This document shows, in pieces, positions 1-64,000 of a DNA stretch of 64,000 bases. This DNA comes from Novibacillus thermophilus (lineage in GTDB: Bacteria > Bacillota > Bacilli > Thermoactinomycetales > Novibacillaceae), in the NCBI RefSeq assembly GCF_002005165.1, contig NZ_CP019699.1, forward strand, positions 2,852,001 to 2,916,000, in the 5' to 3' direction. Position 1 is the first letter of the stretch, and every line of letters begins with the position of its first letter. Under the pieces are notes generated by a model. The model saw nothing but the letters and a program-made list of their open reading frames with translations. It did not search any database and had not been told where the DNA came from. The position numbers and the translations under genes were made by a program.

Positions 1-75
1 CTTTCAACAGTTGCGAACGTGGCTAAAACGACACCGATAACGGCAACTGTCTTAAAATATTTTCGTTCCTTGAAA
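1..75 (+). pseudogene. Possible degraded 3' end of an alcohol dehydrogenase copy
   Basis: The first bases of the window read CTTTCAACAG followed by stretches that align, with gaps and frame changes, to the 3' end of the intact iron alcohol dehydrogenase near 3350-3410 (shared pieces include CTTTCAACAG and GACACCGAT). No open frame survives. The match is short and was made by eye, so this is only a suggestion that a second, decayed dehydrogenase copy lies just upstream of the window. Confidence 0.25.
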
Positions 76-86
76 GGATGGTTGTC

Positions 87-1473
87 ATGGAAAAAAGCAT
101 GACGGCAAGAAATTTTAACGAAAAGCTGCCTTTTAAAGTTAAGCTGGCGTACGGTTTATCTGGTTACTACAGCTTCATTACGTGGACAGCTTTCAGTTAT
201 TACGGATTGTACTTTTTTACAGACGTAGTGGGTCTCTCAGCCGTGTTCGCAGGGGCGATCATTTCACTCGGTACTTTATGGGATGCAATAACCGACCCCG
301 TCGTTGGAGGTATTTCTGACAACCTTAAGAGCAAATATGGAAGAAGGCGTCCGCTGATTATTGGTGTTGCACTTCCATTCGTGATCCTCAGTATACTGAT
401 GTTCACAAACTGGGGATTCAGCGAACCTGTTGCGAATGTATATTTTGTAATCATGATTTTACTGTATTACACAGCACAGACCGTACTTGATATTTCATCA
501 TCAGCCCTTGGATCCGAAATGACATTGGACTACGATGAAAGGTCTACACTTGCGACGTACAAGAATTACTTCGGCCTGATGGCAACCGTTGCGATCAGCC
601 CTACACTCGTACTGGTAGCGTATTTTGGGGGATGGTTTGAAAATGCCGATTTCGGTTGGAGCCTCACTCTGGGCGTTTATATGATTGTTGCACTTGTTTT
701 CATTTTTATTCTTTGGAGAACAACGAGAGGATATGAAAGACACAGAGAAGAAGGTATAAGTAAGTTCTCGATTGCCGATATCAAAGAATTGTTCAAAAAT
801 AAGGCAGCGAGAATTGTTGCCATTATATTCGCACTCGGAATTTTCTCAAATACTATCAACTATGCAATTCAGGTTTATTACTTCACAAACTATGTGCAGC
901 TGACTGAAGGTCAAATTGCAAGCATTACCTTGGTGTTTGGTGTGGCAAGTATTATTGGAGCCTGGATTGTTGACATACTTATGAAGAAATTTGGTAAGAA
1001 GTTGGCGTGGATCATCGGCGTTGGATCTGAAGGGATCGTTTTGTTTGCCATGGTTGGACTATTCATTCACCCAGGACAAATTGGATTAATTTATGCATTG
1101 GTCATTCTCATGGCTGTTGGCAATGCTGCAGTTTACCAGGTACCTTGGGCGATGATCCCTGACTGTGTTGATGTTACTGAACTTTATACAAACAAGAGGA
1201 TGGATGGAATCATATTTGGAATCATTGCTTTCCTTCAAAAGGCTTCAGGTGCTTTAGGTGCAGCATTCCTTGGTGTTTTGCTTTCAGCAATCGGATATTC
1301 TGAAGCAGCTGTACAGTCACCTGAAACTGTTTCAGGCATTAAGAACATTTTCGGATTTCTGGTTGGAGGTCTCTATATCGTTTAAGGAAAAACATGACAG
1401 AGTTCGCGAAGCAGTTAAAGAAAGAAGGCGGAGTAAAGAGATCGATATGTCAGAGTTGAAAGGGCTGATTTAA
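87..1473 (+). pseudogene. GPH-family sugar:cation symporter, C-terminus disrupted
   Basis: Glycoside-pentoside-hexuronide type MFS transporter importing an unknown sugar with a cation. The N-terminal part has the family look: about twelve hydrophobic segments, the early DAITDPVVGGISD motif and a charged GRRRP loop after helix 2. ATG at 87 is preferred to ATG 78 because AAAGGA (73-78) is then correctly spaced. The first frame stops at 1385 after GFLVGGLYIV, in the last membrane helix. The typical cytoplasmic tail, including KEKHDRVREAV, continues in another frame to 1473. So the last helix carries a small deletion plus a frameshift near 1370-1390. Whether the product still folds is unknown. 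Confidence 0.72.
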
Positions 1474-1516
1474 AAATTTAATAGTTTCTTTCCACGAAAA
1501 TAAACTGACTTGTAGC

Positions 1517-1578
1517 AACCTCTTTGGGTAAGGTTCATGCGTTCCTTGCCATATACCCATAGAGGTTCACTTTTTTTG
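1517..1578 (+). terminator. Rho-independent terminator after the symporter
   Basis: Arms AACCTCTTTGGGTA (1517-1530) and TACCCATAGAGGTT (1554-1567) pair with one mismatch and are followed by a T7 run at 1571-1577. This ends the symporter transcript and isolates it from the sigma-54 unit downstream. Confidence 0.85.
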
Positions 1579-1609
1579 TCTTAGCATTGAGTAAAGGCTG
1601 CCGGAATCA

Positions 1610-1732
1610 ACCGTCAAGGCCACCGTGATGAATGGTATTACCGGATACACCACGACGGTTGGCGCCCTGATTATCCACTATGAGCGGCCCGGGAATGTCG
1701 GAAACTGGAAAGCGTTAATTCAAAATGAATGA
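1610..1732 (+). pseudogene. Possible 3' remnant of an unidentified gene
   Basis: An open stretch without a start codon reads ...ATVMNGITGYTTTVGALI... and then ...HYERPGNVGNWKALIQNE before a TGA at 1730-1732. It looks like protein-coding sequence (a tail of something larger), but I do not recognise the family. It overlaps the first of the ATTCA repeats. Confidence 0.2.
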
Positions 1733-1779
1733 AATCATTCAAAATGAATCGACACAGCGATCATCATTCAGGATTGAAT
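1718..1779 (+). promoter_or_regulatory. Three inverted repeats, putative activator sites for the sigma-54 promoter
   Basis: ATTCAAAATGAAT occurs exactly at 1718-1730 and 1737-1749 (19-bp spacing). A third, looser copy ATTCAGGATTGAAT lies at 1766-1779. Each is an ATTCA...TGAAT inverted repeat. They sit about 45-105 bp upstream of a sigma-54 promoter, where enhancer-binding activators normally bind. The activator gene is not in the window. Confidence 0.6.
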
Positions 1780-1822
1780 CGGATGATGACGGGTCACAAT
1801 AGGAATACTCGTCTTTTTTTTT

Positions 1823-1838
1823 TGGCACGATATTTGCA
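1823..1838 (+). promoter_or_regulatory. Sigma-54 (SigL) -24/-12 promoter
   Basis: TGGCACGATATTTGCA matches the TGGCAC-N5-TTGCA consensus exactly, with the GG and GC dinucleotides 12 bp apart. It faces the dehydrogenase/permease/nitrilase genes, and no other obvious promoter separates them, so it probably drives the genes from 2307 to 8485. Confidence 0.85.
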
Positions 1839-1884
1839 AAAGCTTTAAAGGAGATCGAGATTTTTGGATAGGGGAGAATCGTGT

Positions 1885-2289
1885 ACGGACCAGGGAGAGG
1901 TGTGTATGGCGGCATCTCGCGTTCTCGTCGATGAACGTATATTTAAAGCCGTTCTGTAAACGGCTATCCAGCGCCATTCAAAATAAGCGATCCTATATCG
2001 AAGGAGACAGCGTTAGAACCTTCCACTTGGCCAAAGTGCAGTCGTATGTGGAGATAGGAAAGCATGAAGGGGCGCGATGTCCCAGTGACCACTGTTTAGC
2101 CGTTTCAACACGAAGAAGAGGCCATCGCGCACTGGCAAACGGGACAAAAACGGGCTGGCTGCCGGCATACTCACCGATGATACCGAACGGGCCGAGCGAG
2201 TGGTTTCCCAAAATAAAAGTTGGAGTGACGTCGAATACAAACACGTGAACGCGCGGCCAAAGTTTGATCAGCTCGGATGGTATTCTTCA
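1885..2289 (+). pseudogene. Aldehyde dehydrogenase relic
   Basis: Pieces of the C-terminal half of an NAD(P)-dependent aldehyde dehydrogenase are spread over several frames. They are the active-site stretch GEVCMAASRVLVDERIF (1887 on, containing the catalytic Cys), then AKVQSYVEIGKHEGARC, then GLAAGILTDDTERAERVV, then VNARPKFDQLGWY. Stops and frame changes separate them, and both the N-terminal domain and the extreme C-terminus are missing. The relic lies between the sigma-54 promoter and the alcohol dehydrogenase, so the operon probably once began with an aldehyde dehydrogenase that oxidised the product of its neighbour. Confidence 0.75.
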
Positions 2290-2306
2290 TGAAAGGAGGA
2301 CACAAT

Positions 2307-3461
2307 TTGGCTTACCAGTTTACGTTGCGCACAACGGTCGTATCTGAACCCGGCGTTTCCAGTCGGGTCGGTGATTACTTAAAAAGATTAGGGGTTAACA
2401 GCACTCTTGTTGTAACGGACCGTGTCATTCGGGAAGCAGGGCTCATTGAAGGCATTTTGGACAGTTTGAAAAATAACGACGTTCCCTATGTCGTGTTCGA
2501 CGATGTCAAACCCAATCCGAAAGATACGGAGGTTAAGACCGTAACAGATTACGCACGGGAGCACAAAGTGAACGGATTGTTGGCTGTCGGTGGCGGAAGT
2601 GCCATGGATCTGGCCAAAGGTGTCGGCATCTTGTTATCCCACGGAGGGGACATTCGGGACTGGGAAGGAGACTTTACACTCGAACGCGATATAGTGCCTC
2701 TCATTTGTATTCCGACAACAGTGGGGACAGGCAGCGAAGTGACGTGGATTTCGGTTATCACGGACACGTCGAGAAGTTTTAAAATGGGCATTGTCGATCC
2801 AAAGCTCGCCCCGCGCATGGCCCTATTGGATTCAGAAATGATTAAAAGCTTGCCCCCGTCCGTCGCTGCCAGTACTGGATTAGATGCACTGACGCACGCC
2901 ATTGAAGCCTACACCTCCCGATTGGCGTCACCTTTGACGGATGCTTTCGCTTTACAGGCAATGGAGATGATTCGGGACAACCTGGAAACGGTAGTCTCCG
3001 ACCCAAAAAACGAAGCAGCTGCTGAGAAGATGTTGACGGCCAGTATGATGGCAGGCATTGCGTTTAACAATGCGGACGTCGGCAGTGTGCACTGTCTGTC
3101 AGAGGCTATCGGTGCTTTTTACGATCTGCCCCACGGTGTCCTCAACGGCATCTTTCTGCCGTACGTCTACAAACGGAACATGTCAGCCGATCCTGTCAGA
3201 CACGCTAAAATCGCGACCCTTTTGGGGGCCGATGAACAACTCTCGCCAGATGAGGCGGCACAAGAAGGATGGAACATCTTAATGGGGCTGAGAAAGCGGT
3301 TGAACTTGCCGACGTTCAACTCTTTGGACAAAGTGTCACCGCAAGACTTTCAACAGCTGGCGAAGGTAGCAAAAGAGACACCGATGGATAAGAGCAACAT
3401 ACGGGAACTGTCCGAAAAAGACTATTTGGACATTATGTTAGAGGCGTTCGCCGAAGCGTAA
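2307..3461 (+). CDS. Iron-containing (group III) alcohol dehydrogenase
   Basis: Cytoplasmic NAD(P)-dependent dehydrogenase interconverting an alcohol and an aldehyde. It has the family landmarks: the N-terminal nucleotide-binding region with GGGSAMDLAKG, the loop PTTVGTGSEVT, and metal-binding segments DALTHAIEAY and HCLSEAIGAFYDLPHG with the expected Asp and His ligands. The TTG at 2307 is chosen because GAAAGGAGGA (2291-2300) sits 6 bp upstream and the usual family N-terminus follows; ATG 2277 has no ribosome site. At 384 residues the length is normal. It heads the surviving part of the sigma-54 unit. The substrate cannot be told from sequence. Confidence 0.88.
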   Translation: MAYQFTLRTTVVSEPGVSSRVGDYLKRLGVNSTLVVTDRVIREAGLIEGILDSLKNNDVPYVVFDDVKPNPKDTEVKTVTDYAREHKVNGLLAVGGGSAMDLAKGVGILLSHGGDIRDWEGDFTLERDIVPLICIPTTVGTGSEVTWISVITDTSRSFKMGIVDPKLAPRMALLDSEMIKSLPPSVAASTGLDALTHAIEAYTSRLASPLTDAFALQAMEMIRDNLETVVSDPKNEAAAEKMLTASMMAGIAFNNADVGSVHCLSEAIGAFYDLPHGVLNGIFLPYVYKRNMSADPVRHAKIATLLGADEQLSPDEAAQEGWNILMGLRKRLNLPTFNSLDKVSPQDFQQLAKVAKETPMDKSNIRELSEKDYLDIMLEAFAEA

Positions 3462-3478
3462 AACGAGGAGGAATCACC

Positions 3479-3649
3479 ATGGATGAAAAAAATCCGGAAT
3501 ATGAACAAGAATTGAAGCGACGAGTGTCGATCATGACGGGCGATGGGAGCGGGGACAGCCCGATCAAAGGACTGAACGGGTTTGACTATGCGATGATTGT
3601 CCTCCTTATCGTGTTGTCCTTCATCATATTTTATTTAGGCTGGTTGTAA
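3479..3649 (+). CDS. 56-residue single-span membrane protein
   Basis: A short frame preceded by ACGAGGAGGAATCACC, an excellent ribosome site. The product has a charged N-terminus (MDEKNPEYEQELKRRV), a middle GFDYAMI segment, and one C-terminal membrane helix ending in FYLGWL. It lies 17 bp after the dehydrogenase and 31 bp before the NCS1 permease, so it is very likely translated as part of the operon. It could be an accessory subunit of the permease, as small membrane partners are known for several transporters, but no family is recognised. Confidence 0.7.
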   Translation: MDEKNPEYEQELKRRVSIMTGDGSGDSPIKGLNGFDYAMIVLLIVLSFIIFYLGWL

Positions 3650-3680
3650 GACGAGCGCTATAAAAGAAAGGAGTCATTCG

Positions 3681-5075
3681 ATGAGTCAGCACAACGAAAG
3701 TACGTTTGGATTGTTACCGGTTTTGCCGAACGAAAGAGTGTGGAACGGTTTCGACTTCTCGATGGTTAACATAGGATTGGCGATCGCGACGTGGGGATTT
3801 CTCATTGGCGGAACCCTTTCCGAGTTTGTCGATTTGAAGATGGGAATCGCCGCATCCATTGCCGGGAATACACTCGGCATTATCATGATGGCGTTGGCGA
3901 CGTCTATCCCGTCGTCGAAGTACGGAATTGACCAGTACGTGTCGTTGCGGAGCGTGTTAGGTTTTCACGGAGTCAAACTGGCATTAGCCGTCATGGTCTT
4001 GATCGAGTTTGGCTGGTGCGCCGTCCTGGCGATTATGTTCGGACGGGCATCGACGAATATTTTAAGTGAAATAACGGCACTTTCCCAATCATCGCTCGTT
4101 TCGATTGTTGTATTTGCGTTTTTGGCGATCGTCATTAGTTGGCTGATCGTCGCCAAAGGGCCGGTGTCCATTAAATGGTTAAACCGAATCGTCGCGCCCG
4201 GTCTAATCATTATTTTGATTGCCATGTTAGCCATTTTGTTGTCGAGGTACTCGTGGGGTGAACTGCTTGCGTTACAACCGATAAATCCTGCCCCTGACCG
4301 CTGGTGGAACTACATGGTTGTGTTTGAATTGAACTTGGCGGCTGGACTGTCCTGGTGGCCGATCATGGGCGGGTTAACGCGACTTTGTCAATCACAGCGA
4401 GTCGCTTTCTGGCCGAACTTGCTCGGCTTAAACTTGTTTGCTGTGTTTGGCCAAATCGTCGGCTTAATGTCGGGATTGGCCCTCGGGACGAGCGATCCGA
4501 CCGAATGGATGATTCCGTTAGCCGGTCCGGTGCTCGGAATGATCGTGCTGTTGTTTGTCGCATTTGCGAACGTCACGTCGATTACGTCACTCGCGTATTC
4601 GACGTCCATGGCGTTGAAACAAATTAAGTTTATTGAACGGATGGACTGGTCGAGACTGACGTTTTACTTTTTTGCGTTGACGGTTCCTTTTATCTTTTTC
4701 CCCGATGAAGTGTACAGCCACTTCAGTACGTTTTTGGCATTTAGTGGAACGATTTTTGGACCGTTGTCGGCGGTTTACTTTGTCGACTTTTTCGTCTTGC
4801 GCCGCCAGCGGTTGGATATTGGGAGCCTGTATTTAGAAGGGGATGGCAAACCGTACTACTACTGGGGAGGATTTAACTGGGCGGGTATTCTCGCCGTGGC
4901 GATCGCGACGATGATTTACTTTATCATTTTAGATCCGCTCACATTTGACAGTTCGACAGCGTTTCTTTACATGACGGCATCGATTCCGGCGATCCTGTTA
5001 GCCGGTGTACTCCATTATGTTCTCTCAAAAATGATAACCGTGCCGAAGGGATTGGGTGCCTATGGAAAGCCATAA
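3681..5075 (+). CDS. NCS1-family cytosine/purine/hydantoin-type permease
   Basis: Twelve-helix inner-membrane symporter of the nucleobase:cation symporter-1 family (cytosine, allantoin, hydantoin, thiamine substrates). The N-terminal ERVWNGFDFSMVNIGLAIATW and the helix-1 and helix-3 pattern are typical, and 464 residues is a normal length. A ribosome site (AAAGGAGTCATTCG) precedes ATG 3681. It overlaps the nitrilase start, suggesting that it imports the nitrilase substrate or a related nitrogen compound. The substrate is inferred only from neighbours. Confidence 0.85.
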   Translation: MSQHNESTFGLLPVLPNERVWNGFDFSMVNIGLAIATWGFLIGGTLSEFVDLKMGIAASIAGNTLGIIMMALATSIPSSKYGIDQYVSLRSVLGFHGVKLALAVMVLIEFGWCAVLAIMFGRASTNILSEITALSQSSLVSIVVFAFLAIVISWLIVAKGPVSIKWLNRIVAPGLIIILIAMLAILLSRYSWGELLALQPINPAPDRWWNYMVVFELNLAAGLSWWPIMGGLTRLCQSQRVAFWPNLLGLNLFAVFGQIVGLMSGLALGTSDPTEWMIPLAGPVLGMIVLLFVAFANVTSITSLAYSTSMALKQIKFIERMDWSRLTFYFFALTVPFIFFPDEVYSHFSTFLAFSGTIFGPLSAVYFVDFFVLRRQRLDIGSLYLEGDGKPYYYWGGFNWAGILAVAIATMIYFIILDPLTFDSSTAFLYMTASIPAILLAGVLHYVLSKMITVPKGLGAYGKP

Positions 5076-6135
5076 CAGGCAAGGAGCGGCGTTTACGAAA
5101 AACGTTTTTGCAGGAAGAGGAAAAGTAACGGCGGCCATCGCGCAAATTTCACCGGTTTTCCTCGACAAGCAGCGCACGATTGAGAAAGCGATCGAGTACA
5201 TCCATCAAGCGGGAAAAAGGGGAGCCGATCTCGTCGTCTTCCCCGAGTCGTACATTCCGGCGTTTCCGTACTGGCAACAAGGAAACAATGACCCTGCCGT
5301 CGAGTGGTTTGAGATGAATGTTCTCTTTCAAAACGAATCCGTCGTCGTCGGCTCGGAAGACACCGAATCCTTAAGCAAGGCATCCAAAAGTGCCGGCATT
5401 AACGTCGTGATGGGATGTACAGAGCTTGATTACGCCGTCGGTTCTCGCACCCTCTACAATTCGATGCTTTATTTTGACCGCGAAGGGAATCTGTTCGGGC
5501 ATCACCGGAAAGTGATGCCCACTGGCCAAGAGAGAATTTTCCACGGAATGGGCGGTGGAGGCCGCAATTTAAAAGTGTACGATACAGACGTCGGGCGGCT
5601 CGGTGGCCTCATTTGTTGGGAGAATCACATGATTCTCATCCGGGCATTGATGGCGTATCAAGGGGAAGAAATTCATGTGGCGACGTGGCCAGGCACGTGG
5701 AGCGGAATGCCGACAGACGGTATGACGTACGTGGACAAAGAGTCGAAAAATCCCCAGTCGTATAACACGTGCGACTGGGAGCCTGCCATTCGTGCTCACG
5801 CCTTCGAAGCCCAGACGTTTGTCGTTAGTGCATGCGGCTATCAACCGGCAGAGGACGTCCCTGACAGTTTCCCGTATAAAAACAGAACAAATTGGGATTG
5901 GGCCAACGGTGGAAGCGCGATCGTCGACCCTTTCGGAAATTACGTCGTCGAGCCAGTGTACGACCGGGAGGAGCTCATCGTTGCTGAACTGGACGGAGAT
6001 CTCATTAAAGCGGCTAAAAGTGCGTTTGACCTCCTCGGACATTATTCCAGACCAGACCTGGTACAGCTTTTGTATCGTGACGTCGAGGACCCTCATTTAA
6101 TCCCTAAGAGCCAATTAGGTGAAGTCGACAGGTAA
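5062..6135 (+). CDS. Nitrilase (carbon-nitrogen hydrolase)
   Basis: Hydrolyses a nitrile to the carboxylic acid and ammonia. The Glu-Lys-Cys triad is visible: Glu in VVFPESYIPAFPYW (about residue 62), Lys in HHRKVMPTGQERIFHG, and Cys in GGLICWENHM; CWEN is the signature that separates true nitrilases from amidases. The ATG at 5062 or the in-frame GTG at 5056 may start it, and both overlap the permease end. At 357 residues the length is typical. It is followed by a second C-N hydrolase, so nitrile to acid or amide breakdown is a plausible pathway, probably giving ammonia under sigma-54 control. Confidence 0.88.
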   Translation: MESHNRQGAAFTKNVFAGRGKVTAAIAQISPVFLDKQRTIEKAIEYIHQAGKRGADLVVFPESYIPAFPYWQQGNNDPAVEWFEMNVLFQNESVVVGSEDTESLSKASKSAGINVVMGCTELDYAVGSRTLYNSMLYFDREGNLFGHHRKVMPTGQERIFHGMGGGGRNLKVYDTDVGRLGGLICWENHMILIRALMAYQGEEIHVATWPGTWSGMPTDGMTYVDKESKNPQSYNTCDWEPAIRAHAFEAQTFVVSACGYQPAEDVPDSFPYKNRTNWDWANGGSAIVDPFGNYVVEPVYDREELIVAELDGDLIKAAKSAFDLLGHYSRPDLVQLLYRDVEDPHLIPKSQLGEVDR

Positions 6136-6223
6136 ATGTTGGCGCCTTAACGATCGGATACTGCATGACATTAAAAACGAAAAGGAAAAGTGCAAAAAAT
6201 TTACCGAAAAGGGTGCATACACA

Positions 6224-7042
6224 GTGTGGTCATTAGCTGTCGTGCAGGACAATTTTAATCGAGGAGACACTTCTCACAACGTGCGACTGATGGAATCCTA
6301 CATTGTTTCGTGTGCAAGGGATCATCCGCAGGTGAAACTCATCCTGTTTCCGGAATTGGCCACGACAGGGTACCGTTTGACAGAAAAAGTAAAAGATGTA
6401 GCCGAATATGCTGAAGGACCGACATTTTCACACTTGTCGGCCCTCGCACAGAAATTCTGTTTGTACATTGGATACGGCTTTGTGGAAAAGGGCGGGGCCT
6501 CGTTACCGTCCACTTTTTACAACTCTATGAATTTTATCGGGCCGAATGGGGAAAGGTTGGCGACGTATCAAAAAATACACCTGACCCCTTTGGAAGAACA
6601 TCTATTTACACCGGGCAGACAGTTAGTAACAGTAGATACGGAAATGGGGCGATTCGGTCTGCTTATATGTTGGGATCTGGCTTTCCCGGAGTTGTCCCGA
6701 CTGTTGGCGTTGGAAGGCGCCGACGTTTTGCTAGCGCCGAGCGCGTGGGAAGTGCCCCACGATCAGTCCTATCGCCAGATGGCGTCTGCCCGGGCGTTGG
6801 ACAACGTCGTGTTTGTCGCCACATGTAACCATACAGGAAGGACGGATGATCTGAAATTTTTTGGCAAGTCGGCGATTTACGGTCCAGATGGGCGGACACT
6901 GAACGAAGCGAATCGGGAAGGTAGTGGCCTAGTCGTGTCAAAGATTGATTTAGGTGTTCGCCAACAGATGAAGGAAGGATTTTTTTCCATGTGGCGGGAT
7001 CGGCGAAACGATCTGTATGATGTACGGTGGAAAGGCAACTAG
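6224..7042 (+). CDS. Carbon-nitrogen hydrolase (amidase-like, nitrilase superfamily)
   Basis: Second member of the nitrilase superfamily, more like aliphatic amidases or carbamoyl hydrolases. The triad is Glu in LFPELATTGY, Lys in YQKIHLTPLEEHLF and Cys in LLICWDLAFPELSR; CWD rather than CWEN argues against nitrile hydrolysis. GTG 6224 is preferred because GGG-rich sequence lies about 10 bp upstream and the family core starts at once. An open extension back to 6119 overlaps the nitrilase but reads as unstructured, charged sequence. It probably processes an amide or ureide from the same catabolic route. Confidence 0.8.
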   Translation: MWSLAVVQDNFNRGDTSHNVRLMESYIVSCARDHPQVKLILFPELATTGYRLTEKVKDVAEYAEGPTFSHLSALAQKFCLYIGYGFVEKGGASLPSTFYNSMNFIGPNGERLATYQKIHLTPLEEHLFTPGRQLVTVDTEMGRFGLLICWDLAFPELSRLLALEGADVLLAPSAWEVPHDQSYRQMASARALDNVVFVATCNHTGRTDDLKFFGKSAIYGPDGRTLNEANREGSGLVVSKIDLGVRQQMKEGFFSMWRDRRNDLYDVRWKGN

Positions 7043-7100
7043 GTGCTAGGCGAGAGCTTTTAAAATGACAGTCATTTTTAGTCAAGAGGGTGAGGTTAAA

Positions 7101-8485
7101 ATGGGTCTCCTCGATGTCTTCGTCTTAACGGTGTATTTTGCTGCGTTAATGACAGTCGGCATTATCGGCACTAAAAAAGCAAAGACGTCAGAAATGTATA
7201 TGGTGGCCGGGAGAAATCTCGGAGTGTTTATGTTCTTCGGATGTCTGACGGCCGTCTTTCTTGGCGGCTCGTCGACCATCGGAACGGCTCAGCTCGGTTA
7301 TGAAAACGGAGTCTCCGGAGTGTGGTTTGTGTTTTCGATGGGTCTCGGCATTATGCTGTTTGGCCTTCTGCTGTACAAGCGGGTTACAGGTTATCAATTG
7401 ATGACCATTAGTGAATTTTTAGGGAAACGTTTTAACACGGGAGCCAAATTGATTGGTGCGACAGTGGCTGCTATATACGCTTTGATGGTCAGTGTCACAC
7501 AAGTGATCGCCATCGGTTCGATTTTGAATGCCGTATTCGGCTGGGATCTCACGGTCTCCATGTTGGTTGGAGGAGGAATCGTGTTTTTTTACACCGTCCT
7601 CGGCGGCATGTGGTCCGTCTCCATGACGGACATCATCCAATTCTCAGTCATGACGGTCGGGATATTTTTTGTCATGTTGCCGTTCAGTTTGTCCAAAGCG
7701 GGGGTTGGGGCCAACTGACCACACAGTTACCGAGTGCGTTTTTTGACTTCTCCGCTATCGGCTTTATGGAAATTGTACAGTACATTCTCCTCTACACACT
7801 CGGGATGATGGTGGGGCAAGACATCTGGCAACGTTATTTTACAGCGAAGAATATTAACGTTGCCCGGACAGGCGGGATCCTAGTCGGGGTGTACAGCTTG
7901 ATTTACTCTCTGGCAATGTGTGTCATCGGCATGTGCGCCGTGATCGTCTTACCTGACATCGAAAACACCCAAAACGTTTTTTCCTTAATGGCATTTGAAA
8001 CATTGCCTTCTGGCTTGCTGGGGATTGTTTTTGCGGCTGTCGCCTCGGCGATTATGTCCACGGCATCTGGAACATTGTTGGCTTCGTCAACACTCATTGC
8101 GAAAGACATACTGAAAGACCACTTCTTTCAAAATATATCGGACCAACAGTTTCTCTTCATATCGAGAGTGACGACTTTGGCTGCCGGAACTGCCGCTATC
8201 GCCATTGCCCTTTGGATTCAAGAACTCCTCGTCGCGATGGACGTCGCTTACGCAGTACTGGCAGGGTCCATCTTCGTCCCGATTGTTCTCGGTATGTTCT
8301 GGAAAAAGGTTACACCGAAAGCGGCATTTTATGCGATAACGTCAAGTGCCATCGTCGTGTTGATCACGCTTGCTCTTGAAGGATTTTCTTCCAACCATCC
8401 GATTTTGTACGGAATTGCCACGAATATTGTCGTGATGACAGCCGTTTCATGGATTGATTCATCGCGGAGCAAAATCTCAGCTTAA
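7101..8485 (+). pseudogene. Sodium:solute symporter (SSS family), frameshifted
   Basis: Sodium-driven importer of about 461 residues if repaired. The N-terminal part (7101-7718) has the SSS pattern AGRNLG, FLGGSSTIG and LGGMWSVSMTDIIQF. The C-terminal part (to 8485) continues with MMVGQDIWQRYFTAK and ASAIMSTASGTLLASS. The frame breaks at a G5 tract (7700-7704); adding one G joins the two as SKAG then WGQLTTQLPSAFF. RBS GAGGGTGAGG precedes ATG 7101. It is the last gene of the sigma-54 unit and a second uptake system beside the NCS1 permease. The break may be a real mutation, a slippage site or a sequencing error. Confidence 0.82.
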
Positions 8486-8565
8486 TTATTGAAGCCTGAT
8501 CTGTCGCGTGTTTCGGTCATTGAACTCCGTACGTGGACGAGCGGTTCGCGTGAGAAACGGATCTC

Positions 8566-8582
8566 GAACGGAAAACAAACCA
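8566..8582 (+). repeat. Left target-site duplication of the IS element
   Basis: GAACGGAAAACAAACCA occurs here and again at 10161-10177, exactly flanking the element. Seventeen bases is long for an insertion-sequence duplication but fits the long duplications reported for the IS1202 group. Confidence 0.88.
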
Positions 8583-8666
8583 TGTCAAGCGTCAGTGAAA
8601 ATGTCCTATTAACTCGTCAGTGATTCTGTCCTATTTTAGTTATTCCCCCATCCCGTTCAGGAGCGT

Positions 8667-8747
8667 AGCTTGTAGTGGGCATTTTATCAAGGGTAAAGGC
8701 GTATGCCCGAGTTTCACTCGCCCTTGATAAAATGCCCACTACAAGCT
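8667..8747. repeat. Perfect 27-bp inverted repeat inside the IS
   Basis: The arms at 8667-8693 and 8721-8747 are exact reverse complements separated by a 27-nt loop that itself contains CGAGTTTCACTCG. Imperfect pairing extends outward (CATCCC near 8649 with GGGATG near 8759). It lies between the transposase stop and the left end, so it may end transposase transcription or block readthrough into the element. Confidence 0.9.
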
Positions 8748-8807
8748 CCCTGGCTAAAAGGGATGAAGGGATCATTGTCCGTATTCTAACGGCACAGTCT
8801 AGATTTT

Positions 8808-10088
8808 TTAAGCCCGTTGTCGTATCCTAGATTTAGATTGGGTGCGCCCATATTGGCGCCAAGGATGATTGAGTGCGGGCTTGTGAGGTTGTTTCTCCGA
8901 GCTCGCCTTTTGTTTTTGCAGCGACTGGCGTTTTGGTTTTACTGTTTCCTTTAGGGGGTAATCCACCCCTTTGTGCCGGACAAATAGTCTTCCGTCTAAT
9001 GTTTCTCGCACTTCGACACGGGTTTTGCGCGGGATGGTTTGTTGGTGATCCGAGCGATCTATTGTGTAGGTTTTTCCTTTGTAAGCAATTGTTTCTCCGG
9101 TTCCCAGAGTACGCTTTTCACGGTAGCAAAGAATTAGATCCAACGCTTGTCCTTGTTCCAAAGGGACAAACGCACTTTCTGGGTCACGCGGTTCAACCGC
9201 AAACTGTTCGTTATGCGCTTTGATCAACTCCGGCAGCACCGTGTTGGCCTCCTCAATGGTGTCGATGCCCCGGAGGCGCAACTCGACAATCCAACGGTCT
9301 TGTAGCGTTTGGAACAGCCGTTCAATCCGTCCCTTGGCTTGTGGTGTTAAGGCTTTGATATGAGTCACACCTAACTCTTCAAGGGCTTGTCCGAATTGCG
9401 ACAAAGGAACGGGTTCTCCCGCCAATTCCTGCTCGATCGTTTGCTTCTCGTTAGGGGAACGGAAAATCATATGGCGATCCGAATACACACTCATCGGAAT
9501 GCCAGTTTGCTCAATCATCTGTCGTGTCAGCCTAAAATAGCCCTCGGTGTCCTCCTGTGGCCGGAAAAGAGCAGCCACGACTTTTCCAGTGGCATCATCA
9601 ATGGCGGCAAGAAGGGACATCGGTTCCGCTCGATCTTCCAACCAAGGGTGAGGGCTCCCGTCCATTTGGACTAACATGCCGGCTTGTGGCTTTCGCTCAC
9701 GTGGCCGGTGCACGTTAGCCGGACGCCGTTTGCGTTTCGGTTTGATGCCGGCCTCAGAGCGAATGCGACGCACGGTTGACGGACTGACGTGAATTCCTTC
9801 GTACTTGGCCAACAATTCGGCAAAATGCACATCATTACACCCTTGATACGCATCGCTTTGGTGGAGCTCCAGAATTCTTTGACGTGTATTGTCAGACAGT
9901 GCGTGTGCCGGTTTGCGTCCTTTGTTTTTGTGGATAATCCCCGTTTCCCCCTCCTCAAGCACCCGTTTTTTGAGACGACAAACCTGGCGGTAACTTAACC
10001 CAAGGAGTTCAGCGGCTTCACCTCCTGTGATCAAACCTTGAATCCAGCGATCAATGACGGTGTAACGCTTCAGCTCTTGTCTGCTCAT
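8808..10088 (-). CDS. DDE transposase of the IS1202/ISNCY-like element
   Basis: Catalyses transposition. The N-terminal helix-turn-helix (TGGEAAELLGLSYRQVCRLK) is followed by a second DNA-binding region and an rve-type integrase core. Candidate catalytic acids are Asp in LVQMDGSPHPW, Asp in VYSDRHMIF and Glu in AKGRIERLFQ. The start at 10088 (MSRQELKRYT) has GGGAGAG 9 bp upstream; the open frame extends further upstream but crosses the right end of the element. At 426 residues it is full length with no internal stop. Confidence 0.9.
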   Translation of the reverse strand: MSRQELKRYTVIDRWIQGLITGGEAAELLGLSYRQVCRLKKRVLEEGETGIIHKNKGRKPAHALSDNTRQRILELHQSDAYQGCNDVHFAELLAKYEGIHVSPSTVRRIRSEAGIKPKRKRRPANVHRPRERKPQAGMLVQMDGSPHPWLEDRAEPMSLLAAIDDATGKVVAALFRPQEDTEGYFRLTRQMIEQTGIPMSVYSDRHMIFRSPNEKQTIEQELAGEPVPLSQFGQALEELGVTHIKALTPQAKGRIERLFQTLQDRWIVELRLRGIDTIEEANTVLPELIKAHNEQFAVEPRDPESAFVPLEQGQALDLILCYREKRTLGTGETIAYKGKTYTIDRSDHQQTIPRKTRVEVRETLDGRLFVRHKGVDYPLKETVKPKRQSLQKQKASSEKQPHKPALNHPWRQYGRTQSKSRIRQRA

Positions 10089-10160
10089 GAATATGTTCTC
10101 TCCCATATGTGACATTTTCACTGACGCGTTACAATATGACAATATCACTGACGAACAACA

Positions 10161-10177
10161 GAACGGAAAACAAACCA
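10161..10177 (+). repeat. Right target-site duplication of the IS element
   Basis: Exact second copy of GAACGGAAAACAAACCA (first copy at 8566-8582), directly abutting the right inverted end. Confidence 0.88.
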
Positions 10178-10260
10178 CTGCATGGTTCTGATATATTTGA
10201 TAAAATAAGAAAAAAGCCTTTTCTTTTGAGGTCAGCGTTTTTTTAGGAGTTGAGTCGCTC

Positions 10261-10746
10261 GTGAACCAACGGTTGACGCACTTTAACGAACAGCAGCGGG
10301 CCAAAATGGTAGACGTCTCAAACAAAGAGGAGACGAAGCGCACCGCTGTCGCCAAAACGGCTGTCATGATGAAGCCGGAAACGATGCAGCGAATTAAAGA
10401 AGGTCAAGTCGGAAAAGGGGACGTCCTCGCTGTGGCGCAGGTCGCCGGCATCATGGCTGCGAAAAAGACACCAGAGTGGATTCCGATGTGCCATCCTCTG
10501 CAACTCACCGGCATCGATCTCTCCTTCAGTGACAACGGTCACGATACACTGTACATTGAGGCGACGGTGAAAACATTCGGTGTGACAGGTGTAGAAATGG
10601 AGGCCCTCACAGCGGTAAGTGCGGCGGCGTTGACGGTATACGACATGTGCAAGGCGATGGACAGGGACATGAGCATTGGACCGACGTATTTACAGAGCAA
10701 ACAAGGCGGCAAAAGCGGAGACTACATACGGGGGAACAGCAGATGA
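10261..10746 (+). CDS. moaC: Cyclic pyranopterin monophosphate synthase MoaC
   Basis: Second step of molybdenum cofactor synthesis: converts 3',8-cyclo-GTP to cyclic pyranopterin monophosphate in the cytoplasm. Diagnostic segments are [12 protein letters not shown], the active-site [12 protein letters not shown], and [22 protein letters not shown] with the conserved KAMD end. GTG 10261 follows AGGAG at 10245-10249; 161 residues is normal. It is first in a tightly packed moaC-moaB-moeA-mobB-moaE-moaD operon. moaA, the partner for the first step, is not in the window. Confidence 0.95.
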
Positions 10747-11264
10747 GTCACGTTTGGCGCGTCGGTGTCGTCACGGTCAGTGATCGATGTGCAAAAGGGG
10801 AGCGCAAAGATGAAGCAGGCCCTCTGTTAAAAGAAAGAGTTAAGAGAATGGATGGGGAAGTAAGCGAGTACACGGTCGTCCCTGACGAAGTGGATGCCAT
10901 CGAGCGGACATTGATCACTCTCGCTGACGCGGAGCAGTGTGACTTGGTGATCACAACTGGTGGGACCGGCTTTGCTTTGCGGGATGTGACTCCAGAAGCG
11001 ACGAAACGCGTCATACGGCGGAATGTGCCCGGCATCCCTGAAATGATGCGAATGGAAACGCGAAAAAAGACGATCATGTCTGCGCTGTCACGTAGCGTTG
11101 CCGGCATCCGTGGTCGGACCTTGATCGTGAACTTTCCGGGAAACCCGCAAGCGATTGAAGAGTGCTTCGATGTCATTGAACCGCTGTTGCCTCACGCGTT
11201 ACACCTCTTGCGCCAAAACGTCGATCACGACGTGTCGGAGAATGCGACACGGACGGACGGCTAA
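10743..11264 (+). CDS. moaB: Molybdopterin adenylyltransferase-family protein MoaB/MogA
   Basis: Adenylates molybdopterin before molybdenum insertion. The family motif [17 protein letters not shown] is complete and is preceded by the [20 protein letters not shown]-terminus. ATG 10743 overlaps the moaC stop in an ATGA arrangement, suggesting translational coupling; GGGGGA sits upstream. The ORF could be extended upstream inside moaC, but that part is out-of-frame shadow. 173 residues. The C-terminus LPHALHLLR is typical of the MoaB branch. Confidence 0.93.
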
Positions 11265-11314
11265 AATCCCGGACAGTGTTAAAAACGGACGATCGCAGAG
11301 GGAGGAATGGCGCG

Positions 11315-12562
11315 ATGCGCTTTCGCCGAGAGCCGATTAAAGTGAAAGAAGCACAGGCGCGAATGGCGCCGCACGTTCAACTCGGTCCGACTGAGCGGGT
11401 GCCTTTGCTGGACAGTGTCGGGCGGCGTTTGGCTGAAGATATAGAGGCTACGCATCCGGTACCGCACTTTCGCCGTTCGGGAATGGACGGGTTTGCCGTC
11501 CGCTCTGAAGACACGAAGAACGCAACACGGGACAATCCCGCTTTACTGCGAGTCATTGAACACATTCCGTGCGGAGCAGTCCCGAAACGAGAGGTTCAAG
11601 CCGGTACGTGTTCGCGCATCATGACCGGGGCGGCTGTCCCGGATGGGGCTGACGCAGTCATCATGCTGGAGATGACGGACACGGTTGAACGGGACGGCGT
11701 GGTGTACACGGCAGTCAAGAAAGAGATGCAGCCGGGAGAAAACACGGCGCAAGTCGCGTCCGATCTCGCCGAAGGGACGTTGCTCATGGAGCGGGGGCGA
11801 AAAGTGAACGCCGGTGAAGCGGCGCTCCTTGCGACGTTCGGTTACAACGAAGTGAACGTGTATCGCAGGCCGACGGCCGCGATCTTCGCCACGGGTTCTG
11901 AACTGCTCCCGGTAAACGAGCCTCTCCAGCCGGGAAAAATTCGTAACAGCAACAGCTACATGTTGGCGGCACAAGTACAGTCCGCGGGCGGGGTGCCGCG
12001 CATCCTCGAAATGGTTCCAGACGATGTCGAACTGGCGATGGAGAAAATAGTGGGCGCCTTTGACAAGGTGGACGTGGTGATCACGACAGGTGGCGTTTCA
12101 GTGGGAGATTACGACATTCTCGTCGACATCTTCCAAAAGTGGGACGGCGAGTTGCTGTTTAACAAAGTGGCGATGCGGCCAGGAAGTCCGACCTCAGTCG
12201 GTATTCGCAACGGGCAATTTCTATTCGGACTCTCCGGCAATCCCGGGGCTTGCTTCGTCGGTTTTGAGCTGTTTGTGCGTCCCGTGCTGTGGGGAATGCA
12301 AGGAAAGAAACAACGGTACTTGCCGGAACGACAGGCACGGCTCGTCGGAGACTACACAAAGCCTTCTGGATTTCAGCGCTTCGTGCGCGGCACGTGTTTC
12401 ACGGAAGGCGGACAGCTGTTTGCGCAACCGGTGGGAGTTGATAAGTCGGGGATCGTTTCCTCCATTAAAGATGCCAATTGCCTCATCGTCGTCCCGCCGG
12501 GAGGCAAAGGGCTGTCCGACGGAGAAATCGTGACAGTCGTCTTGTTGGACGTGGCAGAATGA
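11315..12562 (+). CDS. moeA: Molybdopterin molybdenumtransferase MoeA
   Basis: Inserts molybdate into adenylated molybdopterin. The protein (415 residues) shows the four-domain MoeA plan, including the RRSGMDGFAVRSEDT segment, GAAVPDGADAVIMLE, the MPT-binding TTGGVSVGDYDIL and the GLSGNPGACFVGFELFVRP stretch. ATG 11315 follows GGAGG (11301-11305) at 9 bp. It ends in ATGA overlap with mobB. The C-terminal beta domain is complete (DGEIVTVVLLDVAE). Confidence 0.95.
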   Translation: MRFRREPIKVKEAQARMAPHVQLGPTERVPLLDSVGRRLAEDIEATHPVPHFRRSGMDGFAVRSEDTKNATRDNPALLRVIEHIPCGAVPKREVQAGTCSRIMTGAAVPDGADAVIMLEMTDTVERDGVVYTAVKKEMQPGENTAQVASDLAEGTLLMERGRKVNAGEAALLATFGYNEVNVYRRPTAAIFATGSELLPVNEPLQPGKIRNSNSYMLAAQVQSAGGVPRILEMVPDDVELAMEKIVGAFDKVDVVITTGGVSVGDYDILVDIFQKWDGELLFNKVAMRPGSPTSVGIRNGQFLFGLSGNPGACFVGFELFVRPVLWGMQGKKQRYLPERQARLVGDYTKPSGFQRFVRGTCFTEGGQLFAQPVGVDKSGIVSSIKDANCLIVVPPGGKGLSDGEIVTVVLLDVAE

Positions 12563-13065
12563 AGATCAAGCCCATCAGCCCCCCTGTCATCCAGATTGTC
12601 GGCTACCGCAACAGCGGTAAAACGACGCTTCTCTGTCGCCTCGTCAATCTTTTGACCGAAAGGGGATGGCGTGTCGGAACGGTCAAACACGACGCGCATC
12701 AGTTTGACATCGACCATCCCGGGAAAGACACGTGGAAACACCGTCTGGCCGGAGCTGAGACGGTCGCCATTGCGTCAGAGGAACAGACGGCCGTCATCCG
12801 CCAGCGCGCTGTGTCCCTCGATGAACTGCTCCTAGAGATGGACGGACTCGATCTCGTTCTCGTCGAAGGGTATAAATGGGCGCCTTATCCCAAAATTGTC
12901 CTCATTCGGACTGAAGAACACCTGCCTCTGCTGATGCAAGTCAGTCGTCTGATAGCAGTCGTTTCCTGGATACCGGTATCCGGCACAACGGTCCCCGTTT
13001 TTGACAAAGACGACGATCAAGGCGTTTTTGAACGGGTACTACAACATGTGAAAGAAGAGGATTGA
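12559..13065 (+). CDS. mobB: Molybdopterin-guanine dinucleotide biosynthesis adapter MobB
   Basis: P-loop GTP-binding protein that assists guanine-dinucleotide attachment to the cofactor. Walker A is GYRNSGKTTL, and the family segment VGTVKHDAHQFDIDHPGKDT follows. ATG 12559 overlaps the moeA stop (ATGA). 168 residues is the usual size. Its presence implies that the host makes bis-MGD enzymes such as nitrate reductase or formate dehydrogenase, although mobA is not seen here. Confidence 0.93.
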   Translation: MKIKPISPPVIQIVGYRNSGKTTLLCRLVNLLTERGWRVGTVKHDAHQFDIDHPGKDTWKHRLAGAETVAIASEEQTAVIRQRAVSLDELLLEMDGLDLVLVEGYKWAPYPKIVLIRTEEHLPLLMQVSRLIAVVSWIPVSGTTVPVFDKDDDQGVFERVLQHVKEED

Positions 13066-13066
13066 C

Positions 13067-13537
13067 GTGAGAAACTATTCGATAACGGAAAAGGAGATCG
13101 ACTTTCAAGAGCTCGTCCGACAGGTAATCCACCCTCGGTCGGGAGCCGTCGCCACGTTCCTGGGCACGGTACGGGAACTGACGAACGGAAAGCGGACACT
13201 CTTCTTAGAATACGAAGCTTATGTCGAGATGGCAGAAAAGAAAATGCGCCAGATAGGAGATGAAATTCAAGAGCAGTTCCCTGAGTCTAACGTGGCCATC
13301 GTCCACCGCATCGGGCGTCTGGACATCAGTGATATCGCCGTTGCCATTGCCGTGTCCACACCGCACCGGCAGGAAGCGTTCGCAGCGTGCCGTTACGCCA
13401 TCGAACGCATAAAAGAAATGGTCCCGATCTGGAAAAAAGAGCATTGGGAAGACGGCAGTTACTGGGTTGGAGATCAGTTGGAGACAACGTGTTACCCCCA
13501 GGGAAAACCGATCTTAGGAGGTCAGGAAAATGATTAA
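13067..13537 (+). CDS. moaE: Molybdopterin synthase catalytic subunit MoaE
   Basis: Large subunit of molybdopterin synthase, which transfers sulfur from MoaD thiocarboxylate to the pterin. It shows GAVATFLGTVRE, the LEYEAYVEMAEKKM region, the HRIGRLDISDIAVAIAV strand and the active-site lysines in MVPIWKKEHWEDGSYWVG. GTG 13067 begins 1 nt after the mobB stop with AAAGAAGAGG upstream. 156 residues. It overlaps moaD by 8 nt. Confidence 0.95.
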   Translation: MRNYSITEKEIDFQELVRQVIHPRSGAVATFLGTVRELTNGKRTLFLEYEAYVEMAEKKMRQIGDEIQEQFPESNVAIVHRIGRLDISDIAVAIAVSTPHRQEAFAACRYAIERIKEMVPIWKKEHWEDGSYWVGDQLETTCYPQGKPILGGQEND

Positions 13538-13772
13538 AGTTCAATTGTTTGCCGGATTGGCAGAAGAAATCGGGGCGAGGAGGGTGGAACTGTCCGTCCC
13601 CGAAGGCACCACAGTTCAGCAATTGAAACGTGAACTGGCAAGGCAGTACCCCCGTCTCACCGACAAATTGGAAACGTGCATGGTCGCCGTCAACGAAGAA
13701 TACGTCGATCCGGATGAAAACGTGACGTCTTCTGACACTGTCGTCTTGATTCCGCCGGTAAGTGGCGGATGA
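13530..13772 (+). CDS. moaD: Molybdopterin synthase sulfur-carrier subunit MoaD
   Basis: Ubiquitin-fold sulfur carrier of 80 residues ending in the required Gly-Gly (PPVSGG), which is adenylated and thiocarboxylated and then delivers sulfur to MoaE. The ribosome site TTAGGAGGTCAGGAAA lies inside moaE, and the two frames overlap by 8 nt, which would keep the two subunits in balance. Confidence 0.95.
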   Translation: MIKVQLFAGLAEEIGARRVELSVPEGTTVQQLKRELARQYPRLTDKLETCMVAVNEEYVDPDENVTSSDTVVLIPPVSGG

Positions 13773-13853
13773 ACGGGTGACGCCATGCAGGGGAAATGTG
13801 TGCTCGCAGCAGGATGAAGGATGAAAATCCGGAGTAGCAGGAGGATGGCCCGA

Positions 13854-14144
13854 ATGCCTTTTACACTGACAGAGGATGCAGCCCGCTGGTTAAAGCGGGA
13901 ACTCAAGGTGGACTCAGGGGACTACGTTCGGTTTTACGTGCGTTACGGCGGGATGAACGGCCCGGGAAACGGCTTTTCCCTCGGAGTCCATGTGACACCT
14001 CCCAGCCAAATTGGGGAGAAAACAGTGGTAGACGGGGTTACGTTTTACGTCGAGCAAGACGACATGTGGTTTTTCTATGATCAGGCCCTCACAGTACAGC
14101 ACAACAAAGAGACCGACGACATCGAGTTTGTGTACAGTCGTTAG
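13854..14144 (+). CDS. HesB/YneR-family protein
   Basis: Small (96-residue) protein of the HesB/IscA-like fold, closest in style to Bacillus YneR. It has the N-terminal LTEDAARWLKRE helix and the YVRFYVRYGG strand but lacks the three conserved Cys of A-type iron-sulfur carriers, so metal-cluster binding is doubtful. ATG 13854 is 9 bp behind AGGAGG; an earlier ATG lies directly on the ribosome site and is unlikely. It ends the molybdenum-cofactor unit. Its function is unknown. Confidence 0.75.
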   Translation: MPFTLTEDAARWLKRELKVDSGDYVRFYVRYGGMNGPGNGFSLGVHVTPPSQIGEKTVVDGVTFYVEQDDMWFFYDQALTVQHNKETDDIEFVYSR

Positions 14145-14170
14145 CAAGAGTCGTCATCCCCTTTTTCGCA

Positions 14171-14277
14171 CTCAACGCCCTAAGGGCTTTGCGGAGCTTC
14201 TATGGATTGGCAGGACAATTGCACGATGCCGGATGCCGTTAGACCATTTCAGGTGTGTAGCGAAACAAGGCGTTGAG
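14171..14277. repeat. Spaced inverted repeat in the gap before the chemoreceptor gene
   Basis: CTCAACGCC (14171-14179) and GGCGTTGAG (14269-14277) are perfect complements 89 nt apart, with smaller hairpins between them (GCCCTAAGGGC). No gene is seen in 14148-14573. It could be a relic of a mobile element or a folded transcript, but I find no family match. Confidence 0.35.
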
Positions 14278-14300
14278 CGGGGATTTCCTCTACCTACTTT

Positions 14301-14351
14301 AAGTAAAAAAGCGCATCCCTTTTGCGTGAATAAGGGGGTGCGCTTTTACTT
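14301..14351. terminator. Hairpin terminator in the moa-MCP gap
   Basis: AAGTAAAAAAGCGC (14301-14314) pairs with GCGCTTTTACTT (14340-14351), with further CCCTT/AAGGG pairing inside. A- and T-rich flanks allow termination in either direction. Confidence 0.6.
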
Positions 14352-14573
14352 ACAGAATCTTGACAACGGCCTAATCACAAACACTATTGGGAGCAAAACG
14401 CCTATTTATATCCCAGATGCGTCTTTTAGTTCGTCTAGAGCGCGCGTGAAATTTAGACTGCTTCGTGCCGCATGTTTAACATTTCAACAGATGTTAACAG
14501 AAGCCGACTCAGGGCCCCGGCTCTTCTTACCGATACTTATCAGTAAGTACGTATTAGATTGGGGGAAAAACAG

Positions 14574-15893
14574 ATGAAACTGGGGGAACACGTGCACAAA
14601 TGGTTACGGAATTACGGACTGCGTGTACGCATGGTCGGTGCTTTCGGACTCATTAGCCTCATCACTTACGGTGTCACAGCCTTTTGCCTGCTTGTCGTGC
14701 GGCAATGGTTTCCCGAAACGATGAACGACGGGGTGTACACGTTAATCGTCCTCATACTGGGAATCGGGTGGTCGCTCGTTTTTGCCTGGATGGTGACCAC
14801 CTACCTTCTCATCCGCCCTTTACGGAAACTGCAAGAGACTGTCAACCGCGGTTCGACCGGCAATCTAACAGAGCGTTACGACGGGGATGAGAACAATGAA
14901 TTCGGTCAGCTGGGGAAAAATTTTAATGAGATGATGGATTCCTTCAGCAACATTGTAGAGAGCATCCATGAGCATTTTACCGAAACAGCCGACAACGTCG
15001 CCCGCCTGACGGAAAACGCGAAACAGACGGCCGAATCTACCGGGTACATGCAACAGACGATTGAGGAAATATCAAAAGGAGCAGAAAGACAGGCTGAAGC
15101 CAGTCAAGTCACCGCCCAGTCAATGGAAGAGATACACCGCCAGGGGGAACGCATCACAGCCCACACCCGTCATTCCTCCGAATTATCCCGTGGCATGTAT
15201 GACAGTTTGGAGCGCAACGCACGCGTAGTGAAGGCGTTAGTGGAAGGAATGCGCACCATCGCCAAGGAAAGCGACGTCTCGATCCAGACTGTGAAAGACC
15301 TCGAAAACAGAGCAAAAGACATCGGCCGAATAACGAGAACGGTGGATGAGATAGCGAGGCAGACGCAGCTTCTCGCCTTAAATGCCTCTATTGAAGCAGA
15401 GCGGGCGGGAGAGCATGGTCACGGTTTCGCCGTGGTGGCGACAGAAGTGAGAAAGCTGGCAAACGAAAGTCAGGAAGCGGTAAAACAAGTACGCAGCTTG
15501 ATTAACGAAATGCAAGAAAAGACGAGTCGTGTCGTTGAACAGATTACAATGCAGGCCGACTCTGCTGTTGAAGAAGCTTCCCGGGGGGAAGAAGCCGAGG
15601 CGGCGTTGGAAGATGTGACGCACTCTGTTCAGCAAGTAATGGAAGCGATCCAGTCCATCGCTCAAGAAGTTGAGACTCAGCAACAGAGTGTACAAAAAAC
15701 GCTTGACGAAGCGGAGAACGTAGCAGCTGTATCAGAAGAAACGTCAGCGGGCGCCCAGGAGATGGCAGCCTCTTCCGAGGAGCAGCTGTCGCGGGTAAAA
15801 GAAATTGGAAACATGGCATCGTCTCTCGCTTCCGCTGTGGACAGGCTTCAGCACGTGATCAGCCGTTTCAAATGGCAAGCCGACCGTGATTAA
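14574..15893 (+). CDS. Methyl-accepting chemotaxis-type protein without a ligand domain
   Basis: Membrane signalling protein of 439 residues. Two membrane helices (about residues 19-43 and 57-80) are joined by a loop of only about a dozen residues ([14 protein letters not shown]), so there is no periplasmic-type sensor. A HAMP linker follows ([18 protein letters not shown]), then a long coiled-coil signalling domain with the CheA-contact hairpin ([20 protein letters not shown], written here without its first residues). ATG 14574 is used, with GGGGGA upstream. It may sense membrane or cytoplasmic state, or work with a partner. No che genes lie nearby. Confidence 0.88.
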
Positions 15894-15978
15894 CCGTGAC
15901 AAGTCGCGAATCTGTCAAACAACGTTCAACAAACGTTCATTGTATGATGCCGGTGCCTCGTATACATTTAAATTGAGC

Positions 15979-15990
15979 ACAGGCGCCTGT
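15979..15990. promoter_or_regulatory. Perfect palindrome upstream of the cytochrome c gene
   Basis: ACAGGCGCCTGT is a 12-bp perfect palindrome, flanked by a weaker TGAG/CTCA pair, about 50 bp before the cytochrome c start. It may be an operator or a small RNA hairpin. Confidence 0.3.
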
Positions 15991-16039
15991 GTCTCAGCAC
16001 GGCCGTTACATTACATAAACTTTAGAGGAGGTCGTCACG

Positions 16040-16390
16040 TTGTATCGGTTACGGTGGTTTCTCGGCTTGGTCGCGGTTGTTTTACTGTTCGTCGCTGGTT
16101 GCTCCAGTGATTCGGGGGAAACGAGTGACGACGCCGAAAGTGCAGAAGACAATACGGGTGCAGCAGCTACGGCCAACGCAGAAGAAATTTATAGCGGGAA
16201 TTGTGCTTCGTGTCACGGAGGGAATCTGGAAGGCGGCATGGGACCGAGTTTGGAAACGGTCGGGGCTAACATGTCTGAATCAGAAATTGCCGATGTGATT
16301 CAAAACGGCAGGGGCCAGATGCCAGCGATGTCACAACTTCAAGACGACGAAGTGCAAGAGTTAGCCAGTTGGCTGGCTGAAAAGAAATAG
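16040..16390 (+). CDS. Membrane-anchored small cytochrome c (c551 type)
   Basis: Lipoprotein cytochrome of about 116 residues. The signal ends in the lipobox FVAGCS, giving a lipid-modified Cys outside the membrane. A Ser/Asp/Glu/Ala-rich linker follows, then one haem c site CASCH, with the axial Met in GRGQMPAM. TTG 16040 follows AGAGGAGGTCGTCACG. It resembles Bacillus CccB. It stands next to an oxidase operon (opposite strand) and near the bc-complex type chain, so it probably carries electrons to the ba3-type oxidase. Confidence 0.88.
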   Translation: MYRLRWFLGLVAVVLLFVAGCSSDSGETSDDAESAEDNTGAAATANAEEIYSGNCASCHGGNLEGGMGPSLETVGANMSESEIADVIQNGRGQMPAMSQLQDDEVQELASWLAEKK

Positions 16391-16407
16391 TCTTCCCGCT
16401 GTCGTGC

Positions 16408-16452
16408 CGGTCATGCGAAAAGGGGTACCTCCCTTCGCATGACCGTTTTTTC
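16408..16452. terminator. Bidirectional terminator between cytochrome c and oxidase genes
   Basis: GGTCATGCGAA (16409-16419) pairs perfectly with TTCGCATGACC (16434-16444), followed by GTTTTTTC. It serves the cytochrome gene and, from the other side, may end the convergent oxidase operon. Confidence 0.88.
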
Positions 16453-16470
16453 TTGACAGTGCCGGCAGTT

Positions 16471-18162
16471 CTACCAAGGTCTCATCGGGAGAGCGCCTGG
16501 TGCGGGGTTTAGAATCATGTCGGATAACGGCATCGCGTAGGCGATCATCGACAGAGCGACAGACACGCCGATCCACACCGACCAGCGCTCTAAAATGCGT
16601 GGCGGTTCGGTCGCCTTTTCGTACACCACACCGATGGGGAACTCGGCCGGCTGGTCGGTTTTCGGCGCGAAGAACCACAAGTGGATAAAGATGTATACCG
16701 CCATTAAAATGGCAATAAAGAGGAAAATGCCGCCGACACCGATCAGTTGTAAGTAAGGCGTCCAGGACGATACGACTTCGTGGTCGGCGTAAGTGGAGAA
16801 GCTGGTGCGCCGCGGCGCCCCCATCAGGCCGACAATGTGCATCGTGCCCGACATGAGCAACATGCCGACCGTCTACGTCACGGTCTGTATAATGCCCAAC
16901 CGGTTCAAGCCTGGCGTCAATTTACGGTTGCGCATAATGGGGATCATCCAGTACAAAGCAGCGAAATACGTGAGTCCGACGGTAGATGCCAGCGTCATGT
17001 GGAAATGGCCGGTGATAAACCACGTATTGTGTACAAGCTGGTTTAATTGATAACTCGCCTGAACGACTCCTCCAGCTCCGCCGACAATGAAGATGGCCAT
17101 GGCCACAAACGGTGTGAAAAACCGGACATCTTTCCAGGGCAACTTTTTCACCCAGCCGAACAACCCTTTGGCCCCTTTGTCGCGTCCCGTCATTTCAAAT
17201 GTCGCCAATATGGAAAAAGCGGTGATCAGCGTTGGGACGACAACGGCCATCGTCAACGTCACTTGGAGGTACTTCCAGAACGATTCGACACCTGGGTCGT
17301 TGAGTTGATGGTGAAGGCCCACCGGAATGGAAAACAGGATGAACAGAATAAACGTCAAGCGGGGGAGAGAGCTGCTGAAGATTTTTCCTCCGATTATTTG
17401 CGGGATGTTGACGTACCAGTAAATGTACGCCGGCAACAACCAGAAGTACACGAGGGCATGCCCGAAGTACCAGAAAAGGGTGCGGCTGAGCGAGACGTTG
17501 ACGCGGTCGACCCAGCCAAACGCCCACGGAATCAACTGCACGACGACTTCTATCGCCACAAAGAGGCTGGCGTGCAACCACAAAATGACAATCGCCAGCG
17601 CCATGTAGGCGAAGAGCGGCGAATGTTCCCCTTTGTTTTTTTTCCGCCAACGGATGTAGTTTAAGATGACAACGACGGAAGCGAGCCAGCTGCCCACGAC
17701 TAAAAGGGCCAGACCGACGTAAAACCAGGGGGCGGCGTGAAGGGGCGGATAAAACGTGTACAGGACGCTGGCGTCGTTCGTTAAAATGTGCACGAGGGCG
17801 AGAACGGTGCCTAAGGTCATCATGCCATACCCGATCCACGCCAATGTGCGTGACGATTGGATCAATTGACCATCCAGTGTGCGGGCGAGACCGGCGTACA
17901 AATAAGCGAATATGAAAAATGTCGTAAAGACTAGCGCCAGAAGCACTCCGTGCACCGTCAACATTTGGTAGTAGTTGATCCCTCCAGGGAGCTGGACCCA
18001 TCCGGCCCTTTCGACGACCTGGAGCAATCCTGCGACAGCCCCGATTAGAAGGGCTCCCACTGCGATTCCCACATGAGCTAAAATCAGGTGCCGATCTCGC
18101 GGGTCAAAACGATGTTTCGCCAATGTGTCACCCGTTTCGCGTGCTGTTGTACTTTCTGACAC
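16471..18162 (-). pseudogene. ba3-type cytochrome oxidase subunit I, amber stop in frame
   Basis: Haem-copper oxidase subunit I of the B (ba3) family, about 563 codons. Haem and copper ligand regions such as WYFGHALVYFWLLPAYIYWY, GLHHQLNDP and TGHFHMTLAS are present. The frame is continuous except for TAG at 16873-16875, in IIQTVT-stop-TVGML. The intact paralogue has Trp at that place (IVQTVFWAVGML), so TGG became TAG by one substitution. The C-terminal ORF resumes in the same frame and ends in PMRPW. GTG 18162 follows AGGAGAG. Unless a suppressor reads the codon, the last three helices are lost. Confidence 0.88.
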
Positions 18163-18167
18163 GGATA

Positions 18168-18644
18168 TCACTCTCCTGTCACGTGAATTCTTCCTTGCAT
18201 GAGATGGTGACCGGAACCGCAGTACTCGTGGCAAAGGACCAAATACTCTCCTGGTTCTTTAAACGTGAAGGTTTGCTCTGTAACGTGCCCAGGCTCTACC
18301 ATCATGTTCACTGTCGTTCCGGGAATATAAAATCCGTGGACGACATCTTTGCTTGTCATTTGAAAATGTACTTTTGTTCCTGTCGGCACAGTCACTTCCA
18401 TTGGATCGTAACCGAAAACGTACGACACGGATGTAAGGACGTACTCGTTGGAACCGATCTGTCGAAGTCAGGGACGGTCAAAAGGCGGGGATTCCGTCAC
18501 TTTTTCTGGCTCAATCGTCTTTTCCATTCCGTCCGTCGGATGTAAGCCCATGTAAAACCCCATAAACCCGGTTATGAGCAAAAACAGGATGAGTGTTCCA
18601 ATGCCGATCCCAAGCCAAATGCGTTCATAGCGGGGGATGTCCAT
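18168..18644 (-). pseudogene. ba3-type cytochrome oxidase subunit II, opal stop in frame
   Basis: CuA-bearing subunit II of 158 codons with an N-terminal membrane anchor (IGIGTLILFLLITGF) and a complete CuA loop CHEYCGSGHHLM. The frame from ATG 18644 is interrupted by TGA at 18468-18470, in FDRP-stop-LRQIGSNEY. The intact paralogue reads FDKPGLKQIGDNEY, so a Gly GGA probably became TGA. It is the second nonsense codon in this operon. Downstream reinitiation at an internal Met would lack the membrane anchor. Confidence 0.87.
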
Positions 18645-18673
18645 TTGATTCGCCCTTTCTCAATCCAAACTTT

Positions 18674-18829
18674 TTAAAGAGTCACGCTTATGTAGATATA
18701 GAAAACAATCAACCACATCGCCAATATGACTCCGCCAATGAATAAGACGGATACAAACGTCCCCCGTAAGTGTTCATCCTTATTTTTATCTACCTGATTC
18801 GCTTTATGTTGGTCTGGTGAACGATTCAT
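18674..18829 (-). CDS. Oxidase subunit IIa-like small membrane protein (first copy)
   Basis: Fifty-one residues starting MNRSPDQHKANQ, with a charged N-terminus (VDKNKDEHLRGTFVSV) and one membrane helix (LFIGGVILAMWLIVFYIYI). It matches the layout of subunit IIa, the single-helix partner of ba3 oxidases, and resembles the copy at 25351 (shared LKGTFVSV-type segment). It is first in the minus-strand operon, before subunits II and I. The start is uncertain; upstream in-frame ATGs exist but no strong ribosome site. Confidence 0.65.
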   Translation of the reverse strand: MNRSPDQHKANQVDKNKDEHLRGTFVSVLFIGGVILAMWLIVFYIYISVTL

Positions 18830-18980
18830 GTTAGACTCAACACCATTCGTCATACAATATGTATCTGTCATTAACGTGCACAACGATCGATGAAAATATA
18901 CAGTGATTCCTGTCTGAACAACAGATTGTGGAAATGGTAGGATTTAAAGTAATAGTACTGTTCATGTTGGAGGTGTCACA

Positions 18981-19691
18981 ATGGGGAAACCGTTTGTCCA
19001 TAAAATACTGACCGGAAAAGTGAAACAGCTGGGGACCCCTGATGCTCTGAATCGCATGGACAGACCGTGGAAGAGCGGCATGTTCAAGATAGAAACGGAT
19101 GGCCCCCTTTGGCTGGAGAGAACGGGTCTTAAAGGAGATGAAGTGGCCGATAAGAAAAACCACGGTGGTCCGGAAAAAGCCGTTTTTGCGTATCCGATCA
19201 AACACTATGACTACTGGAAAAAAGATTTAGAGCTGGACTCGATCGATGTAGGGGCCATGGGTGAGAATCTGGCAGTACTTGACATGGATGAGTGTTCGGT
19301 GTGTGTCGGGGACACATACCAATTGGGCGATTCCATTATCCAAGTATCCCAGCCCCGGCGGCCGTGCTGGAAACCGGCAAGGAGATTTCGGGTCATAGAT
19401 TTTGCATTAAGAATTCAAAACAGCGGCAGGACCGGCTGGTACTTCCGTGTTCTGAAAGAAGGTTACGTCCAATCAGGCATTGAATTGAAATTGATCGAAC
19501 GGCCGCACCCAGAGTGGACGATCGCTGCGTGCAACGACGTCATGTATGTTCATAAAGACAACAGGCGACTAGCAGAAGAACTCGCAACGTGCGAACTGTT
19601 GTCTGAAAACTGGAGACGTTCATTAAAGAAACGGATCCTCGGCCAGTCCTCCTCGATAGAGCAGCGAGTGTTTGGACCAAATATCGGGTGA
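18981..19691 (+). CDS. MOSC-domain protein (YflK/YiiM-like)
   Basis: Cytoplasmic MOSC (molybdenum cofactor sulfurase C-terminal) domain protein of 236 residues. Landmarks are GLKGDEVADKKNHGGPEKAV, GAMGENLAV and the conserved Cys in QPRRPCWKPARRF; that Cys is proposed to bind the cofactor or its sulfur. Relatives such as YiiM detoxify N-hydroxylated compounds together with a molybdenum cofactor. ATG 18981 follows GGAGGTGTCACA. It is a lone gene, but the cofactor operon is 5 kb away. Confidence 0.85.
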   Translation: MGKPFVHKILTGKVKQLGTPDALNRMDRPWKSGMFKIETDGPLWLERTGLKGDEVADKKNHGGPEKAVFAYPIKHYDYWKKDLELDSIDVGAMGENLAVLDMDECSVCVGDTYQLGDSIIQVSQPRRPCWKPARRFRVIDFALRIQNSGRTGWYFRVLKEGYVQSGIELKLIERPHPEWTIAACNDVMYVHKDNRRLAEELATCELLSENWRRSLKKRILGQSSSIEQRVFGPNIG

Positions 19692-19791
19692 GGGACATCA
19701 TGCCCCGAACACACGTCCTCTTTCGACGCCTAGAGGAGACGGGTCAGGTCAGAAGGTCCAATCTGATTGCTCGTCGTGATTCGGGATGAAT

Positions 19792-20481
19792 TTAATACGC
19801 TATGAAGCGATACCCCATTCCCCTCACCGTTTCGATCCATTCCTCTTCACTCACGTGGCGCAGTTTTTCCCTCAGCTTCCCGATGTGGACGTCCACTGTC
19901 CGCTCTGTAACGACTTTGTCGAAATGGGGGTACAATTCGTCTAATATCTGGGTACGCTTTAAAATCTGGTTCGGGTGTTTCATCAAAAAGTGTAATAATT
20001 TAAATTCGTGATGGGTGAGGGTGAGAGGAGTTCCTTTAAAATGAGCTTCTCCTTTCAACGGTTTTAAGGTCAGTCCTCTGAACGTAATTTTTTGACAACG
20101 CTGCGCGGTGCGGCGAAACACCGTTTCCACCCTTACAACGAGCTCTTTCAGACTGAAGGGCTTCGTCACGTAATCGTCGGCCCCCATTTGCAACCCTTTG
20201 ATGCGGTCTTTTTCTGAGGCTTTTGCGGTGAGCATAATAATCGGAACGTCACTCTTCATGTCACGCCTGATCCACTGGCATACGGCTTCCCCGCTTGTTT
20301 TGGGGAGCATCAAATCGATGATCACGAAACACGGATCCTCCTGTTTAAATTGCTTCTTTGCTTCAATACCATCGGCTGCTTCACTCACCTCGTAGCCGGC
20401 ATTTTCCAAATACGCGCGTACAAGGTTCCTAATTTTAGCGTCGTCTTCCACAATTAAAATAGATTTGCCTTGCGTGTTCAT
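19792..20481 (-). CDS. OmpR-family response regulator (orphan)
   Basis: Receiver domain (residues about 7-120) with the acidic pair EDD, phospho-acceptor Asp in VIIDLMLPKTSG and Lys in DYVTKPFSLKEL, followed by a winged-helix DNA-binding domain ending VDVHIGKLREKLR ... RGMGYRFIAY. GGAGG lies upstream of ATG 20481. At 229 residues it is full length. No histidine kinase is adjacent, so its partner is encoded elsewhere or it acts alone. Confidence 0.9.
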   Translation of the reverse strand: MNTQGKSILIVEDDAKIRNLVRAYLENAGYEVSEAADGIEAKKQFKQEDPCFVIIDLMLPKTSGEAVCQWIRRDMKSDVPIIMLTAKASEKDRIKGLQMGADDYVTKPFSLKELVVRVETVFRRTAQRCQKITFRGLTLKPLKGEAHFKGTPLTLTHHEFKLLHFLMKHPNQILKRTQILDELYPHFDKVVTERTVDVHIGKLREKLRHVSEEEWIETVRGMGYRFIAY

Positions 20482-20586
20482 CGCAAACCTCCGACGGTAA
20501 GCATCAAAACGTGAATACTAAAAAAGGGTTAAGCTACTATTACTTTACAACATTCTCGAAGACCTCTCCAAAGAGGAAAACAAAGG

Positions 20587-20636
20587 TTGCATAATATTCG
20601 TTTGTCGTGTAATATACATATACAGGTATAGGTATA
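20587..20636 (+). promoter_or_regulatory. Sigma-A promoter with overlapping CstR-type operator
   Basis: TTGCAT (20587-20592) and TAATAT (20610-20615) are 17 bp apart. A 25-bp element at 20612-20636, containing TACAGGTATAGGTATA, covers the -10 and start site. The same element occurs in the opposite orientation at 21195-21219 with two mismatches. The position suits repression by the CstR-like protein encoded at 24865. Confidence 0.7.
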
Positions 20637-20657
20637 AATCAAAAGGAGGTGAAACGA

Positions 20658-21140
20658 ATGGCTGAACAGCCAAAAGGGACGACGATCATCCTTTTCAGCG
20701 GCGATATGGACAAAGCGATGGCTGCCTTTATCATTGCCAACGGAGCGGCATCGTTTGGTCACGACGTGACGATGTTCTTTACGTTCTGGGGGCTGAATGC
20801 GTTAAGGAAGGACGAACGCGTGCCGGTAAAGAAGGGGCTGTTAGAAAAGGCGTTTGGTAAATTGATGCCGCGAGGCGTGGAAAGGTTCGGTCTGTCCAAA
20901 ATGAACTTTGCCGGCCTCGGCCCGAAATTGATCAAACATGTGATGAAAAAGCACCAGACGGCATCTTTGCCAGAACTAATCGAAATGGCAAAGGAACAAG
21001 GCGTGAAATTGGTAGCCTGCACGATGACGATGGATCTGCTCGGGCTGCAAAAAGAAGAGTTGATCGACGGCTTAGAGTACGGCGGTGTCGGAACTTACAT
21101 CGGTGATGCATCAGAGCGCAATGTTAATTTGTTTATTTAA
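20658..21140 (+). CDS. DsrE/DsrF-like sulfur-transfer family protein
   Basis: Cytoplasmic DsrE-fold protein of 160 residues, starting at ATG 20658 behind AAGGAGGT. It shows the ATP-cone-like strand TTIILFSGDMDKAMAAFIIANGA (shortened to TTIILFSGDMDKAMAAF here) and the VKLVACTMTMDLLGL motif with one conserved Cys that could carry persulfide. Such proteins (YrkE-like) accompany TusA and rhodanese in persulfide relay. First gene of the sulfide cluster, under the promoter and operator just upstream. Confidence 0.85.
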   Translation: MAEQPKGTTIILFSGDMDKAMAAFIIANGAASFGHDVTMFFTFWGLNALRKDERVPVKKGLLEKAFGKLMPRGVERFGLSKMNFAGLGPKLIKHVMKKHQTASLPELIEMAKEQGVKLVACTMTMDLLGLQKEELIDGLEYGGVGTYIGDASERNVNLFI

Positions 21141-21194
21141 GTTCATGCAACAAGAGTCTCGTGGCAAATCGCCGCGTTAAAATTTGCGGCCAAA

Positions 21195-21219
21195 TATACC
21201 TATACCCGTAAATGTATAT
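21195..21219 (-). promoter_or_regulatory. Second CstR-type operator (inverted copy)
   Basis: A 25-bp element starting TATACCTATACC and ending ATGTATAT matches the reverse complement of 20612-20636 at 23 of 25 positions. It lies about 36 bp before the TusA-rhodanese start, where a second repressor-controlled promoter would be expected. Confidence 0.65.
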
Positions 21220-21255
21220 GGCGATAAACGAGCGCTTCTGAAGGGAGGTCTCACA

Positions 21256-21828
21256 GTGAAAATATCGGTAGACAAAGTGTTAGACGCCAAAGGTCTGTCC
21301 TGTCCCATGCCCATTGTGAAAACAAAGAAGGCGATGGACCATCTCGCACCCGGACAGGTCGTGGAAGTCCAGGCGACCGACAGAGGGTCTTTGGCCGACA
21401 TTCAGGCGTGGGCCAAAAGCACTGGACATCAGTACTTGGGAACGACAGAGGAAGGTGATGTCCTGAAACATTACGTGCGAAAAGCCAACCCGAATGAAGA
21501 GAAAAAGGAAGCGAAGCACCCGCATGTCGCCGATTTGGAGGAACTTCGCCAAAAACTCGAAGCTGGAGAGAAGTTCACCATACTCGATGTACGGGAACCG
21601 GCGGAATACGCCTTCGGTCACATTCCCGGAGCCATATCGATTCCGCTGGGAGAGTTAGAACAACGCCTTGACGAACTCAACCGGGAAGATGACATTTACG
21701 TCATTTGCCGCACCGGGAACCGCAGCGATGTAGCCGCCCAACTGTTGGCGCAATCTGGATTTAAAAAGGTGAAAAACACAGTGCCGGGAATGACAGAGTG
21801 GACCGGCCCGACGGAAAAAACAACATGA
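21256..21828 (+). CDS. TusA-rhodanese fusion protein
   Basis: Two-domain sulfur carrier of 190 residues. Residues about 6-75 form a TusA domain with the active Cys in [15 protein letters not shown]. Residues about 95-185 form a rhodanese domain with the persulfide loop [10 protein letters not shown]. It can accept sulfane sulfur and pass it on. GTG 21256 follows GAAGGGAGGTCTCACA. The TusA half is strikingly like the stand-alone TusA at 23014, at DNA level as well, implying an in-cluster duplication. Confidence 0.9.
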
Positions 21829-21853
21829 TCATTTTGAAGGAGGTCTGTTTAAC

Positions 21854-22987
21854 ATGACGGTACAACCGATGAGTGCAGCACAGCTGACGAGGAAAGTTAT
21901 AGACAAAGAACCGCTGTTTATTTTGGACGTGCGCAATGAACGTGAATTTGCCGATTGGAAAGTTGAAGGCGAGAATTTTCAGATACTCAACAAGCCTTAC
22001 TTTGAGCTGTTGGATGGAGTCGATTCCGTCGCCCACCAACTTCCGCAAGAGGAAGACATTCTCGTCGTTTGCGCCAAAGAAGGGTCAGCCAAGTACGTCG
22101 CAGAACGACTTTGTGATGCCGGTTTTAAACGCTTGTCTTACTTGCAAGGCGGGATGAAGGCGTGGAGCGAGCATTTAGAACCGGTCAAAATAGGTGAACT
22201 GAGCGGTGGCGGATCGATTTACCAATTCGTCCGCCTCGGGAAAGGGTGCCTCTCCTACGTCATTGAAGCAGACGGCGAGGCGGCCATCGTCGATGCGAAC
22301 CGCATGGTGGATGCTTACACGCAGTTTGCAAAGGACAACGGTTTGTCCATCCGGCACATTATCGACACTCACGTTCACGCCGATCACATTTCGGGCGGCC
22401 GACGACTGGCAAAACAGACGGGGGCTCTTTACTGGCTGCCGCCGAAAGATGCGGAAGAAGTGACCTTCGATTACCGTCCTTTAGTGGACGGAACGTCAAT
22501 CGCCCTCGGTGGAGGAAAAGTGGAAATCAAGGCCGTGCACACGCCGGGACACACGATCGGCAGCACGTCGCTCATCGTAGACGGTAAGTACTTGTTGACG
22601 GGGGATCTCTTGTTTGTGGCGTCCATCGGCCGTCCCGACCTCGCCGGCAAGGCAAAGGAATGGGTCGACGATTTACGCCATACACTGTACGAAACGTACA
22701 GGCAACTGCCAGGTCACCTCGTTGTACTGCCGGCACATTTCAGTGACATGAGGGAGTTAAATCCCAACGGAAGCGTACAGGAGAAGCTGGGCGAACTTTA
22801 CCGCCATAACAAAGGGCTTAGAATCGAAAGCGATGACGAATTTCGCGTCACCGTCACGGAAAACTTACCGCCCCGGCCGAATGCTTATCAAGAAATTCGT
22901 CAAGTGAACATGGGAAAACTCCATCCGAACGCAGATGAACAAAGTGAAATGGAAATCGGGCCAAACCATTGCGCCGTTCACGAGTAA
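21854..22987 (+). CDS. Persulfide dioxygenase with N-terminal rhodanese domain (CstB-like)
   Basis: Non-haem iron enzyme that oxidises low-molecular-weight persulfides, with a built-in rhodanese. Residues about 8-110 are rhodanese-like with the loop [10 protein letters not shown]. Residues about 120-350 are a metallo-beta-lactamase fold with the metal motif [12 protein letters not shown], then [17 protein letters not shown] and LPAHF. Staphylococcal CstB has the order dioxygenase then rhodanese, whereas here the rhodanese comes first. AAGGAGGTCTG precedes ATG 21854. It is the catalytic core of the sulfide detoxification cluster. Confidence 0.9.
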
Positions 22988-23013
22988 TGTTTGTCGAAAG
23001 GGAGGTTGCTAAG

Positions 23014-23241
23014 ATGCACAGGGATAAAGTGTTGGATGCAAAAGGTCTGTCTTGCCCGATGCCCATCGTCAAAACGAAAAAAGCGATGGACAGCCTCCAG
23101 TCAGGACAAGTGCTTGAAGTCCAGACGACAGATAAGGGATCTAGAAGCGACTTGGCCGCTTGGGCCAAGTCGAGTGGGCACACCTTGCTGGAGACAAAGG
23201 AAGAAGACGGTGTACTCACGTTCTTTATTCGCAAAAGCTAA
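23014..23241 (+). CDS. TusA-family sulfur carrier
   Basis: Stand-alone 75-residue TusA-like protein with the catalytic Cys in [18 protein letters not shown] 23014 ([11 protein letters not shown]) follows GAAAGGGAGG; a longer in-frame reading overlaps the dioxygenase and is less likely. It likely ferries persulfide between the rhodanese and dioxygenase proteins. A hairpin (GAAGGGCA with TGCCCTTC, 23247-23279) separates it from the exporter gene. Confidence 0.88.
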   Translation: MHRDKVLDAKGLSCPMPIVKTKKAMDSLQSGQVLEVQTTDKGSRSDLAAWAKSSGHTLLETKEEDGVLTFFIRKS

Positions 23242-23303
23242 ACGAGGGAAGGGCATCCGTGTAAGAAGGGTGCCCTTCGTTTGTAAACAAAGGAGGAGAG
23301 TCG

Positions 23304-24083
23304 ATGGCGGCTGAACTTATTATGACAATTTTCGCTATCGGTTTTATCGGATCTTTTATCTCCGGCATGGTCGGAATTGGCGGGTCGATCATTAAGTATC
23401 CGTTGCTTTTGTACGTGCCGCCGCTTCTCGGTTTGGCCGCGTTCAACGCGCATGAAGTGTCCGGGATCAGTGCCGTCCAAGTCTTTTTCGCGACAATCGG
23501 GGGAGTCTGGGCATTTCGCAAAGGCGGGTACTTGAATAAAAGTCTAATCGCGTATATGGGTGTGAGCACTGTAACCGGAAGCTTTATTGGGGGTTACGGC
23601 TCCAAGTTTTTGAGCGGTGACGCCATTAACGTCACGTACGCCGTCCTAGCGTCCATTGCGGCCGCGATGATGTTCGTCCCGAAAAAGGGAATCGACGAGC
23701 AACCGCTTGACCAGGTGACATTCCACAAGCTGCTAGCTTCCGCCATCTCCCTCACTGTCGGCATCGCCGCCGGGGTCGTCGGAGCGGCAGGGGCCTTTAT
23801 TTTAGTCCCGCTCATGCTCGTCGTCTTAAAAATTCCGACTCGCATGGCGATCGCCAGTTCATTGGCTATCACCTTCATTTCTTCCATTGGCACGACCGTC
23901 GGAAAAGTGGCCACGGGACAAGTGTTGTTCTGGCCGGCTGTCGTCATGGTCATCGCCAGTTTGATCGCTTCACCCCTCGGGGCTACTGTCAGTCAGAGAA
24001 TGAACACGAAGTGGTTGCAAGGTATTTTAGCGGTATTAATATTGGCTACGGCGGTGAACATTTGGGTCGACGTTTTAAAGTAG
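23304..24083 (+). CDS. TauE/SafE-family sulfite/sulfur-anion exporter
   Basis: Inner-membrane protein of 259 residues with about eight helices and the family repeat GFIGSFISGMVGIGGSIIK and SLTVGIAAGVVGAAGAF. In Cst operons this transporter exports the sulfite or thiosulfate produced by persulfide oxidation. ATG 23304 has a very strong AAAGGAGGAG site. Membrane end member of the sulfide cluster. Confidence 0.88.
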   Translation: MAAELIMTIFAIGFIGSFISGMVGIGGSIIKYPLLLYVPPLLGLAAFNAHEVSGISAVQVFFATIGGVWAFRKGGYLNKSLIAYMGVSTVTGSFIGGYGSKFLSGDAINVTYAVLASIAAAMMFVPKKGIDEQPLDQVTFHKLLASAISLTVGIAAGVVGAAGAFILVPLMLVVLKIPTRMAIASSLAITFISSIGTTVGKVATGQVLFWPAVVMVIASLIASPLGATVSQRMNTKWLQGILAVLILATAVNIWVDVLK

Positions 24084-24220
24084 AGCCCCACGAAGCGTTG
24101 TTTGTACTCGCAAATGAACTGAATATGGTGTGATCACTTCCCTTGGGACTCATTCGCACGACACGTGCCAATGTCATAAGGACGAGTAGCGCGCATTTTC
24201 AGGTTAAAGGTCTGTCGTGG

Positions 24221-24257
24221 TATACTGTAAGTGTACGGTATACCTCTGGGGGTAAGG
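24221..24257 (+). promoter_or_regulatory. Putative promoter -10 and CsoR/CstR-type site before methyltransferase-cstR
   Basis: TATACT (24221-24226) followed by GGTATACCTCTGGGGGTA (24237-24254), which resembles the TACC...GGTA operators of CsoR-family repressors. It sits just before the methyltransferase-repressor gene pair, so the repressor may control its own synthesis. The 200-bp gap from 24084 holds nothing else I recognise. Confidence 0.45.
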
Positions 24258-24281
24258 CGTTCTGAAAGGAGTCATGCCATC

Positions 24282-24908
24282 ATGGCCGGACACCGGTTTA
24301 AACCTGAACACGTTCAGAAGTTGCACGATCCAAAACGGGTTCAGCTCCTCCCTCAAGAAGAAATTATCCGAAACCTCTGTATCGCCCCAGGAGACCGGGT
24401 GGCTGATCTGGGAGCGGGGAGCGGCTACTTTACCTTACCGATCGCAAAAGCGACGCAAACCAACGTGTATGCCGTTGACATCGAACCGAAAATGTTAGAT
24501 GAACTCAAACGGAGAGCTGCAGCGGCAAACATTCACCACATTCAATCCGTTGTGAGCGATCTGGAAGACATCCCGCTAAAAGACGACTCAGTGGACAAGG
24601 TCATGGCAGCTTTCGTTTTACACGAAGTAGGAAACTTATCAAACGCTTTACAAGAGATGAAACGCATCCTCAAGCCGGGAGGAAGAGGACTCGTGCTAGA
24701 GTGGGAAGCCGTGGACACGGACGTGGGGCCGCCGGTCGCCGATCGGTTACCATCTGCACAGCTTGAGCAAACGTTGCGCCGGCACGGGTTTGACACAGTG
24801 TTGACCCATCCGCACGAAGCGTATTACGTCGTTCAGTTCACGCTGGCGAAGGGAGGGGAAAACGATGCACTATACGGAAGACATGAAAAACCGGATCAAA
24901 CGCATTGA
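24282..24908 (+). CDS. Class I SAM-dependent methyltransferase
   Basis: Cytoplasmic methyltransferase of 208 residues. Motif I is VADLGAGSGYFTLPIA, motif II carries VDIEPKML, and a UbiE-like AFVLHEVGN plus ILKPGGRGLVLEW follow. ATG 24282 follows GAAAGGAG. It overlaps the CstR-like gene by 44 nt, so the two are co-translated. The substrate is unknown; a thiol or sulfur-compound methylation would fit the cluster but is only an inference. Confidence 0.85.
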   Translation: MAGHRFKPEHVQKLHDPKRVQLLPQEEIIRNLCIAPGDRVADLGAGSGYFTLPIAKATQTNVYAVDIEPKMLDELKRRAAAANIHHIQSVVSDLEDIPLKDDSVDKVMAAFVLHEVGNLSNALQEMKRILKPGGRGLVLEWEAVDTDVGPPVADRLPSAQLEQTLRRHGFDTVLTHPHEAYYVVQFTLAKGGENDALYGRHEKPDQTH

Positions 24909-25125
24909 GGGACAAGCCCGCGGCATCTTGCGCATGATGGAAGAAGATAAAGAGTGCCGGGATGTCGTCCATCAATTGTCCGCTGTGCGTTCGGCTGTGG
25001 ACCGGGTCATCCTGTACATCGTCGGGACGAACATGGAAGCGTGCATCCGAGAGCAGTTGGAAAACGGGGGAGACACCGAAGAGGTCATTAAGGAAGCCGT
25101 CCAGCTACTTGTCAAAAGCCGTTGA
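24865..25125 (+). CDS. cstR: CsoR-family repressor, CstR-like persulfide sensor
   Basis: All-helical DNA-binding repressor of 86 residues beginning with the family pattern KNRIKRIEGQARGILRMMEE. It keeps two Cys at positions 31 and 60, the spacing of the reactive pair in staphylococcal CstR. The His that copper-sensing CsoR uses four residues before the second Cys is Asn here (NMEAC), so copper sensing is unlikely. Persulfide cross-linking of C31 and C60 would release the operators at 20612 and 21195. Last gene of the cluster. Confidence 0.85.
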   Translation: MHYTEDMKNRIKRIEGQARGILRMMEEDKECRDVVHQLSAVRSAVDRVILYIVGTNMEACIREQLENGGDTEEVIKEAVQLLVKSR

Positions 25126-25143
25126 GAGTGTGAAGAACCGCAG

Positions 25144-25191
25144 AAAACCGTCAGGGACATTGTGATGCTGCAACGTCCTTGACGGTTTTTT
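25144..25191 (+). terminator. Terminator of the sulfide cluster
   Basis: AAACCGTCAGGGAC pairs with GTCCTTGACGGTTT around a 16-nt loop, with T6 at the end (one mismatch). Confidence 0.9.
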
Positions 25192-25350
25192 ATATTGAGG
25201 GAATTCAACAGCGCAATTCAGGGATTTCCCCGATAGGCGCGAGTCCTCCGTCCGCTTAAGATGAAGTTAAGGTATCCCGCCAGACTGAATCAGTCACCGG
25301 TTTCGGGATAAACCGAGGAGTTACGTAAAGTTGAGAGGAGGCATCGGCTT

Positions 25351-25503
25351 ATGCCCAATCCGCAGGTGGAGCACAAAGTGACAGAGAAGCGAAAATTGGA
25401 CGAAAAAAGTCAACTGAAGGGCACTTTCGTTTCCGTGATGATACTGGGTGCCTTGATCATTGTGTGTTGGGTGGGCGTATGGATGCTGTATTTATCCCGT
25501 TAG
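25351..25503 (+). CDS. Oxidase subunit IIa-like small membrane protein (second copy)
   Basis: Fifty residues. ATG 25351 follows GAGAGGAGG. A polar N-terminus with KLDEKSQLKGTFVSV leads into one helix (MILGALIIVCWVGVWMLYL). It has the size and position of subunit IIa of ba3 oxidases and heads the intact operon: it lies 24 bp before subunit II, which is in turn joined to subunit I. About 150 bp of leader sequence before it holds no other gene. Confidence 0.72.
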   Translation: MPNPQVEHKVTEKRKLDEKSQLKGTFVSVMILGALIIVCWVGVWMLYLSR

Positions 25504-25527
25504 GCAAGAAAGGAGAAAAGCGGACCC

Positions 25528-26010
25528 ATGAACATGCCCAAGTATGAAAAAATTTGGTTGCTTTTTGGGACCGGCACACTGCTCGTCTTTTTAATTGTCG
25601 TGGGAATTAGTGCATTTTATATGGGCAATCAGCCGCCGAGCTGTGCCGTGACACTCGATCCGCAAAAAGTGGATGAAACGCCTCCGTTTGACAAGCCAGG
25701 TCTCAAACAAATCGGCGACAACGAATACCAACTGGATATCGTGGCTTCTGCCTTTGACTACGACGTCGGCGCCGAGGACAAATTGGTGCGCATCCCGAAA
25801 GGGGCGACGGTTCATTTTAATGCCACGACGAAAGACGTCGTTCACGGATTCCAATTAGTCGGGACAAACGTCAATATGATGCTTGAACCGGGATACGTCA
25901 GTACGTACTCCAATACGTTCGACAAACCCGGAAAGTACACCCTTCTATGCAACGAATACTGCGGCGTCGGGCACCACATGATGGCCGCGACGATTGAGGT
26001 GACAGAGTAA
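25528..26010 (+). CDS. ba3-type cytochrome oxidase subunit II (CuA)
   Basis: Receives electrons from cytochrome c on the outer face of the membrane. An N-terminal anchor (LLFGTGTLLVFLIVVGI) is followed by a cupredoxin domain with the CuA loop CNEYCGVGHHMM and the upstream His in DVVHGFQLVG. 160 residues is normal for the short B-type subunit II. RBS AGAAAGGAGAAAAG. Its stop overlaps the subunit I start by one base. Compare the broken copy at 18168-18644. Confidence 0.93.
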   Translation: MNMPKYEKIWLLFGTGTLLVFLIVVGISAFYMGNQPPSCAVTLDPQKVDETPPFDKPGLKQIGDNEYQLDIVASAFDYDVGAEDKLVRIPKGATVHFNATTKDVVHGFQLVGTNVNMMLEPGYVSTYSNTFDKPGKYTLLCNEYCGVGHHMMAATIEVTE

Positions 26011-27659
26011 TGAAACCGTCCATCAGGAGTATTCATGCCGCTGATGCCAAATTGACGATGGCCCATCTCTTTGTCGCTTTTGGGGCGCTGTTTATCGGGG
26101 CGACAGCCGGTTTGCTGCAGACTCTCGTCCGTACCGGGAAGTTCACACTTCCGGCCGGCATTGGGTACTATCAAATTTTGACCGTTCACGGCGTTCTCTT
26201 GGGCCTCGTGTTGACGACATTTTTCATCATCGGTTTTGTACTGGCCACACAGAGCAAAACAGCCGGGGCGTACAGCGCGGGAGAACGCAAATGGGCATGG
26301 ACCGGCTTTATCTTGATGACTGTCGGGGTAGCGATAACGTCCACGTACATTTTGCTCAACGAAGCCTCTGTCTTATATACGTTTTATGCGCCGCTCATGG
26401 CACACCCGGGCTTCTACATCGGGCTCGCCCTCGTCGTCGTCGGCAGTTGGCTGGAAGGGTTTGTCGTCTTCCGCCGCCACGCCAGGTGGAGGAGAGAAAA
26501 CCCAGGCGAGCGCTCTCCGCTGTTAAGCTACATGGGCGTTGTGACCATGCTGTTGTGGCTCATTGCGACACTGGGGGTCGCGGCGACTGTCTTGCTTCAA
26601 TTTATCCCGTGGTCCCTCGGCTTTACGGAGACGATTGATGTCCTCGTCAGCCGGACGTTGTTCTGGTATTTCGGGCACCCCCTCGTCTATTTCTGGCTGT
26701 TACCTGCCTACATGTGCTGGTACGCCATCGTGCCCAAAATCATCGGCGGAAAAATTTTCTCGGATTCGCTGGCCCGCATGTCGTTTATCCTGTTTTTGCT
26801 GTTTTCGTTCCCGGTCGGGTTCCACCACCAGTTGACGGAGCCGGGCATTGATCCGTTCTGGAAGTATTTGCAAGTCGTGTTGACATTTATGGTGGTCATT
26901 CCATCTCTCATGACGGCATTTGCTCTTTTTGCCACGTTTGAAATGCGCGGCCGGGAGCTGGGAGCCAAGGGCTTGTTCGGCTGGCTGAAAAAGATGCCTT
27001 GGAAAGATGTCCGCTTTCTGGCGCCGTTCGTCGGCATGTTGATGTTTATCCCGGGCGGTATCGGCGGCATTATTAACGCCTCGAACCAAATGAACCAAGT
27101 TGTGCACAACACGATCTGGGTGACGGGACACTTTCACTTAGCAGTGGCGACGACCGTCGTCCTGACGTTTTTCGGCGTCACGTACTGGCTCGTCCCCTCC
27201 ATAACAGGTAGAAAATTGACGGCGAGCATGAACAAACTGGGAATTGTTCAAACGGTATTTTGGGCAGTGGGCATGTTAATCATGTCAGGGGCGATGCACT
27301 GGCATGGGCTTCTTGGAGGACCGCGCCGCTCCGCGTTCTCAGAATACGCGGGCAATGCGGATACGACTTCATGGGGAGCGTATCAAATGGCACAAGCCAT
27401 CGGTGGGTCGATTCTATTCGTCGGGATGGTGCTCATGCTCGTCATCTTCGTCTACCTCGCCTTCTTGGCTCCTAAAGGTGAAGAGGAGTTTCCGGTTGCC
27501 ACCGTTTCTGAGGCGGCCGTTCCGACACCGAAAGTGTTGGAAAACTGGAAGCTGTGGATTGGCGTCACATGCGCGCTCATCTTGTTTGCCTACACGATAC
27601 CGTTTATCGACATTGTCCAGAACGCGCCCCCGGGATCTCAAGGTTATAAGTTGTGGTAA
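26010..27659 (+). CDS. ba3-type cytochrome oxidase subunit I
   Basis: Catalytic haem-copper subunit reducing oxygen to water and pumping protons. 549 residues, with about 13 helices. Ligand regions are HGVLLGLVLTTFF, WYFGHPLVYFWLLPAYMCWY (CuB and Tyr region), GFHHQLTEP and VTGHFHLAVATTV (haem ligands). The C-terminal helices are intact, unlike the paralogue at 16471. The ATG overlaps the subunit II stop (TAATG). B-family oxidases have high oxygen affinity, suited to warm or low-oxygen habitats. Confidence 0.94.
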   Translation: MKPSIRSIHAADAKLTMAHLFVAFGALFIGATAGLLQTLVRTGKFTLPAGIGYYQILTVHGVLLGLVLTTFFIIGFVLATQSKTAGAYSAGERKWAWTGFILMTVGVAITSTYILLNEASVLYTFYAPLMAHPGFYIGLALVVVGSWLEGFVVFRRHARWRRENPGERSPLLSYMGVVTMLLWLIATLGVAATVLLQFIPWSLGFTETIDVLVSRTLFWYFGHPLVYFWLLPAYMCWYAIVPKIIGGKIFSDSLARMSFILFLLFSFPVGFHHQLTEPGIDPFWKYLQVVLTFMVVIPSLMTAFALFATFEMRGRELGAKGLFGWLKKMPWKDVRFLAPFVGMLMFIPGGIGGIINASNQMNQVVHNTIWVTGHFHLAVATTVVLTFFGVTYWLVPSITGRKLTASMNKLGIVQTVFWAVGMLIMSGAMHWHGLLGGPRRSAFSEYAGNADTTSWGAYQMAQAIGGSILFVGMVLMLVIFVYLAFLAPKGEEEFPVATVSEAAVPTPKVLENWKLWIGVTCALILFAYTIPFIDIVQNAPPGSQGYKLW

Positions 27660-27715
27660 GAGTGAAGGGGGAGAAGCTTTGGCTTCCCCCGCTCTGTTTA
27701 TGGGAGGGAAGAGAC

Positions 27716-28303
27716 TTGAAAAAATTGTACATCGCGTTTGTCGTGCTGCTTATTTTGGGCATTTCTTCAGGTGTCCTCTATTTGAAAGTCATCAGACCCG
27801 GAAACGCAGAACTGCCGAAAGACGTCGTGATGGAAACGGCGTTTGGAGACGAGTATTCATTCGCCGATCCTCCGAAAAAGGCGAAGTTGATTGAGTTTAT
27901 GTACACGAATTGTCCCGATGTATGCCCGGTCACGTCTCTCGAAATGTCAAAAGTCCGCAACGCCCTGGAAAGAGAGGGGGTCTTCGGGGATAAGGTGGAA
28001 TTCATCACCATCACTATCGACCCCAAACACGATACTCAAGACGTGTTACAGGATTACGCCAAACGGTTTGAAGTGACGTCAGATGACGAAGGTTGGGTGT
28101 TCTTAAGGGGGTCCGAGGAGGACACGAAAAAACTGGCGGACTCCCTCGGCTTTCTATACCGCGATCCCGGAACAGGCGACATCATTCACTCCACTTACAC
28201 CTATTTTTTGGATGAAGACAACAACCTTCTGGAACAGTTTACAATGGGGCAAGGGTTTGACAGGGAAAAAGTGTTCAAACGCATTATGAGTACTGTGAAC
28301 TGA
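27716..28303 (+). CDS. Sco1/SenC-family copper chaperone
   Basis: Membrane-anchored thioredoxin-fold protein that loads the CuA centre of oxidase subunit II. TTG 27716 begins a signal-anchor (KKLYIAFVVLLILGISSGV), preceded by GGGAGGGAAGAG. The metal site is CPDVCP (in YTNCPDVCPVTSLEM), with the distal His in DIIHSTYTY. 195 residues. It lies just after subunit I, consistent with assembly of the intact oxidase. Confidence 0.92.
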   Translation: MKKLYIAFVVLLILGISSGVLYLKVIRPGNAELPKDVVMETAFGDEYSFADPPKKAKLIEFMYTNCPDVCPVTSLEMSKVRNALEREGVFGDKVEFITITIDPKHDTQDVLQDYAKRFEVTSDDEGWVFLRGSEEDTKKLADSLGFLYRDPGTGDIIHSTYTYFLDEDNNLLEQFTMGQGFDREKVFKRIMSTVN

Positions 28304-28450
28304 ACAGCAGCGTCTTGTGAAAAGTGTTTGTCTTTTCTGTTAAGAAGATCGTAACGCTTTATGTAAAAACGGTGACAAAGCGCTTTGCGTCCCCCCTCCG
28401 GTGCTATGATGGATGTATGAGATTCGACGTTCTTTGGGAGGGGGATCAAC

Positions 28451-29557
28451 ATGCTAGTAGAAAACGGAGAGTACCGTGTCGCTCTCGATGACCCCTATCG
28501 GGCAGAGGACGGCAATCCGTGGAAGGAGTTACTGCATGTGATGGACTCTCTGACAGACGGGATATTCCTCTTGGACCAGGCGAAACGCGTCGTCGGAGTG
28601 AACCGGACGGCACAAAAAATGCTGGGATGGACCGAAGAAGAGTGGCAGCAAGGATTTGATTTTTGCCGTCAGGCGTGTGACGGCGTCGTTTCGGAATACA
28701 ACGACGAGGGGTTATCCAATTGCGCCAATTGCCGTATTTTTCAGGAGAACTGCCCTTACGTGGAAATGGTGTTGCGCAAAAAGAACGGCGAACGCCTGGC
28801 CGTCACGGCGAGCAGCACGGTCATGGAGGCAAAGCAGGACCAGCCCGTGTGTACAGTGATGGCCATTCGCGACATTTCCAAACAGAAAAGACGGGCGAAA
28901 GAGCATCTGTCGCAACGGTTGAGCAACAAATTGATGCAAGCGCTGGAAGATGAACGAAAGCGAATCTCGAAAGAATTGCACGACGGTATCGGTCAAAGCC
29001 TGTTCGGCATTCAAATGACGTTAAATTTGCTGAAGGATCGATTTGAGCAGTTGGGACTGGAGGAATATTACCGGAATTTGTACGACATGACGACGCAGAC
29101 GTTGGAAGACGTGCGCCATATTTGCACGGAACTTCGCCCTTCGATCTTAGATGACCTCGGACTGGTGCCGGCGATCCGCTCGTACGTCAAAAGGATGCAG
29201 TCTTCCGTCCCCTTTGAGGTGACGTTTAAGTACAACGCCAACGTGCGGTTGGACCCCCATATGGAGACGGCGTTGTTCCGCATTTTTCAGGAGGCGCTCA
29301 GCAACGCAGTCAAGTATTCAGAAGCGGAGCAGTTTACCGTCGATTTATCCTGTGGGGAGAACGGTGTCGCATTGACCATCGAAGATGACGGGAAAGGTTT
29401 TTTACCGGAGGAGATCGGTGAAAACGGCTGCGGTTTAGGTCTGCTCGGAATGAAAGAGCGCGTCGCCCAGCTAAACGGATGTATCGACATCGATTCCGAG
29501 ATCGGACGGGGAACGCGCATACACGTCGCGCTGCCAGAAAGGGGGCTCCGTCAATGA
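28451..29557 (+). CDS. NreB-like cytoplasmic sensor histidine kinase with Cys-rich PAS domain
   Basis: Kinase of 368 residues with no membrane segment. A PAS-like domain (about 28-140) holds Cys at 72, 76, 91, 94 and 101 (FCRQAC and NCANCRIFQENC). A HisKA_3 domain with ERKRISKELHDGIGQ and an HATPase domain (EDDGKGF, GLGLLGMKERV) follow. Staphylococcal NreB senses oxygen with a four-Cys iron-sulfur PAS domain; the spacing differs here, so an oxygen-labile cluster is inferred, not shown. It overlaps the response regulator (ATGA). Position after oxidase and Sco suggests respiratory control. Confidence 0.85.
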   Translation: MLVENGEYRVALDDPYRAEDGNPWKELLHVMDSLTDGIFLLDQAKRVVGVNRTAQKMLGWTEEEWQQGFDFCRQACDGVVSEYNDEGLSNCANCRIFQENCPYVEMVLRKKNGERLAVTASSTVMEAKQDQPVCTVMAIRDISKQKRRAKEHLSQRLSNKLMQALEDERKRISKELHDGIGQSLFGIQMTLNLLKDRFEQLGLEEYYRNLYDMTTQTLEDVRHICTELRPSILDDLGLVPAIRSYVKRMQSSVPFEVTFKYNANVRLDPHMETALFRIFQEALSNAVKYSEAEQFTVDLSCGENGVALTIEDDGKGFLPEEIGENGCGLGLLGMKERVAQLNGCIDIDSEIGRGTRIHVALPERGLRQ

Positions 29558-30246
29558 CAGAGACGGTCCGCATTTTAATCGCAGACGATCACGTCATCGT
29601 CCGTTCTGGTTTAAGCTTGTTGTTGTCCCGTTGTCCGGATTTTGACATTGTTGGTGAGGCGAGCGACGGGAGAGAGGCCGTGCAAAAGGCGTTGCAGTTG
29701 CGTCCGGACGTCGTCATCATGGATCTCAGTATGCCGCCGGGCAAGGACGGCATATCCGCCACTGTCGAGATGAAAAGGGAACTGCCGGACACCCATGTGC
29801 TCATTTTGACCATGCACGATGACGAAGAGTATTTGTTTCGCGTGCTAAAGGCCGGTGCCTCCGGCTTCATTGTGAAAAACGCCCTCGATTCTGAACTGAT
29901 CACTGCCGTCCGCGCCGTCAACAGCGGTCAAGTCTACTTGTACCCGACTGCGGCCAAACAGTTGGTGGAAGATTTTCTGCAACATGGCGACGAGGAAAAA
30001 GTGCCGGACGTATACCGCGTCCTTTCAGAACGGGAACGGGAGATTTTAACCCTTATTGCCAAAGGTTATTCGAATAAAGAAATTGCCGAACTGTTGGTCA
30101 TCAGTGTCAAAACGGTGGAAAGCCACAAAGCGCACATCATGGAAAAACTCGGCCTCTCCACGCGTCCCCAGCTCGTTCACTACGCCATAAAAAAGGGACT
30201 GTTAGATTTGGACTTTGAGGACCATTTGGTGTCGCCGGAAATTTAA
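29554..30246 (+). CDS. NarL/NreC-family response regulator
   Basis: Partner of the upstream kinase, 230 residues. The receiver has ADDH at the N-terminus, phospho-Asp in VVIMDLSMPPGKDG and the conserved Lys in GFIVKNALD. The C-terminal LuxR-type helix-turn-helix is LSEREREILTLIAKGYSNKE. The start codon overlaps the kinase stop. Targets may include the oxidases or nitrate genes, and the molybdenum-cofactor operon would be a logical one. No binding sites were identified. Confidence 0.92.
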   Translation: MTETVRILIADDHVIVRSGLSLLLSRCPDFDIVGEASDGREAVQKALQLRPDVVIMDLSMPPGKDGISATVEMKRELPDTHVLILTMHDDEEYLFRVLKAGASGFIVKNALDSELITAVRAVNSGQVYLYPTAAKQLVEDFLQHGDEEKVPDVYRVLSEREREILTLIAKGYSNKEIAELLVISVKTVESHKAHIMEKLGLSTRPQLVHYAIKKGLLDLDFEDHLVSPEI

Positions 30247-30292
30247 GTTATAATCGTAGCCGAGAACAGTGGTTGTCAACGGAGAGATGCCC

Positions 30293-30787
30293 GTGTTACC
30301 TTCGAGCTTAAATCTTCACGTGTTAAGCACGGTCGGTTTTATGTGCATGGCCTTGATTGTTTTTCTGATGCGCGCCCGTGCAGCGAAAAGACCGGCGACC
30401 GTCAAACGGATTCTCATGCCGCCTATCGGCATGAGTACCGGTTTCTTGATGTTTCTAGTGCCTGAAACGCATATCCCGCTGTCGTTTGCCCTTGTCGCTT
30501 TCCTCGTCGGCATCATGTTTTCTCTCCCTTTAATCCGAACCACGAGGATGGAAGTCGTGAACGAACACGTTTACGTCAAGCCGTCAAAGGCCTTTCCCCT
30601 CATTTTGTTCGGGCTGCTCGTCATCCGAATCGTGCTCCACGACTACGTCCAACATTACATCTCGGTGCTGCAGACGGCATCCGTCTTTTTCATTCTCGCC
30701 TTCGGCATGCTTGGAACGTGGCGTTTCGCCATGTATTGCCAATTCCGCAAACTGGAGAGGCAGCGTCCTTGGAGAGTAACGGGATAA
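30293..30787 (+). CDS. CcdC-like membrane protein (DUF1453)
   Basis: Integral membrane protein of 164 residues with about four to five helices (MALIVFLMRARAAKR, LMPPIGMSTGFLMF, FPLILFGLLVIRIVL). It resembles Bacillus CcdC/YneN, encoded near ccdA and linked to cytochrome c maturation although not required for it. GTG 30293 is best placed behind GGAGAG; ATG 30287 is too close. Downstream of the NreBC-like pair, close to other respiratory genes. Confidence 0.7.
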   Translation: MLPSSLNLHVLSTVGFMCMALIVFLMRARAAKRPATVKRILMPPIGMSTGFLMFLVPETHIPLSFALVAFLVGIMFSLPLIRTTRMEVVNEHVYVKPSKAFPLILFGLLVIRIVLHDYVQHYISVLQTASVFFILAFGMLGTWRFAMYCQFRKLERQRPWRVTG

Positions 30788-30876
30788 ATCGCGCACGCGC
30801 TGCGCATAAAACACTGCCCAGTGTCCAAAGTAAAGAAAGACATACATGTCACGATCACGAGATCGGAGGGTGTTTG

Positions 30877-31035
30877 ATGGCAAAGCAGAAAAACAGGCGC
30901 GATACGGAACCGACTGTCGCTCCGGGTATCGACGGCGATGAAGAGTTAAATCAAAAAGCAACGGCAAAAGAGACTGAACAGGGTGAAAGCACCGAGGTGA
31001 CGACACTGTCGTACGACGAAGTCGATCCGAGTTGA
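30877..31035 (+). CDS. 52-residue hydrophilic hypothetical protein
   Basis: Begins MAKQKNRRDTEPTVAPG and is very rich in Glu, Lys, Thr and Asp, with no hydrophobic core. The ribosome site ATCGGAGGGTG precedes ATG 30877, and a terminator follows. Such short acidic proteins are common in spore-formers (some are spore proteins), but no family is recognised and no function is proposed. Confidence 0.55.
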   Translation: MAKQKNRRDTEPTVAPGIDGDEELNQKATAKETEQGESTEVTTLSYDEVDPS

Positions 31036-31086
31036 AACGGAAGGTCTGTCCTCCCCTTAGCCCCAACACTGTCGATGTAGACTCTA

Positions 31087-31120
31087 GCCCCGATCCTATC
31101 GTACAGGTCGGGGCGTTTTT
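31087..31120 (+). terminator. Terminator upstream of the trp operon
   Basis: GCCCCGA (31087-31093) pairs with TCGGGGC (31108-31114), followed by GTTTTT. Confidence 0.9.
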
Positions 31121-31211
31121 CGTCCACTGTCCATTCTCACACTACCAAGAACGACATCGTTCAAAATAGGAAAACGGTTGAAACGTTCTGCGCACATTTC
31201 ATTTTTTCTCG

Positions 31212-31240
31212 TTGACACAAACAGCGCGAAGCGGTATGCT
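31212..31240 (+). promoter_or_regulatory. Sigma-A promoter of the trp operon
   Basis: TTGACA (31212-31217), 17-bp spacer, TATGCT (31235-31240). A near-consensus promoter placed just before the TRAP-binding leader. Confidence 0.92.
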
Positions 31241-31251
31241 ATACGTAAGAC

Positions 31252-31364
31252 GAGGAGAGTAGAGTTGAGATGAGAACTGAACACGAGTGGAGAAAAGCGG
31301 AGCCTGGAATTTAATGTATCTGAACGAAGGATCTAACCAGGGTCAGGCGTACCGTGGTTTTTTA
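31252..31364 (+). promoter_or_regulatory. TRAP-regulated trp leader (attenuator)
   Basis: GAG triplets recur with exact 5-nt period at 31252, 31257, 31262, 31267 and 31272, then at 31285, 31290 and 31300 with AAG at 31295. This is the (G/U)AG-NN array wrapped by the TRAP (MtrB) ring. CCTGG (31303-31307), right after the last triplet, can pair with CCAGG (31337-31341) as antiterminator. The same CCAGG also forms the left arm of a terminator ACCA...TGGT (31336-31358) with a T6 run. TRAP-Trp binding would therefore free the terminator. Confidence 0.9.
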
Positions 31365-31419
31365 TTTTCCCTCACGTTTTCATCTCTTCTCTTCGAACAT
31401 TTCGAAGGGAGGGAAACAC

Positions 31420-32942
31420 TTGATATATCCCCAGTTTGAGCAAGTCCTCACTTTATCCCGCACGTTCAATGTCATTCCCATCTGTCAAACGTTTCTTGCC
31501 GACACGGAAACACCTATCGGTCTTTTTCAAAAATTGAAACGAGCGGAATACGCCTTCTTACTGGAAAGTGTGGAAGGCGGGACGAGGTGGGCGCGCTATT
31601 CATTCGTCGGGAGTGATCCGTTTCTCGTATTTACAGCTAAAGACGGACGAGGGTCTGTCCGGCACCGCTCCGGAAAACGTGAAGAGATCACTGGGAATCC
31701 GATGGAAGAACTGCAGCGGTTAGCGGAGCGCTACCGCGCACCGCAATACGACGGCTTTCCACCGTTTCTTGGCGGAGGCGTCGGGTCTCTCGGATACGAG
31801 TCACTGGCGTACGTAGAAAAGTTGCCGGTGCCTGATGCTGATCCCGTTCAATCACACGACATTCACTTCATGTTTTACGACAAGCTGTGCGTGTTTGACC
31901 ATCTGAAACAGCAGGTGGTGGCCGTTCGCCTGTTACACGTCCCGGAGCCCCCCCACGTGAAGAACAGCTTCGCCGGCTGTACGACGAGACTATTGCAGAA
32001 CTGAACGCGTGGATCAATACATTGCGACGTCAACCGGAGGACCACCTCACGAGCCCGAACGTGCAGGACGGGAAGAACGTGACACCTGTCCCATACCGTT
32101 CCAATGTGACGAAAGCTGCCTACTTGTCTTGTGTAGAAAAAGCAAAAGCTTACATTCGGGCGGGCGATATATTTCAGGTGGTGCTCTCACAACGTTTGGA
32201 AGTAGAAGTGACGGCTGATCCGTTTAACGTGTACCGTGTGCTCCGAACGCTCAACCCTTCGCCCTACATGTACGTGTTGCAAATGGGGGATGAGACCGTC
32301 GTCGGCACGTCGCCTGAACTGTTGGTGAAGGTCACCGACGGGCTGGTGGAAACGCGGCCCATTGCCGGTACGCGGAAGCGTGCAGCCTCCGTTGAGGAAG
32401 ACGACCGGCTTGCAGAAGAGCTGCTCAAGGACGAAAAAGAGCGGGCTGAACACTTAATGCTCGTGGACTTGGGGAGGAATGACGTTGGCCGCGTCACCGA
32501 ATACGGCACTGTCAAAGTCGCCCAGTTCATGGAAATTGAACGCTATTCCCATGTCATGCACATGGTGTCGCACGTGACGGGGAAGTTGAAAAAAGGTGTC
32601 AGTCCGTTCCGAGCCCTGACGTCTTGCTTGCCGGCGGGCACAGTTTCCGGTGCTCCGAAACTGAGGGCGATGGAAATTATCGCTGAATTGGAAGGAGAGA
32701 GGCGGGGAATATACGCCGGAGGCATCGGGTATTTGGCTTTCTCCGGCAACCTGGATACGTGTATCGCCATTCGCACGATCGTATTCAAAAACGGTAAAGC
32801 GTACGTTCAGGCAGGGGGAGGAATCGTCGCCGATTCCGTCCCGGAGAACGAGTACGAGGAATCGATCAATAAGGCGCGTGCCATGCTGACGGCATTGGCT
32901 CACGCGGAAAATATGTTTCAACCTATGGCACAGAGGAGCTGA
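31420..32942 (+). pseudogene. trpE: Anthranilate synthase component I, frameshifted
   Basis: First enzyme of tryptophan synthesis (chorismate plus glutamine or ammonia to anthranilate). TTG 31420 follows GGAGGG. The N-terminal feedback-site region (LLESVEGGTRWARYSFVG) is intact. The frame breaks at a C7 run (31948-31954); adding one C restores EEQLRRLYDE and joins to the catalytic domain with AGDIFQVVLSQR, PIAGTRKR, RVTEYGTVKV and GGIGYLAFSGNLD. 507 residues if repaired. No trpG follows, as in Bacillus, where the amidotransferase is shared with folate synthesis. Real mutation or sequencing error cannot be told here. Confidence 0.9.
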
Positions 32943-32949
32943 GAAGAGG

Positions 32950-33971
32950 ATGCAGGACAGTTTGAAGCGAGTCGTCGAAGGACAGAATTTGTCCCGACGA
33001 GAGGCAGCTCACGTGATGGAGCAGTTTATGGAAGGGAAAGCAACCCCTTCCCAAATGGGCGCTTTTTTGGCGGCACTCAGGATGAAAGGCGAAACAGTGG
33101 ACGAGATTACCGGTTTTGCCGAAATCATGCGCCGCAAAGTGGTGCCGGTGAAGCAATCGTTTCATAACACGGTCGATACGTGTGGTACCGGAGGTGACGG
33201 CGGCCGAACGTTTAACGTCTCCACCGCCACATCTATCCTCGCTGCGAGCGTAGGGGTTCCAGTGGCCAAACACGGCAATCGATCCGTCTCCAGCAAGAGC
33301 GGCAGTGCCGATGTGCTGGAAGCCCTTGGTATCGGAGCCCAGATGTCGGCTGAAGAAGCAGAAACAGCGCTCCAACAAATCGGTATTTGTTTCATGTTTG
33401 CCCCGCTGTACCACCAGTCGATGCGCCACGTCATGCCGACGCGCAAAGAGCTGGGGATTCGGACGTGCTTTAACATCCTCGGACCGTTGACGAATCCTGC
33501 TGGAGTGAAACGCCAACTGTTAGGGGTGTACAGTCAGTCCTTGACCGAACTCCTCGCTTCTGTTTTAAACGAGTTGGGGTCCGACCGGGCACTAGTCGTG
33601 TCCAGCGACGACGGACTGGACGAGATATCGGTCAGCGCGCCGACGCAAATTAGCGAACTGAAAGACGGACAGGTGACGACGTACAGTATCACGCCGGAGG
33701 CTTTAGGTCTTGCCCGTTATCCCTCCGTGACGTCGCAGGAGGAGACGCCACTCAGAACGCAGCCATCATTCGCGACATTTTCTCCGGCAAAAAGGGAGCT
33801 GCGCGGGACATCGTGTTGGCCAACACGGCTGCTGTTCTGTACGTGGCTGGTGTCGTCGACAGTTTGCGAGAAGGGGTACGCCTCGCCGCCGAAGCCGTAG
33901 ACAGCGGTACGGCAACGGCGAAGCTAAATGAAATGGTTGCCTTTGCAGGAGGAAAGCAGCATGTTTCTTGA
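32950..33971 (+). pseudogene. trpD: Anthranilate phosphoribosyltransferase, frameshifted near the end
   Basis: Transfers phosphoribose to anthranilate. The N-terminal helical domain, the glycine-rich VDTCGTGGDGGRTFNVST and KHGNRSVSSKSGSADVLEALG are perfect. At CCC 33721-33723 one C seems missing; with CCCC the sequence runs RYPLRDVAGGDATQNAAI and on to GTATAKLNEMVAF with a stop at 33971. As given, the frame leaves and ends at 33900. Repaired length is about 340 residues. The tail overlaps trpC by 11 nt. Confidence 0.9.
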
Positions 33972-34734
33972 ACGCATCCTGGAAGAGAAGAAGAAGGAAG
34001 TCGAACAGTTAAAACAACGCCGCGACGCTTTCCCCGAGACGCGGGCTGTGCGCCGGTCACTGTCACAAGCACTGAAAGAGGGGCCGCAGCAGTTCGGCTT
34101 GATCGCCGAAGTGAAAAAGGCTTCCCCGTCAAAAGGGCTGATCCGCGCCGATTTTGATCCGACGGCTATCGCCTGCCGTTACGCATCGGCGGGGGCCCAA
34201 GCCGTGTCAGTGCTTACGGACAAGACGTTTTTCCAAGGAGATTTGTCCTATTTGACAAGTATTCGGAAAGTAGTCGATCTTCCGCTGTTGCGAAAGGACT
34301 TTATCATTGACCGCATTCAAATAGACGAAAGTGTCGCTTTTGGAGCGGACGCCATTTTATTAATTGCCGCAGCCCTTGAGCAGAAGCAGTTGACCGATCT
34401 TTGCCGGTACGCCCAGAAGCGCGGACTGGAAGTGTTGCTGGAAATTCACACGGAAGAAGAACTGGCTCCGGCTATTGAAGCCCAACCAGACGTCATCGGG
34501 ATTAACAACCGCAATTTGCACACGTTTGACGTCTCGCTAGATGTGACGCGTCGTCTCATACGTCACATCCCGCAAACCATTCCCGTCGTGAGTGAAAGCG
34601 GCATTTCAACTCCGGAAGTGATGCAGGAACTGCAAACACTTGGCCTTTCGGGGGTGCTTGTCGGCGAATTTCTCATGCGGCAGGAAGACGTTGCAGACGG
34701 CATTCACTATTTAAGGGGAGTCCCCGCCAGATGA
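33961..34734 (+). CDS. trpC: Indole-3-glycerol phosphate synthase
   Basis: TIM-barrel enzyme that closes the indole ring. It has EVKKASPSKGLIR (catalytic Lys), LLRKDFIIDRIQI, LLEIHTEEELAPAIEAQPDV, GINNRNLHTFDV and SESGIST, the family's sequential loop motifs. ATG 33961 lies behind CAGGAGGAAAGCAGC, inside the end of trpD. 257 residues. Intact. Confidence 0.95.
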   Translation: MFLERILEEKKKEVEQLKQRRDAFPETRAVRRSLSQALKEGPQQFGLIAEVKKASPSKGLIRADFDPTAIACRYASAGAQAVSVLTDKTFFQGDLSYLTSIRKVVDLPLLRKDFIIDRIQIDESVAFGADAILLIAAALEQKQLTDLCRYAQKRGLEVLLEIHTEEELAPAIEAQPDVIGINNRNLHTFDVSLDVTRRLIRHIPQTIPVVSESGISTPEVMQELQTLGLSGVLVGEFLMRQEDVADGIHYLRGVPAR

Positions 34735-35375
34735 AGGTGACGGTTAAAATGTGCGGATTGCGTTCGGAGGACGATGTCGCGTCCTTACGCAACCTGCCTG
34801 TCCAGTTTGCCGGATTTGTGCTGGCGCCGAGCAAACGTAAGATTACAATAAATACATTATGTAAACTAAAGACACTGCTGCCGCATTGCGTCACACCGGT
34901 TGCTGTCATGGTCAACCCGACACAAAAGGAAGTGGATGACGTCATCGACCGGGCAGGAGTGACGACGTTACAGTTGCACGGGGATGAATCGCCTGACTGG
35001 TGCCGGGCGTTGCGCAAACGGCATGGGTCGATTGCGCTCATTAAGGCGCTGGCAGCCCGAGGAAAAGAGACGGTAGAACAGATGGCAACGTACGGTGACA
35101 TCGTCGACACTTTTTTGATTGACACTTACCAGCCTGACGCACGCGGCGGAACCGGGAAGACCTTTCGGTGGGAAGACATCCCTGCTTATCTCGAAGCTGC
35201 TCGGGAAGTTAGGAAACCGCTTTGGATTGCCGGCGGACTGACGCCGGAAAATGTGCAGCAACTGTTGACGCGTTATCGACCGGACGGTGTCGACGTGTCG
35301 AGCGGCGTTGAAAAAAACGGGGTAAAGTCCGCGGAACGTATGCAGCAATTCGTACAAAGGGTGAGAGCGATATGA
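34731..35375 (+). CDS. trpF: Phosphoribosylanthranilate isomerase
   Basis: TIM-barrel isomerase of the third pathway step. [11 protein letters not shown] carries the catalytic Cys, [20 protein letters not shown] the catalytic Asp region, and [10 protein letters not shown] and [14 protein letters not shown] the phosphate site. It begins in ATGA overlap with trpC and ends overlapping trpB. 214 residues, intact. Confidence 0.95.
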
Positions 35376-36579
35376 CGAGGACGAAGACTGTACCGGATGA
35401 GCGGGGGCGTTTCGGCCCCTTTGGCGGGCAGTATGTACCGGAAACACTGATGAACGCTTTGGAAGAATTGGAGCAGGGATTCAAAAGCGCTTCGGCGGAT
35501 GCCACTTTTCACAAAGAGTTGCACGCGTTGATGGTGCAGTACTCGGGACGGCCGACTCCGCTTTACTTCTGCCGCCGGCTGACGGAAAAGTGCGGCGGGG
35601 CGCGCATTTACTTAAAGCGGGAAGATTTAAATCACACAGGCGCACACAAAGTGAATAACACGTTAGGGCAGGGCCTTTTGGCCAAAAAATGGGCAAACAA
35701 AAAATCATTGCCGAGACGGGAGCCGGACAGCACGGGGTCGCGTCAGCGACAGTGGCGGCTTTGCTCGGCCTTGAGTGCAAAGTGTTTATGGGCGAGGAAG
35801 ACATTCAGAGGCAACGCTTGAACGTCTTTCGGATGGAGTTGTTAGGGGCTGAAGTCGTCCCCGTCTCATTGGGTTCGGCGACGTTAAAAGACGCGGTTAA
35901 CGAGGCGATCCGTTACTGGGTGAGCCACGTCGACGACACGTTTTACATGATCGGATCTGTCGTCGGCCCCCATCCTTATCCTCTCATTGTGCGCGATTTC
36001 CAGCGCGTCATCGGCGATGAGACGCGGCAGCAGTTTTTGAAAGAACAGGGAGAACTGCCTGGCCACGTCATCGCGTGCGTCGGCGGCGGCAGTAACGCCA
36101 TCGGCATGTTTACTGCGTTCGTCGACGATGAAGACGTCCAGCTGCACGGTGTGGAAGCGGCCGGTGAAGGACTGAATACGTCGGCGCACGCCGCCACGCT
36201 GTCACAAGGGGTCCCCGGCGTGTTACACGGGTCCCTTACGTATCTGTTGCAAGATGAGCACGGCCAGGTGTTGCCCGCCCACTCCATCTCAGCCGGACTG
36301 GATTACCCGGGAGTAGGCCCAGAACACGCCTATTTAAAAGAAGCAGGGCGTGTGCGCTACACAGCCGTCACAGATGACGAAGCCCTCGACGCCGTGGCAA
36401 AACTGTCGCGAACCGAAGGGATTCTGCCGGCCCTCGAGTCGGCGCACGCCGTTGCGGAAGCCATAAAAATGGCGCCTGAACTCCCGCCGGAACAGTCTGT
36501 CGTCGTCTGTCTCTCCGGCCGGGGCGACAAAGATGTGCACACTATCCGTGAAGCACTGAAGGGAGCTGGGGGAGAATGA
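35372..36579 (+). pseudogene. trpB: Tryptophan synthase beta chain, frameshifted
   Basis: PLP enzyme joining indole and serine. The PLP-lysine segment [17 protein letters not shown] is intact, but the frame breaks at an A6 run (35684-35689). With A7 it reads [21 protein letters not shown] and continues to [23 protein letters not shown] and the C-terminus. About 402 residues if repaired. As written, the first frame stops at 35821. It overlaps trpF and trpA starts. It may be a sequencing error, since the rest is under clear coding constraint. Confidence 0.91.
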
Positions 36580-37397
36580 GAACACAAGCGGACAATCGCA
36601 TCCAGCAGGCGTTTGACAGACAAGCACATCCTCTTTTCATCCCGTATGTGACGGCGGGAGATCCCCATCCGGACGTCACAGTCGATTTGCTCCTGACACT
36701 GGAAGAGGCGGGAGCGGACATCATTGAGCTTGGGGTGCCTTATTCTGACCCCCTCGCAGACGGTCCGGTGATTCAAAATGCCTCCAACCGCGCTCTGCAA
36801 CACGGCGTGACGTTGAGCAAAGTGCTTGAGATGGGAAAGGAGGCGCGCCTGAGAGGCGTGAGTGTTCCCTTAGTGCTGTTTACGTATGTAAATCCCGTTT
36901 TCCGCATGGGTATCGAGGTGCTGTGCCGCCGGGCAAAAGCGGCGGGGTTTGACGGGATGATCGTTCCCGACTTGCCGATGGAAGAAAACGGGGAATTACT
37001 TGAAGCGGCAAAACGGCATCATTTGGCGTTCATTCCCCTCGTGGCCCCCACGTCGAACGAACGGATGGAGCGCATTGTAGCCGGCGCCCGGGGGTTTGTC
37101 TACTGTGTGTCGTCCCTGGGCACGACAGGGACGCGCGATACGTTCTCCGACGACGTCATTCCTTTTCTCCGCCGCGTCCGGGCACTAAGCGCTGTCCCGA
37201 CTGCCGTAGGTTTCGGTGTATCCAAGCGGGAACACGTTGAAGCATTTGCGCCTCACGTCGACGCCGTCGTCGTCGGCAGTGCGCTCGTGCGTGAAATTCA
37301 AGCCGTCGGTGACAAACTGCTGCACCCGAACCGGGAAAGAAGACAAGCTGGTCACGCCCATATTCGGGGGTTTGTCAGAATGCTCAAAAACGGGTAA
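36576..37397 (+). CDS. trpA: Tryptophan synthase alpha chain
   Basis: Cleaves indoleglycerol phosphate and channels indole to Trp[34 protein letters not shown] (catalytic Glu), [11 protein letters not shown] (catalytic Asp), [10 protein letters not shown] and [10 protein letters not shown] are the expected barrel loops. ATG 36576 overlaps the trpB stop. 273 residues, intact. Confidence 0.95.
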
Positions 37398-37453
37398 ACT
37401 TAGGAGAAAAAACGAGGGGCTTTTGACACCCCCTCTTTGAGGAGACATGTCAG

Positions 37454-38560
37454 ATGCAACCGAAACCTACCGTACAAGGTTTACCCGTCTATCAGCCGGG
37501 AAAACCGATTGATGAAGTGAAACGGGAATACGGACTGCAGCACGTCATTAAACTGGCGTCAAACGAAAACCCGTTCGGCTGTTCACCTTACGTCCTCGAA
37601 CATTTGCTGCCCAGTGCGAAAGAGGCAGCTCTTTACCCGGACGGAGCTGCGCGGGAATTGCGGGAGCAGATGGCCCGCCACCTCGGGATCGAAGAGGGGC
37701 AGCTATTGTTCGGCAACGGGTCGGACGAACTCGTACAGTTGATATCGCGCTGTTATTTACAACCGGGGACGAACGCCGTCATGGCAGACGTGACCTTTCC
37801 CCGCTATGAAACGAATTGCCGGATCGAAGGAGCTGACGTCATCAAAGTGCCGTTAAAAGACGGTACCCACGATTTAGACGCCATGGCCCAAGCGGTCAAC
37901 GACGAGACGAAAGTCGTCTGGCTGTGCAACCCGAACAACCCGACCGGGACGATGGTGACTCACGACGACGTCGTCCAGTTTTTGGACCAGATCCCGTCAT
38001 CGGCGCTCGTCGTCATGGACGAAGCTTACGTCGAGTACGTCACGGATGACCGATTCCCGGACTCGCTATCACTGTTGAGCGAATATCCGAACCTCATCAT
38101 TCTCAGAACATTTTCTAAAATTTACGGACTGGCGTCCTTACGTGTCGGATACGGGATTGCGTCCCCTGACATCCTCACCGAGCTCAACCGTGTACGCGAA
38201 CCGTTTAACGTCAACGCGTTGGCGCAACGAGCTGGTGTGCTCGCACTGGAAGACCAGTCGTTTGTTCAGGACTGCCGCACGAAAAACACGTCCGGAATTG
38301 AGCAGCTGACGTCCGCTTTTGACCGTCTAAACATGCGCTACTTCCCGTCACAGGCCAATTTTGTCTTTGTGCAAACAGGGGTGCCGTCCGAAGAAGTGTT
38401 TCAACATTTATTGGAACAAGGCATTATCGTTCGCCACGACACGTCATGGGGTTTTCCGACGGGCATTCGCGTCACGATCGGCAGTCAAGAGGAAAATGCG
38501 GCGTTCATACAAGCGTTGGAACAATTTATTCAGAAGCGAGGACGAGAACGCGTTTTATGA
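37454..38560 (+). CDS. hisC: Histidinol-phosphate / aromatic aminotransferase
   Basis: Fold-type I PLP aminotransferase of 368 residues. It shows KLASNENPFGCSP, FGNGSDELVQLI, WLCNPNNPTGTM, VVMDEAYVEYV and the PLP Lys in RTFSKIYGLASLRVGYG. In Bacillus, hisC sits at this place and serves histidine and tyrosine/phenylalanine synthesis. GAGGAGACATGTCAG precedes ATG 37454. Its stop overlaps the tyrA start. Confidence 0.93.
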   Translation: MQPKPTVQGLPVYQPGKPIDEVKREYGLQHVIKLASNENPFGCSPYVLEHLLPSAKEAALYPDGAARELREQMARHLGIEEGQLLFGNGSDELVQLISRCYLQPGTNAVMADVTFPRYETNCRIEGADVIKVPLKDGTHDLDAMAQAVNDETKVVWLCNPNNPTGTMVTHDDVVQFLDQIPSSALVVMDEAYVEYVTDDRFPDSLSLLSEYPNLIILRTFSKIYGLASLRVGYGIASPDILTELNRVREPFNVNALAQRAGVLALEDQSFVQDCRTKNTSGIEQLTSAFDRLNMRYFPSQANFVFVQTGVPSEEVFQHLLEQGIIVRHDTSWGFPTGIRVTIGSQEENAAFIQALEQFIQKRGRERVL

Positions 38561-39678
38561 AAGAGATCGAGCAAGTCAGCATTGTAGGTGTCGGGTTGAT
38601 TGGCGGGTCCCTCGGCCTCGTCTTTCGGCAGCACGGCATCCGCGTCGTGGGCTTCGACAAGGACGCTGAAAGCCTTAAACGCGCTGCAGCGCTAGGCGTC
38701 ATCGATGAGGGGATCCCGCAATTGGTGAAAGCCGTATCGGACTCTGACGTGATCATCGTCTGCACGCCGGTTCGTACGATACGTGCCATCTTAGAACAGC
38801 TGTCCGCGATCTCGCTGAAACCGGGTGCGATTGTGACGGATACGGGGAGTACCAAAAAGGAGCTCGCGGACTTTGCCAAACGTTTGCGCTGGCAAAACGG
38901 GAGCTACATCGGGGCACACCCGATGGCGGGGTCACACCGTTCAGGGGTTGAAGCGGCAACGTCTGATTTGTTTGAAAATGCGTATTACGTCTTGACCCCG
39001 TCTAAGGAAACACCTCTGTCCACAGTGGAAAAGCTGACAAAGCTGTTGAAATTCACTCGGGCGAAAATTGTCCAAATGACGGCGGACGAACATGACCGGA
39101 TCATGGCTGCTATCAGTCACTGGCCCCACGTATTGGCTGCCATGCTCGTCAATCAAGTTGGAGAGTACAACAAGCGCAACGGGTGGTACCATACGCTGGC
39201 GGCTGGGGGGTTTCGCGACTTCACGCGCATCGCTTCCAGCGATCCAAAAATGTGGCGCGACATTACGCTAACGAACCGCGTTCCCATCCTGACGATGTTG
39301 GAACACTGGCAACGCGAGCTCAGTCAGTTTCGGCACATGCTCTTGAACGAGCAGGAGGAAGACCTGGAGGCATTCTTTCTCGGGGCAAAGCGGTTCCGCG
39401 ATCAACTGCCAAAGCGGGCACGTGGCTCCCTGCCGCGCGTTTACGAATGTTACGTTGACGTTCCCGACCATCCTGGCAGTATCGGCAAAGTGGCCACGCT
39501 GCTCGGAAACAAAGGCATCAGCCTGGCTAACATCGGCATTTTGGAAAACCGAGAGGAAGTGGCCGGCGTTCTCAGACTGGCATTTTACAAAGAAGCCGAC
39601 TACGACCGCGCCGTTTCCGTGTTGAAAGAACACGGCTATCCGGTGTATCCGGCGGAGAGGGAGAACGGGAACCGTTGA
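38557..39678 (+). CDS. tyrA: Prephenate dehydrogenase with ACT domain
   Basis: NAD-dependent oxidative decarboxylation of prephenate toward tyrosine. Rossmann motif VGVGLIGGSLGLVF at the N-terminus, TDTGSTKKE, GAHPMAGSHRSGVEAA and DEHDRIMAAISHWPHV in the core, and a C-terminal ACT domain (about 300-373, DVPDHPGSIGKVATLLGNKG) for feedback by aromatic amino acids. 373 residues. In Bacillus the next gene is aroA (EPSP synthase), which is absent here. Confidence 0.94.
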   Translation: MKEIEQVSIVGVGLIGGSLGLVFRQHGIRVVGFDKDAESLKRAAALGVIDEGIPQLVKAVSDSDVIIVCTPVRTIRAILEQLSAISLKPGAIVTDTGSTKKELADFAKRLRWQNGSYIGAHPMAGSHRSGVEAATSDLFENAYYVLTPSKETPLSTVEKLTKLLKFTRAKIVQMTADEHDRIMAAISHWPHVLAAMLVNQVGEYNKRNGWYHTLAAGGFRDFTRIASSDPKMWRDITLTNRVPILTMLEHWQRELSQFRHMLLNEQEEDLEAFFLGAKRFRDQLPKRARGSLPRVYECYVDVPDHPGSIGKVATLLGNKGISLANIGILENREEVAGVLRLAFYKEADYDRAVSVLKEHGYPVYPAERENGNR

Positions 39679-39719
39679 GACAGGGTAAGGAGCGAAAGTT
39701 GACAATGTTAAAAAAAGTA

Positions 39720-39830
39720 TTGACGCCATGATAGCGTTTTCGTTATACTTACAGTACAGTATGGTTTCTCTCCACTCCTATCTACTAACGCTTTGCGTGC
39801 ACCACTGCCTGTGGCGGTGGTTCTTTTTTT
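39720..39830 (+). ncRNA. Promoter-terminator pair: short transcript after tyrA
   Basis: TTGACG (39720-39725), 18-bp spacer and TATACT (39744-39749) make a sigma-A promoter. About 50 nt further on, ACCACTGCC/GGCGGTGGT (39801-39820, one wobble) with a T7 run forms a terminator. The unit would give an RNA of about 75 nt, or an attenuated leader for the membrane-protein gene at 39906. It may be a small RNA, but nothing more can be shown. Confidence 0.45.
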
Positions 39831-39905
39831 GGTCGTGGGACATACGTTGTAACTGAGGTTGAAGCGATACTCACATAATATCGTCTTGTACAGGGGTGGT
39901 GCGAT

Positions 39906-40385
39906 GTGAGCAAACAAGTAGTACGTTGGTGCTGTGAATACGCGTTTGTGTTTACATCACTGGCTGTATTAAAAAATGTGTTTTTTCCGTTTATGCTGTG
40001 GCTGTGGTTTGTCCCGGGAGATCTCACGGCTGCCTTGCAGGAGGCCACATTCCTCATCTTTAGCGTCATTTCCATCATCCTTCTTCTCAGCCTCGGGTCC
40101 ATCAGCCGCCACCGTTACGGTCTTGCGATCTGGCACGTCACGTTAGCGACATTTCTCCTCAATGTTCCGTTTATCGTGCTAGGACTGTTTCCCGTTACGC
40201 GGTCGTGGGCAGAAGGGTGGTGGAGTGTGATAGGCGACGGAATAGAGCTGTGGGTGCCGGCATTTTCATCGGTGAAAGGGTGGCTGTTGTTCCCCATTAG
40301 TCTCTTTTTCGTTTTAGCAGGGCGCCGTTTTTACGTTCGCGACCAGAAACAGGCAGCAAAGCCGTCCCCGTCCAAGCTAACGTGA
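39906..40385 (+). CDS. Hypothetical four-helix membrane protein
   Basis: 159 residues, with about four hydrophobic segments (FPFMLWLWFVP, FLIFSVISIILLLSLG, VTLATFLLNVPFIVLGLF, WLLFPISLFFVLAG) and a basic tail. GTG 39906 has GGGGTGG upstream. I do not recognise the family. It takes the place that aroA has in Bacillus. Confidence 0.6.
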   Translation: MSKQVVRWCCEYAFVFTSLAVLKNVFFPFMLWLWFVPGDLTAALQEATFLIFSVISIILLLSLGSISRHRYGLAIWHVTLATFLLNVPFIVLGLFPVTRSWAEGWWSVIGDGIELWVPAFSSVKGWLLFPISLFFVLAGRRFYVRDQKQAAKPSPSKLT

Positions 40386-40596
40386 CGGCAATACGCCGCA
40401 GCAGAAGAGTGGGGCGCGGGCTTCAAAGGGATGCCGTGTAACGGTCGCCCTTTTAGGATTTGTCTTGAGTCAACCTTTTCCCTTCACTGCACACATGACA
40501 CGGCACGCGATTGTCACTGCACTGACTGTAAACGCCAGACTGCGTGGAGCACGGGCGCTAAATTTGATACAATCATCTCACGAGGAGGCGTATCCG

Positions 40597-41883
40597 TTGG
40601 AACAGTGGCAACAAACGCTGCAGTCTATCTTGTCTGAACTGGATGATGGCCAATACGAACAAGCCTTAAAGCATCTAGCCGAAGTAGAATCGTTGGCAGC
40701 AGACCATCCTGACCGCCTTGCCCAGCTCGCTGAGCTGTATTTCGACCTCGGCCACCAGGGAGCGGCAGAGAGAATGGCTGAAAAGGCACTGGAACTTGAA
40801 GAAGAGATGACAGTCGCCTTGCTCATAAAAGGGGAAATCGCAGTGGAGAGAGAGAATTGGGACGAGGCGGTCGATTACTTGGAACGGGCCAACCGGGCTG
40901 AGCCGAATCAGCCTGATGTCCTTGTTGCCCTCGCCGACTGCTATCGTGAAATGGGCATTCTGGAAGTAGCCATCCACTACTTGGAACAGTTAGTCGAGCA
41001 GGAGCCGTTATCTCCCCACTATTTACACGCCTTAGGGTTAACCCAGCTGGAAAGCGGGGAACCCCGTGCAGCCATCAATTCTCTTATGACTGCACACGAA
41101 ATGGATCGACAGGATACAGACATCCTCACGGCACTGGCTCAAGCTCTGATGGAAGTCGGGGAGTGGGAAGAAAGTATACGCTACTGGGAGCAAGCGCTAC
41201 GTCTCAATCCGGACGACACCGATGCTGCGTTGTCAAAAGCCGTATTGCTCTATAAAATCGGGGAATCGGACGAGGCCCTGGACCTATTGAGGCAGTTGAA
41301 AGAGAGAGAGCCGGAAAACACGGCCGTATTGAAACAGCTGGGTGAGGTCGAACTCGCCCTCGGCCGTACGAGAGATGCCAAAAACACGTGGAAGGCGCTG
41401 CACCGCCTCGATCCGTATCAACCCGACGCGTACCTGTCCCTCGGCAGAATCGCTCTCAAGGAACAAAATTGGTCGGAAGCGCTCGATTACTTTAGACGGG
41501 CGTTAGAATACGGCGACGACCGCGATGACGTATGGATCGGGATGGCTGAAGCCTACCGAGGGATGGGAGAGTGGTCAGAAGCGTTGGACTGCTATGAACA
41601 GATGATCAATCATTCTGACGAAGCTTCCCCTCCGGCCGGTATCTATCGCGAGATGGCACGTTGCTACATGGAGTTGGAAGCATTGGATGCCGCTGTTGAG
41701 TGTCTGGAAAAGGAGTTGCAGATGACAGATGATGCCGACCTGCACAACGAGCTCGCTGACGCCTATTGGCAGTCCGGACGCCGGGCCGACGCTTGCGCTT
41801 GTTGGAAGCATTCTCTCCAACTGGACCCGAATCAATGGGAGGTTGCCGACCTGTACGAAAGAAATTGCGGAGATGATGAGTAA
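40597..41883 (+). CDS. ypiA: TPR-repeat protein YpiA
   Basis: Soluble protein of about 428 residues made of some ten tetratricopeptide repeats, such as the units with LAELYFDLGHQGAAERMAEK and ALAQALMEVGEWEESIRYWE. It should act as a protein-binding scaffold. TTG 40597 is chosen because GAGGAGG (40582-40588) is 8 bp upstream; the longer frame from 40465 has no ribosome site. A possible -10 (TACAAT) overlaps that upstream part. The gene lies between tyrA and ypiB in Bacillus too. Confidence 0.85.
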   Translation: MEQWQQTLQSILSELDDGQYEQALKHLAEVESLAADHPDRLAQLAELYFDLGHQGAAERMAEKALELEEEMTVALLIKGEIAVERENWDEAVDYLERANRAEPNQPDVLVALADCYREMGILEVAIHYLEQLVEQEPLSPHYLHALGLTQLESGEPRAAINSLMTAHEMDRQDTDILTALAQALMEVGEWEESIRYWEQALRLNPDDTDAALSKAVLLYKIGESDEALDLLRQLKEREPENTAVLKQLGEVELALGRTRDAKNTWKALHRLDPYQPDAYLSLGRIALKEQNWSEALDYFRRALEYGDDRDDVWIGMAEAYRGMGEWSEALDCYEQMINHSDEASPPAGIYREMARCYMELEALDAAVECLEKELQMTDDADLHNELADAYWQSGRRADACACWKHSLQLDPNQWEVADLYERNCGDDE

Positions 41884-42034
41884 AACTTCAGGACTTCTAT
41901 TTTGCCATGCTTACAGCATCAGCACACGTAGGCGTCGTGACAATTTTTATTCATTGCTGACGCCGCAAAGCGGCATGAGGAAAACTTGGTTCTAATAGTG
42001 TCAATCATAGCCTATAGGACGGAGGAAAGTGAAC

Positions 42035-42928
42035 GTGCGACGAATTGTTTTATTCGTTTTAACGAATATTTTGGTCCTGACGACCATGTTGATTGTGTTC
42101 ACCATTTTGTCCACAGTGTTCGGAATTGACTTCAACTACATTTCGGAGGGGACGATTAATTTTGCCACGTTACTGATCTTCAGTGCTGTCGTCGGCTTTA
42201 CGGGAGCTCTTTTCTCCTTGGCCATTTCCCGGTGGATGGCAAAGACGATCATGGGCGTGCGCGTCCTCGACCCGAAAAGCAACTTGTCAGCCGATGAACG
42301 CAAGATTGTGGACACTGTTCACCGTCTCTCAAAAAGAGCCGGGCTCAAGAAAATGCCGCAGGTAGGCGTATACCATTCACCCGAAGTGAACGCTTTTGCG
42401 ACCGGTCCGACGAAGAGTCGCTCTTTGGTCGCCGTTTCCACTGGACTGTTACAGTCCTTGGATGAAGACGCCGTCGAAGGCGTCCTCGCCCATGAAGTGG
42501 CACACATCGCCAACGGCGATATGGTGACGATGACGCTGTTGCAGGGCGTCGTCAACACCTTTGTCGTCTTTTTGGCCCGGATCGCCGCTTTCATCGCATC
42601 CCGTTTTGTGAGGTCAGAGTTGCAAGGTGTGGTGCATTTTGTTGCCGTTATCGCGTTCCAAATACTGTTTTCGCTTTTAGGGAGCCTCGTCGTCATGGCT
42701 TTTTCCCGTCACCGGGAATACCACGCTGATCGCGGCGGAGCGGAGCTGGCAGGAAAGGACAAAATGATCCACGCCTTACACTCTCTAAAACTGTACGTGA
42801 ACCGGGTGGATACGAAACAGGCGGCGTTACAAACGCTTAAGATTAACAATAAGAAGCGCGGGACGACCTATTTCTTTTCCTCACATCCCGATTTGAATGA
42901 CCGAATTCGCCGTTTGAAAGAACATTAG
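42035..42928 (+). CDS. htpX: HtpX-family membrane metalloprotease
   Basis: Zinc protease of the cytoplasmic membrane that degrades misfolded membrane proteins. The [10 protein letters not shown] zinc motif, the third ligand region [16 protein letters not shown], and two N-terminal (residues about 5-25 and 37-60) plus two central membrane helices are present. GTG 42035 gives the family N-terminus [10 protein letters not shown] and good spacing to GGAGG; GTG 42029 is too close. 297 residues. Confidence 0.92.
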
Positions 42929-43061
42929 TGAGCATGTTTTTCGGGTTAAGGTTGCTATTCTCAAAGAGACAGCGAGTAAGCTGATAACCGGTGAGATGTT
43001 TTGCCGATTTTCGATACATCTTTTGCTTAACATCTTGCAGAATAGTTGAAAAGGATGGGCG

Positions 43062-43970
43062 TTGACGGGAGTGTCCAATTTGTCCAAAATGGCGAAGAAA
43101 GCGATCAGTGCAACATATGCCCGCAAGTTTGAATCCATTTTCCAATGTCCCGTTTGCGGTTCATCTATGCAGGTAGTTGATTTAAAAAGTCTCGTGTGTT
43201 CCCACAACCACACGTTTGATTTTGCCAAACAAGGTTACGTTAACTTGCTCACCCGCCCGACAAAAACTAAGTACAAGAAGGACCTTTTCCAAGCGCGAAG
43301 AAAACTCTACGCAGAGGGCGGTTTTTTTGAACCGCTCATCCGGTCCATAGCTAAATTCATCATTAAGCAGGCCTCAAAAAAAGAGACCGTCTACGTTCTC
43401 GATTCAGGCTGTGGTGAAGGTTTCCACCTTTCGAACGTATGCGAGATAGTGACAGCTGTGGGAAAAACGGTAACAGGCGTCGGGGTGGATCTATCAAAAG
43501 AAGGTGTCGCCATCGCGTCCCAGCATGATTCGAACAAAATTTGGTGTGTGGCTGATCTTGCCCGTGCGCCGTTTAAAGACAAACAGTTTGACGTCATTCT
43601 CAATATCTTGTCACCTTCAAACTACACGCAATTCAACAGACTGTTGAAACCGAATGGCTTTGTGCTGAAGGTTGTTCCGCAAAACGGCTATTTAAAGGAG
43701 TTAAGGGACGCCTTTTTTGATGAAGCGGAAAAACAGACGTATTCCAACAAAGGGACTGTCGACCGGTTTCAAGAGGCTTTTCCCGAATTCGATCGTTCGC
43801 GAATATGTTATACGATGAGCCTCGATCAATCGTCCATTCACTCCTTGGTCCGCATGACTCCTTTGGCGTGGAGAGCCCCTGAGGAGCGGGTCAGATCGTT
43901 TTTAGAGCGGGAAGCGGCAGACATCACCGTTGATTTAGAGATTTTAATCGGTTATAAACAGCCCGATTAA
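43062..43970 (+). CDS. 23S rRNA (guanine) methyltransferase, RlmA/TlrB-like
   Basis: Methylates a guanine of helix 35 in 23S rRNA (G745 in RlmA-I, G748 in RlmA-II; the latter is typical of Gram-positives). The N-terminal zinc site CPVCGSSM ... CSHNHTFDFAKQGYVNLL is characteristic, followed by a SAM-binding motif VLDSGCGEGFHLS and NILSPSNYTQFNRLLKPNG. The start could be TTG 43062, TTG 43080 or ATG 43089. About 295-302 residues. Monocistronic, with an IS relic after it. Confidence 0.82.
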   Translation: MTGVSNLSKMAKKAISATYARKFESIFQCPVCGSSMQVVDLKSLVCSHNHTFDFAKQGYVNLLTRPTKTKYKKDLFQARRKLYAEGGFFEPLIRSIAKFIIKQASKKETVYVLDSGCGEGFHLSNVCEIVTAVGKTVTGVGVDLSKEGVAIASQHDSNKIWCVADLARAPFKDKQFDVILNILSPSNYTQFNRLLKPNGFVLKVVPQNGYLKELRDAFFDEAEKQTYSNKGTVDRFQEAFPEFDRSRICYTMSLDQSSIHSLVRMTPLAWRAPEERVRSFLEREAADITVDLEILIGYKQPD

Positions 43971-43984
43971 ATTCGGTTTATTCA

Positions 43985-44349
43985 AAAAAGCATCATCGCC
44001 GCTTTGCCACCCAACCTCAACAAGCCGAGTCGGCGTACCGTCCGTTGCCCGAAGGAACGAATCTGGATTATGTATTCACCGCGCGAAATTACCGGCCAAT
44101 TACTCGGGGCAGACGATTTCTTATGGCGGGAAGGTCATACCTTAGCAGAATCGAATCCATCTGCTTTCTCCTTCAGAATGAGAACGATTGTTGAACGAGG
44201 GAAGGGGTCGATCCCCAAAAAAACAAGTTCAGCTTTGCATAAATACGTGACGCTTGCAAGCCCGGCTGGACAAATGACAACGTTCGGCCGGTTTCTAAAG
44301 TGACATTTTCTCGGAACAGTTAAGGGGACAATTTCACTGACGATTGACA
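43985..44349 (+). mobile_element. 3' remnant of an IS1202/ISNCY-like element
   Basis: From about 43999 the plus strand reads RFATQPQQAESAYRPLPEGT and then NLDYVFTAR, which aligns with the C-terminal region of the transposase at 8808-10088 (there DPESAFVPLEQG). Frames then break. The right end at 44349, read inward, is TGTCAATCGTCAGTGAAATT, matching the downstream end of the intact element with two differences. The left end and most of the transposase are gone. It stops 16 bp before the promoter of the SAM riboswitch. Confidence 0.8.
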
Positions 44350-44365
44350 ATAAATTGAAAAGGTG

Positions 44366-44393
44366 TTGACAGATATCTCTCTTGTGATATGAT
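44366..44393 (+). promoter_or_regulatory. Sigma-A promoter of the S-box operon
   Basis: TTGACA (44366-44371), 16-bp spacer and TATGAT (44388-44393), about 40 bp before the riboswitch. Confidence 0.85.
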
Positions 44394-44430
44394 TATTTCA
44401 AAGTCAGCAAAATGACATAGCAATTGTCTG

Positions 44431-44593
44431 CTTCTTATCCAGAGAGGGGGAGGGACTGACCCTATGAACTCTCGGCAACCAGCCGCAACGGCCCGGTGCC
44501 AATTTCAGAGGAATGGTTCATTCCGAAGATGAGAAGGCTTGACAAAATGTGCCGCGTTTTGTGAACCCTTCTCTTGTTGAGAAGGGTTTTATT
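44431..44593 (+). ncRNA. SAM-I riboswitch (S-box) with terminator
   Basis: The conserved S-box core is plain: CTTATCCAGAGAGG, GGAGGGACTGACCCTATGAA, CTCGGCAACC, CGGTGCCAATTTC and the closing GATGAGAAGG. The P1 helix joins CTTCTTATC (44431) with GATGAGAAG (44528). GAGAAGG (44531-44537) can pair with CCTTCTC (44567-44573) as antiterminator. That strand otherwise forms the terminator AACCCTTCTC/GAGAAGGGTT with T4 (44564-44590). High SAM therefore turns off the three sulfur genes downstream. Confidence 0.95.
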
Positions 44594-44672
44594 ACGTTAA
44601 AGGGGGATGCGGGAAAAGAAGGAACACACGGGTTTTGATGGCACGAAACATAAGATTGGAGAGGAGATTGAA

Positions 44673-45137
44673 ATGGCACGAAGTACATTTAAGGCAACCG
44701 CGCAATTAGGAGAAAAATTTCAAGTTCGGACACACTCGAGGGGCCACACGGTCATCGTCGACGAGCCAAAGGAGCTCGGCGGAACGGATCTGGGACAGAA
44801 TCCGGTGGAACTCATCCTTTCGGCCCTCGGAGCTTGCCAGTCCATCGTCATTCAGACTTACGCCGAGAAATTTGACATAACCGTTGACGCACTGCGCATC
44901 GAGCTGGAAGGAGATTTAGATTTAGACGGCTTTTTGGACAAATCGGACGTTCGCCCCGGTTTTTCCGACGTGAGGTATCAAGTGTTTTTGAAGACTGATG
45001 CGCCGGAAGCGAAAGTGAAAGAGTTTTTACAATTTGTCGAAGCCCACTGCCCGGTGGCGGATACGATTGCCCATCCAGTCAACCTCGTGTCCTCCGGTTT
45101 TGTCATTGAGAAAGATCAGCGTACTCCAACAACATAA
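44673..45137 (+). CDS. OsmC-family protein (peroxiredoxin-like)
   Basis: OsmC/Ohr-fold protein of 154 residues with the two conserved Cys, in LGACQSIVIQTYA and EAHCPVADTI. Such proteins reduce organic hydroperoxides or bind thiols; some are tied to sulfur metabolism. ATG 44673 follows GGAGAGGAG; the upstream in-frame region lacks a ribosome site. First gene under the SAM riboswitch, suggesting a job in handling sulfur compounds rather than general peroxide stress. Confidence 0.87.
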   Translation: MARSTFKATAQLGEKFQVRTHSRGHTVIVDEPKELGGTDLGQNPVELILSALGACQSIVIQTYAEKFDITVDALRIELEGDLDLDGFLDKSDVRPGFSDVRYQVFLKTDAPEAKVKEFLQFVEAHCPVADTIAHPVNLVSSGFVIEKDQRTPTT

Positions 45138-45170
45138 AAACGAAAAAAAGGTACACTTTTGGCAACACAC

Positions 45171-45220
45171 TCTTCACAAAGACATTTGGCACGGGTCCCA
45201 TCTCCCATAGGATCGGACCC
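45171..45220 (+). other. Intercistronic hairpin preceded by an 18-mer repeated after the operon
   Basis: TCTTCACAAAGACATTTG (45171-45188) recurs exactly at 46938-46955. Here it is followed by a GGGTCC/GGACCC hairpin (45193-45220), and there by the GCGCGCAAG terminator. The hairpin has no T-run, so it may limit or stabilise the message between the OsmC and monooxygenase genes. Confidence 0.5.
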
Positions 45221-45252
45221 ATCGAGGTTCATGATAAAGGAGATAGAAAACA

Positions 45253-46335
45253 TTGAGCGACATAAAGTTTGCTTATTGGGTGCCGAACGTGAGCGGAGGG
45301 CTCGTCATTTCCAGACTTCCGCAGCAAACAGACTGGACGTTTGAAGCAAACAAACGTTACGCCCAAACGGCAGAAGCAGTCGGCTTTGAATACGCCTTGT
45401 TGCAAACGCGTTTTATAGCGAACTACGGAGCAGAAAATCAACTAGAAGCAGCGACGCTAGCTGCTTCACTGGCCAGTGTCACTTCGAGGATTAAGCTTAT
45501 CTCCGCCGTCCTTCCCGGCCTTTGGCACCCTGGAGTTTATGCGAAGATGATCGCTACACTGGATCACATCAGTCGTGGCCGCGCCGCAGTCAATGTCGTC
45601 AGTGGTTGGTTTAAAGGCGAGTTTACTGGTTACGGCGAGCCGTGGCTTGAACACGACGAACGTTACCGCCGTTCGGAAGAATTCATTCGTGTGTTGCGGT
45701 CAATGTGGACAGAAGAGGAGACGACGTTTAAAGGGGACTTTTACCGGATAAACAGCGCCCCGCTCAAGCCGAAACCTATACACACTCCTCCGATTTTCCA
45801 AGGGGGAAATTCAAAGGCGGCCCGGCGGATGGCAGCACGCGTGTCCGACTGGTATTTCATGAACGGCAATACGCTGGACGGCCTCAAAGAACAAATTGAA
45901 GACGTCCGGTCCCTCGCCGAAGTCGAAGAACGCACACTGAACTTTGCCGTTAACGGTTTTGCTATCGTCCGCCCCACAGAATCAGAAGCCGTCCAAACCC
46001 TTCGGGAAATCGTGTCACATAGAGATGAGGAAGCTGTAAGAGGTTTCAGTGAATCGGTCAAAGAAGCCGGTCAGTCCACGAAGGAGAGGGACGGGATGTG
46101 GGCCAATTCTTCCCTTGAAGACCTCGTGCAGTACAATGACGGTTTTAAAACGGGGTTAATTGGGACGCCTGAGCAAGTGGCTGATCGCATCATCGAACTT
46201 AAGAAGATCGGAGTGGATTTAGTACTCGTCGGTTTCCTTCATTATGAGACCGACTTGGAAGCGTTCGGGGAAGACGTGATCCCGCTCGTCCGAGAAAAAG
46301 AGCAGGCTTTGAGAGACAGAGGAGTGGTGGTGTGA
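45253..46335 (+). CDS. FMNH2-dependent sulfone monooxygenase (SfnG-like)
   Basis: Class C (luciferase-like) flavin monooxygenase of 360 residues. The stretches LLQTRFIANYGAENQLEA, PGLWHPGVYAKMIATLDHIS, NVVSGWFKGEFTGYGEPWLE and RYRRSEEFIRVL are the pattern of dimethylsulfone monooxygenase SfnG and related enzymes, which free sulfur from sulfones or sulfonates. TTG 45253 follows AAAGGAGATAG. It overlaps the reductase gene by 4 nt, and the reductase would supply its FMNH2. S-box control fits sulfur scavenging when SAM is low. Confidence 0.87.
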   Translation: MSDIKFAYWVPNVSGGLVISRLPQQTDWTFEANKRYAQTAEAVGFEYALLQTRFIANYGAENQLEAATLAASLASVTSRIKLISAVLPGLWHPGVYAKMIATLDHISRGRAAVNVVSGWFKGEFTGYGEPWLEHDERYRRSEEFIRVLRSMWTEEETTFKGDFYRINSAPLKPKPIHTPPIFQGGNSKAARRMAARVSDWYFMNGNTLDGLKEQIEDVRSLAEVEERTLNFAVNGFAIVRPTESEAVQTLREIVSHRDEEAVRGFSESVKEAGQSTKERDGMWANSSLEDLVQYNDGFKTGLIGTPEQVADRIIELKKIGVDLVLVGFLHYETDLEAFGEDVIPLVREKEQALRDRGVVV

Positions 46336-46919
46336 GACTGTTAGGTTTGTCGGGAAGTTTGACACCGCGCTCTAAAACGTACATCGCCGTCGAACAGGCG
46401 CTCACATTCGCTAAAGCGTACGATGCGTCGGTGGCGACGGACCTCATCAGTTTGCGGGATTATAAACTGTCGTTTTGTGACGGCAGAGATCCAAAACTGT
46501 ATGAGGGGGATACGAAGCAGGTCATTCAAAAAATAGAAAATGCCGATGCGCTCATCGTCGGAACACCTGTCTATCGCGGTTCGTATACGGGAGCGCTAAA
46601 AAACGTGTTTGACCTCATACCCAATGGCGCCTTGGAAGGGAAGGTGGTCGGCTTAATTGCCACTGGTGGAACGTACCACCATTTTCTGGCCATTGAACAC
46701 CAGCTAAAACCACTTTTCGGCTTTTTCCGCGCCCACGTCGTACCGGGTACGGTCTATGCCCACAACGACCACTATTCCGACAAGAGGTTGGTCGATCCTG
46801 ACGTTATCGAACGCCTGCGTCGCCTCGGAGAAGATGTCGTCAGATTGCAGTATGCGATCGGAGGCGGCTTGGCAGGTGCGGAGGCTCCGCCCATTCCGAG
46901 AAAAGCATTGAAAAGGTGA
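46332..46919 (+). CDS. NAD(P)H-dependent FMN reductase (MsuE/SsuE-like)
   Basis: Flavodoxin-like reductase of 195 residues. It has the N-terminal GLSGSLTPRSKTYI phosphate loop and GTPVYRGSYTGALKNVFDL, both FMN-binding segments typical of SsuE/MsuE. It should deliver reduced FMN to the monooxygenase encoded just before it. GTG 46332 overlaps the upstream stop (GTGTGA). A perfect 11-bp hairpin covers its own stop codon. Confidence 0.9.
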   Translation: MRLLGLSGSLTPRSKTYIAVEQALTFAKAYDASVATDLISLRDYKLSFCDGRDPKLYEGDTKQVIQKIENADALIVGTPVYRGSYTGALKNVFDLIPNGALEGKVVGLIATGGTYHHFLAIEHQLKPLFGFFRAHVVPGTVYAHNDHYSDKRLVDPDVIERLRRLGEDVVRLQYAIGGGLAGAEAPPIPRKALKR

Positions 46920-46988
46920 AGAAGGTAGGCAGCACCTTCTTCACAAAGACATTTGCGCGCAAGGTTTCTCTTGCGCGCCTTTATTTTA
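46916..46988 (+). terminator. Tandem hairpins ending the S-box operon
   Basis: First hairpin: GTGAAGAAGGT (46916-46926) with ACCTTCTTCAC (46934-46944), perfect and overlapping the stop codon. Second: GCGCGCAAG (46955-46963) with CTTGCGCGC (46970-46978), followed by CTTTATTTT; this one is a clear terminator. The 46989-47310 stretch has no gene; an AAAAGGAGGATC motif on the minus strand near 47130-47143 resembles a ribosome site but leads to no convincing frame. Confidence 0.88.
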
Positions 46989-47310
46989 GCACAGGTTCCG
47001 CAATTCGTCATTGTGGCGAACGAGAGCCCTGCATGCCCTCGAATATGATGGACGGAAGGGGTTGTGCTTGCTGCAAAATGGCTCACAAACCGAATGTCTT
47101 TCAGCATTCGATTGTGGTAGCTAAAATAGATCCTCCTTTTTAAAGGCGTTCACTAAATCTATGGCAGTGATGGCCAGTCGTTAAGTGCATAGGGGAACAA
47201 ATGTTTGTTTAATTTGAAAAATATGATAGAATATCATTAGTACAATAGGTTGGGCTCCTCAAGGGTGGTCGGCTCACTCCTGACCCCATCAGGGAAGGGG
47301 GTGAGGACGT

Positions 47311-47391
47311 ATGGACGCCTATCAAGTGTTAACGCTTCTGATATTGTTCGGAACGTTAGTCGCCGTGATGATGTCCGACAAAAGCAAGTAG
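47311..47391 (+). CDS. 26-residue putative holin-like toxin
   Basis: A tiny frame with ribosome site GGGGGTGAGG before ATG 47311. The peptide MDAYQVLTLLILFGTLVAVM followed by MSDKSK has a short N-terminus, one membrane helix and a charged tail, as in the putative holin-like toxins of Firmicutes type I toxin-antitoxin loci. The leader (47250-47300) and the region after the stop are rich in hairpins, as expected for an RNA-controlled toxin. An antisense antitoxin RNA was not identified. Confidence 0.75.
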   Translation: MDAYQVLTLLILFGTLVAVMMSDKSK

Positions 47392-47423
47392 ATCACCCTT
47401 GAGCTTGTCGGCTGGGTGATCTA
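47389..47423 (+). repeat. Hairpin starting at the toxin stop codon
   Basis: TAGATCACCC (47389-47398, including the stop) pairs perfectly with GGGTGATCTA (47414-47423). It may stabilise the toxin message or be the target of an antisense RNA. Confidence 0.75.
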
Positions 47424-47476
47424 CCTCGGCTGACTGTTTGAGCCTGCCCCCTTGAAGGGCGGCTTATTGTACATGG

Positions 47477-47508
47477 ACCGCAGGTGTTGGCCGCACCTGC
47501 GGTTATTT
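47477..47508 (+). terminator. Terminator of the toxin transcript
   Basis: CCGCAGGTG (47478-47486) pairs with CACCTGCGG (47494-47502), followed by TTATTT. Confidence 0.8.
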
Positions 47509-47616
47509 ATGATGATGCTGCATTCACCTATATATTACCACAAAGGCTGCCGATTCACAAAAATAGGGGAACGGTCGTCGTAATATGATTTATCCCAGAT
47601 TTAGGCAGATGACGCT

Positions 47617-48423
47617 TCAACTCTTTCGTAAATAGCGGGCAATTAAACGAGGAAGGCGTTTTTTGGCTCTTTGGAGGTAAGTGAAGAGCGCAGTTCGTTC
47701 TCCCCGTGATACATTCCAGTCGTGTGGGATGGAGGCGATGATTTGACAGATCCTTTCATCCGGTATACGTTGAATGTGGTCCACAAACTTGAAAAAGTCA
47801 TCCGAGTTTCGAGCGTGACGGGCTATCCAATTATACAGACTGTTCGGTTTGATTTTCTGAGGCAAGAACTTCAGTGTGTAGGGTGTCCAGCTACAACGGC
47901 GTTTGTGTGACGGTGTCTCAAAGGAAAAACTGTGGCCGTGATCGATGATGTAAAGCTTATAGCCGCCTTTACGGGGTTGGGGTTGCAGGAGAACATTTCG
48001 TTTCAATCTGTCAATGTTGTGGATCCATTGATCGAACACGACGATCCCGGGACATTGTGAGCGGTTCACAATGTTCAGTTCCTTCGGAATCGGCCGTGTT
48101 TCGGGAAGCTGCTCACAGGGGTGAATGACTTCACTGGCAAACTGATGACCAGGGGTAAAGGCGTATTGGGACAAGATTTTGTTAGACTGGATGAATGTTT
48201 TGGGTATATCGACAACTTTAAAACGGGGAACGGGAAGCGAAAGAAGCTGAGCCAGTTGTCCGGCGACGTATTCGTTCACGAGGGCCCTCGTTCCCTGTCT
48301 GGCATTGTTTTTAAATTTAACGATATATTGCCGGCCGTCACTGAAGAGAATTTTCTGAGGTCGCGAACTTCCTCTAGGCATTGCTCGGATGTGTTGAACC
48401 GGTCGAATACGTTTTGGGTGCAT
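47617..48423 (-). CDS. HipA-like kinase-domain protein
   Basis: Soluble protein of 268 residues with features of HipA-like kinase folds: an N-terminal ATP-grasp region (KFKNNARQGTRALVNEYVAG), LPVPRFKVVDIP, a catalytic-loop-like FDQWIHNIDRLKRNVLL and a DFG-like IIDHGHSF. Met at 48423 (MHPKRIRP) is chosen since AAAGGGCGG lies upstream; the frame is open further up but without a ribosome site. It is a stand-alone gene with no HipB-like antitoxin. A cellular role is unknown. Confidence 0.7.
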   Translation of the reverse strand: MHPKRIRPVQHIRAMPRGSSRPQKILFSDGRQYIVKFKNNARQGTRALVNEYVAGQLAQLLSLPVPRFKVVDIPKTFIQSNKILSQYAFTPGHQFASEVIHPCEQLPETRPIPKELNIVNRSQCPGIVVFDQWIHNIDRLKRNVLLQPQPRKGGYKLYIIDHGHSFSFETPSHKRRCSWTPYTLKFLPQKIKPNSLYNWIARHARNSDDFFKFVDHIQRIPDERICQIIASIPHDWNVSRGERTALFTYLQRAKKRLPRLIARYLRKS

Positions 48424-48751
48424 CAGGTCTGTCCGCCCTTTATCCTCGTTTGGAAAATAGAAAAAACTTTGTATATTCCATGAGGTTTCCCTGCAAATGT
48501 AATTTAGTGCTGAAGAGCATGAGCTCCCCTGATCGGGCCTCATAATAGTAGTGTATGATTCAGGGTTCAAACGGTGTAGTCATTGACACATAAGCGAAAG
48601 GTCCTCATTCAGAAGTCAATATAAATGACGACACAAGGACTTGTAAAATCGGAAATTGAACGTTAAGGTTAAGATGACATTGGCAGGACTTTATTCGCGA
48701 ATGGATCTATCGCCAATAAATGAGTAGTATTTTTAAAGGGACAGAACCGGA

Positions 48752-50139
48752 ATGAGTGCCATACCACGAGAGACATTTACAGTAGAAGTCAATGGTTTAG
48801 ATAAAAAAGGCCATGGAAAAGGCGCCATCTGGCGAGAAAATCACTACGGCCGGAAGAAAAAACTGAAACTGTCGATCCCGGGAGCCCTTCCGGGTGAACG
48901 TGTGTGCGTGACAGTGGACCAAGTGAACCGTCGCCGAGGGAAAGGCGCTATAACAGAAATTTTACACCCCCATCCCGAGCGAACAGTGCCGCCTTGCCCC
49001 CATGTGAGTCGCTGTGGCGGTTGCGCCTGGCAGCACTGGCAATACACCGGACAGTTAAAACAGAAGACGGAACACGTGAAGTCCGCTTTGCAGAAAGAAG
49101 GATTGGATTCCGGTGTCGTTCGCGACATAATCGGTATGGACGATCCTTGGCACTACCGTCACAAAATGGAATTTACGTTTGCGCCGGACGGTTCCCTCGG
49201 GTTGCATGAACAAGGCAATTATCGCAACGTGATTCCCCTCGAGACGTGTCTCATTGCCAGCCGGGACATCGCGGACGGGGCCATGCTCGTGGCGGAATGG
49301 GCAAAGGAGCACGGCCTCAAAGGGTATGACAAGGACGTGCATCGAGGGTTGCTCAGGCATTTGATGGTGCGCCAATCCAGCGCGACGGGGAAATGATGCT
49401 CGCCCTTTTTGCCACTGAAGCGCCGATAGGATCCTTAGAGGGTCCGGCAGCCGATTTAGTGGAACGCATCCAGAAACGCCTCCCGCAGGCGAGAAGCGTC
49501 TTGTGGATGGAAAATACGCAGTGGGCGGACCGAGCCCAGGCAGAACAGACCCATGTATTGGACGGTCGCGACTTTATTTACGATGAACTGGCCGGGTTTC
49601 GGTACCGGCTGTGGTACGACACCTTTTTTCAGGTCAACCCAGTACAGGCTGAGAAGCTGATTGAACTGGCTCTGGAGTTCGGCAAACCGCGAAAAGCGGA
49701 TACTGTGATCGACCTGTTTTGCGGGGTCGGCACGTTTTCACTGCCGTTTGCCAGACGTGTTGAAACTTTGGCAGGTGTTGAAATCGTAGAGAAGTCTGTC
49801 GAATCGGCGCGCCGAAACGCCCGGGATAACGGCATTGACAACGCGACATTTTTAGCAGCCGACGCCCGGCGGGGCATCGACCGGGTGTTGGAACGTTTTG
49901 GCCGACCGGACCTGTTGTTGCTCGATCCGCCTCGTTCAGGTGCTGGCGGCAAAGTGATGCGGAAAATCGGGCGGGCTAAGCCAAAGCGCATCGTCTACGT
50001 GTCCTGCAACCCGGACACGCTCGCGTCAGACATCGCTCAACTCGCACAGTTCGGCTACACGCTCCACACAGTGCAACCCGTCGACATGTTTCCGCACACG
50101 GTGCACGTGGAGACGGTAGTATTGATAACAAGGGTGTAA
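48752..50139 (+). pseudogene. 23S rRNA (uracil-5-)-methyltransferase RlmD family, frameshifted
   Basis: TrmA/RlmCD-type enzyme making 5-methyluridine in 23S rRNA. N-terminal TRAM domain (FTVEVNGLDKKGHGKGAI), iron-sulfur Cys in CPHVSRCGGCAWQHW, SAM site VIDLFCGVGTFSLPFA and the catalytic Cys in VYVSCNPDTLASDI. The frame breaks at GGGG 49387-49390; with five Gs it runs SSATGEMMLALFATEAP. About 462 residues if repaired. As written, two ORFs end at 49396 and start at 49393. Mutation or sequencing error is unresolved. Confidence 0.9.
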
Positions 50140-50435
50140 GCCTTGATTTTAATGGGGTTGAATGAGTACATCTATCTTGTCTACTCGGCCTAAAGTATGT
50201 TTTTACGTTTGGGGAACATATCGAGTGATAGAAATTAAATCAAAAAGTGAAGCAGGGTTGAGTGGACAGAACATATAACATCCTTAGGGTCGTGGAGATA
50301 GAATAGATATGTTTCATGGGAATAAGAATGCGGGAATGATAAATTTTATAAAATTTCATAATGAATTAAATGGGGATAAATTTATAGAAATTCATTCACG
50401 GAGATAAATAACTTTTTAAACGAGGGGGAATTCAG
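50140..50435. other. AT-rich gap at the left edge of an accessory island
   Basis: About 300 bp without a gene. Base composition drops sharply from the preceding methyltransferase, with short A/T repeats (AAATTTTATAAAATTTCATA near 50350 is nearly self-complementary). It probably holds the promoter of the next gene and marks the start of foreign DNA. Confidence 0.5.
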
Positions 50436-51176
50436 ATGAAAGAAAACAAATATGATGATAATATATTTTTTCAAAAATACAGTCAAATGAGTCGCTCACA
50501 GCAGGGACTAGCCGGTGCAGGAGAATGGGAAACATTGAGAAAGCTGCTGCCGGATTTTAAAGATAAGCGTGTGCTTGATTTAGGATGCGGCTATGGATGG
50601 CACTGTATTTATGCGATGGAACACGGAGCTTCTTCTGTTGTAGGTGTTGATATTTCTCATAAAATGCTCGAGGTAGCCAAAGAAAAAACACATTTTCCAC
50701 AGGTTGAATATAAATGCTGTGCTATAGAAGATGTGGAATTCCCAGAGGAGAGTTTTGATGTAATATTAAGTTCACTTGCGTTTCACTATGTAGCAGATTA
50801 TGAGATTTTAGTAAAAAAGATATATAGAATACTGAAGTCTGGTGGTAAGCTAGTTTTTACGGTTGAACATCCTGTTTTTACTGCCTATGGAACACAAGAC
50901 TGGCATTATAACGAAAAAGGAGAAATACTGCATTTTCCGGTGGATAATTATTATTATGAGGGCAAACGGACAGCTGTGTTTTTGGGAGAAAAGGTTACAA
51001 AATATCATAGAACACTGACCACATATCTAAATACACTGCTTTCAAATGGTTTTATAATAAATCATATTGTGGAGCCGCAGCCGCCGGAAAACATGATGGA
51101 TATTCCGGGGATGCAGTATGAAATGCGCCGTCCCATGATGCTGATTGTATCGGCCAACAAAAAAGAGAAAAGATAA
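50436..51176 (+). CDS. Class I SAM-dependent methyltransferase, AT-rich
   Basis: 246 residues with motif I VLDLGCGYGWHCIYAME, VVGVDISHKMLEVA and SSLAFHYVADYEILVKKIYR, then ILKSGGKLVFTVEHPVF. The layout is UbiE/Methyltransf_11-like; the substrate is unknown. ATG 50436 follows ACGAGGGGGAATTCAG. Codon usage is much more AT-rich than the neighbours, which points to horizontal transfer. It is the only complete gene of the island 50.1-53.3 kb. Confidence 0.82.
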   Translation: MKENKYDDNIFFQKYSQMSRSQQGLAGAGEWETLRKLLPDFKDKRVLDLGCGYGWHCIYAMEHGASSVVGVDISHKMLEVAKEKTHFPQVEYKCCAIEDVEFPEESFDVILSSLAFHYVADYEILVKKIYRILKSGGKLVFTVEHPVFTAYGTQDWHYNEKGEILHFPVDNYYYEGKRTAVFLGEKVTKYHRTLTTYLNTLLSNGFIINHIVEPQPPENMMDIPGMQYEMRRPMMLIVSANKKEKR

Positions 51177-51460
51177 AATTGAAACACCCGCAACATAAAC
51201 AGCAAAGGAGTGCGATATAATGCTATCTGAAAATAACTCCACACCAAGGAGTGAAAATAATAATCCATGAGGTATATTGATATGTTTCCGAGAACGGACA
51301 CACTCAAGTGACATTCATTCTATCCTCTCGACCCATGTGGAATGCGTCACATTGATGTCGAGGGCGGAAAAATAGAGGATTGCAAATGCCTATTATATAA
51401 AGGGTTTCCAGACATTGAACATTTCTCTAGGCTACTTCCCCGGAGGTGACAAAGTCATAA

Positions 51461-51479
51461 TATACCGACGGTCGGTATA
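51461..51479. promoter_or_regulatory. Palindromic TetR-type operator
   Basis: TATACCGACGGTCGGTATA is a perfect odd-length palindrome (9 bp arms around a central G), just as used by TetR-family repressors. It sits upstream of the hydrolase relic, so it probably once controlled that gene. No TetR gene is present nearby. Confidence 0.7.
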
Positions 51480-51521
51480 ACAATTTGCAGTGCGGTATGA
51501 TGGCAAGGGTTTTAAAGAAAG

Positions 51522-51815
51522 ATGATTGATGTCGCGACATCCTTTGCGCAGGCTGGTTTCCATGTCTTCACCTTTGATTACCGCCATCTAGGAGAAAGGT
51601 GAGGCCAGTCAAGGCAGCTTGTAAGTATTGCAGGACAACAGGAGAATTTTTTATCAGCCATCCATTTTATTAAAGAGCTACCTGACGTTAATGGAAAACG
51701 TGTGGCGATATGGGGTTCATCATTAAAGGGCATTGGCTTATGACATGCGGTTCTAGCCAAGGCTGGCTAATACATTTCCGCATACCTTCTCGAGTCAATT
51801 CCGCGGACAAATGAA
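51522..51815 (+). pseudogene. Alpha/beta-hydrolase relic
   Basis: Translated fragments ATSFAQAGFHVFTFDYRHLG, then QSRQLVSIAGQQENFLSAI, then KELPDVNGKRVAIWGSSLKG show the oxyanion strand and nucleophile elbow of an alpha/beta hydrolase (GxSxxG-like, WGSSLKG). Stops interrupt the frame (near 51600 and 51739), and both ends are missing. It was probably controlled from the palindrome at 51461. Confidence 0.7.
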
Positions 51816-51877
51816 TAGAGTCTTCGGGTTCTTGTGTTGTTTGATTTTCTAGCCAGCTATCAAGCTTGATCCCGGGG

Positions 51878-52036
51878 TTATGCTTTTTTTGTGTTTTTCA
51901 ATTCGAGAATGCGGTCCAAACGGAAAACTCTAACTTCATCACGACTTAAATCTATGGCAGGGATGTACCAGAATCCATCATAGGCATACACGCCGATAGG
52001 AGATACCTCTCTATTCGTGTTTTTGTGCTTTGACTG
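51878..52036 (-). pseudogene. WYL-domain (YafY-type) regulator fragment
   Basis: Minus-strand reading NREVSPIGVYAYDGFWYIPA and then IDLSRDEVRVFRLDRILEL is the end of a WYL domain, which senses small ligands or nucleic acid in HTH regulators. It stops at TAA 51878-51880. The N-terminal DNA-binding part is absent. It faces away from the reductase fragment that follows, an arrangement common for a regulator and its target. Confidence 0.7.
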
Positions 52037-52390
52037 ATCGGCGCTCGCTCCGTGGGCTTGAAGATGTGTTAAGACTTAAGAAAGGCGAATCAATTGTAGT
52101 TTTGGGTGCCAGTGGAGGAATTGGACATTTGGCTGTGCAACTTGCACAAAATATGGGTGCCAGGGTGTTTGCGATAGCGTCAGGTGACGATGGGGTTGCG
52201 AAACTAAGAAACTTCAGTGTGGGCGCTATCGTGGACGGACGGAAAGACGATGTGTTGTTAGCTGCAAGAAAGGTTAAATCATTGGATCAGTTCTGGTCAT
52301 TTAAAAGTACACATTGATAAAGTATTTTTATTGGAAGATGCTTATAATGCGCATGTGGCCCTCAATAATCACTATGTAGGTAAACTTTGA
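52030..52390 (+). pseudogene. Quinone-oxidoreductase/zinc-type dehydrogenase fragment
   Basis: The coenzyme-binding half of an MDR-superfamily reductase: LKKGESIVVLGASGGIGHLA and VQLAQNMGARVFAIASGDDG are intact. The frame closes at 52317, and the family C-terminus (HIDKVFLLEDAYNAHVALN ... VGKL) continues in another frame to 52390. The N-terminal catalytic domain is missing. Confidence 0.78.
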
Positions 52391-52466
52391 TTTAAATTAA
52401 CGTTTAGAAAACACTCTAACTTCCGATCATTTATTTGAAGCGTTACGAACAAAGTTATGGAGGAAA

Positions 52467-53221
52467 ATGATGTCCGAGAAGGCTAGAGTATATGTCGTGA
52501 CAGGCGCTGATTCTGGCTGAAGAAAAAAGCTACAGTGATCACGAGTGGAATTGGTGACATAGTTGATGTTCGTGCAGACTGATCAACCATTGAGGGGATG
52601 AAAACATTTGTTGATCAAATCCGAAAAAGCTCAGGACGACATATTGACGGCATTGCTTTAGTTGCTGGGATAGATAGTGCATCAGCACTAACCGTTAAGC
52701 TGAATTATTTTGGAACTGTCGAAGTTCTCAAGGGGCTTAGACCGCTTTTAGCGTCATCCAATCATCCTTCGGCTGTCATCGTCACTTCCTCATCTACTTT
52801 AAATAAAGGGGCTAATAGCCTGATAAAAACATGTATAAGAGGGGATGAAGAAAAAGCGGTTACAATTGCTAATCGGCTTGAACGTTTTGGTCTTGGCAGC
52901 AAAATTTATAGATCTACGAAAGCAGCCCTTAACTCAACGGTTCGTAGATGGTCAGTCGATCTAGACTGGGCAGGTTCTGGGATCGTTCTTAATGCGGTAG
53001 CACCGGGTGTAATTGATACTGAAGCTGTACGTAAACGCTGGTCCACTCACGGAAAATTATTGACAACCTCATTACCCCAGCCTTTAGGATCTCCTGGACC
53101 CGTTACATCTGTAGTAGGCTTGATTGCGTTTTTGTTGAGTAGTGAAAACCGTTTTATTACAGGTCAGGTGATTTTTGCAGATGGTGGAACCGACACTCAG
53201 ACGATTAGACAAACCGCTTAA
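52467..53221 (+). pseudogene. Short-chain dehydrogenase/reductase, N-terminus decayed
   Basis: SDR-type oxidoreductase. After MMSEKARVYVVTGADSG, a TGA follows at the glycine motif, and a second stop lies near 52580. From 52598 the frame is open: DGIALVAGID, the catalytic Ser region VIVTSSST and a YxxxK motif (YRSTKAALNSTVRRW), then NAVAPGVIDTE and FITGQVIFADGGTD. The cofactor-binding Rossmann start is therefore destroyed. It may be a 3-hydroxysteroid- or ketoreductase-like enzyme in origin. Confidence 0.8.
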
Positions 53222-53419
53222 GATATATCTTAAGTACTCATTCAGGGAGAAGATCCGTCTCATTAAAATAGCCAAAAAAATAAAAAAGTGATTTTAAGCC
53301 CACGATATGTGCTCATGCCGAAATACTCGGATTGTGAATATGTAAAGACAAAGGGCCGTCGCGCATAAATTTTCAGCAATCCTCCAATACTGAAGGTAAA
53401 AGTTGGGAGGACGCCCGCC

Positions 53420-54571
53420 ATGAACTTGCCTGAATTACTCACTTACGCGGACATCAGCCAACTGTACGACATTGCAGATCATTACGCCTTGCCAAGAACC
53501 CACTCAAAAAACGACCTCATCCGAACACTGCTGTCGAACATGCAACGCCCCCAATGGTGGAGAGAACGGACTCAAACGATGGCTCATGAAGAAAGGCGTT
53601 TTTGGCAGCTGCTTTTTTTCGATTCGAGGGAAATGTTCAACTTGGAGGAGTTGCTCGGCAAAGGGAGGCAAGCCTTACAGGGAAAAGACGGGAACCCTCG
53701 GATCTTTGTCGCGAAATCCTTAAAAGCGGGAGTGCTCTTTCCAGGTGTGGTGATGGGCGACCGTTCCCTTTTCCATGTTCCCCGCGACGTGAGAAAATAC
53801 GTCATTCAAGCGCTTAAATCCCAGATAATTCCGAAAGTTGCGTGTCAAGAAGAACCGCAGGTTTACCGAGATGAGCAAATGTGTTTAGTGTCGGATTTGA
53901 AAACGTTTCTCGACTACGTCGGAAAACAAGACGTACGGTTGACAGCGGAATCCGCCATTTACCGTCGAGACTTGCAGGCTATCTTAGGGCAGATGCTCAT
54001 TCAGGAAAAACCGATTGACAAAAAACAGTGGCGCTTCGGCTTTGGTCGCCGTTATCACCAATACCCGGACCGCTTTTCTCTTCTTTACGATTACGCTTAC
54101 TACCGTCAGCATATCGCGGAAAACGGTCCGTTGCTGTCATTAATGACCCCTTTGGACAGAAATGACAAAAACCGTGAAAAGGTAGCGGAAGACTTGTACA
54201 ACTTTTGGCTTCGCCTTTACCGCAAACCCGTTCCAGCCCTCCCGCTGATCGTCAAGTGGATATACTTGCTTGCCCGTTCCGACTGGATCCGTCTACGCGG
54301 GCTTAAAAGCATTGTCGATGAGTGGTTGAGTCCCTATTACTACATGGACAAAGATTCCGTCTTCCAGTTGCTGCTCAAGATGTTGACGCATCTCGGTGTC
54401 ATACGTTACGCAGAGGACGCGCTCCAAATGACGGAAAGCGGCAATGCGTGGGTCGAACGTTCCGCCGGCTGGGATTTGAGTGAACTAGAAGACCAGTATA
54501 CAACAACGGCCAGTGAACAAAATTTTTTTAGAAATCAGCAGGGGAATTCTGAAGGTACGTTGAATAAATAA
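53420..54571 (+). CDS. Conserved-looking hypothetical protein, 383 residues
   Basis: ATG 53420 follows AAAGTTGGGAGG. The N-terminus has a SAP- or Rho-N-like pattern (LYDIADHYALPRTHSKNDLI), suggesting nucleic-acid binding, and the C-terminal third has a winged-helix flavour (FQLLLKMLTHLGVIRYAEDA then LQMTESGNAWVE). No enzyme motif or membrane segment is seen. Base composition is like the core genes, so it is probably not part of the AT-rich island. Only 43 bp separate it from ypiB. Family not recognised. Confidence 0.7.
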   Translation: MNLPELLTYADISQLYDIADHYALPRTHSKNDLIRTLLSNMQRPQWWRERTQTMAHEERRFWQLLFFDSREMFNLEELLGKGRQALQGKDGNPRIFVAKSLKAGVLFPGVVMGDRSLFHVPRDVRKYVIQALKSQIIPKVACQEEPQVYRDEQMCLVSDLKTFLDYVGKQDVRLTAESAIYRRDLQAILGQMLIQEKPIDKKQWRFGFGRRYHQYPDRFSLLYDYAYYRQHIAENGPLLSLMTPLDRNDKNREKVAEDLYNFWLRLYRKPVPALPLIVKWIYLLARSDWIRLRGLKSIVDEWLSPYYYMDKDSVFQLLLKMLTHLGVIRYAEDALQMTESGNAWVERSAGWDLSELEDQYTTTASEQNFFRNQQGNSEGTLNK

Positions 54572-54614
54572 TAATAAGAGAGATTGTAAACCGTCCGTCT
54601 AGGGAGGGATAAAT

Positions 54615-55175
54615 ATGAATGAATGTGTGACCACATCCGAGAAAAAGTCGTTTATTCACTGGTTCCTCGAACATTACGAGTTGCAAGCCAAAGAATCTGC
54701 CTGGTTGCTGTCCTTTTTGGCATCCGATGAACGGCTGTTGGCACGCGTTCATTTCATTGACAGTTTTCACAACCTTCCGAAAGTGATCCTAATGTCGACA
54801 AAGTGTACACAAATGGCACCGTTTAAATTTTATAAACACAAACGCGTGACGCGGGAAGTGGAGAAGGCGTTCTACGATATTCGTGCCAATCCCCATGAAG
54901 ATATTTATATCGGACTGTTTTTTAAAGACCGGTCGACGTGTCCGGAATACGCTGCTGTATTGGAGGGGAATCCTATGGACAAACAGAACGTTGTTCAAGA
55001 TTCACTGCTCAGTTTAATGGCGGAGATCGTCCTCGAACAGTCGCAGCGGGCATATCGTAAAAAGACATTGTATTCACAAATAGACGAGGCGTTAGCAAAA
55101 GGTGACGAAGAGACATTTTTCACACTGACAGAAGAATTGAAGGCATTGTTAGAGGTGGATTCGGAAGACGAGTAA
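54615..55175 (+). CDS. ypiB: YpiB family protein (UPF0302)
   Basis: 186-residue soluble protein matching Bacillus YpiB: FIHWFLEHYELQAKESAWLL, HFIDSFHNLPK, and an acidic C-terminal helix (IDEALAKGDEETFFTLTEEL). AGGGAGGGATAAAT precedes ATG 54615. In Bacillus it precedes ypiF and qcrABC, as here. Its molecular function is not established. Confidence 0.88.
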   Translation: MNECVTTSEKKSFIHWFLEHYELQAKESAWLLSFLASDERLLARVHFIDSFHNLPKVILMSTKCTQMAPFKFYKHKRVTREVEKAFYDIRANPHEDIYIGLFFKDRSTCPEYAAVLEGNPMDKQNVVQDSLLSLMAEIVLEQSQRAYRKKTLYSQIDEALAKGDEETFFTLTEELKALLEVDSEDE

Positions 55176-55274
55176 ACAAGTGAACCAATAATTGGGCACT
55201 CAACGTGGACGGCGGCCGTACAGCCGACGTTCTTCTGTTTATATACCATCAAACACGGATAAAGGGGAAACAGC

Positions 55275-55697
55275 ATGATTTGGGACAAGCTCGACGAACA
55301 AGACTGGAAAAAAGCCGCTCCGTATGTCGACACTGTGTTGGTGGCGGTTTGCGACATTAAACCGGAAAACAAATTAGACTTGTCTAGCCAAACAAGCCGA
55401 ACAGTTTACGTGGCTTCGGAAATCGAACGGCAGTTAAAGGGTCGCGTCATGCTAATGCCGCCTGTTTCTTACCTCTCAAACGAACCGTGGTTTCAATCTT
55501 ACGTCTCCTCTATACGAAGCCGGGCTGAGAAGGGTGGGTTCAGACACCTTTTTTTTGTTGTAGAAGAACGCGTACTGGAAACAACACCAGGAGTCGACTG
55601 GGGGACGGCCCTCACTGTCTCAGGAGACGATAATTCTGATGCGCAAATCCGACAGTTGTGTGAACAAATTGTACGACAATGGCAAGAAGAGGTATGA
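55275..55697 (+). CDS. ypiF: YpiF family protein (DUF2487)
   Basis: 140-residue protein: MIWDKLDEQDWKKAAPYVDT, VMLMPPVSYLSNEPWF, HLFFVVEERVLE. AAAGGGGAAACAGC lies before ATG 55275. It keeps the Bacillus order ypiB-ypiF-qcrA. Function unknown. A small hairpin (AACGT/ACGTT type) lies in the gap after ypiB, and a terminator follows this gene. Confidence 0.85.
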   Translation: MIWDKLDEQDWKKAAPYVDTVLVAVCDIKPENKLDLSSQTSRTVYVASEIERQLKGRVMLMPPVSYLSNEPWFQSYVSSIRSRAEKGGFRHLFFVVEERVLETTPGVDWGTALTVSGDDNSDAQIRQLCEQIVRQWQEEV

Positions 55698-55710
55698 TTT
55701 CACGCGTGGG

Positions 55711-55743
55711 AGCGCACTCTACGAGAAAGTGAGGCGCTTTTTT
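55711..55743 (+). terminator. Terminator between ypiF and qcrA
   Basis: GCGCACTC pairs with GAGGCGC (one bulge) around a short loop, with T6 at 55738-55743. It isolates ypiBF from the cytochrome bc operon. Confidence 0.75.
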
Positions 55744-55769
55744 GTACTGAAGTTGTCACCGTCTGTTCC

Positions 55770-55798
55770 TTGACACCGCGGAATCCCTCGCCTATGAT
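55770..55798 (+). promoter_or_regulatory. Sigma-A promoter of the qcr operon
   Basis: TTGACA (55770-55775), 17-bp spacer, TATGAT (55793-55798). Start of qcrA lies about 80 bp further, leaving a leader of about 75 nt. Confidence 0.88.
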
Positions 55799-55881
55799 GT
55801 AAATGTCCTAGTATATGCGTGTTATAAAGAAGTCCGAGCGGGCATCATGTGATATTTGACGTAGGGGAGGTCAGTTGAGTC

Positions 55882-56460
55882 ATGAGTGAACAACAGTCGC
55901 ACAACCAAAATCAAGCAAATGACGACAATTCGGATGGCTTGCAGCCTGAACGCGTGTCCCGTCGGCGATTTTTAACGTATTCGCTTGCCAGTGTGGGCGG
56001 TTTCCTCGCGTCGGGCATTTTGTTTCCGATGGTGCGCATGGCAGTCGACCCTGTGTTGAAGCACGGGGAAGAAGGCGAATTCGTCAAAGTGGGAACGGTT
56101 GATGAGTTCAACGACGTACCAAAAGAAGTTCCCTTCACAAAGCCGGTTAAAGATGGGTGGTATGAAACCGAGGAGAAGTTGACCGCCTGGATCATGAAAG
56201 ACGAAAACGGGGACATCCTCGCCCTTTCACCGATTTGTACGCACCTCGGCTGTACCGTTAACTGGGAAGGTGGAGGCAACGAAAACCGCTTCTTCTGCCC
56301 TTGCCACTTTGGGCTGTACTACAAAAACGGTTTGAACGTTCCGAACACGCCACCGCCAGAGCCGCTTCAAAAATACGAGGTGAAAATTGAGGGGAATGAT
56401 GTATACCTGGGACCACTCCAACCGAATCCCGTCACTGAAAAGCCGGAGGGTGAATCATAA
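55882..56460 (+). CDS. qcrA: Menaquinol:cytochrome c reductase Rieske iron-sulfur subunit
   Basis: Membrane-tethered Rieske protein on the outer face, taking electrons from menaquinol. A twin-arginine signal-anchor is visible (SRRRFLTYSLASVGGFLASG), followed by the cluster ligands CTHLGC and CPCHFG. 192 residues. ATG 55882 follows GGGGAGG. The stop overlaps qcrB by one base. Confidence 0.95.
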   Translation: MSEQQSHNQNQANDDNSDGLQPERVSRRRFLTYSLASVGGFLASGILFPMVRMAVDPVLKHGEEGEFVKVGTVDEFNDVPKEVPFTKPVKDGWYETEEKLTAWIMKDENGDILALSPICTHLGCTVNWEGGGNENRFFCPCHFGLYYKNGLNVPNTPPPEPLQKYEVKIEGNDVYLGPLQPNPVTEKPEGES

Positions 56461-57131
56461 TGTTGCGTAAAATTTACGACTGGATAGACGAGCGTGTCGA
56501 CATCACTCCGTTGTGGCGCGACTTAGCGGATCATGAAGTTCCAGAGCACGTCAACCCTGCCCATCACTTTTCAGCATTTGTGTACTGCTTCGGTGGTTTG
56601 ACGTTTTTCATTGTCTTGATTCAAATTTTGTCGGGAATGTTTCTCGCCTTATACTACGTGCCCGATATTTTGAACGCTCACGCCAGCATGGAGTATTTAC
56701 AGCACGAATTGGCTTTCGGAGCTATCGTGCGGGGCATGCACCACTGGGGTGCGAGTGTGGTCATCGTCATGTTGTTTTTGCACACGTTGCGCGTCTTTTT
56801 CCAGGGAGCTTACAAAAAGCCGCGAGAATTAAACTGGGTCGTCGGGATGCTTATTTTCTTCGTGATGTTAGGTTTAGGTTTTACCGGATATCTTTTGCCG
56901 TGGGACAACAAAGCGTACTTTGCCACGAAGGTCGGCATTGAGATCGCTGGTTCCGTCCCAGTGTTAGGTCCTTATATTGCTCAGTTTCTGCAAGGCGGGC
57001 CAGTCGTAGGGGCCGAAACGTTGACGCGCTTTTTCGCCATTCACGTTTTCTTCCTGCCGGCTGCACTGTTGGGCTTGCTTGCTGTCCACTTTATCCTCAT
57101 TCGCAGACAAGGCATCTCTGGGCCACTATAA
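56460..57131 (+). CDS. qcrB: Cytochrome b6-type subunit of the bc complex
   Basis: Quinol-oxidising di-haem b protein, split type as in Bacillus (224 residues, four helices). Haem ligands are in MHHWGASVVIVMLFLHTLRV and in the downstream AETLTRFFAIHVFFLPAALLG segment (two His spaced about 14 from each other in helices 2 and 4). ALYYVPD and GFTGYLLPWDNKAYFATKVG are family signatures. Overlaps qcrA by one base. Confidence 0.95.
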   Translation: MLRKIYDWIDERVDITPLWRDLADHEVPEHVNPAHHFSAFVYCFGGLTFFIVLIQILSGMFLALYYVPDILNAHASMEYLQHELAFGAIVRGMHHWGASVVIVMLFLHTLRVFFQGAYKKPRELNWVVGMLIFFVMLGLGFTGYLLPWDNKAYFATKVGIEIAGSVPVLGPYIAQFLQGGPVVGAETLTRFFAIHVFFLPAALLGLLAVHFILIRRQGISGPL

Positions 57132-57151
57132 GGTAAAGGGGGAGTCATAAA

Positions 57152-57991
57152 GTGGCACATTCTCATGAAGATCCGGAAAAAATTCGATATGTCGGCGACT
57201 CGCGTGTAAGGGCCGACAGACCCAAACGATATCCGAAAGACTACTCTGAGTTTCCGGGTAAAACCGAACTTTTTTTTCCCGACTTCCTGTTGAGGGAATG
57301 GATGGTCGCTGTCGTCGTTTTAGTTGGCTTTATGGCGTTAGTATTTGCCCACGAAGCACCGCTTGAAGATATCGCCGATCCGACCAATACGAGTTACGTT
57401 CCGCTTCCAGACTGGTACTTCTTGTTTTTATACCAGTTGCTAAAGTACGATTGGTCATCCGGACCGTTGACGCCGATCGGGACCGTCGTCATTCCCGGGA
57501 TTGCGTTTGGCGCCCTGTTCTTGGCGCCGTGGCTTGACAGAGGTAAGGAAAGGCGGCCTTCTAAGCGTCCGGTGGCAACAGGGGCGATGTTACTTGCCAT
57601 TGTGGCCATCGTCTACCTCACCTGGGCAGCCGTTGACGAGCACAGCAAGAACGAACTGGCACAAGGCGGCGCTCAACAGGGCGGCGACGGCGGCGACATC
57701 GCCATCGTCGGAGAAGACAGCGAAGGGTATGAGATTTATCAAAACTCGTCCTGTGTCGGCTGTCACGCTAGCGACCTTTCAGGAGCGACAGCCCCTGCCT
57801 TGTTAGGGGTCGGTGACAAGTACAGTGAAGAAGAAATTCTCGACATTATCGACAACGGGATGGGAGCAATGCCGCCGCAAGGCGACGCCTTAGACCCGGC
57901 CGATAAGGAAACGTTAGTCGCTTGGCTGGCTCAACAAAAAGCCGAAGGCGGCGAAGGTGAAGAAGGCGAAAACGGTGAAGGAACAGAATAG
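57152..57991 (+). CDS. qcrC: Cytochrome bc complex subunit IV/cytochrome c fusion
   Basis: Joins the last three helices of cytochrome b (PLPDWYFLFLYQLLKYDWSS is the subunit IV signature) to a C-terminal c-type haem domain with CVGCH and GNMGAMP-like axial Met region (IIDNGMGAMPPQGD). It passes electrons to cytochrome c or the oxidase. 279 residues, ending in a Gly/Glu-rich tail (GGEGEEGENGEG). GTG start 57152 follows AAAGGGGGAG. Confidence 0.94.
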   Translation: MAHSHEDPEKIRYVGDSRVRADRPKRYPKDYSEFPGKTELFFPDFLLREWMVAVVVLVGFMALVFAHEAPLEDIADPTNTSYVPLPDWYFLFLYQLLKYDWSSGPLTPIGTVVIPGIAFGALFLAPWLDRGKERRPSKRPVATGAMLLAIVAIVYLTWAAVDEHSKNELAQGGAQQGGDGGDIAIVGEDSEGYEIYQNSSCVGCHASDLSGATAPALLGVGDKYSEEEILDIIDNGMGAMPPQGDALDPADKETLVAWLAQQKAEGGEGEEGENGEGTE

Positions 57992-58010
57992 AGTTCACTG
58001 CGCTTCACGT

Positions 58011-58042
58011 AAAAACTGACCGTGACATAACGGTCAGTTTTT
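58011..58042. terminator. Bidirectional-looking terminator after qcrC
   Basis: AAAAACTGACCGT (58011-58023) is a perfect complement of ACGGTCAGTTTTT (58030-58042), with a 6-nt loop. It ends the bc operon. Confidence 0.93.
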
Positions 58043-58075
58043 CAATCAGTCGGGCAGTCAGACGGAGGGGTAAGT

Positions 58076-58723
58076 TTGCGCACAACATGGCAATGGTTTT
58101 TGCGTCAACTTGGGCAAAGGTGGATGCTGTGGTCACTGTTTTTCATTAATTTCTTTGGAAGCATGTACGGCTTTTACTGGTACAAGAATCAACTCATCGA
58201 AGTCGGCAGTTGGTGGAACATATTTGTGCCCGACAGTCCGACGGCAAGTGCCGCCTTTACAATCGTTCTCGCTCTGTTTTTGGCCAGGCGGTCGCAACCG
58301 TTGTTGGAAGCTTTTGCCGCTGTCACTCTTTTTAAATACGGTGTCTGGGCGATCGTGATGATTGTGGCCGGAGCTGCGCAAAACGCTGTCCTCCACGGCG
58401 GCAACGCGTTGTCTTACATGCAGTGGACGGACTGGATGTTAATGGCGTCCCACGGGGGGATGGCTGTACAAGCCCTGCTTTACGGTCGGTTTTATACATA
58501 CCGCGTGAGACATTTAGTCATTGTCGGCGCTTGGACGCTGTTGAATGACGCTGTGGATTACGTCTTCGACCTTCATCCGTGGCTGCCTTCGTCCATTGCA
58601 GAGTACGATCACATCGTCGGCGCTTACACATTGACCCTCAGTGTTCTTTCGATTACGTTAGCCGCCTGGCTCGTCTTCAAACCTGGGAGAAAACAGCAGT
58701 CAATCGGTGAAAGGGTCTCCTGA
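58076..58723 (+). CDS. ypjA: YpjA membrane protein (DUF1405)
   Basis: Integral membrane protein of 215 residues with about six helices. The first contains WSLFFINFFGSMYGFYWYKN, and later LFKYGVWAIVMI and YDHIVGAYTLTLSV. TTG 58076 follows GACGGAGGGGTAAG. Conserved next to qcrABC in Bacillales, but of unknown function. Confidence 0.88.
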   Translation: MRTTWQWFLRQLGQRWMLWSLFFINFFGSMYGFYWYKNQLIEVGSWWNIFVPDSPTASAAFTIVLALFLARRSQPLLEAFAAVTLFKYGVWAIVMIVAGAAQNAVLHGGNALSYMQWTDWMLMASHGGMAVQALLYGRFYTYRVRHLVIVGAWTLLNDAVDYVFDLHPWLPSSIAEYDHIVGAYTLTLSVLSITLAAWLVFKPGRKQQSIGERVS

Positions 58724-58823
58724 TGTAACAACGTTTGAAAGACAGCGCCCCTCACGGCGTTCGACAAGAAATTGGTCTAATTCGGCCTTCTTGTCCATAC
58801 AATGGGATCAAGGGGGTCGTCCT

Positions 58824-59615
58824 ATGCTCAGAAAAGCTGTCTGTTTTATGGCCGCCGCCATGATCGTGATCGGAAACGTGCCGCATGTGTCTGCCCAGGA
58901 TTCCCTGGAGTCGATGGTGCAGCTGTCAGAGGAATTTTACACGTTGACGAAAACAGAAGACTGGACTGAGGCGCGAAATACGCTGTGGAAGCTGACCCAT
59001 ACGTTCAGCAGGCACAACTGGAAAGACACCGATTTGTCAGTTGAAGGGCTTCACGCTTTGTCTGATGCCTTGATTCAAGCCAAGCGCGCCCTGACGAAGG
59101 CCAATCCCGATGGGCACGAAATTCTAATGCACGGGATACGGGTCAGGTTGGGCTTCGATGCATTAGAAAACCGCGAGCAACCGTTATGGCACCGTTACTA
59201 CAGCACTTTGAAACAAGATGTCTCACAGTTAAAAGACGCCGTACCGACGGAAGATAAAACTGAAATTCAACAGTCCCTTGACCGCCTGTACGCCCATTAC
59301 CACTTGATTCAACCGGCACTGTACGTCTCCCGTACACCGGAAGTGATCGAACGCGTGGATGCGCTGTTTACGTATATGGGAGAACAAATTCACGACGTCA
59401 CGGTCAACCGTCAGCAGCTGCAACAAGCCGTCGAACAATGGGAAAAATTGATTCCACCGTTATTTTACGGGACGGATGCGGAAGTTTTGGCTGTCGGCCA
59501 GCTACCAGAGTATTCAATCCACTTAACGACGTGGCTGTTAGCCGTTTTAATCGGAGGGGTGTTAACGTACGTCGTTTGGAGAAAAGCTCAAGGAGAACAA
59601 GTCATTCGCCTTTAG
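58824..59615 (+). CDS. ypjB: Sporulation-associated protein YpjB
   Basis: Exported or membrane-attached protein of 263 residues: N-terminal signal (RKAVCFMAAAMIVIGNVPHVSA), a helical external domain, and a C-terminal membrane helix (TTWLLAVLIGGVLTYVVW) with a short basic tail. ATG 58824 follows AAGGGGGTCG. Bacillus YpjB is expressed in sporulation; its role is not known. It converges with the YitT gene and overlaps it by 14 nt. Confidence 0.87.
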   Translation: MLRKAVCFMAAAMIVIGNVPHVSAQDSLESMVQLSEEFYTLTKTEDWTEARNTLWKLTHTFSRHNWKDTDLSVEGLHALSDALIQAKRALTKANPDGHEILMHGIRVRLGFDALENREQPLWHRYYSTLKQDVSQLKDAVPTEDKTEIQQSLDRLYAHYHLIQPALYVSRTPEVIERVDALFTYMGEQIHDVTVNRQQLQQAVEQWEKLIPPLFYGTDAEVLAVGQLPEYSIHLTTWLLAVLIGGVLTYVVWRKAQGEQVIRL

Positions 59616-60498
59616 CCGGACGTTCTCTCGACTGCTTTTCTAAGAACATCTTCTGCTTCTCCTCTTCGGTAAACGAGAAGCCTTCTCCAAGGACGTCGTG
59701 CACATCGCTAATGACGACGAAAGCATACGGGTCCACACTGTGGACGACTTTTTTTAATCTGGTAATTTCGTTTCGGTGCACGACGCAGTACAAGACGTCT
59801 TTGTCCCGTCCCGTATAACCGCCTTTCCCTTTCAGAAGGGTCGTGCCGCGGTTCATGTCGTCCATCATTTTCGAAGAAATCTCCGCCGATAGATTGGAAA
59901 TGATAAACGCCGCTTTGGCGGCGTATGCACCTTCCTGCACGAAATCGATGACCCGCCCGCCTATAAATACTGCCACAACTGTGTACATCGCCTTTTCCCT
60001 TCCGATAATGTAGGCAGAAGACAATATGACGGCTAAGTCGATCGTGAACATCGCCCGGCCCATACTCCATCCGAAGTATTTGTTCGCCAGTCTCACGACG
60101 ATGTCCGCTCCTCCGGTCGTTCCCCCAAAGCGAAAGATAATGCCCAGACCAAGCCCAACGGACACTCCGGCGTACAGGGCAGCGAGCAGCATATCGCCGT
60201 CGACTGGGGTGCCTATGTCCTCCGTCACCCATAAAAACAAGGAAAAAGCGGTCGTTCCGATAATGGTGTACACCATAGACGTGCGTCCCAGTTCCCGCCA
60301 GCCGATGATAAACAGCGGAATGTTGAGGGCGAGCGTCGTCAAGGCCGGGGAGAGGTCGAACGTATACTTGAGGATCAACGCCACACCCGTCAACCCTCCT
60401 TCTGCTAACTGGTTGGGGATGGTAAAATAATTGACGCCGAAAGCGCAAATGAGCGCACCGAGCAAAATCATGGTCACATTTTGAATGTGTTGTCGCAT
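59602..60498 (-). CDS. ypjC: YitT family membrane protein (YpjC)
   Basis: 298 residues with five to six N-terminal helices (NVTMILLGALICAFGVNYFT, GGLTGVALILKYTFD) and a cytoplasmic DUF2179 domain at the C-terminus (KMMDDMNRGTTLLKGKGGYT then DKDVLYCVVHRNEI). GAGGGGAG lies before ATG 60498. Likely a transporter or channel of unknown substrate. Opposite in strand to its neighbours, as in Bacillus. Confidence 0.9.
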   Translation of the reverse strand: MRQHIQNVTMILLGALICAFGVNYFTIPNQLAEGGLTGVALILKYTFDLSPALTTLALNIPLFIIGWRELGRTSMVYTIIGTTAFSLFLWVTEDIGTPVDGDMLLAALYAGVSVGLGLGIIFRFGGTTGGADIVVRLANKYFGWSMGRAMFTIDLAVILSSAYIIGREKAMYTVVAVFIGGRVIDFVQEGAYAAKAAFIISNLSAEISSKMMDDMNRGTTLLKGKGGYTGRDKDVLYCVVHRNEITRLKKVVHSVDPYAFVVISDVHDVLGEGFSFTEEEKQKMFLEKQSRERPAKGE

Positions 60499-60622
60499 GT
60501 CGGACTCCCCTCTTTCGCTATTCAAACAACAAACGAGTTGCACCGCTCTGATCGGTTGATGTAACATTAAACGTACATTTAGTTTACGTAAAATCGCCGT
60601 CGTGCACAACGGAGGTCGGGCA

Positions 60623-60964
60623 GTGGAAAATGGGATGACGATGAAAGAAATTCAACGAGAAGTCCACCGCTATATCAGCCAATTTGAAGAAGGTTACTTT
60701 TCTCCCCTGGCCATGTTGGCGCGTCTGTCGGAAGAAGTGGGAGAACTCGCCCGTGAAGTGAACCACCGCTACGGGGAAAAGCCAAAAAAGGCGGAAGAAG
60801 CGGAACGACAGATGAGCACAGAGATGGGAGACATTTTGTTTGTGTTAGTGTGTTTCGCCAATTCGTTAAATATTGATCTGGAAGACGCGTTTAAAACGGT
60901 CATGAACAAATTTCGGACGAGAGATGCGGAAAGATGGACGAGGAAGGGATCACAAAATGAGTGA
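60623..60964 (+). CDS. ypjD: MazG-like nucleotide pyrophosphohydrolase YpjD
   Basis: All-alpha NTP pyrophosphohydrolase of 113 residues with the metal-binding pattern RLSEEVGELAREVNHRYGEK and EMGDILFVLVCFANSL (EExxE and ExxD). It removes non-canonical nucleotides. GTG 60623 is best since GGAGGTCGGGCA is upstream. It overlaps dapB by 8 nt. Confidence 0.9.
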   Translation: MENGMTMKEIQREVHRYISQFEEGYFSPLAMLARLSEEVGELAREVNHRYGEKPKKAEEAERQMSTEMGDILFVLVCFANSLNIDLEDAFKTVMNKFRTRDAERWTRKGSQNE

Positions 60965-61756
60965 AATTCGTGTAGCCATCGCCGGGGCAAAAGGACGTAT
61001 GGGACGGGAAGCCGTCAAGATGGTGATGAACGAACCACTGTTTACATTCGTACGGGGAATTGACCGCGTCTTGAACGGCGACGACGTAGGGGAAGTCATC
61101 GGGATCGGATCCATTGGTGTCACATTTAGCAATTCAATCGAAGACGTCCTGTTCGGCGACCGCCCGGATGTGCTCGTCGACTTGACTGAACCGACAGCGG
61201 CAAAACGCCACGTTCGCCTGGCGTTAGAAGCAGGCGTCCGCCCAGTCGTCGGGACGTCAGGCTGGACGAAGGAGGACATTGCGCAATTGGACGAGCTGGC
61301 CCAAGAGCGGAAAGTAGGCGGTGTCATCGCGCCCAACTTCGCCATTGGGCCGTGCTCATGATGCAATTTGCGAAGGAAGCAGCCAAGTATTTGCCCCATG
61401 TGGAAATTGTTGAAATGCACCACGACCAAAAGCTGGACGCACCGTCTGGGACGGCCGTCAAAACGGCAGAACTCATAGCCGAAAGCCGCCCTGAACTCAA
61501 GCAGGGACACCCGGAGGAAACGGAACTGTTGGAAGGGGCAAGGGGGGCTTACACCGACGGCTTTCGCCTCCACAGCGTGAGGCTCCCCGGATTGGTTGCC
61601 CACCAGCAAGTGCTGTTCGGCGGACCTGGTCAAACACTCACGATCCGCCACGATTCCATTAACCGGGAATCGTTTATGCCTGGCATCAACTTGGCTGTAA
61701 AAAAAGTGATGCATTTGGATCGGCTCGTCTACGGGCTCGAACATTTGCTTGATTAA
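60957..61756 (+). pseudogene. dapB: 4-hydroxy-tetrahydrodipicolinate reductase, frameshifted
   Basis: Lysine and cell-wall pathway reductase. The N-terminal Rossmann motif VAIAGAKGRMGREAVKM and GTSGWTKED are fine. The frame breaks at GGG 61347-61349; with GGGG it reads [20 protein letters not shown] and continues through [20 protein letters not shown] to the end. About 266 residues if repaired. As this enzyme is generally essential (diaminopimelate for the wall), a sequencing error is the simplest reading. Confidence 0.9.
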
Positions 61757-61772
61757 CGGAGGAGAAGCGGAC

Positions 61773-62177
61773 ATGCACATCGCATTTATCGCCCACGACC
61801 GCAAGAAGGACGACATGGTTCACTTTGCGACGGCGTATCGGGGCCTGTTGAAAAACCACGTCTTATACGCCACAGGGACGACTGGAAAAAGAATCATGGA
61901 AGCGACAGGACTCAACGTTCACCTGATGTGTTCCGGTCCACTAGGCGGAGACCAACAAATTGGGGCGCTCGTGGCAACGAATCAGCTGGACTGCGTCATT
62001 TTTTTCCGCGATCCCCTGACGGCGCAACCTCACGAACCGGACATCATCGCGCTCCTGCGCCTGTGCGATGTTCAAGAAATCCCCCTCGCAACAAACTTGG
62101 CGACAGCCGAAATTTTGCTGAAGGCGATGGAAAGAGGAGAGCTGGCCTGGCGCGAAACTGTGCGTCGCACGACATAA
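61773..62177 (+). CDS. mgsA: Methylglyoxal synthase
   Basis: Converts dihydroxyacetone phosphate to methylglyoxal, a bypass of lower glycolysis. It has [17 protein letters not shown] (catalytic Asp region follows), [22 protein letters not shown] and [15 protein letters not shown], all family motifs. ATG 61773 follows ACGGAGGAGAAG. 134 residues. Confidence 0.95.
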
Positions 62178-62235
62178 TTGTCATGTCTGTCTCATGTTGC
62201 GCACGAACGGTTGAAGAAGGTGAGGTGTCCCTTAT

Positions 62236-63357
62236 ATGTACCGTATTGGCATCACGTGTTATCCGACCCACGGCGGTTCCGGCGTCGTTGCCACCGAACT
62301 GGGAAAATTGCTGGCTGAAAAAGGGCACGAAGTTCACTTCATTACATACAACATGCCGTTTCGCCTGGGCAAATTTTACCGCAACATTTGCTACCATGAA
62401 GTTGAAGTTAACGTTTACCCGCTGTTTCAATACCCGCCGTACGACCTCAGTCTGGCGAGCAAAATGGCCGAAGTCGCGGAGCAGAAAAAACTCGATCTGT
62501 TGCACGTCCACTACGCTGTTCCGCACGCAGTGTGTGCGCTCTTGGCCAAACAGATGGTCGGCGATTCCCTTAAAGTCGTCACCACACTACACGGGACCGA
62601 CATTACCGTACTCGGGTACGACCGTTCGCTGCACAAAGCCATTCGCCTCGGAATCGAATCGAGTGATGCGGTCACGGCTGTGTCCGACAGTTTGATTGGG
62701 GAGACGCGCCGACTATTCCATATCAACCGCCCTATTACACGGGTGTACAATTTTGTCGACCCCCGCGTGTACTACCCGAGGCATGTGGATCGCTTGCGAT
62801 CCGAGTACGCGAGTGACACCGAGAAAATATTGTTGCACATCTCCAATTTTCGTAAAGTAAAGCGCGTCGACGACGTCGTGAAAGTCTTTCACGCAGTCCA
62901 GTCCCACATCCCCGCCAAACTCCTCCTCGTCGGGGAAGGGCCTGAGTGGTCTGAAGTTCGCCAACAGGTCAACCAGTTGGGCTTAGAGGACCGCGTCATG
63001 TTTCTGGGCAAACAGGACGAAGTGGCCCAAATCATTTCCCTCGCCGACGTTTTGCTACTCCCTTCGGAAAAGGAGAGTTTCGGGTTGGTCGCCCTGGAGG
63101 CGATGGCGTGCGGCGTCCCCACGGTGGCATCCAATGTCGGCGGTTTACCTGAGGTCGTTGAACACGGTGTGACCGGCTTTTTGTCCGATGTGGGGAACAC
63201 GGACGACATGGCGGCCAACGCCTTGAAACTGTTAACCGATCGGGACTTGTTCGACCAGTTTCGGAAACAGTGCATCGAGCGGGCACACACGCGGTTTGCC
63301 GCCCAAAAAATAGTCGCAGAATACGAGGCCGTGTACGACCATGTCGTCGCCAGGTGA
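62236..63357 (+). CDS. bshA: N-acetyl-alpha-D-glucosaminyl L-malate synthase
   Basis: First enzyme of bacillithiol synthesis, a GT4 glycosyltransferase joining UDP-GlcNAc and malate. ITCYPTHGGSGVVATELGK, KVVTTLHGTDITVLG, LHISNFRKVKRVDDVV and LLPSEKESFGLVALEAMACG are typical. 373 residues. GAAGAAGGTGAGG lies before ATG 62236. In Bacillus bshB1 usually lies between mgsA and bshA; it is missing here. Confidence 0.93.
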   Translation: MYRIGITCYPTHGGSGVVATELGKLLAEKGHEVHFITYNMPFRLGKFYRNICYHEVEVNVYPLFQYPPYDLSLASKMAEVAEQKKLDLLHVHYAVPHAVCALLAKQMVGDSLKVVTTLHGTDITVLGYDRSLHKAIRLGIESSDAVTAVSDSLIGETRRLFHINRPITRVYNFVDPRVYYPRHVDRLRSEYASDTEKILLHISNFRKVKRVDDVVKVFHAVQSHIPAKLLLVGEGPEWSEVRQQVNQLGLEDRVMFLGKQDEVAQIISLADVLLLPSEKESFGLVALEAMACGVPTVASNVGGLPEVVEHGVTGFLSDVGNTDDMAANALKLLTDRDLFDQFRKQCIERAHTRFAAQKIVAEYEAVYDHVVAR

Positions 63358-63361
63358 CAGG

Positions 63362-64000
63362 ATGTTCGACCAAAGTGCGCCGCTGTTTCGCGAAGCGTTT
63401 CGGCTGGTCGAGGAACTGGAGGGAGCGGGCTATCAAGCGTACGTCGTCGGCGGCTCTGTCCGGGATGCCATGCTCGGGCGTCCCGTCCACGATGTCGACA
63501 TCGCCACTTCCGCCACTCCGGCTGAAGTGCAACGCCTGTTTCCCCGGACGGTGGCCACCGGTTTGAAGTACGGAACGGTCACGGTCGTCACTGGACGCTA
63601 TACATTCGAAGTGACGACCTTCCGCCGGGAAGGACCGTACGGAGATGCTCGGCATCCCGATTTCGTTCAATTTGCAGCGGATGTAACCGATGATCTCGCC
63701 CGGCGGGACTTTACGATTAACGCCATGGCGGTTGACTCCCGCGGGGTTGTGACAGATCCGTTTGACGGGCAAAAAGACCTGCAGCGCAAAGTCATACGCT
63801 GTGTAGGGGACCCACGGGAACGCTTTCGCGAAGACGCCCTCAGGATGCTGCGGGCTGCCCGTTTTGCGGCACAACTCGGGTTTGACGTCTCTCCAGCGAC
63901 AATTGACGCGATAAAAGCAGAAAGGAAGGGGCTCGCCAAGTTGGCTGTGGAGCGAATCACCGGTGAGCTGCACAAAATTTTGTCCGCTGTTGAGCCGGGA
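63362..64000 (+). CDS. cca: CCA tRNA nucleotidyltransferase, 5' part
   Basis: Adds or repairs the CCA end of tRNAs. The head domain shows YVVGGSVRDAMLGR, the metal-binding HDVDIATSA, and RRDFTINAMAV, then RFREDALRMLRAARFAAQLG of the neck. ATG 63362 is taken; an in-frame ATG at 63341 inside bshA is possible. The frame is open to the window edge, so the C-terminal half lies outside. Confidence 0.92.
   Translation, partial: MFDQSAPLFREAFRLVEELEGAGYQAYVVGGSVRDAMLGRPVHDVDIATSATPAEVQRLFPRTVATGLKYGTVTVVTGRYTFEVTTFRREGPYGDARHPDFVQFAADVTDDLARRDFTINAMAVDSRGVVTDPFDGQKDLQRKVIRCVGDPRERFREDALRMLRAARFAAQLGFDVSPATIDAIKAERKGLAKLAVERITGELHKILSAVEPG

Follow-up and report, generated by a model that had tools for sequence, protein, structure and literature searches.

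Organization of the osmC-sfnG locus

The locus lies in the genome of Novibacillus thermophilus (assembly GCF_002005165.1, contig NZ_CP019699.1, positions 2,852,001-2,916,000 of the forward strand). This entire 64,000-nt stretch is referred to here as the window, and all coordinates are window positions. Between 44366 and 46988, a SAM-I riboswitch is followed, all on the + strand, by osmC, sfnG and an FMN reductase gene:

44366..44393, +, predicted sigma-A promoter, TTGACA-16-TATGAT with TG (11/12 consensus matches)
44432..44535, +, SAM-I riboswitch aptamer (S-box; RF00162 83.5 bits, E 3.1e-18)
44531..44573, +, predicted antiterminator, in which the P1 3' strand GAGAAGG (44531-44537) pairs with CCTTCTC (44567-44573)
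44564..44588, +, predicted intrinsic riboswitch terminator (arms 44564-44573 and 44579-44588, then TTATTA)
44673..45137, +, osmC-like gene, 154 aa (PF02566 80.7 bits)
45161..45188, +, 28-nt direct repeat, copy 1, in the osmC-sfnG interval (89% to copy 2 over 28 nt)
45253..46335, +, sfnG, 360 aa, TTG start, FMNH2-dependent dimethylsulfone monooxygenase family (TIGR04021 586.9 bits)
46332..46919, +, NADPH-dependent FMN reductase family gene, 195 aa, GTG start, MsuE-like (PF03358 123 bits)
46928..46955, +, 28-nt direct repeat, copy 2, 3' of the reductase gene
46955..46978, +, operon terminator-like hairpin (10 pairs, 7 of them GC, then CTTTATTTTA)

The initial annotation had placed an S-box upstream of OsmC-like, SfnG-like and FMN reductase genes, and both the RF00162 score and the family matches confirm this arrangement. 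AG-rich Shine-Dalgarno stretches precede the start codons of the operon genes, the end of sfnG shares 4 bases with the start of the reductase gene, and the three genes are probably co-transcribed. The osmC-sfnG gap of 115 bp contains a weak promoter-like site (45186-45213) in a consensus scan, and no terminator-like site on the + strand was found there by a scan that also missed the riboswitch terminator. Because the region holds five promoter-like sites where 2.9 are expected, the match at 44366-44393 is weak when taken alone; it is its position that counts.

The aptamer match is full length (model positions 1-108) and well above the gathering score of 44.4. Folding of the sequence downstream predicts an antiterminator (44528-44573, -20.0 kcal/mol) and a terminator (-15.9 kcal/mol) that have CCTTCTC in common, so that P1 would compete with the terminator. 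The terminator is not listed by the consensus scan because its U-run is short after an extended stem. This architecture points to a transcription-attenuating SAM-I riboswitch, which would respond to SAM. A spermidine riboswitch has been described as a SAM-I variant that differs at nucleotides of J1/2 and of the P3 internal loop, and the genes given for it in that report are polyamine genes (PMC10853860). Such a variant is not favored here, since J1/2 and the P3 internal loop of the leader follow the SAM-I consensus closely; the comparison was with that consensus and not with the exact bases of the variant.

The products of the operon

SfnG passes the curated equivalog cut-off of TIGR04021 (586.9 versus 382.95 bits), has the solved dimethylsulfone monooxygenase 8t0u as its best structure relative (E 2.1e-141), and is 56% identical to SfnG of Pseudomonas sp. 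BCA17. The reductase, whose best solved relative is 4c76, belongs to the PF03358 superfamily and scores under the MsuE cut-off (TIGR03566, 149.9 versus 212.5 bits). In Pseudomonas, MsuE is reported to power SfnG (PMC13352529).

The OsmC-like protein is well above the PF02566 gathering score (27.5 bits) and has two cysteines, both of which align with eight other OsmC-family sequences and are presumably catalytic. It scores under the cut-off of the OsmC-related (seleno)protein model NF041052 (81.2 versus 95 bits).

The S-box regulon of N. thermophilus

The 3.63-Mb genome contains nine S-boxes in eight leaders. With so few S-boxes, and with the pairing recurring elsewhere, an S-box at osmC-sfnG by chance is unlikely. 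Two further leaders precede NtaA/DmoA-family monooxygenases, a tandem S-box pair leads to an SsuA-family protein, and one leader precedes MetY, all of these products being over their cut-offs; two methionine-importer sets are also included in the regulon. Given these monooxygenases, importers and MetY, the sulfur handled by the operon is presumably destined for methionine. The permease gene of the S-box-controlled ssu-type importer is split over two frames and is apparently broken.

S-box-linked sfnG in other genomes

An S-box precedes sfnG, or an operon that seems to include it, in eight of the 85 other SfnG loci (L026-L030, L033, L036 and L042); a more distant SfnG-like protein (L024) served as outgroup and is excluded from the locus counts. 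Among these eight, OsmC is found only in L042. No SAM riboswitch of a further class was found in the 58 of 85 loci searched with Rfam, the other 27 having been searched with a custom S-box model only. The N. thermophilus SfnG and six of the eight others, all from Bacillaceae/Fictibacillaceae, form one clade (support 100/95). A perfect complement of 6–9 nt between the P1 3' strand and a terminator hairpin is present in six of the eight other leaders (L027, L028, L029, L030, L033 and L036); it is 5 nt only in L026, and L042 has no terminator hairpin complementary to the P1 3' strand. No reductase gene adjoins sfnG in L030, L033 or L036. In seven other S-box-SfnG genomes, an LLM monooxygenase gene lies downstream of 13 of 68 S-box leaders (about 6 kb each; one of the 13, L207, is uncertain), and at L198 and L228 such S-box monooxygenase genes lie upstream of methionine-importer-like genes.

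Four alignment columns separate the SfnGs of the S-box clade from 16 SfnGs of a sister clade. Ala 232 (7/7 members) and Phe 329 (6/7, the N. thermophilus SfnG not among them) are limited to the S-box clade. The most suggestive residue, His at column 87, is widespread (61 of 86 rows, with Leu in N. thermophilus), and Glu at column 133 is also common. Since neither is specific, an argument from specificity residues was dropped.

The distribution of OsmC is different. It is present in two of the nine S-box-SfnG loci, that of N. thermophilus and L042, where it is located behind the reductase gene. Elsewhere, genome G583 has osmC alone directly downstream of an S-box, and in G787 the order is S-box, symporter, OsmC. 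Only two of 30 OsmC loci checked have an S-box (that of N. thermophilus and L126), which means that this OsmC family is not generally under S-box control. In L027 (Lentibacillus), a close relative, a leader similar to that of N. thermophilus is kept upstream of sfnG, with only a possible osmC scrap (tblastn E 0.31 over 19 residues); its position would fit a remnant, and the match is only suggestive.

It could be proposed from the lone S-box-osmC of G583 that the riboswitch governs osmC alone and that sfnG and the reductase gene were inserted behind it with a promoter of their own, possibly the weak site at 45186-45213. The direct repeats on both sides of the two genes, 17 nt of which are exact where shuffled sequences give a mean of 0.00, are consistent with an insertion. 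However, seven other loci have an S-box upstream of sfnG or its operon and no intact osmC, the leader of L027 precedes sfnG with at most a scrap of osmC, and the osmC-sfnG interval lacks a terminator-like site in the scan described above. We regard control of osmC alone, with a separately transcribed insertion behind it, as very unlikely.

Pathway partners of SfnG

No SsuD/MsuD was found in the N. thermophilus genome. Nor was an MsuC- or SfnB-type enzyme found: the best TIGR04022 match in the genome is 113.8 bits, compared with 274–316 bits for MsuC/DszC-type proteins of other SfnG loci and 634 for an SfnB, and its matches reach at most 53 bits to MsuC/DszC types and 76 bits to the SfnB type. 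The combination of MsuC with MsuD/SsuD that marks the Pseudomonas-type dimethylsulfone (DMSO2) pathway was thus not found in this genome. A search for a long CysI-type sulfite reductase returned only a 231-aa single-domain NIR_SIR protein. As far as gene content can tell, the path from DMSO2 to sulfite in N. thermophilus is not completed by findable enzymes. Because the established path from DMSO2 to usable sulfur seems to be interrupted in this genome, DMSO2 may not be the substrate, or the sulfur may exit otherwise.

The same pattern extends to other genomes. SsuD/MsuD is found in none of eight S-box-SfnG genomes (N. thermophilus and seven others, the L042 genome being left out; completeness is not stated for G784-G789) versus all three tested genomes with an SfnG outside S-box control, a comparison set of only three, all with S-boxes elsewhere. 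For a long CysI-type sulfite reductase frame the counts are one of eight (G785) versus three of three. The Fisher values (0.006, 0.024 and 0.009) overstate independence, because the six Bacillaceae/Fictibacillaceae S-box rows and N. thermophilus represent one clade. In the sister clade, nine of 16 SfnG loci contain SsuD, as counted with one SsuD reference (L156), and 12 of 16 contain an acyl-CoA-dehydrogenase-fold flavoprotein, a count that takes in plain members (L022 type) besides the MsuC and SfnB types. Neither partner was found within 13 kb at L041 and L045, which have no S-box, and neither is present in nine of the 76 SfnG loci without an S-box; partner counts are understated at L022-L026, as these loci are only about 4 kb long.

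These results bear on a simple proposal, in which the Pseudomonas-type route from DMSO2 through methanesulfinate, methanesulfonate and sulfite to sulfide operates unchanged and is merely S-box-controlled. SfnG is a full member of its family with an MsuE-like reductase beside it, only four columns distinguish S-box-clade SfnGs from those of the sister clade, with column 87 not among the specific ones, and G785 does carry a long sulfite reductase frame. Yet the searches of N. thermophilus yielded no MsuC, no MsuD/SsuD and no long sulfite reductase, and the other S-box-SfnG genomes tested give 0/7 for SsuD and 1/7 for the reductase frame, which makes the unchanged route clearly unlikely. The initial suggestion of sulfonate use is likewise not supported, with no SsuD/MsuD found in the genome and the S-box ssu-type permease gene in two frames. 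Its proposal of sulfur release when SAM is low holds in one part: nine S-box-sfnG loci and further S-box-LLM operons favor a link between low SAM and organosulfur compounds, whereas the release itself remains hypothetical, the searches having found no MsuC, MsuD/SsuD or long CysI-type sulfite reductase.

Proposed function

The computed switch architecture, gene families, linkage and conservation are best explained, with a probability of roughly 0.78, by a SAM-I riboswitch governing an organosulfur-scavenging operon that is active at low SAM. When SAM is plentiful, the aptamer P1 helix would be held, the terminator would form, and transcription would halt. At low SAM, pairing of the P1 3' strand with the 5' arm of the terminator would let RNA polymerase pass, so that all three proteins of the operon are produced. 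The reductase would provide FMNH2 to SfnG, which would oxidize a methylated sulfur compound; the simplest case is the conversion of dimethylsulfone to methanesulfinate and formaldehyde. OsmC has two cysteines and belongs to a thiol-peroxidase family; its most likely task is to clear peroxides arising from uncoupled flavin chemistry or thiol shortage. The operon would form one branch of the S-box regulon described above.

A chiefly protective role has also been considered, in which low SAM or methionine signals a shortage of thiols and OsmC and the flavin system detoxify peroxides or reactive sulfur without supplying sulfur. G583, with osmC alone under an S-box in a genome that has a sulfite reductase, fits such a role, as does the report that in Pelagibacter, where osmC lies behind SAM riboswitches, no gene is induced more strongly than osmC under sulfur limitation (PMC5069961). 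On the other hand, seven of the nine S-box-SfnG loci lack OsmC, and the S-box monooxygenase genes that precede methionine-importer-like genes at L198 and L228 point to supply. Protection as the main function is therefore highly doubtful.

Within the scavenging interpretation, S-box-linked SfnG could mark a sulfite-independent synthesis of methionine from methylated sulfur compounds, working without MsuD/SsuD and mostly without a CysI-type sulfite reductase. A C1-sulfur fragment released by SfnG, and by the DmoA-type enzymes under S-boxes, would be put to use as a thiol or sulfinate; MetY, itself S-box-controlled, could for instance couple methanethiol to O-acetylhomoserine, and OsmC would act as a thiol-dependent partner. 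This idea is weakened by the sulfite reductase of the lone S-box-osmC genome G583 and by the nine of 76 non-S-box SfnG loci without both partners, and we consider it speculative and rather improbable. If it were true, the placing of OsmC behind SAM riboswitches in Bacillota as well as in Pelagibacter would represent a shared answer to organic-sulfur shortage.

Comparison with known systems

The S-box regulon is here extended to sulfone use. A literature search, with most subscription journals outside its reach, found no publication on S-box-sfnG, and the contrast in SsuD/MsuD and CysI between S-box-SfnG and other SfnG genomes is new. The split is consistent so far: SfnG with SsuD is not under an S-box, and S-box-SfnG occurs where no SsuD was found. 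It reveals a gap in the textbook scheme for assimilating DMSO2 and offers a direct test of the role of OsmC under sulfur limitation, a role that is open in Pelagibacter also.

In Pseudomonas, the sfnFG/msuEDC genes are under a protein regulator, and MsuC and MsuD finish the DMSO2 route. N. thermophilus resembles this system in pairing an SfnG relative (56% identity) with a flavin reductase, and differs in that sfnG stands behind a SAM riboswitch and MsuC and MsuD were not found in its genome. The SfnGs of Paenibacillus, Psychrobacillus, Kurthia and others form the sister clade in the same phylum and, unlike that of N. thermophilus, have no S-box in the loci examined.

The initial annotation considered S-box control of a monooxygenase together with OsmC unusual; it is less so in view of two precedents. 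The S-box regulon reported for Bacillus methanolicus MGA3 includes (SAM)-dmoA and (SAM)-(PyrR)-BMMGA3_03030-ssuA1-ssuC1-ssuB1-acsA1-thrA (PMC4342826), and so likewise has SAM-I riboswitches over an LLM organosulfur monooxygenase and an ssu-type importer. Table 4 of that report, which lists several S-box genes with unknown function, names no S-box SfnG, reductase pair or OsmC (PMC4342826). Candidatus Pelagibacter ubique, said to lack assimilatory sulfate reduction, is reported to carry bhmT-osmC behind SAM riboswitches (PMC5069961, PMC2704228). It thus shares OsmC under SAM-riboswitch control with N. thermophilus, a likeness that concerns gene arrangement, whereas its riboswitches are given as SAM-II/SAM-V and the partner of its osmC is BhmT and not a monooxygenase (PMC5069961, PMC2704228).

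The S-box operon of Novibacillus thermophilus

The operon proposed in the initial annotation, in which a SAM-I riboswitch (S-box) precedes osmC, sfnG and an FMN reductase gene, stands. Its features in the window are:

44366 (start), + strand: promoter-like pair, consensus scan
44432-44535, + strand: full-length SAM-I aptamer, RF00162, 83.5 bits
44531-44537, + strand: 3′ strand of P1, GAGAAGG, complementary to the terminator 5′ arm
44567-44573, + strand: CCTTCTC, 5′ arm of the predicted terminator hairpin, complement of GAGAAGG
44673-45137, + strand: osmC, PF02566 member with both cysteines present
45253-46335, + strand: sfnG, TIGR04021-type equivalog, 586.9 bits against a cut-off of 382.95
46332-46919, + strand: MsuE-like FMN reductase gene
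46955-46978, + strand: terminator-like hairpin after the operon, consensus scan

The sfnG and reductase genes overlap by 4 bases. The best solved relative of SfnG is the dimethylsulfone monooxygenase 8t0u, and the reductase scores under the cut-off of the MsuE model (149.9 against 212.5 bits). Predicted folding gives -20.0 kcal/mol for the antiterminator versus -15.9 kcal/mol for the terminator of the leader; the latter is absent from the list of the consensus terminator scan because its U-run is short. The most probable role of the operon is to scavenge a methylated sulfur compound at low SAM.

Two copies of a 28-nt direct repeat (89% identity, including 17 nt exact) bracket the sfnG-reductase pair (window 45161-45188 and 46928-46955), an arrangement that would fit an insertion of the pair after osmC. 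Its 14-nt core occurs in five of 266 fetched loci, all five covering this same sfnG place. Directly behind the operon is a BsrG-type RNA (type I toxin-antitoxin; window 47241-47501) with a 26-codon peptide frame (47311-47391), and Mesobacillus harenae has one after its S-box-sfnG operon too (L028 7782-8027); RNA and operon are perhaps a shared mobile block.

S-boxes over other monooxygenases

An RF00162 search of the genome (3,629,225 bases) found nine S-boxes in eight leaders, three of which have LLM flavin monooxygenase genes downstream. Besides the sfnG operon, the leaders precede:

a 457-aa NtaA/DmoA-family monooxygenase (over cut-off), then a sodium:solute-symporter-like gene
an SsuE-type FMN reductase and a second NtaA/DmoA-family monooxygenase (both over cut-off)
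tandem S-boxes (locus L016, 1501-1611 and 1675-1784): SsuA-family gene (over cut-off), SsuC-like permease, ABC ATPase
a symporter-like gene with MetQ-, MetN- and MetI-like genes (MetI-like by eye) and a lactate-oxidase-like gene
MetY, homocysteine synthase (over cut-off)
MetN-, MetI- and MetQ-like genes
S-box at locus L018, 8572-8693: MFS transporter, acyl-CoA synthetase, enoyl-CoA hydratase

The MetN proteins of these units score under the cut-off of the MetN model. The SsuC-like permease is split in two frames of 157 and 127 codons (L016 2876-3763) and is therefore apparently broken. The L018 unit might be a methylthio-acid degradation set; its acyl-CoA synthetase is over the cut-off of PRK08162 and falls short of the 3-(methylthio)propionyl-CoA ligase model (324 versus 822 bits). 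Elsewhere in the genome, a CRISPR array of 32 repeat matches adjoins an Atu2307-family monooxygenase gene (L021 3823-5927).

The seven other genomes with S-box-SfnG loci contain 71 aptamers in 68 leaders, three tandem pairs each being counted once. An LLM monooxygenase gene lies downstream (about 6 kb fetched) of 13 of these leaders: seven SfnG, four NtaA/DmoA-type and two SfnG-like. Downstream genes were named by similarity to 22 queries, and more may exist; the monooxygenases of loci L189, L198 and L245 were typed individually. The two SfnG-like proteins (L189 4753-5805, 273 bits; L245 4701-5720 on the - strand, 195 bits) score below the SfnG cut-off and are possible new relatives of SfnG. 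Tandem S-boxes also occur at L188, L195, L207 and L256. In Bacillus methanolicus, SAM-I riboswitches have been described ahead of dmoA and of an ssu-type operon (PMC4342826), so S-box control of organosulfur genes as such has precedents. The literature searched yielded no report of S-box-sfnG, of its clade or of the accompanying lack of SsuD.

S-boxes at other SfnG loci

Apart from the window, 85 SfnG loci were examined. Five (L022-L026) came from genome searches, L024 encoding an SfnG-like protein that is less closely related, and the others were the best 80 of 582 from a contig search. A model built from the nine S-boxes of N. thermophilus detected S-boxes in eight (L026, L027, L028, L029, L030, L033, L036 and L042), all confirmed by Rfam; L036 has two. 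Rfam, applied to 50 other loci as well (58 of the 85 covered altogether), detected no additional SAM riboswitch, whatever the class.

The S-box directly precedes sfnG in L026, L027, L028, L030, L033 and L036. In L029 (Bacillus fonticola), co-control of sfnG is less sure because metNIQ-like and peptidase-like genes and a 358-nt gap intervene between tandem S-boxes and the sfnG-reductase pair. A Bacillaceae-1 RNA (RF01690) lies immediately upstream of this sfnG (L029 5849-5916). In L042 (Thermomicrobiales MAG), the S-box is followed by ssu-type genes, a nitroreductase-like gene (by eye), sfnG, the reductase and OsmC. A scripted search found a P1/terminator complement of 6-9 nt in six of the eight loci; that of L026 is just 5 nt, and L042 has no hairpin of the P1-competing terminator kind.

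In a maximum-likelihood tree of 86 rows, the N. thermophilus SfnG and those of L027-L030, L033 and L036 form one clade (support 100/95), sister to 16 S-box-less SfnGs of the same phylum (99/92). The SfnGs of L026 (same phylum, different class) and L042 fall outside, so that the S-box label requires three changes on the tree. The nearest relative among the tree rows is the SfnG of Lentibacillus halodurans (81.7%), while SfnGs of the same order (genomes G017 and G037) sit in the other clade, a pattern suggestive of horizontal transfer. The leaders of the N. thermophilus and L. halodurans sfnG genes are also alike (73.8% over 233 aligned positions). SfnG is scarce, occurring in 3/42 genomes of the order and 3/398 sampled genomes of the phylum, N. 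thermophilus included in both counts.

Fate of the sulfur after SfnG

The point of interest is where the sulfur goes after SfnG. In Pseudomonas-type dimethylsulfone assimilation, as described in PMC13352529, MsuC and then MsuD/SsuD carry methanesulfinate to sulfite. Among S-box-less SfnG loci (n=76), an acyl-CoA-dehydrogenase-fold flavoprotein is present in 65, SsuD in 41, and one or both in 67; neither was found in L041, L045, L050, L057, L066, L083, L093, L101 and L105. The best solved relative of the flavoproteins of L071 and L040 is the methanesulfinate monooxygenase MsuC; L053 has SfnB and L022 a plainer acyl-CoA dehydrogenase. In the eight S-box loci SsuD is absent and no flavoprotein of this fold reaches 250 bits; one weaker match (155 bits) lies in L029. 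Genome-wide, the SsuD model TIGR03565 (E up to 1e-60) matches in 3/3 genomes with SfnG not under an S-box and in 0/7 with SfnG under one. L057 (Microvirga), whose SfnG is sister to that of L042, is an exception to this split: SfnG and an MsuE-like reductase (5965-7685) have no S-box, SsuD or MsuC-type gene within 13 kb.

The sulfonate route of the initial annotation is unsupported by gene content, SsuD being among none of the seven PF00296 matches of N. thermophilus (six typed, the seventh a 113-aa frame). TIGR04022 matches six of its acyl-CoA dehydrogenases with at most 113.8 bits, compared with 274-316 bits for four MsuC/DszC-type proteins of other SfnG loci; against these four they score at most 53 bits, and against SfnB at most 76. 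Searches for MsuC, SfnB and SsuD/MsuD thus leave methanesulfinate without a detectable known successor enzyme in this genome, and the genes present give no support to a route carried through to sulfite by known enzymes.

A sulfite/nitrite reductase match in a frame of at least 548 aa occurs in 3/3 non-S-box-SfnG versus 1/7 S-box-SfnG genomes (G785). Genome G786 has one only in a 224-aa frame, and the sole match of N. thermophilus is a 231-aa single-domain NIR_SIR protein (233-aa frame; L123 1201-1896). Some anaerobes have small proteins of this type that function as sulfite reductases, so both genomes may allow sulfite use by this means.

OsmC in SAM riboswitch regulons

Of three OsmC-family genes in N. 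thermophilus, only that of the operon is, by position, near an S-box. Relatives (E up to 1e-15) occur in 120/398 genomes of the class, and two of 30 osmC loci checked have an S-box, that of N. thermophilus and that of genome G583, where it immediately precedes osmC (64% identity) and the next gene is on the opposite strand. G583 has sulfite reductase, which speaks against a tie of S-box-osmC to its absence. In genome G787, a symporter-like gene and then an OsmC-family gene follow the S-box; in L042, OsmC is downstream of the reductase; and in a Methylococcus MAG, osmC is just upstream of sfnG without an S-box. With the operon itself, G583, G787, L042 and Pelagibacter, OsmC is a recurrent member of SAM-riboswitch regulons. 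According to PMC5069961, Pelagibacter lacks assimilatory sulfate reduction, and osmC is its most induced transcript under sulfur limitation (50-fold); there, as in the N. thermophilus operon, osmC is reported to lie behind SAM riboswitches.
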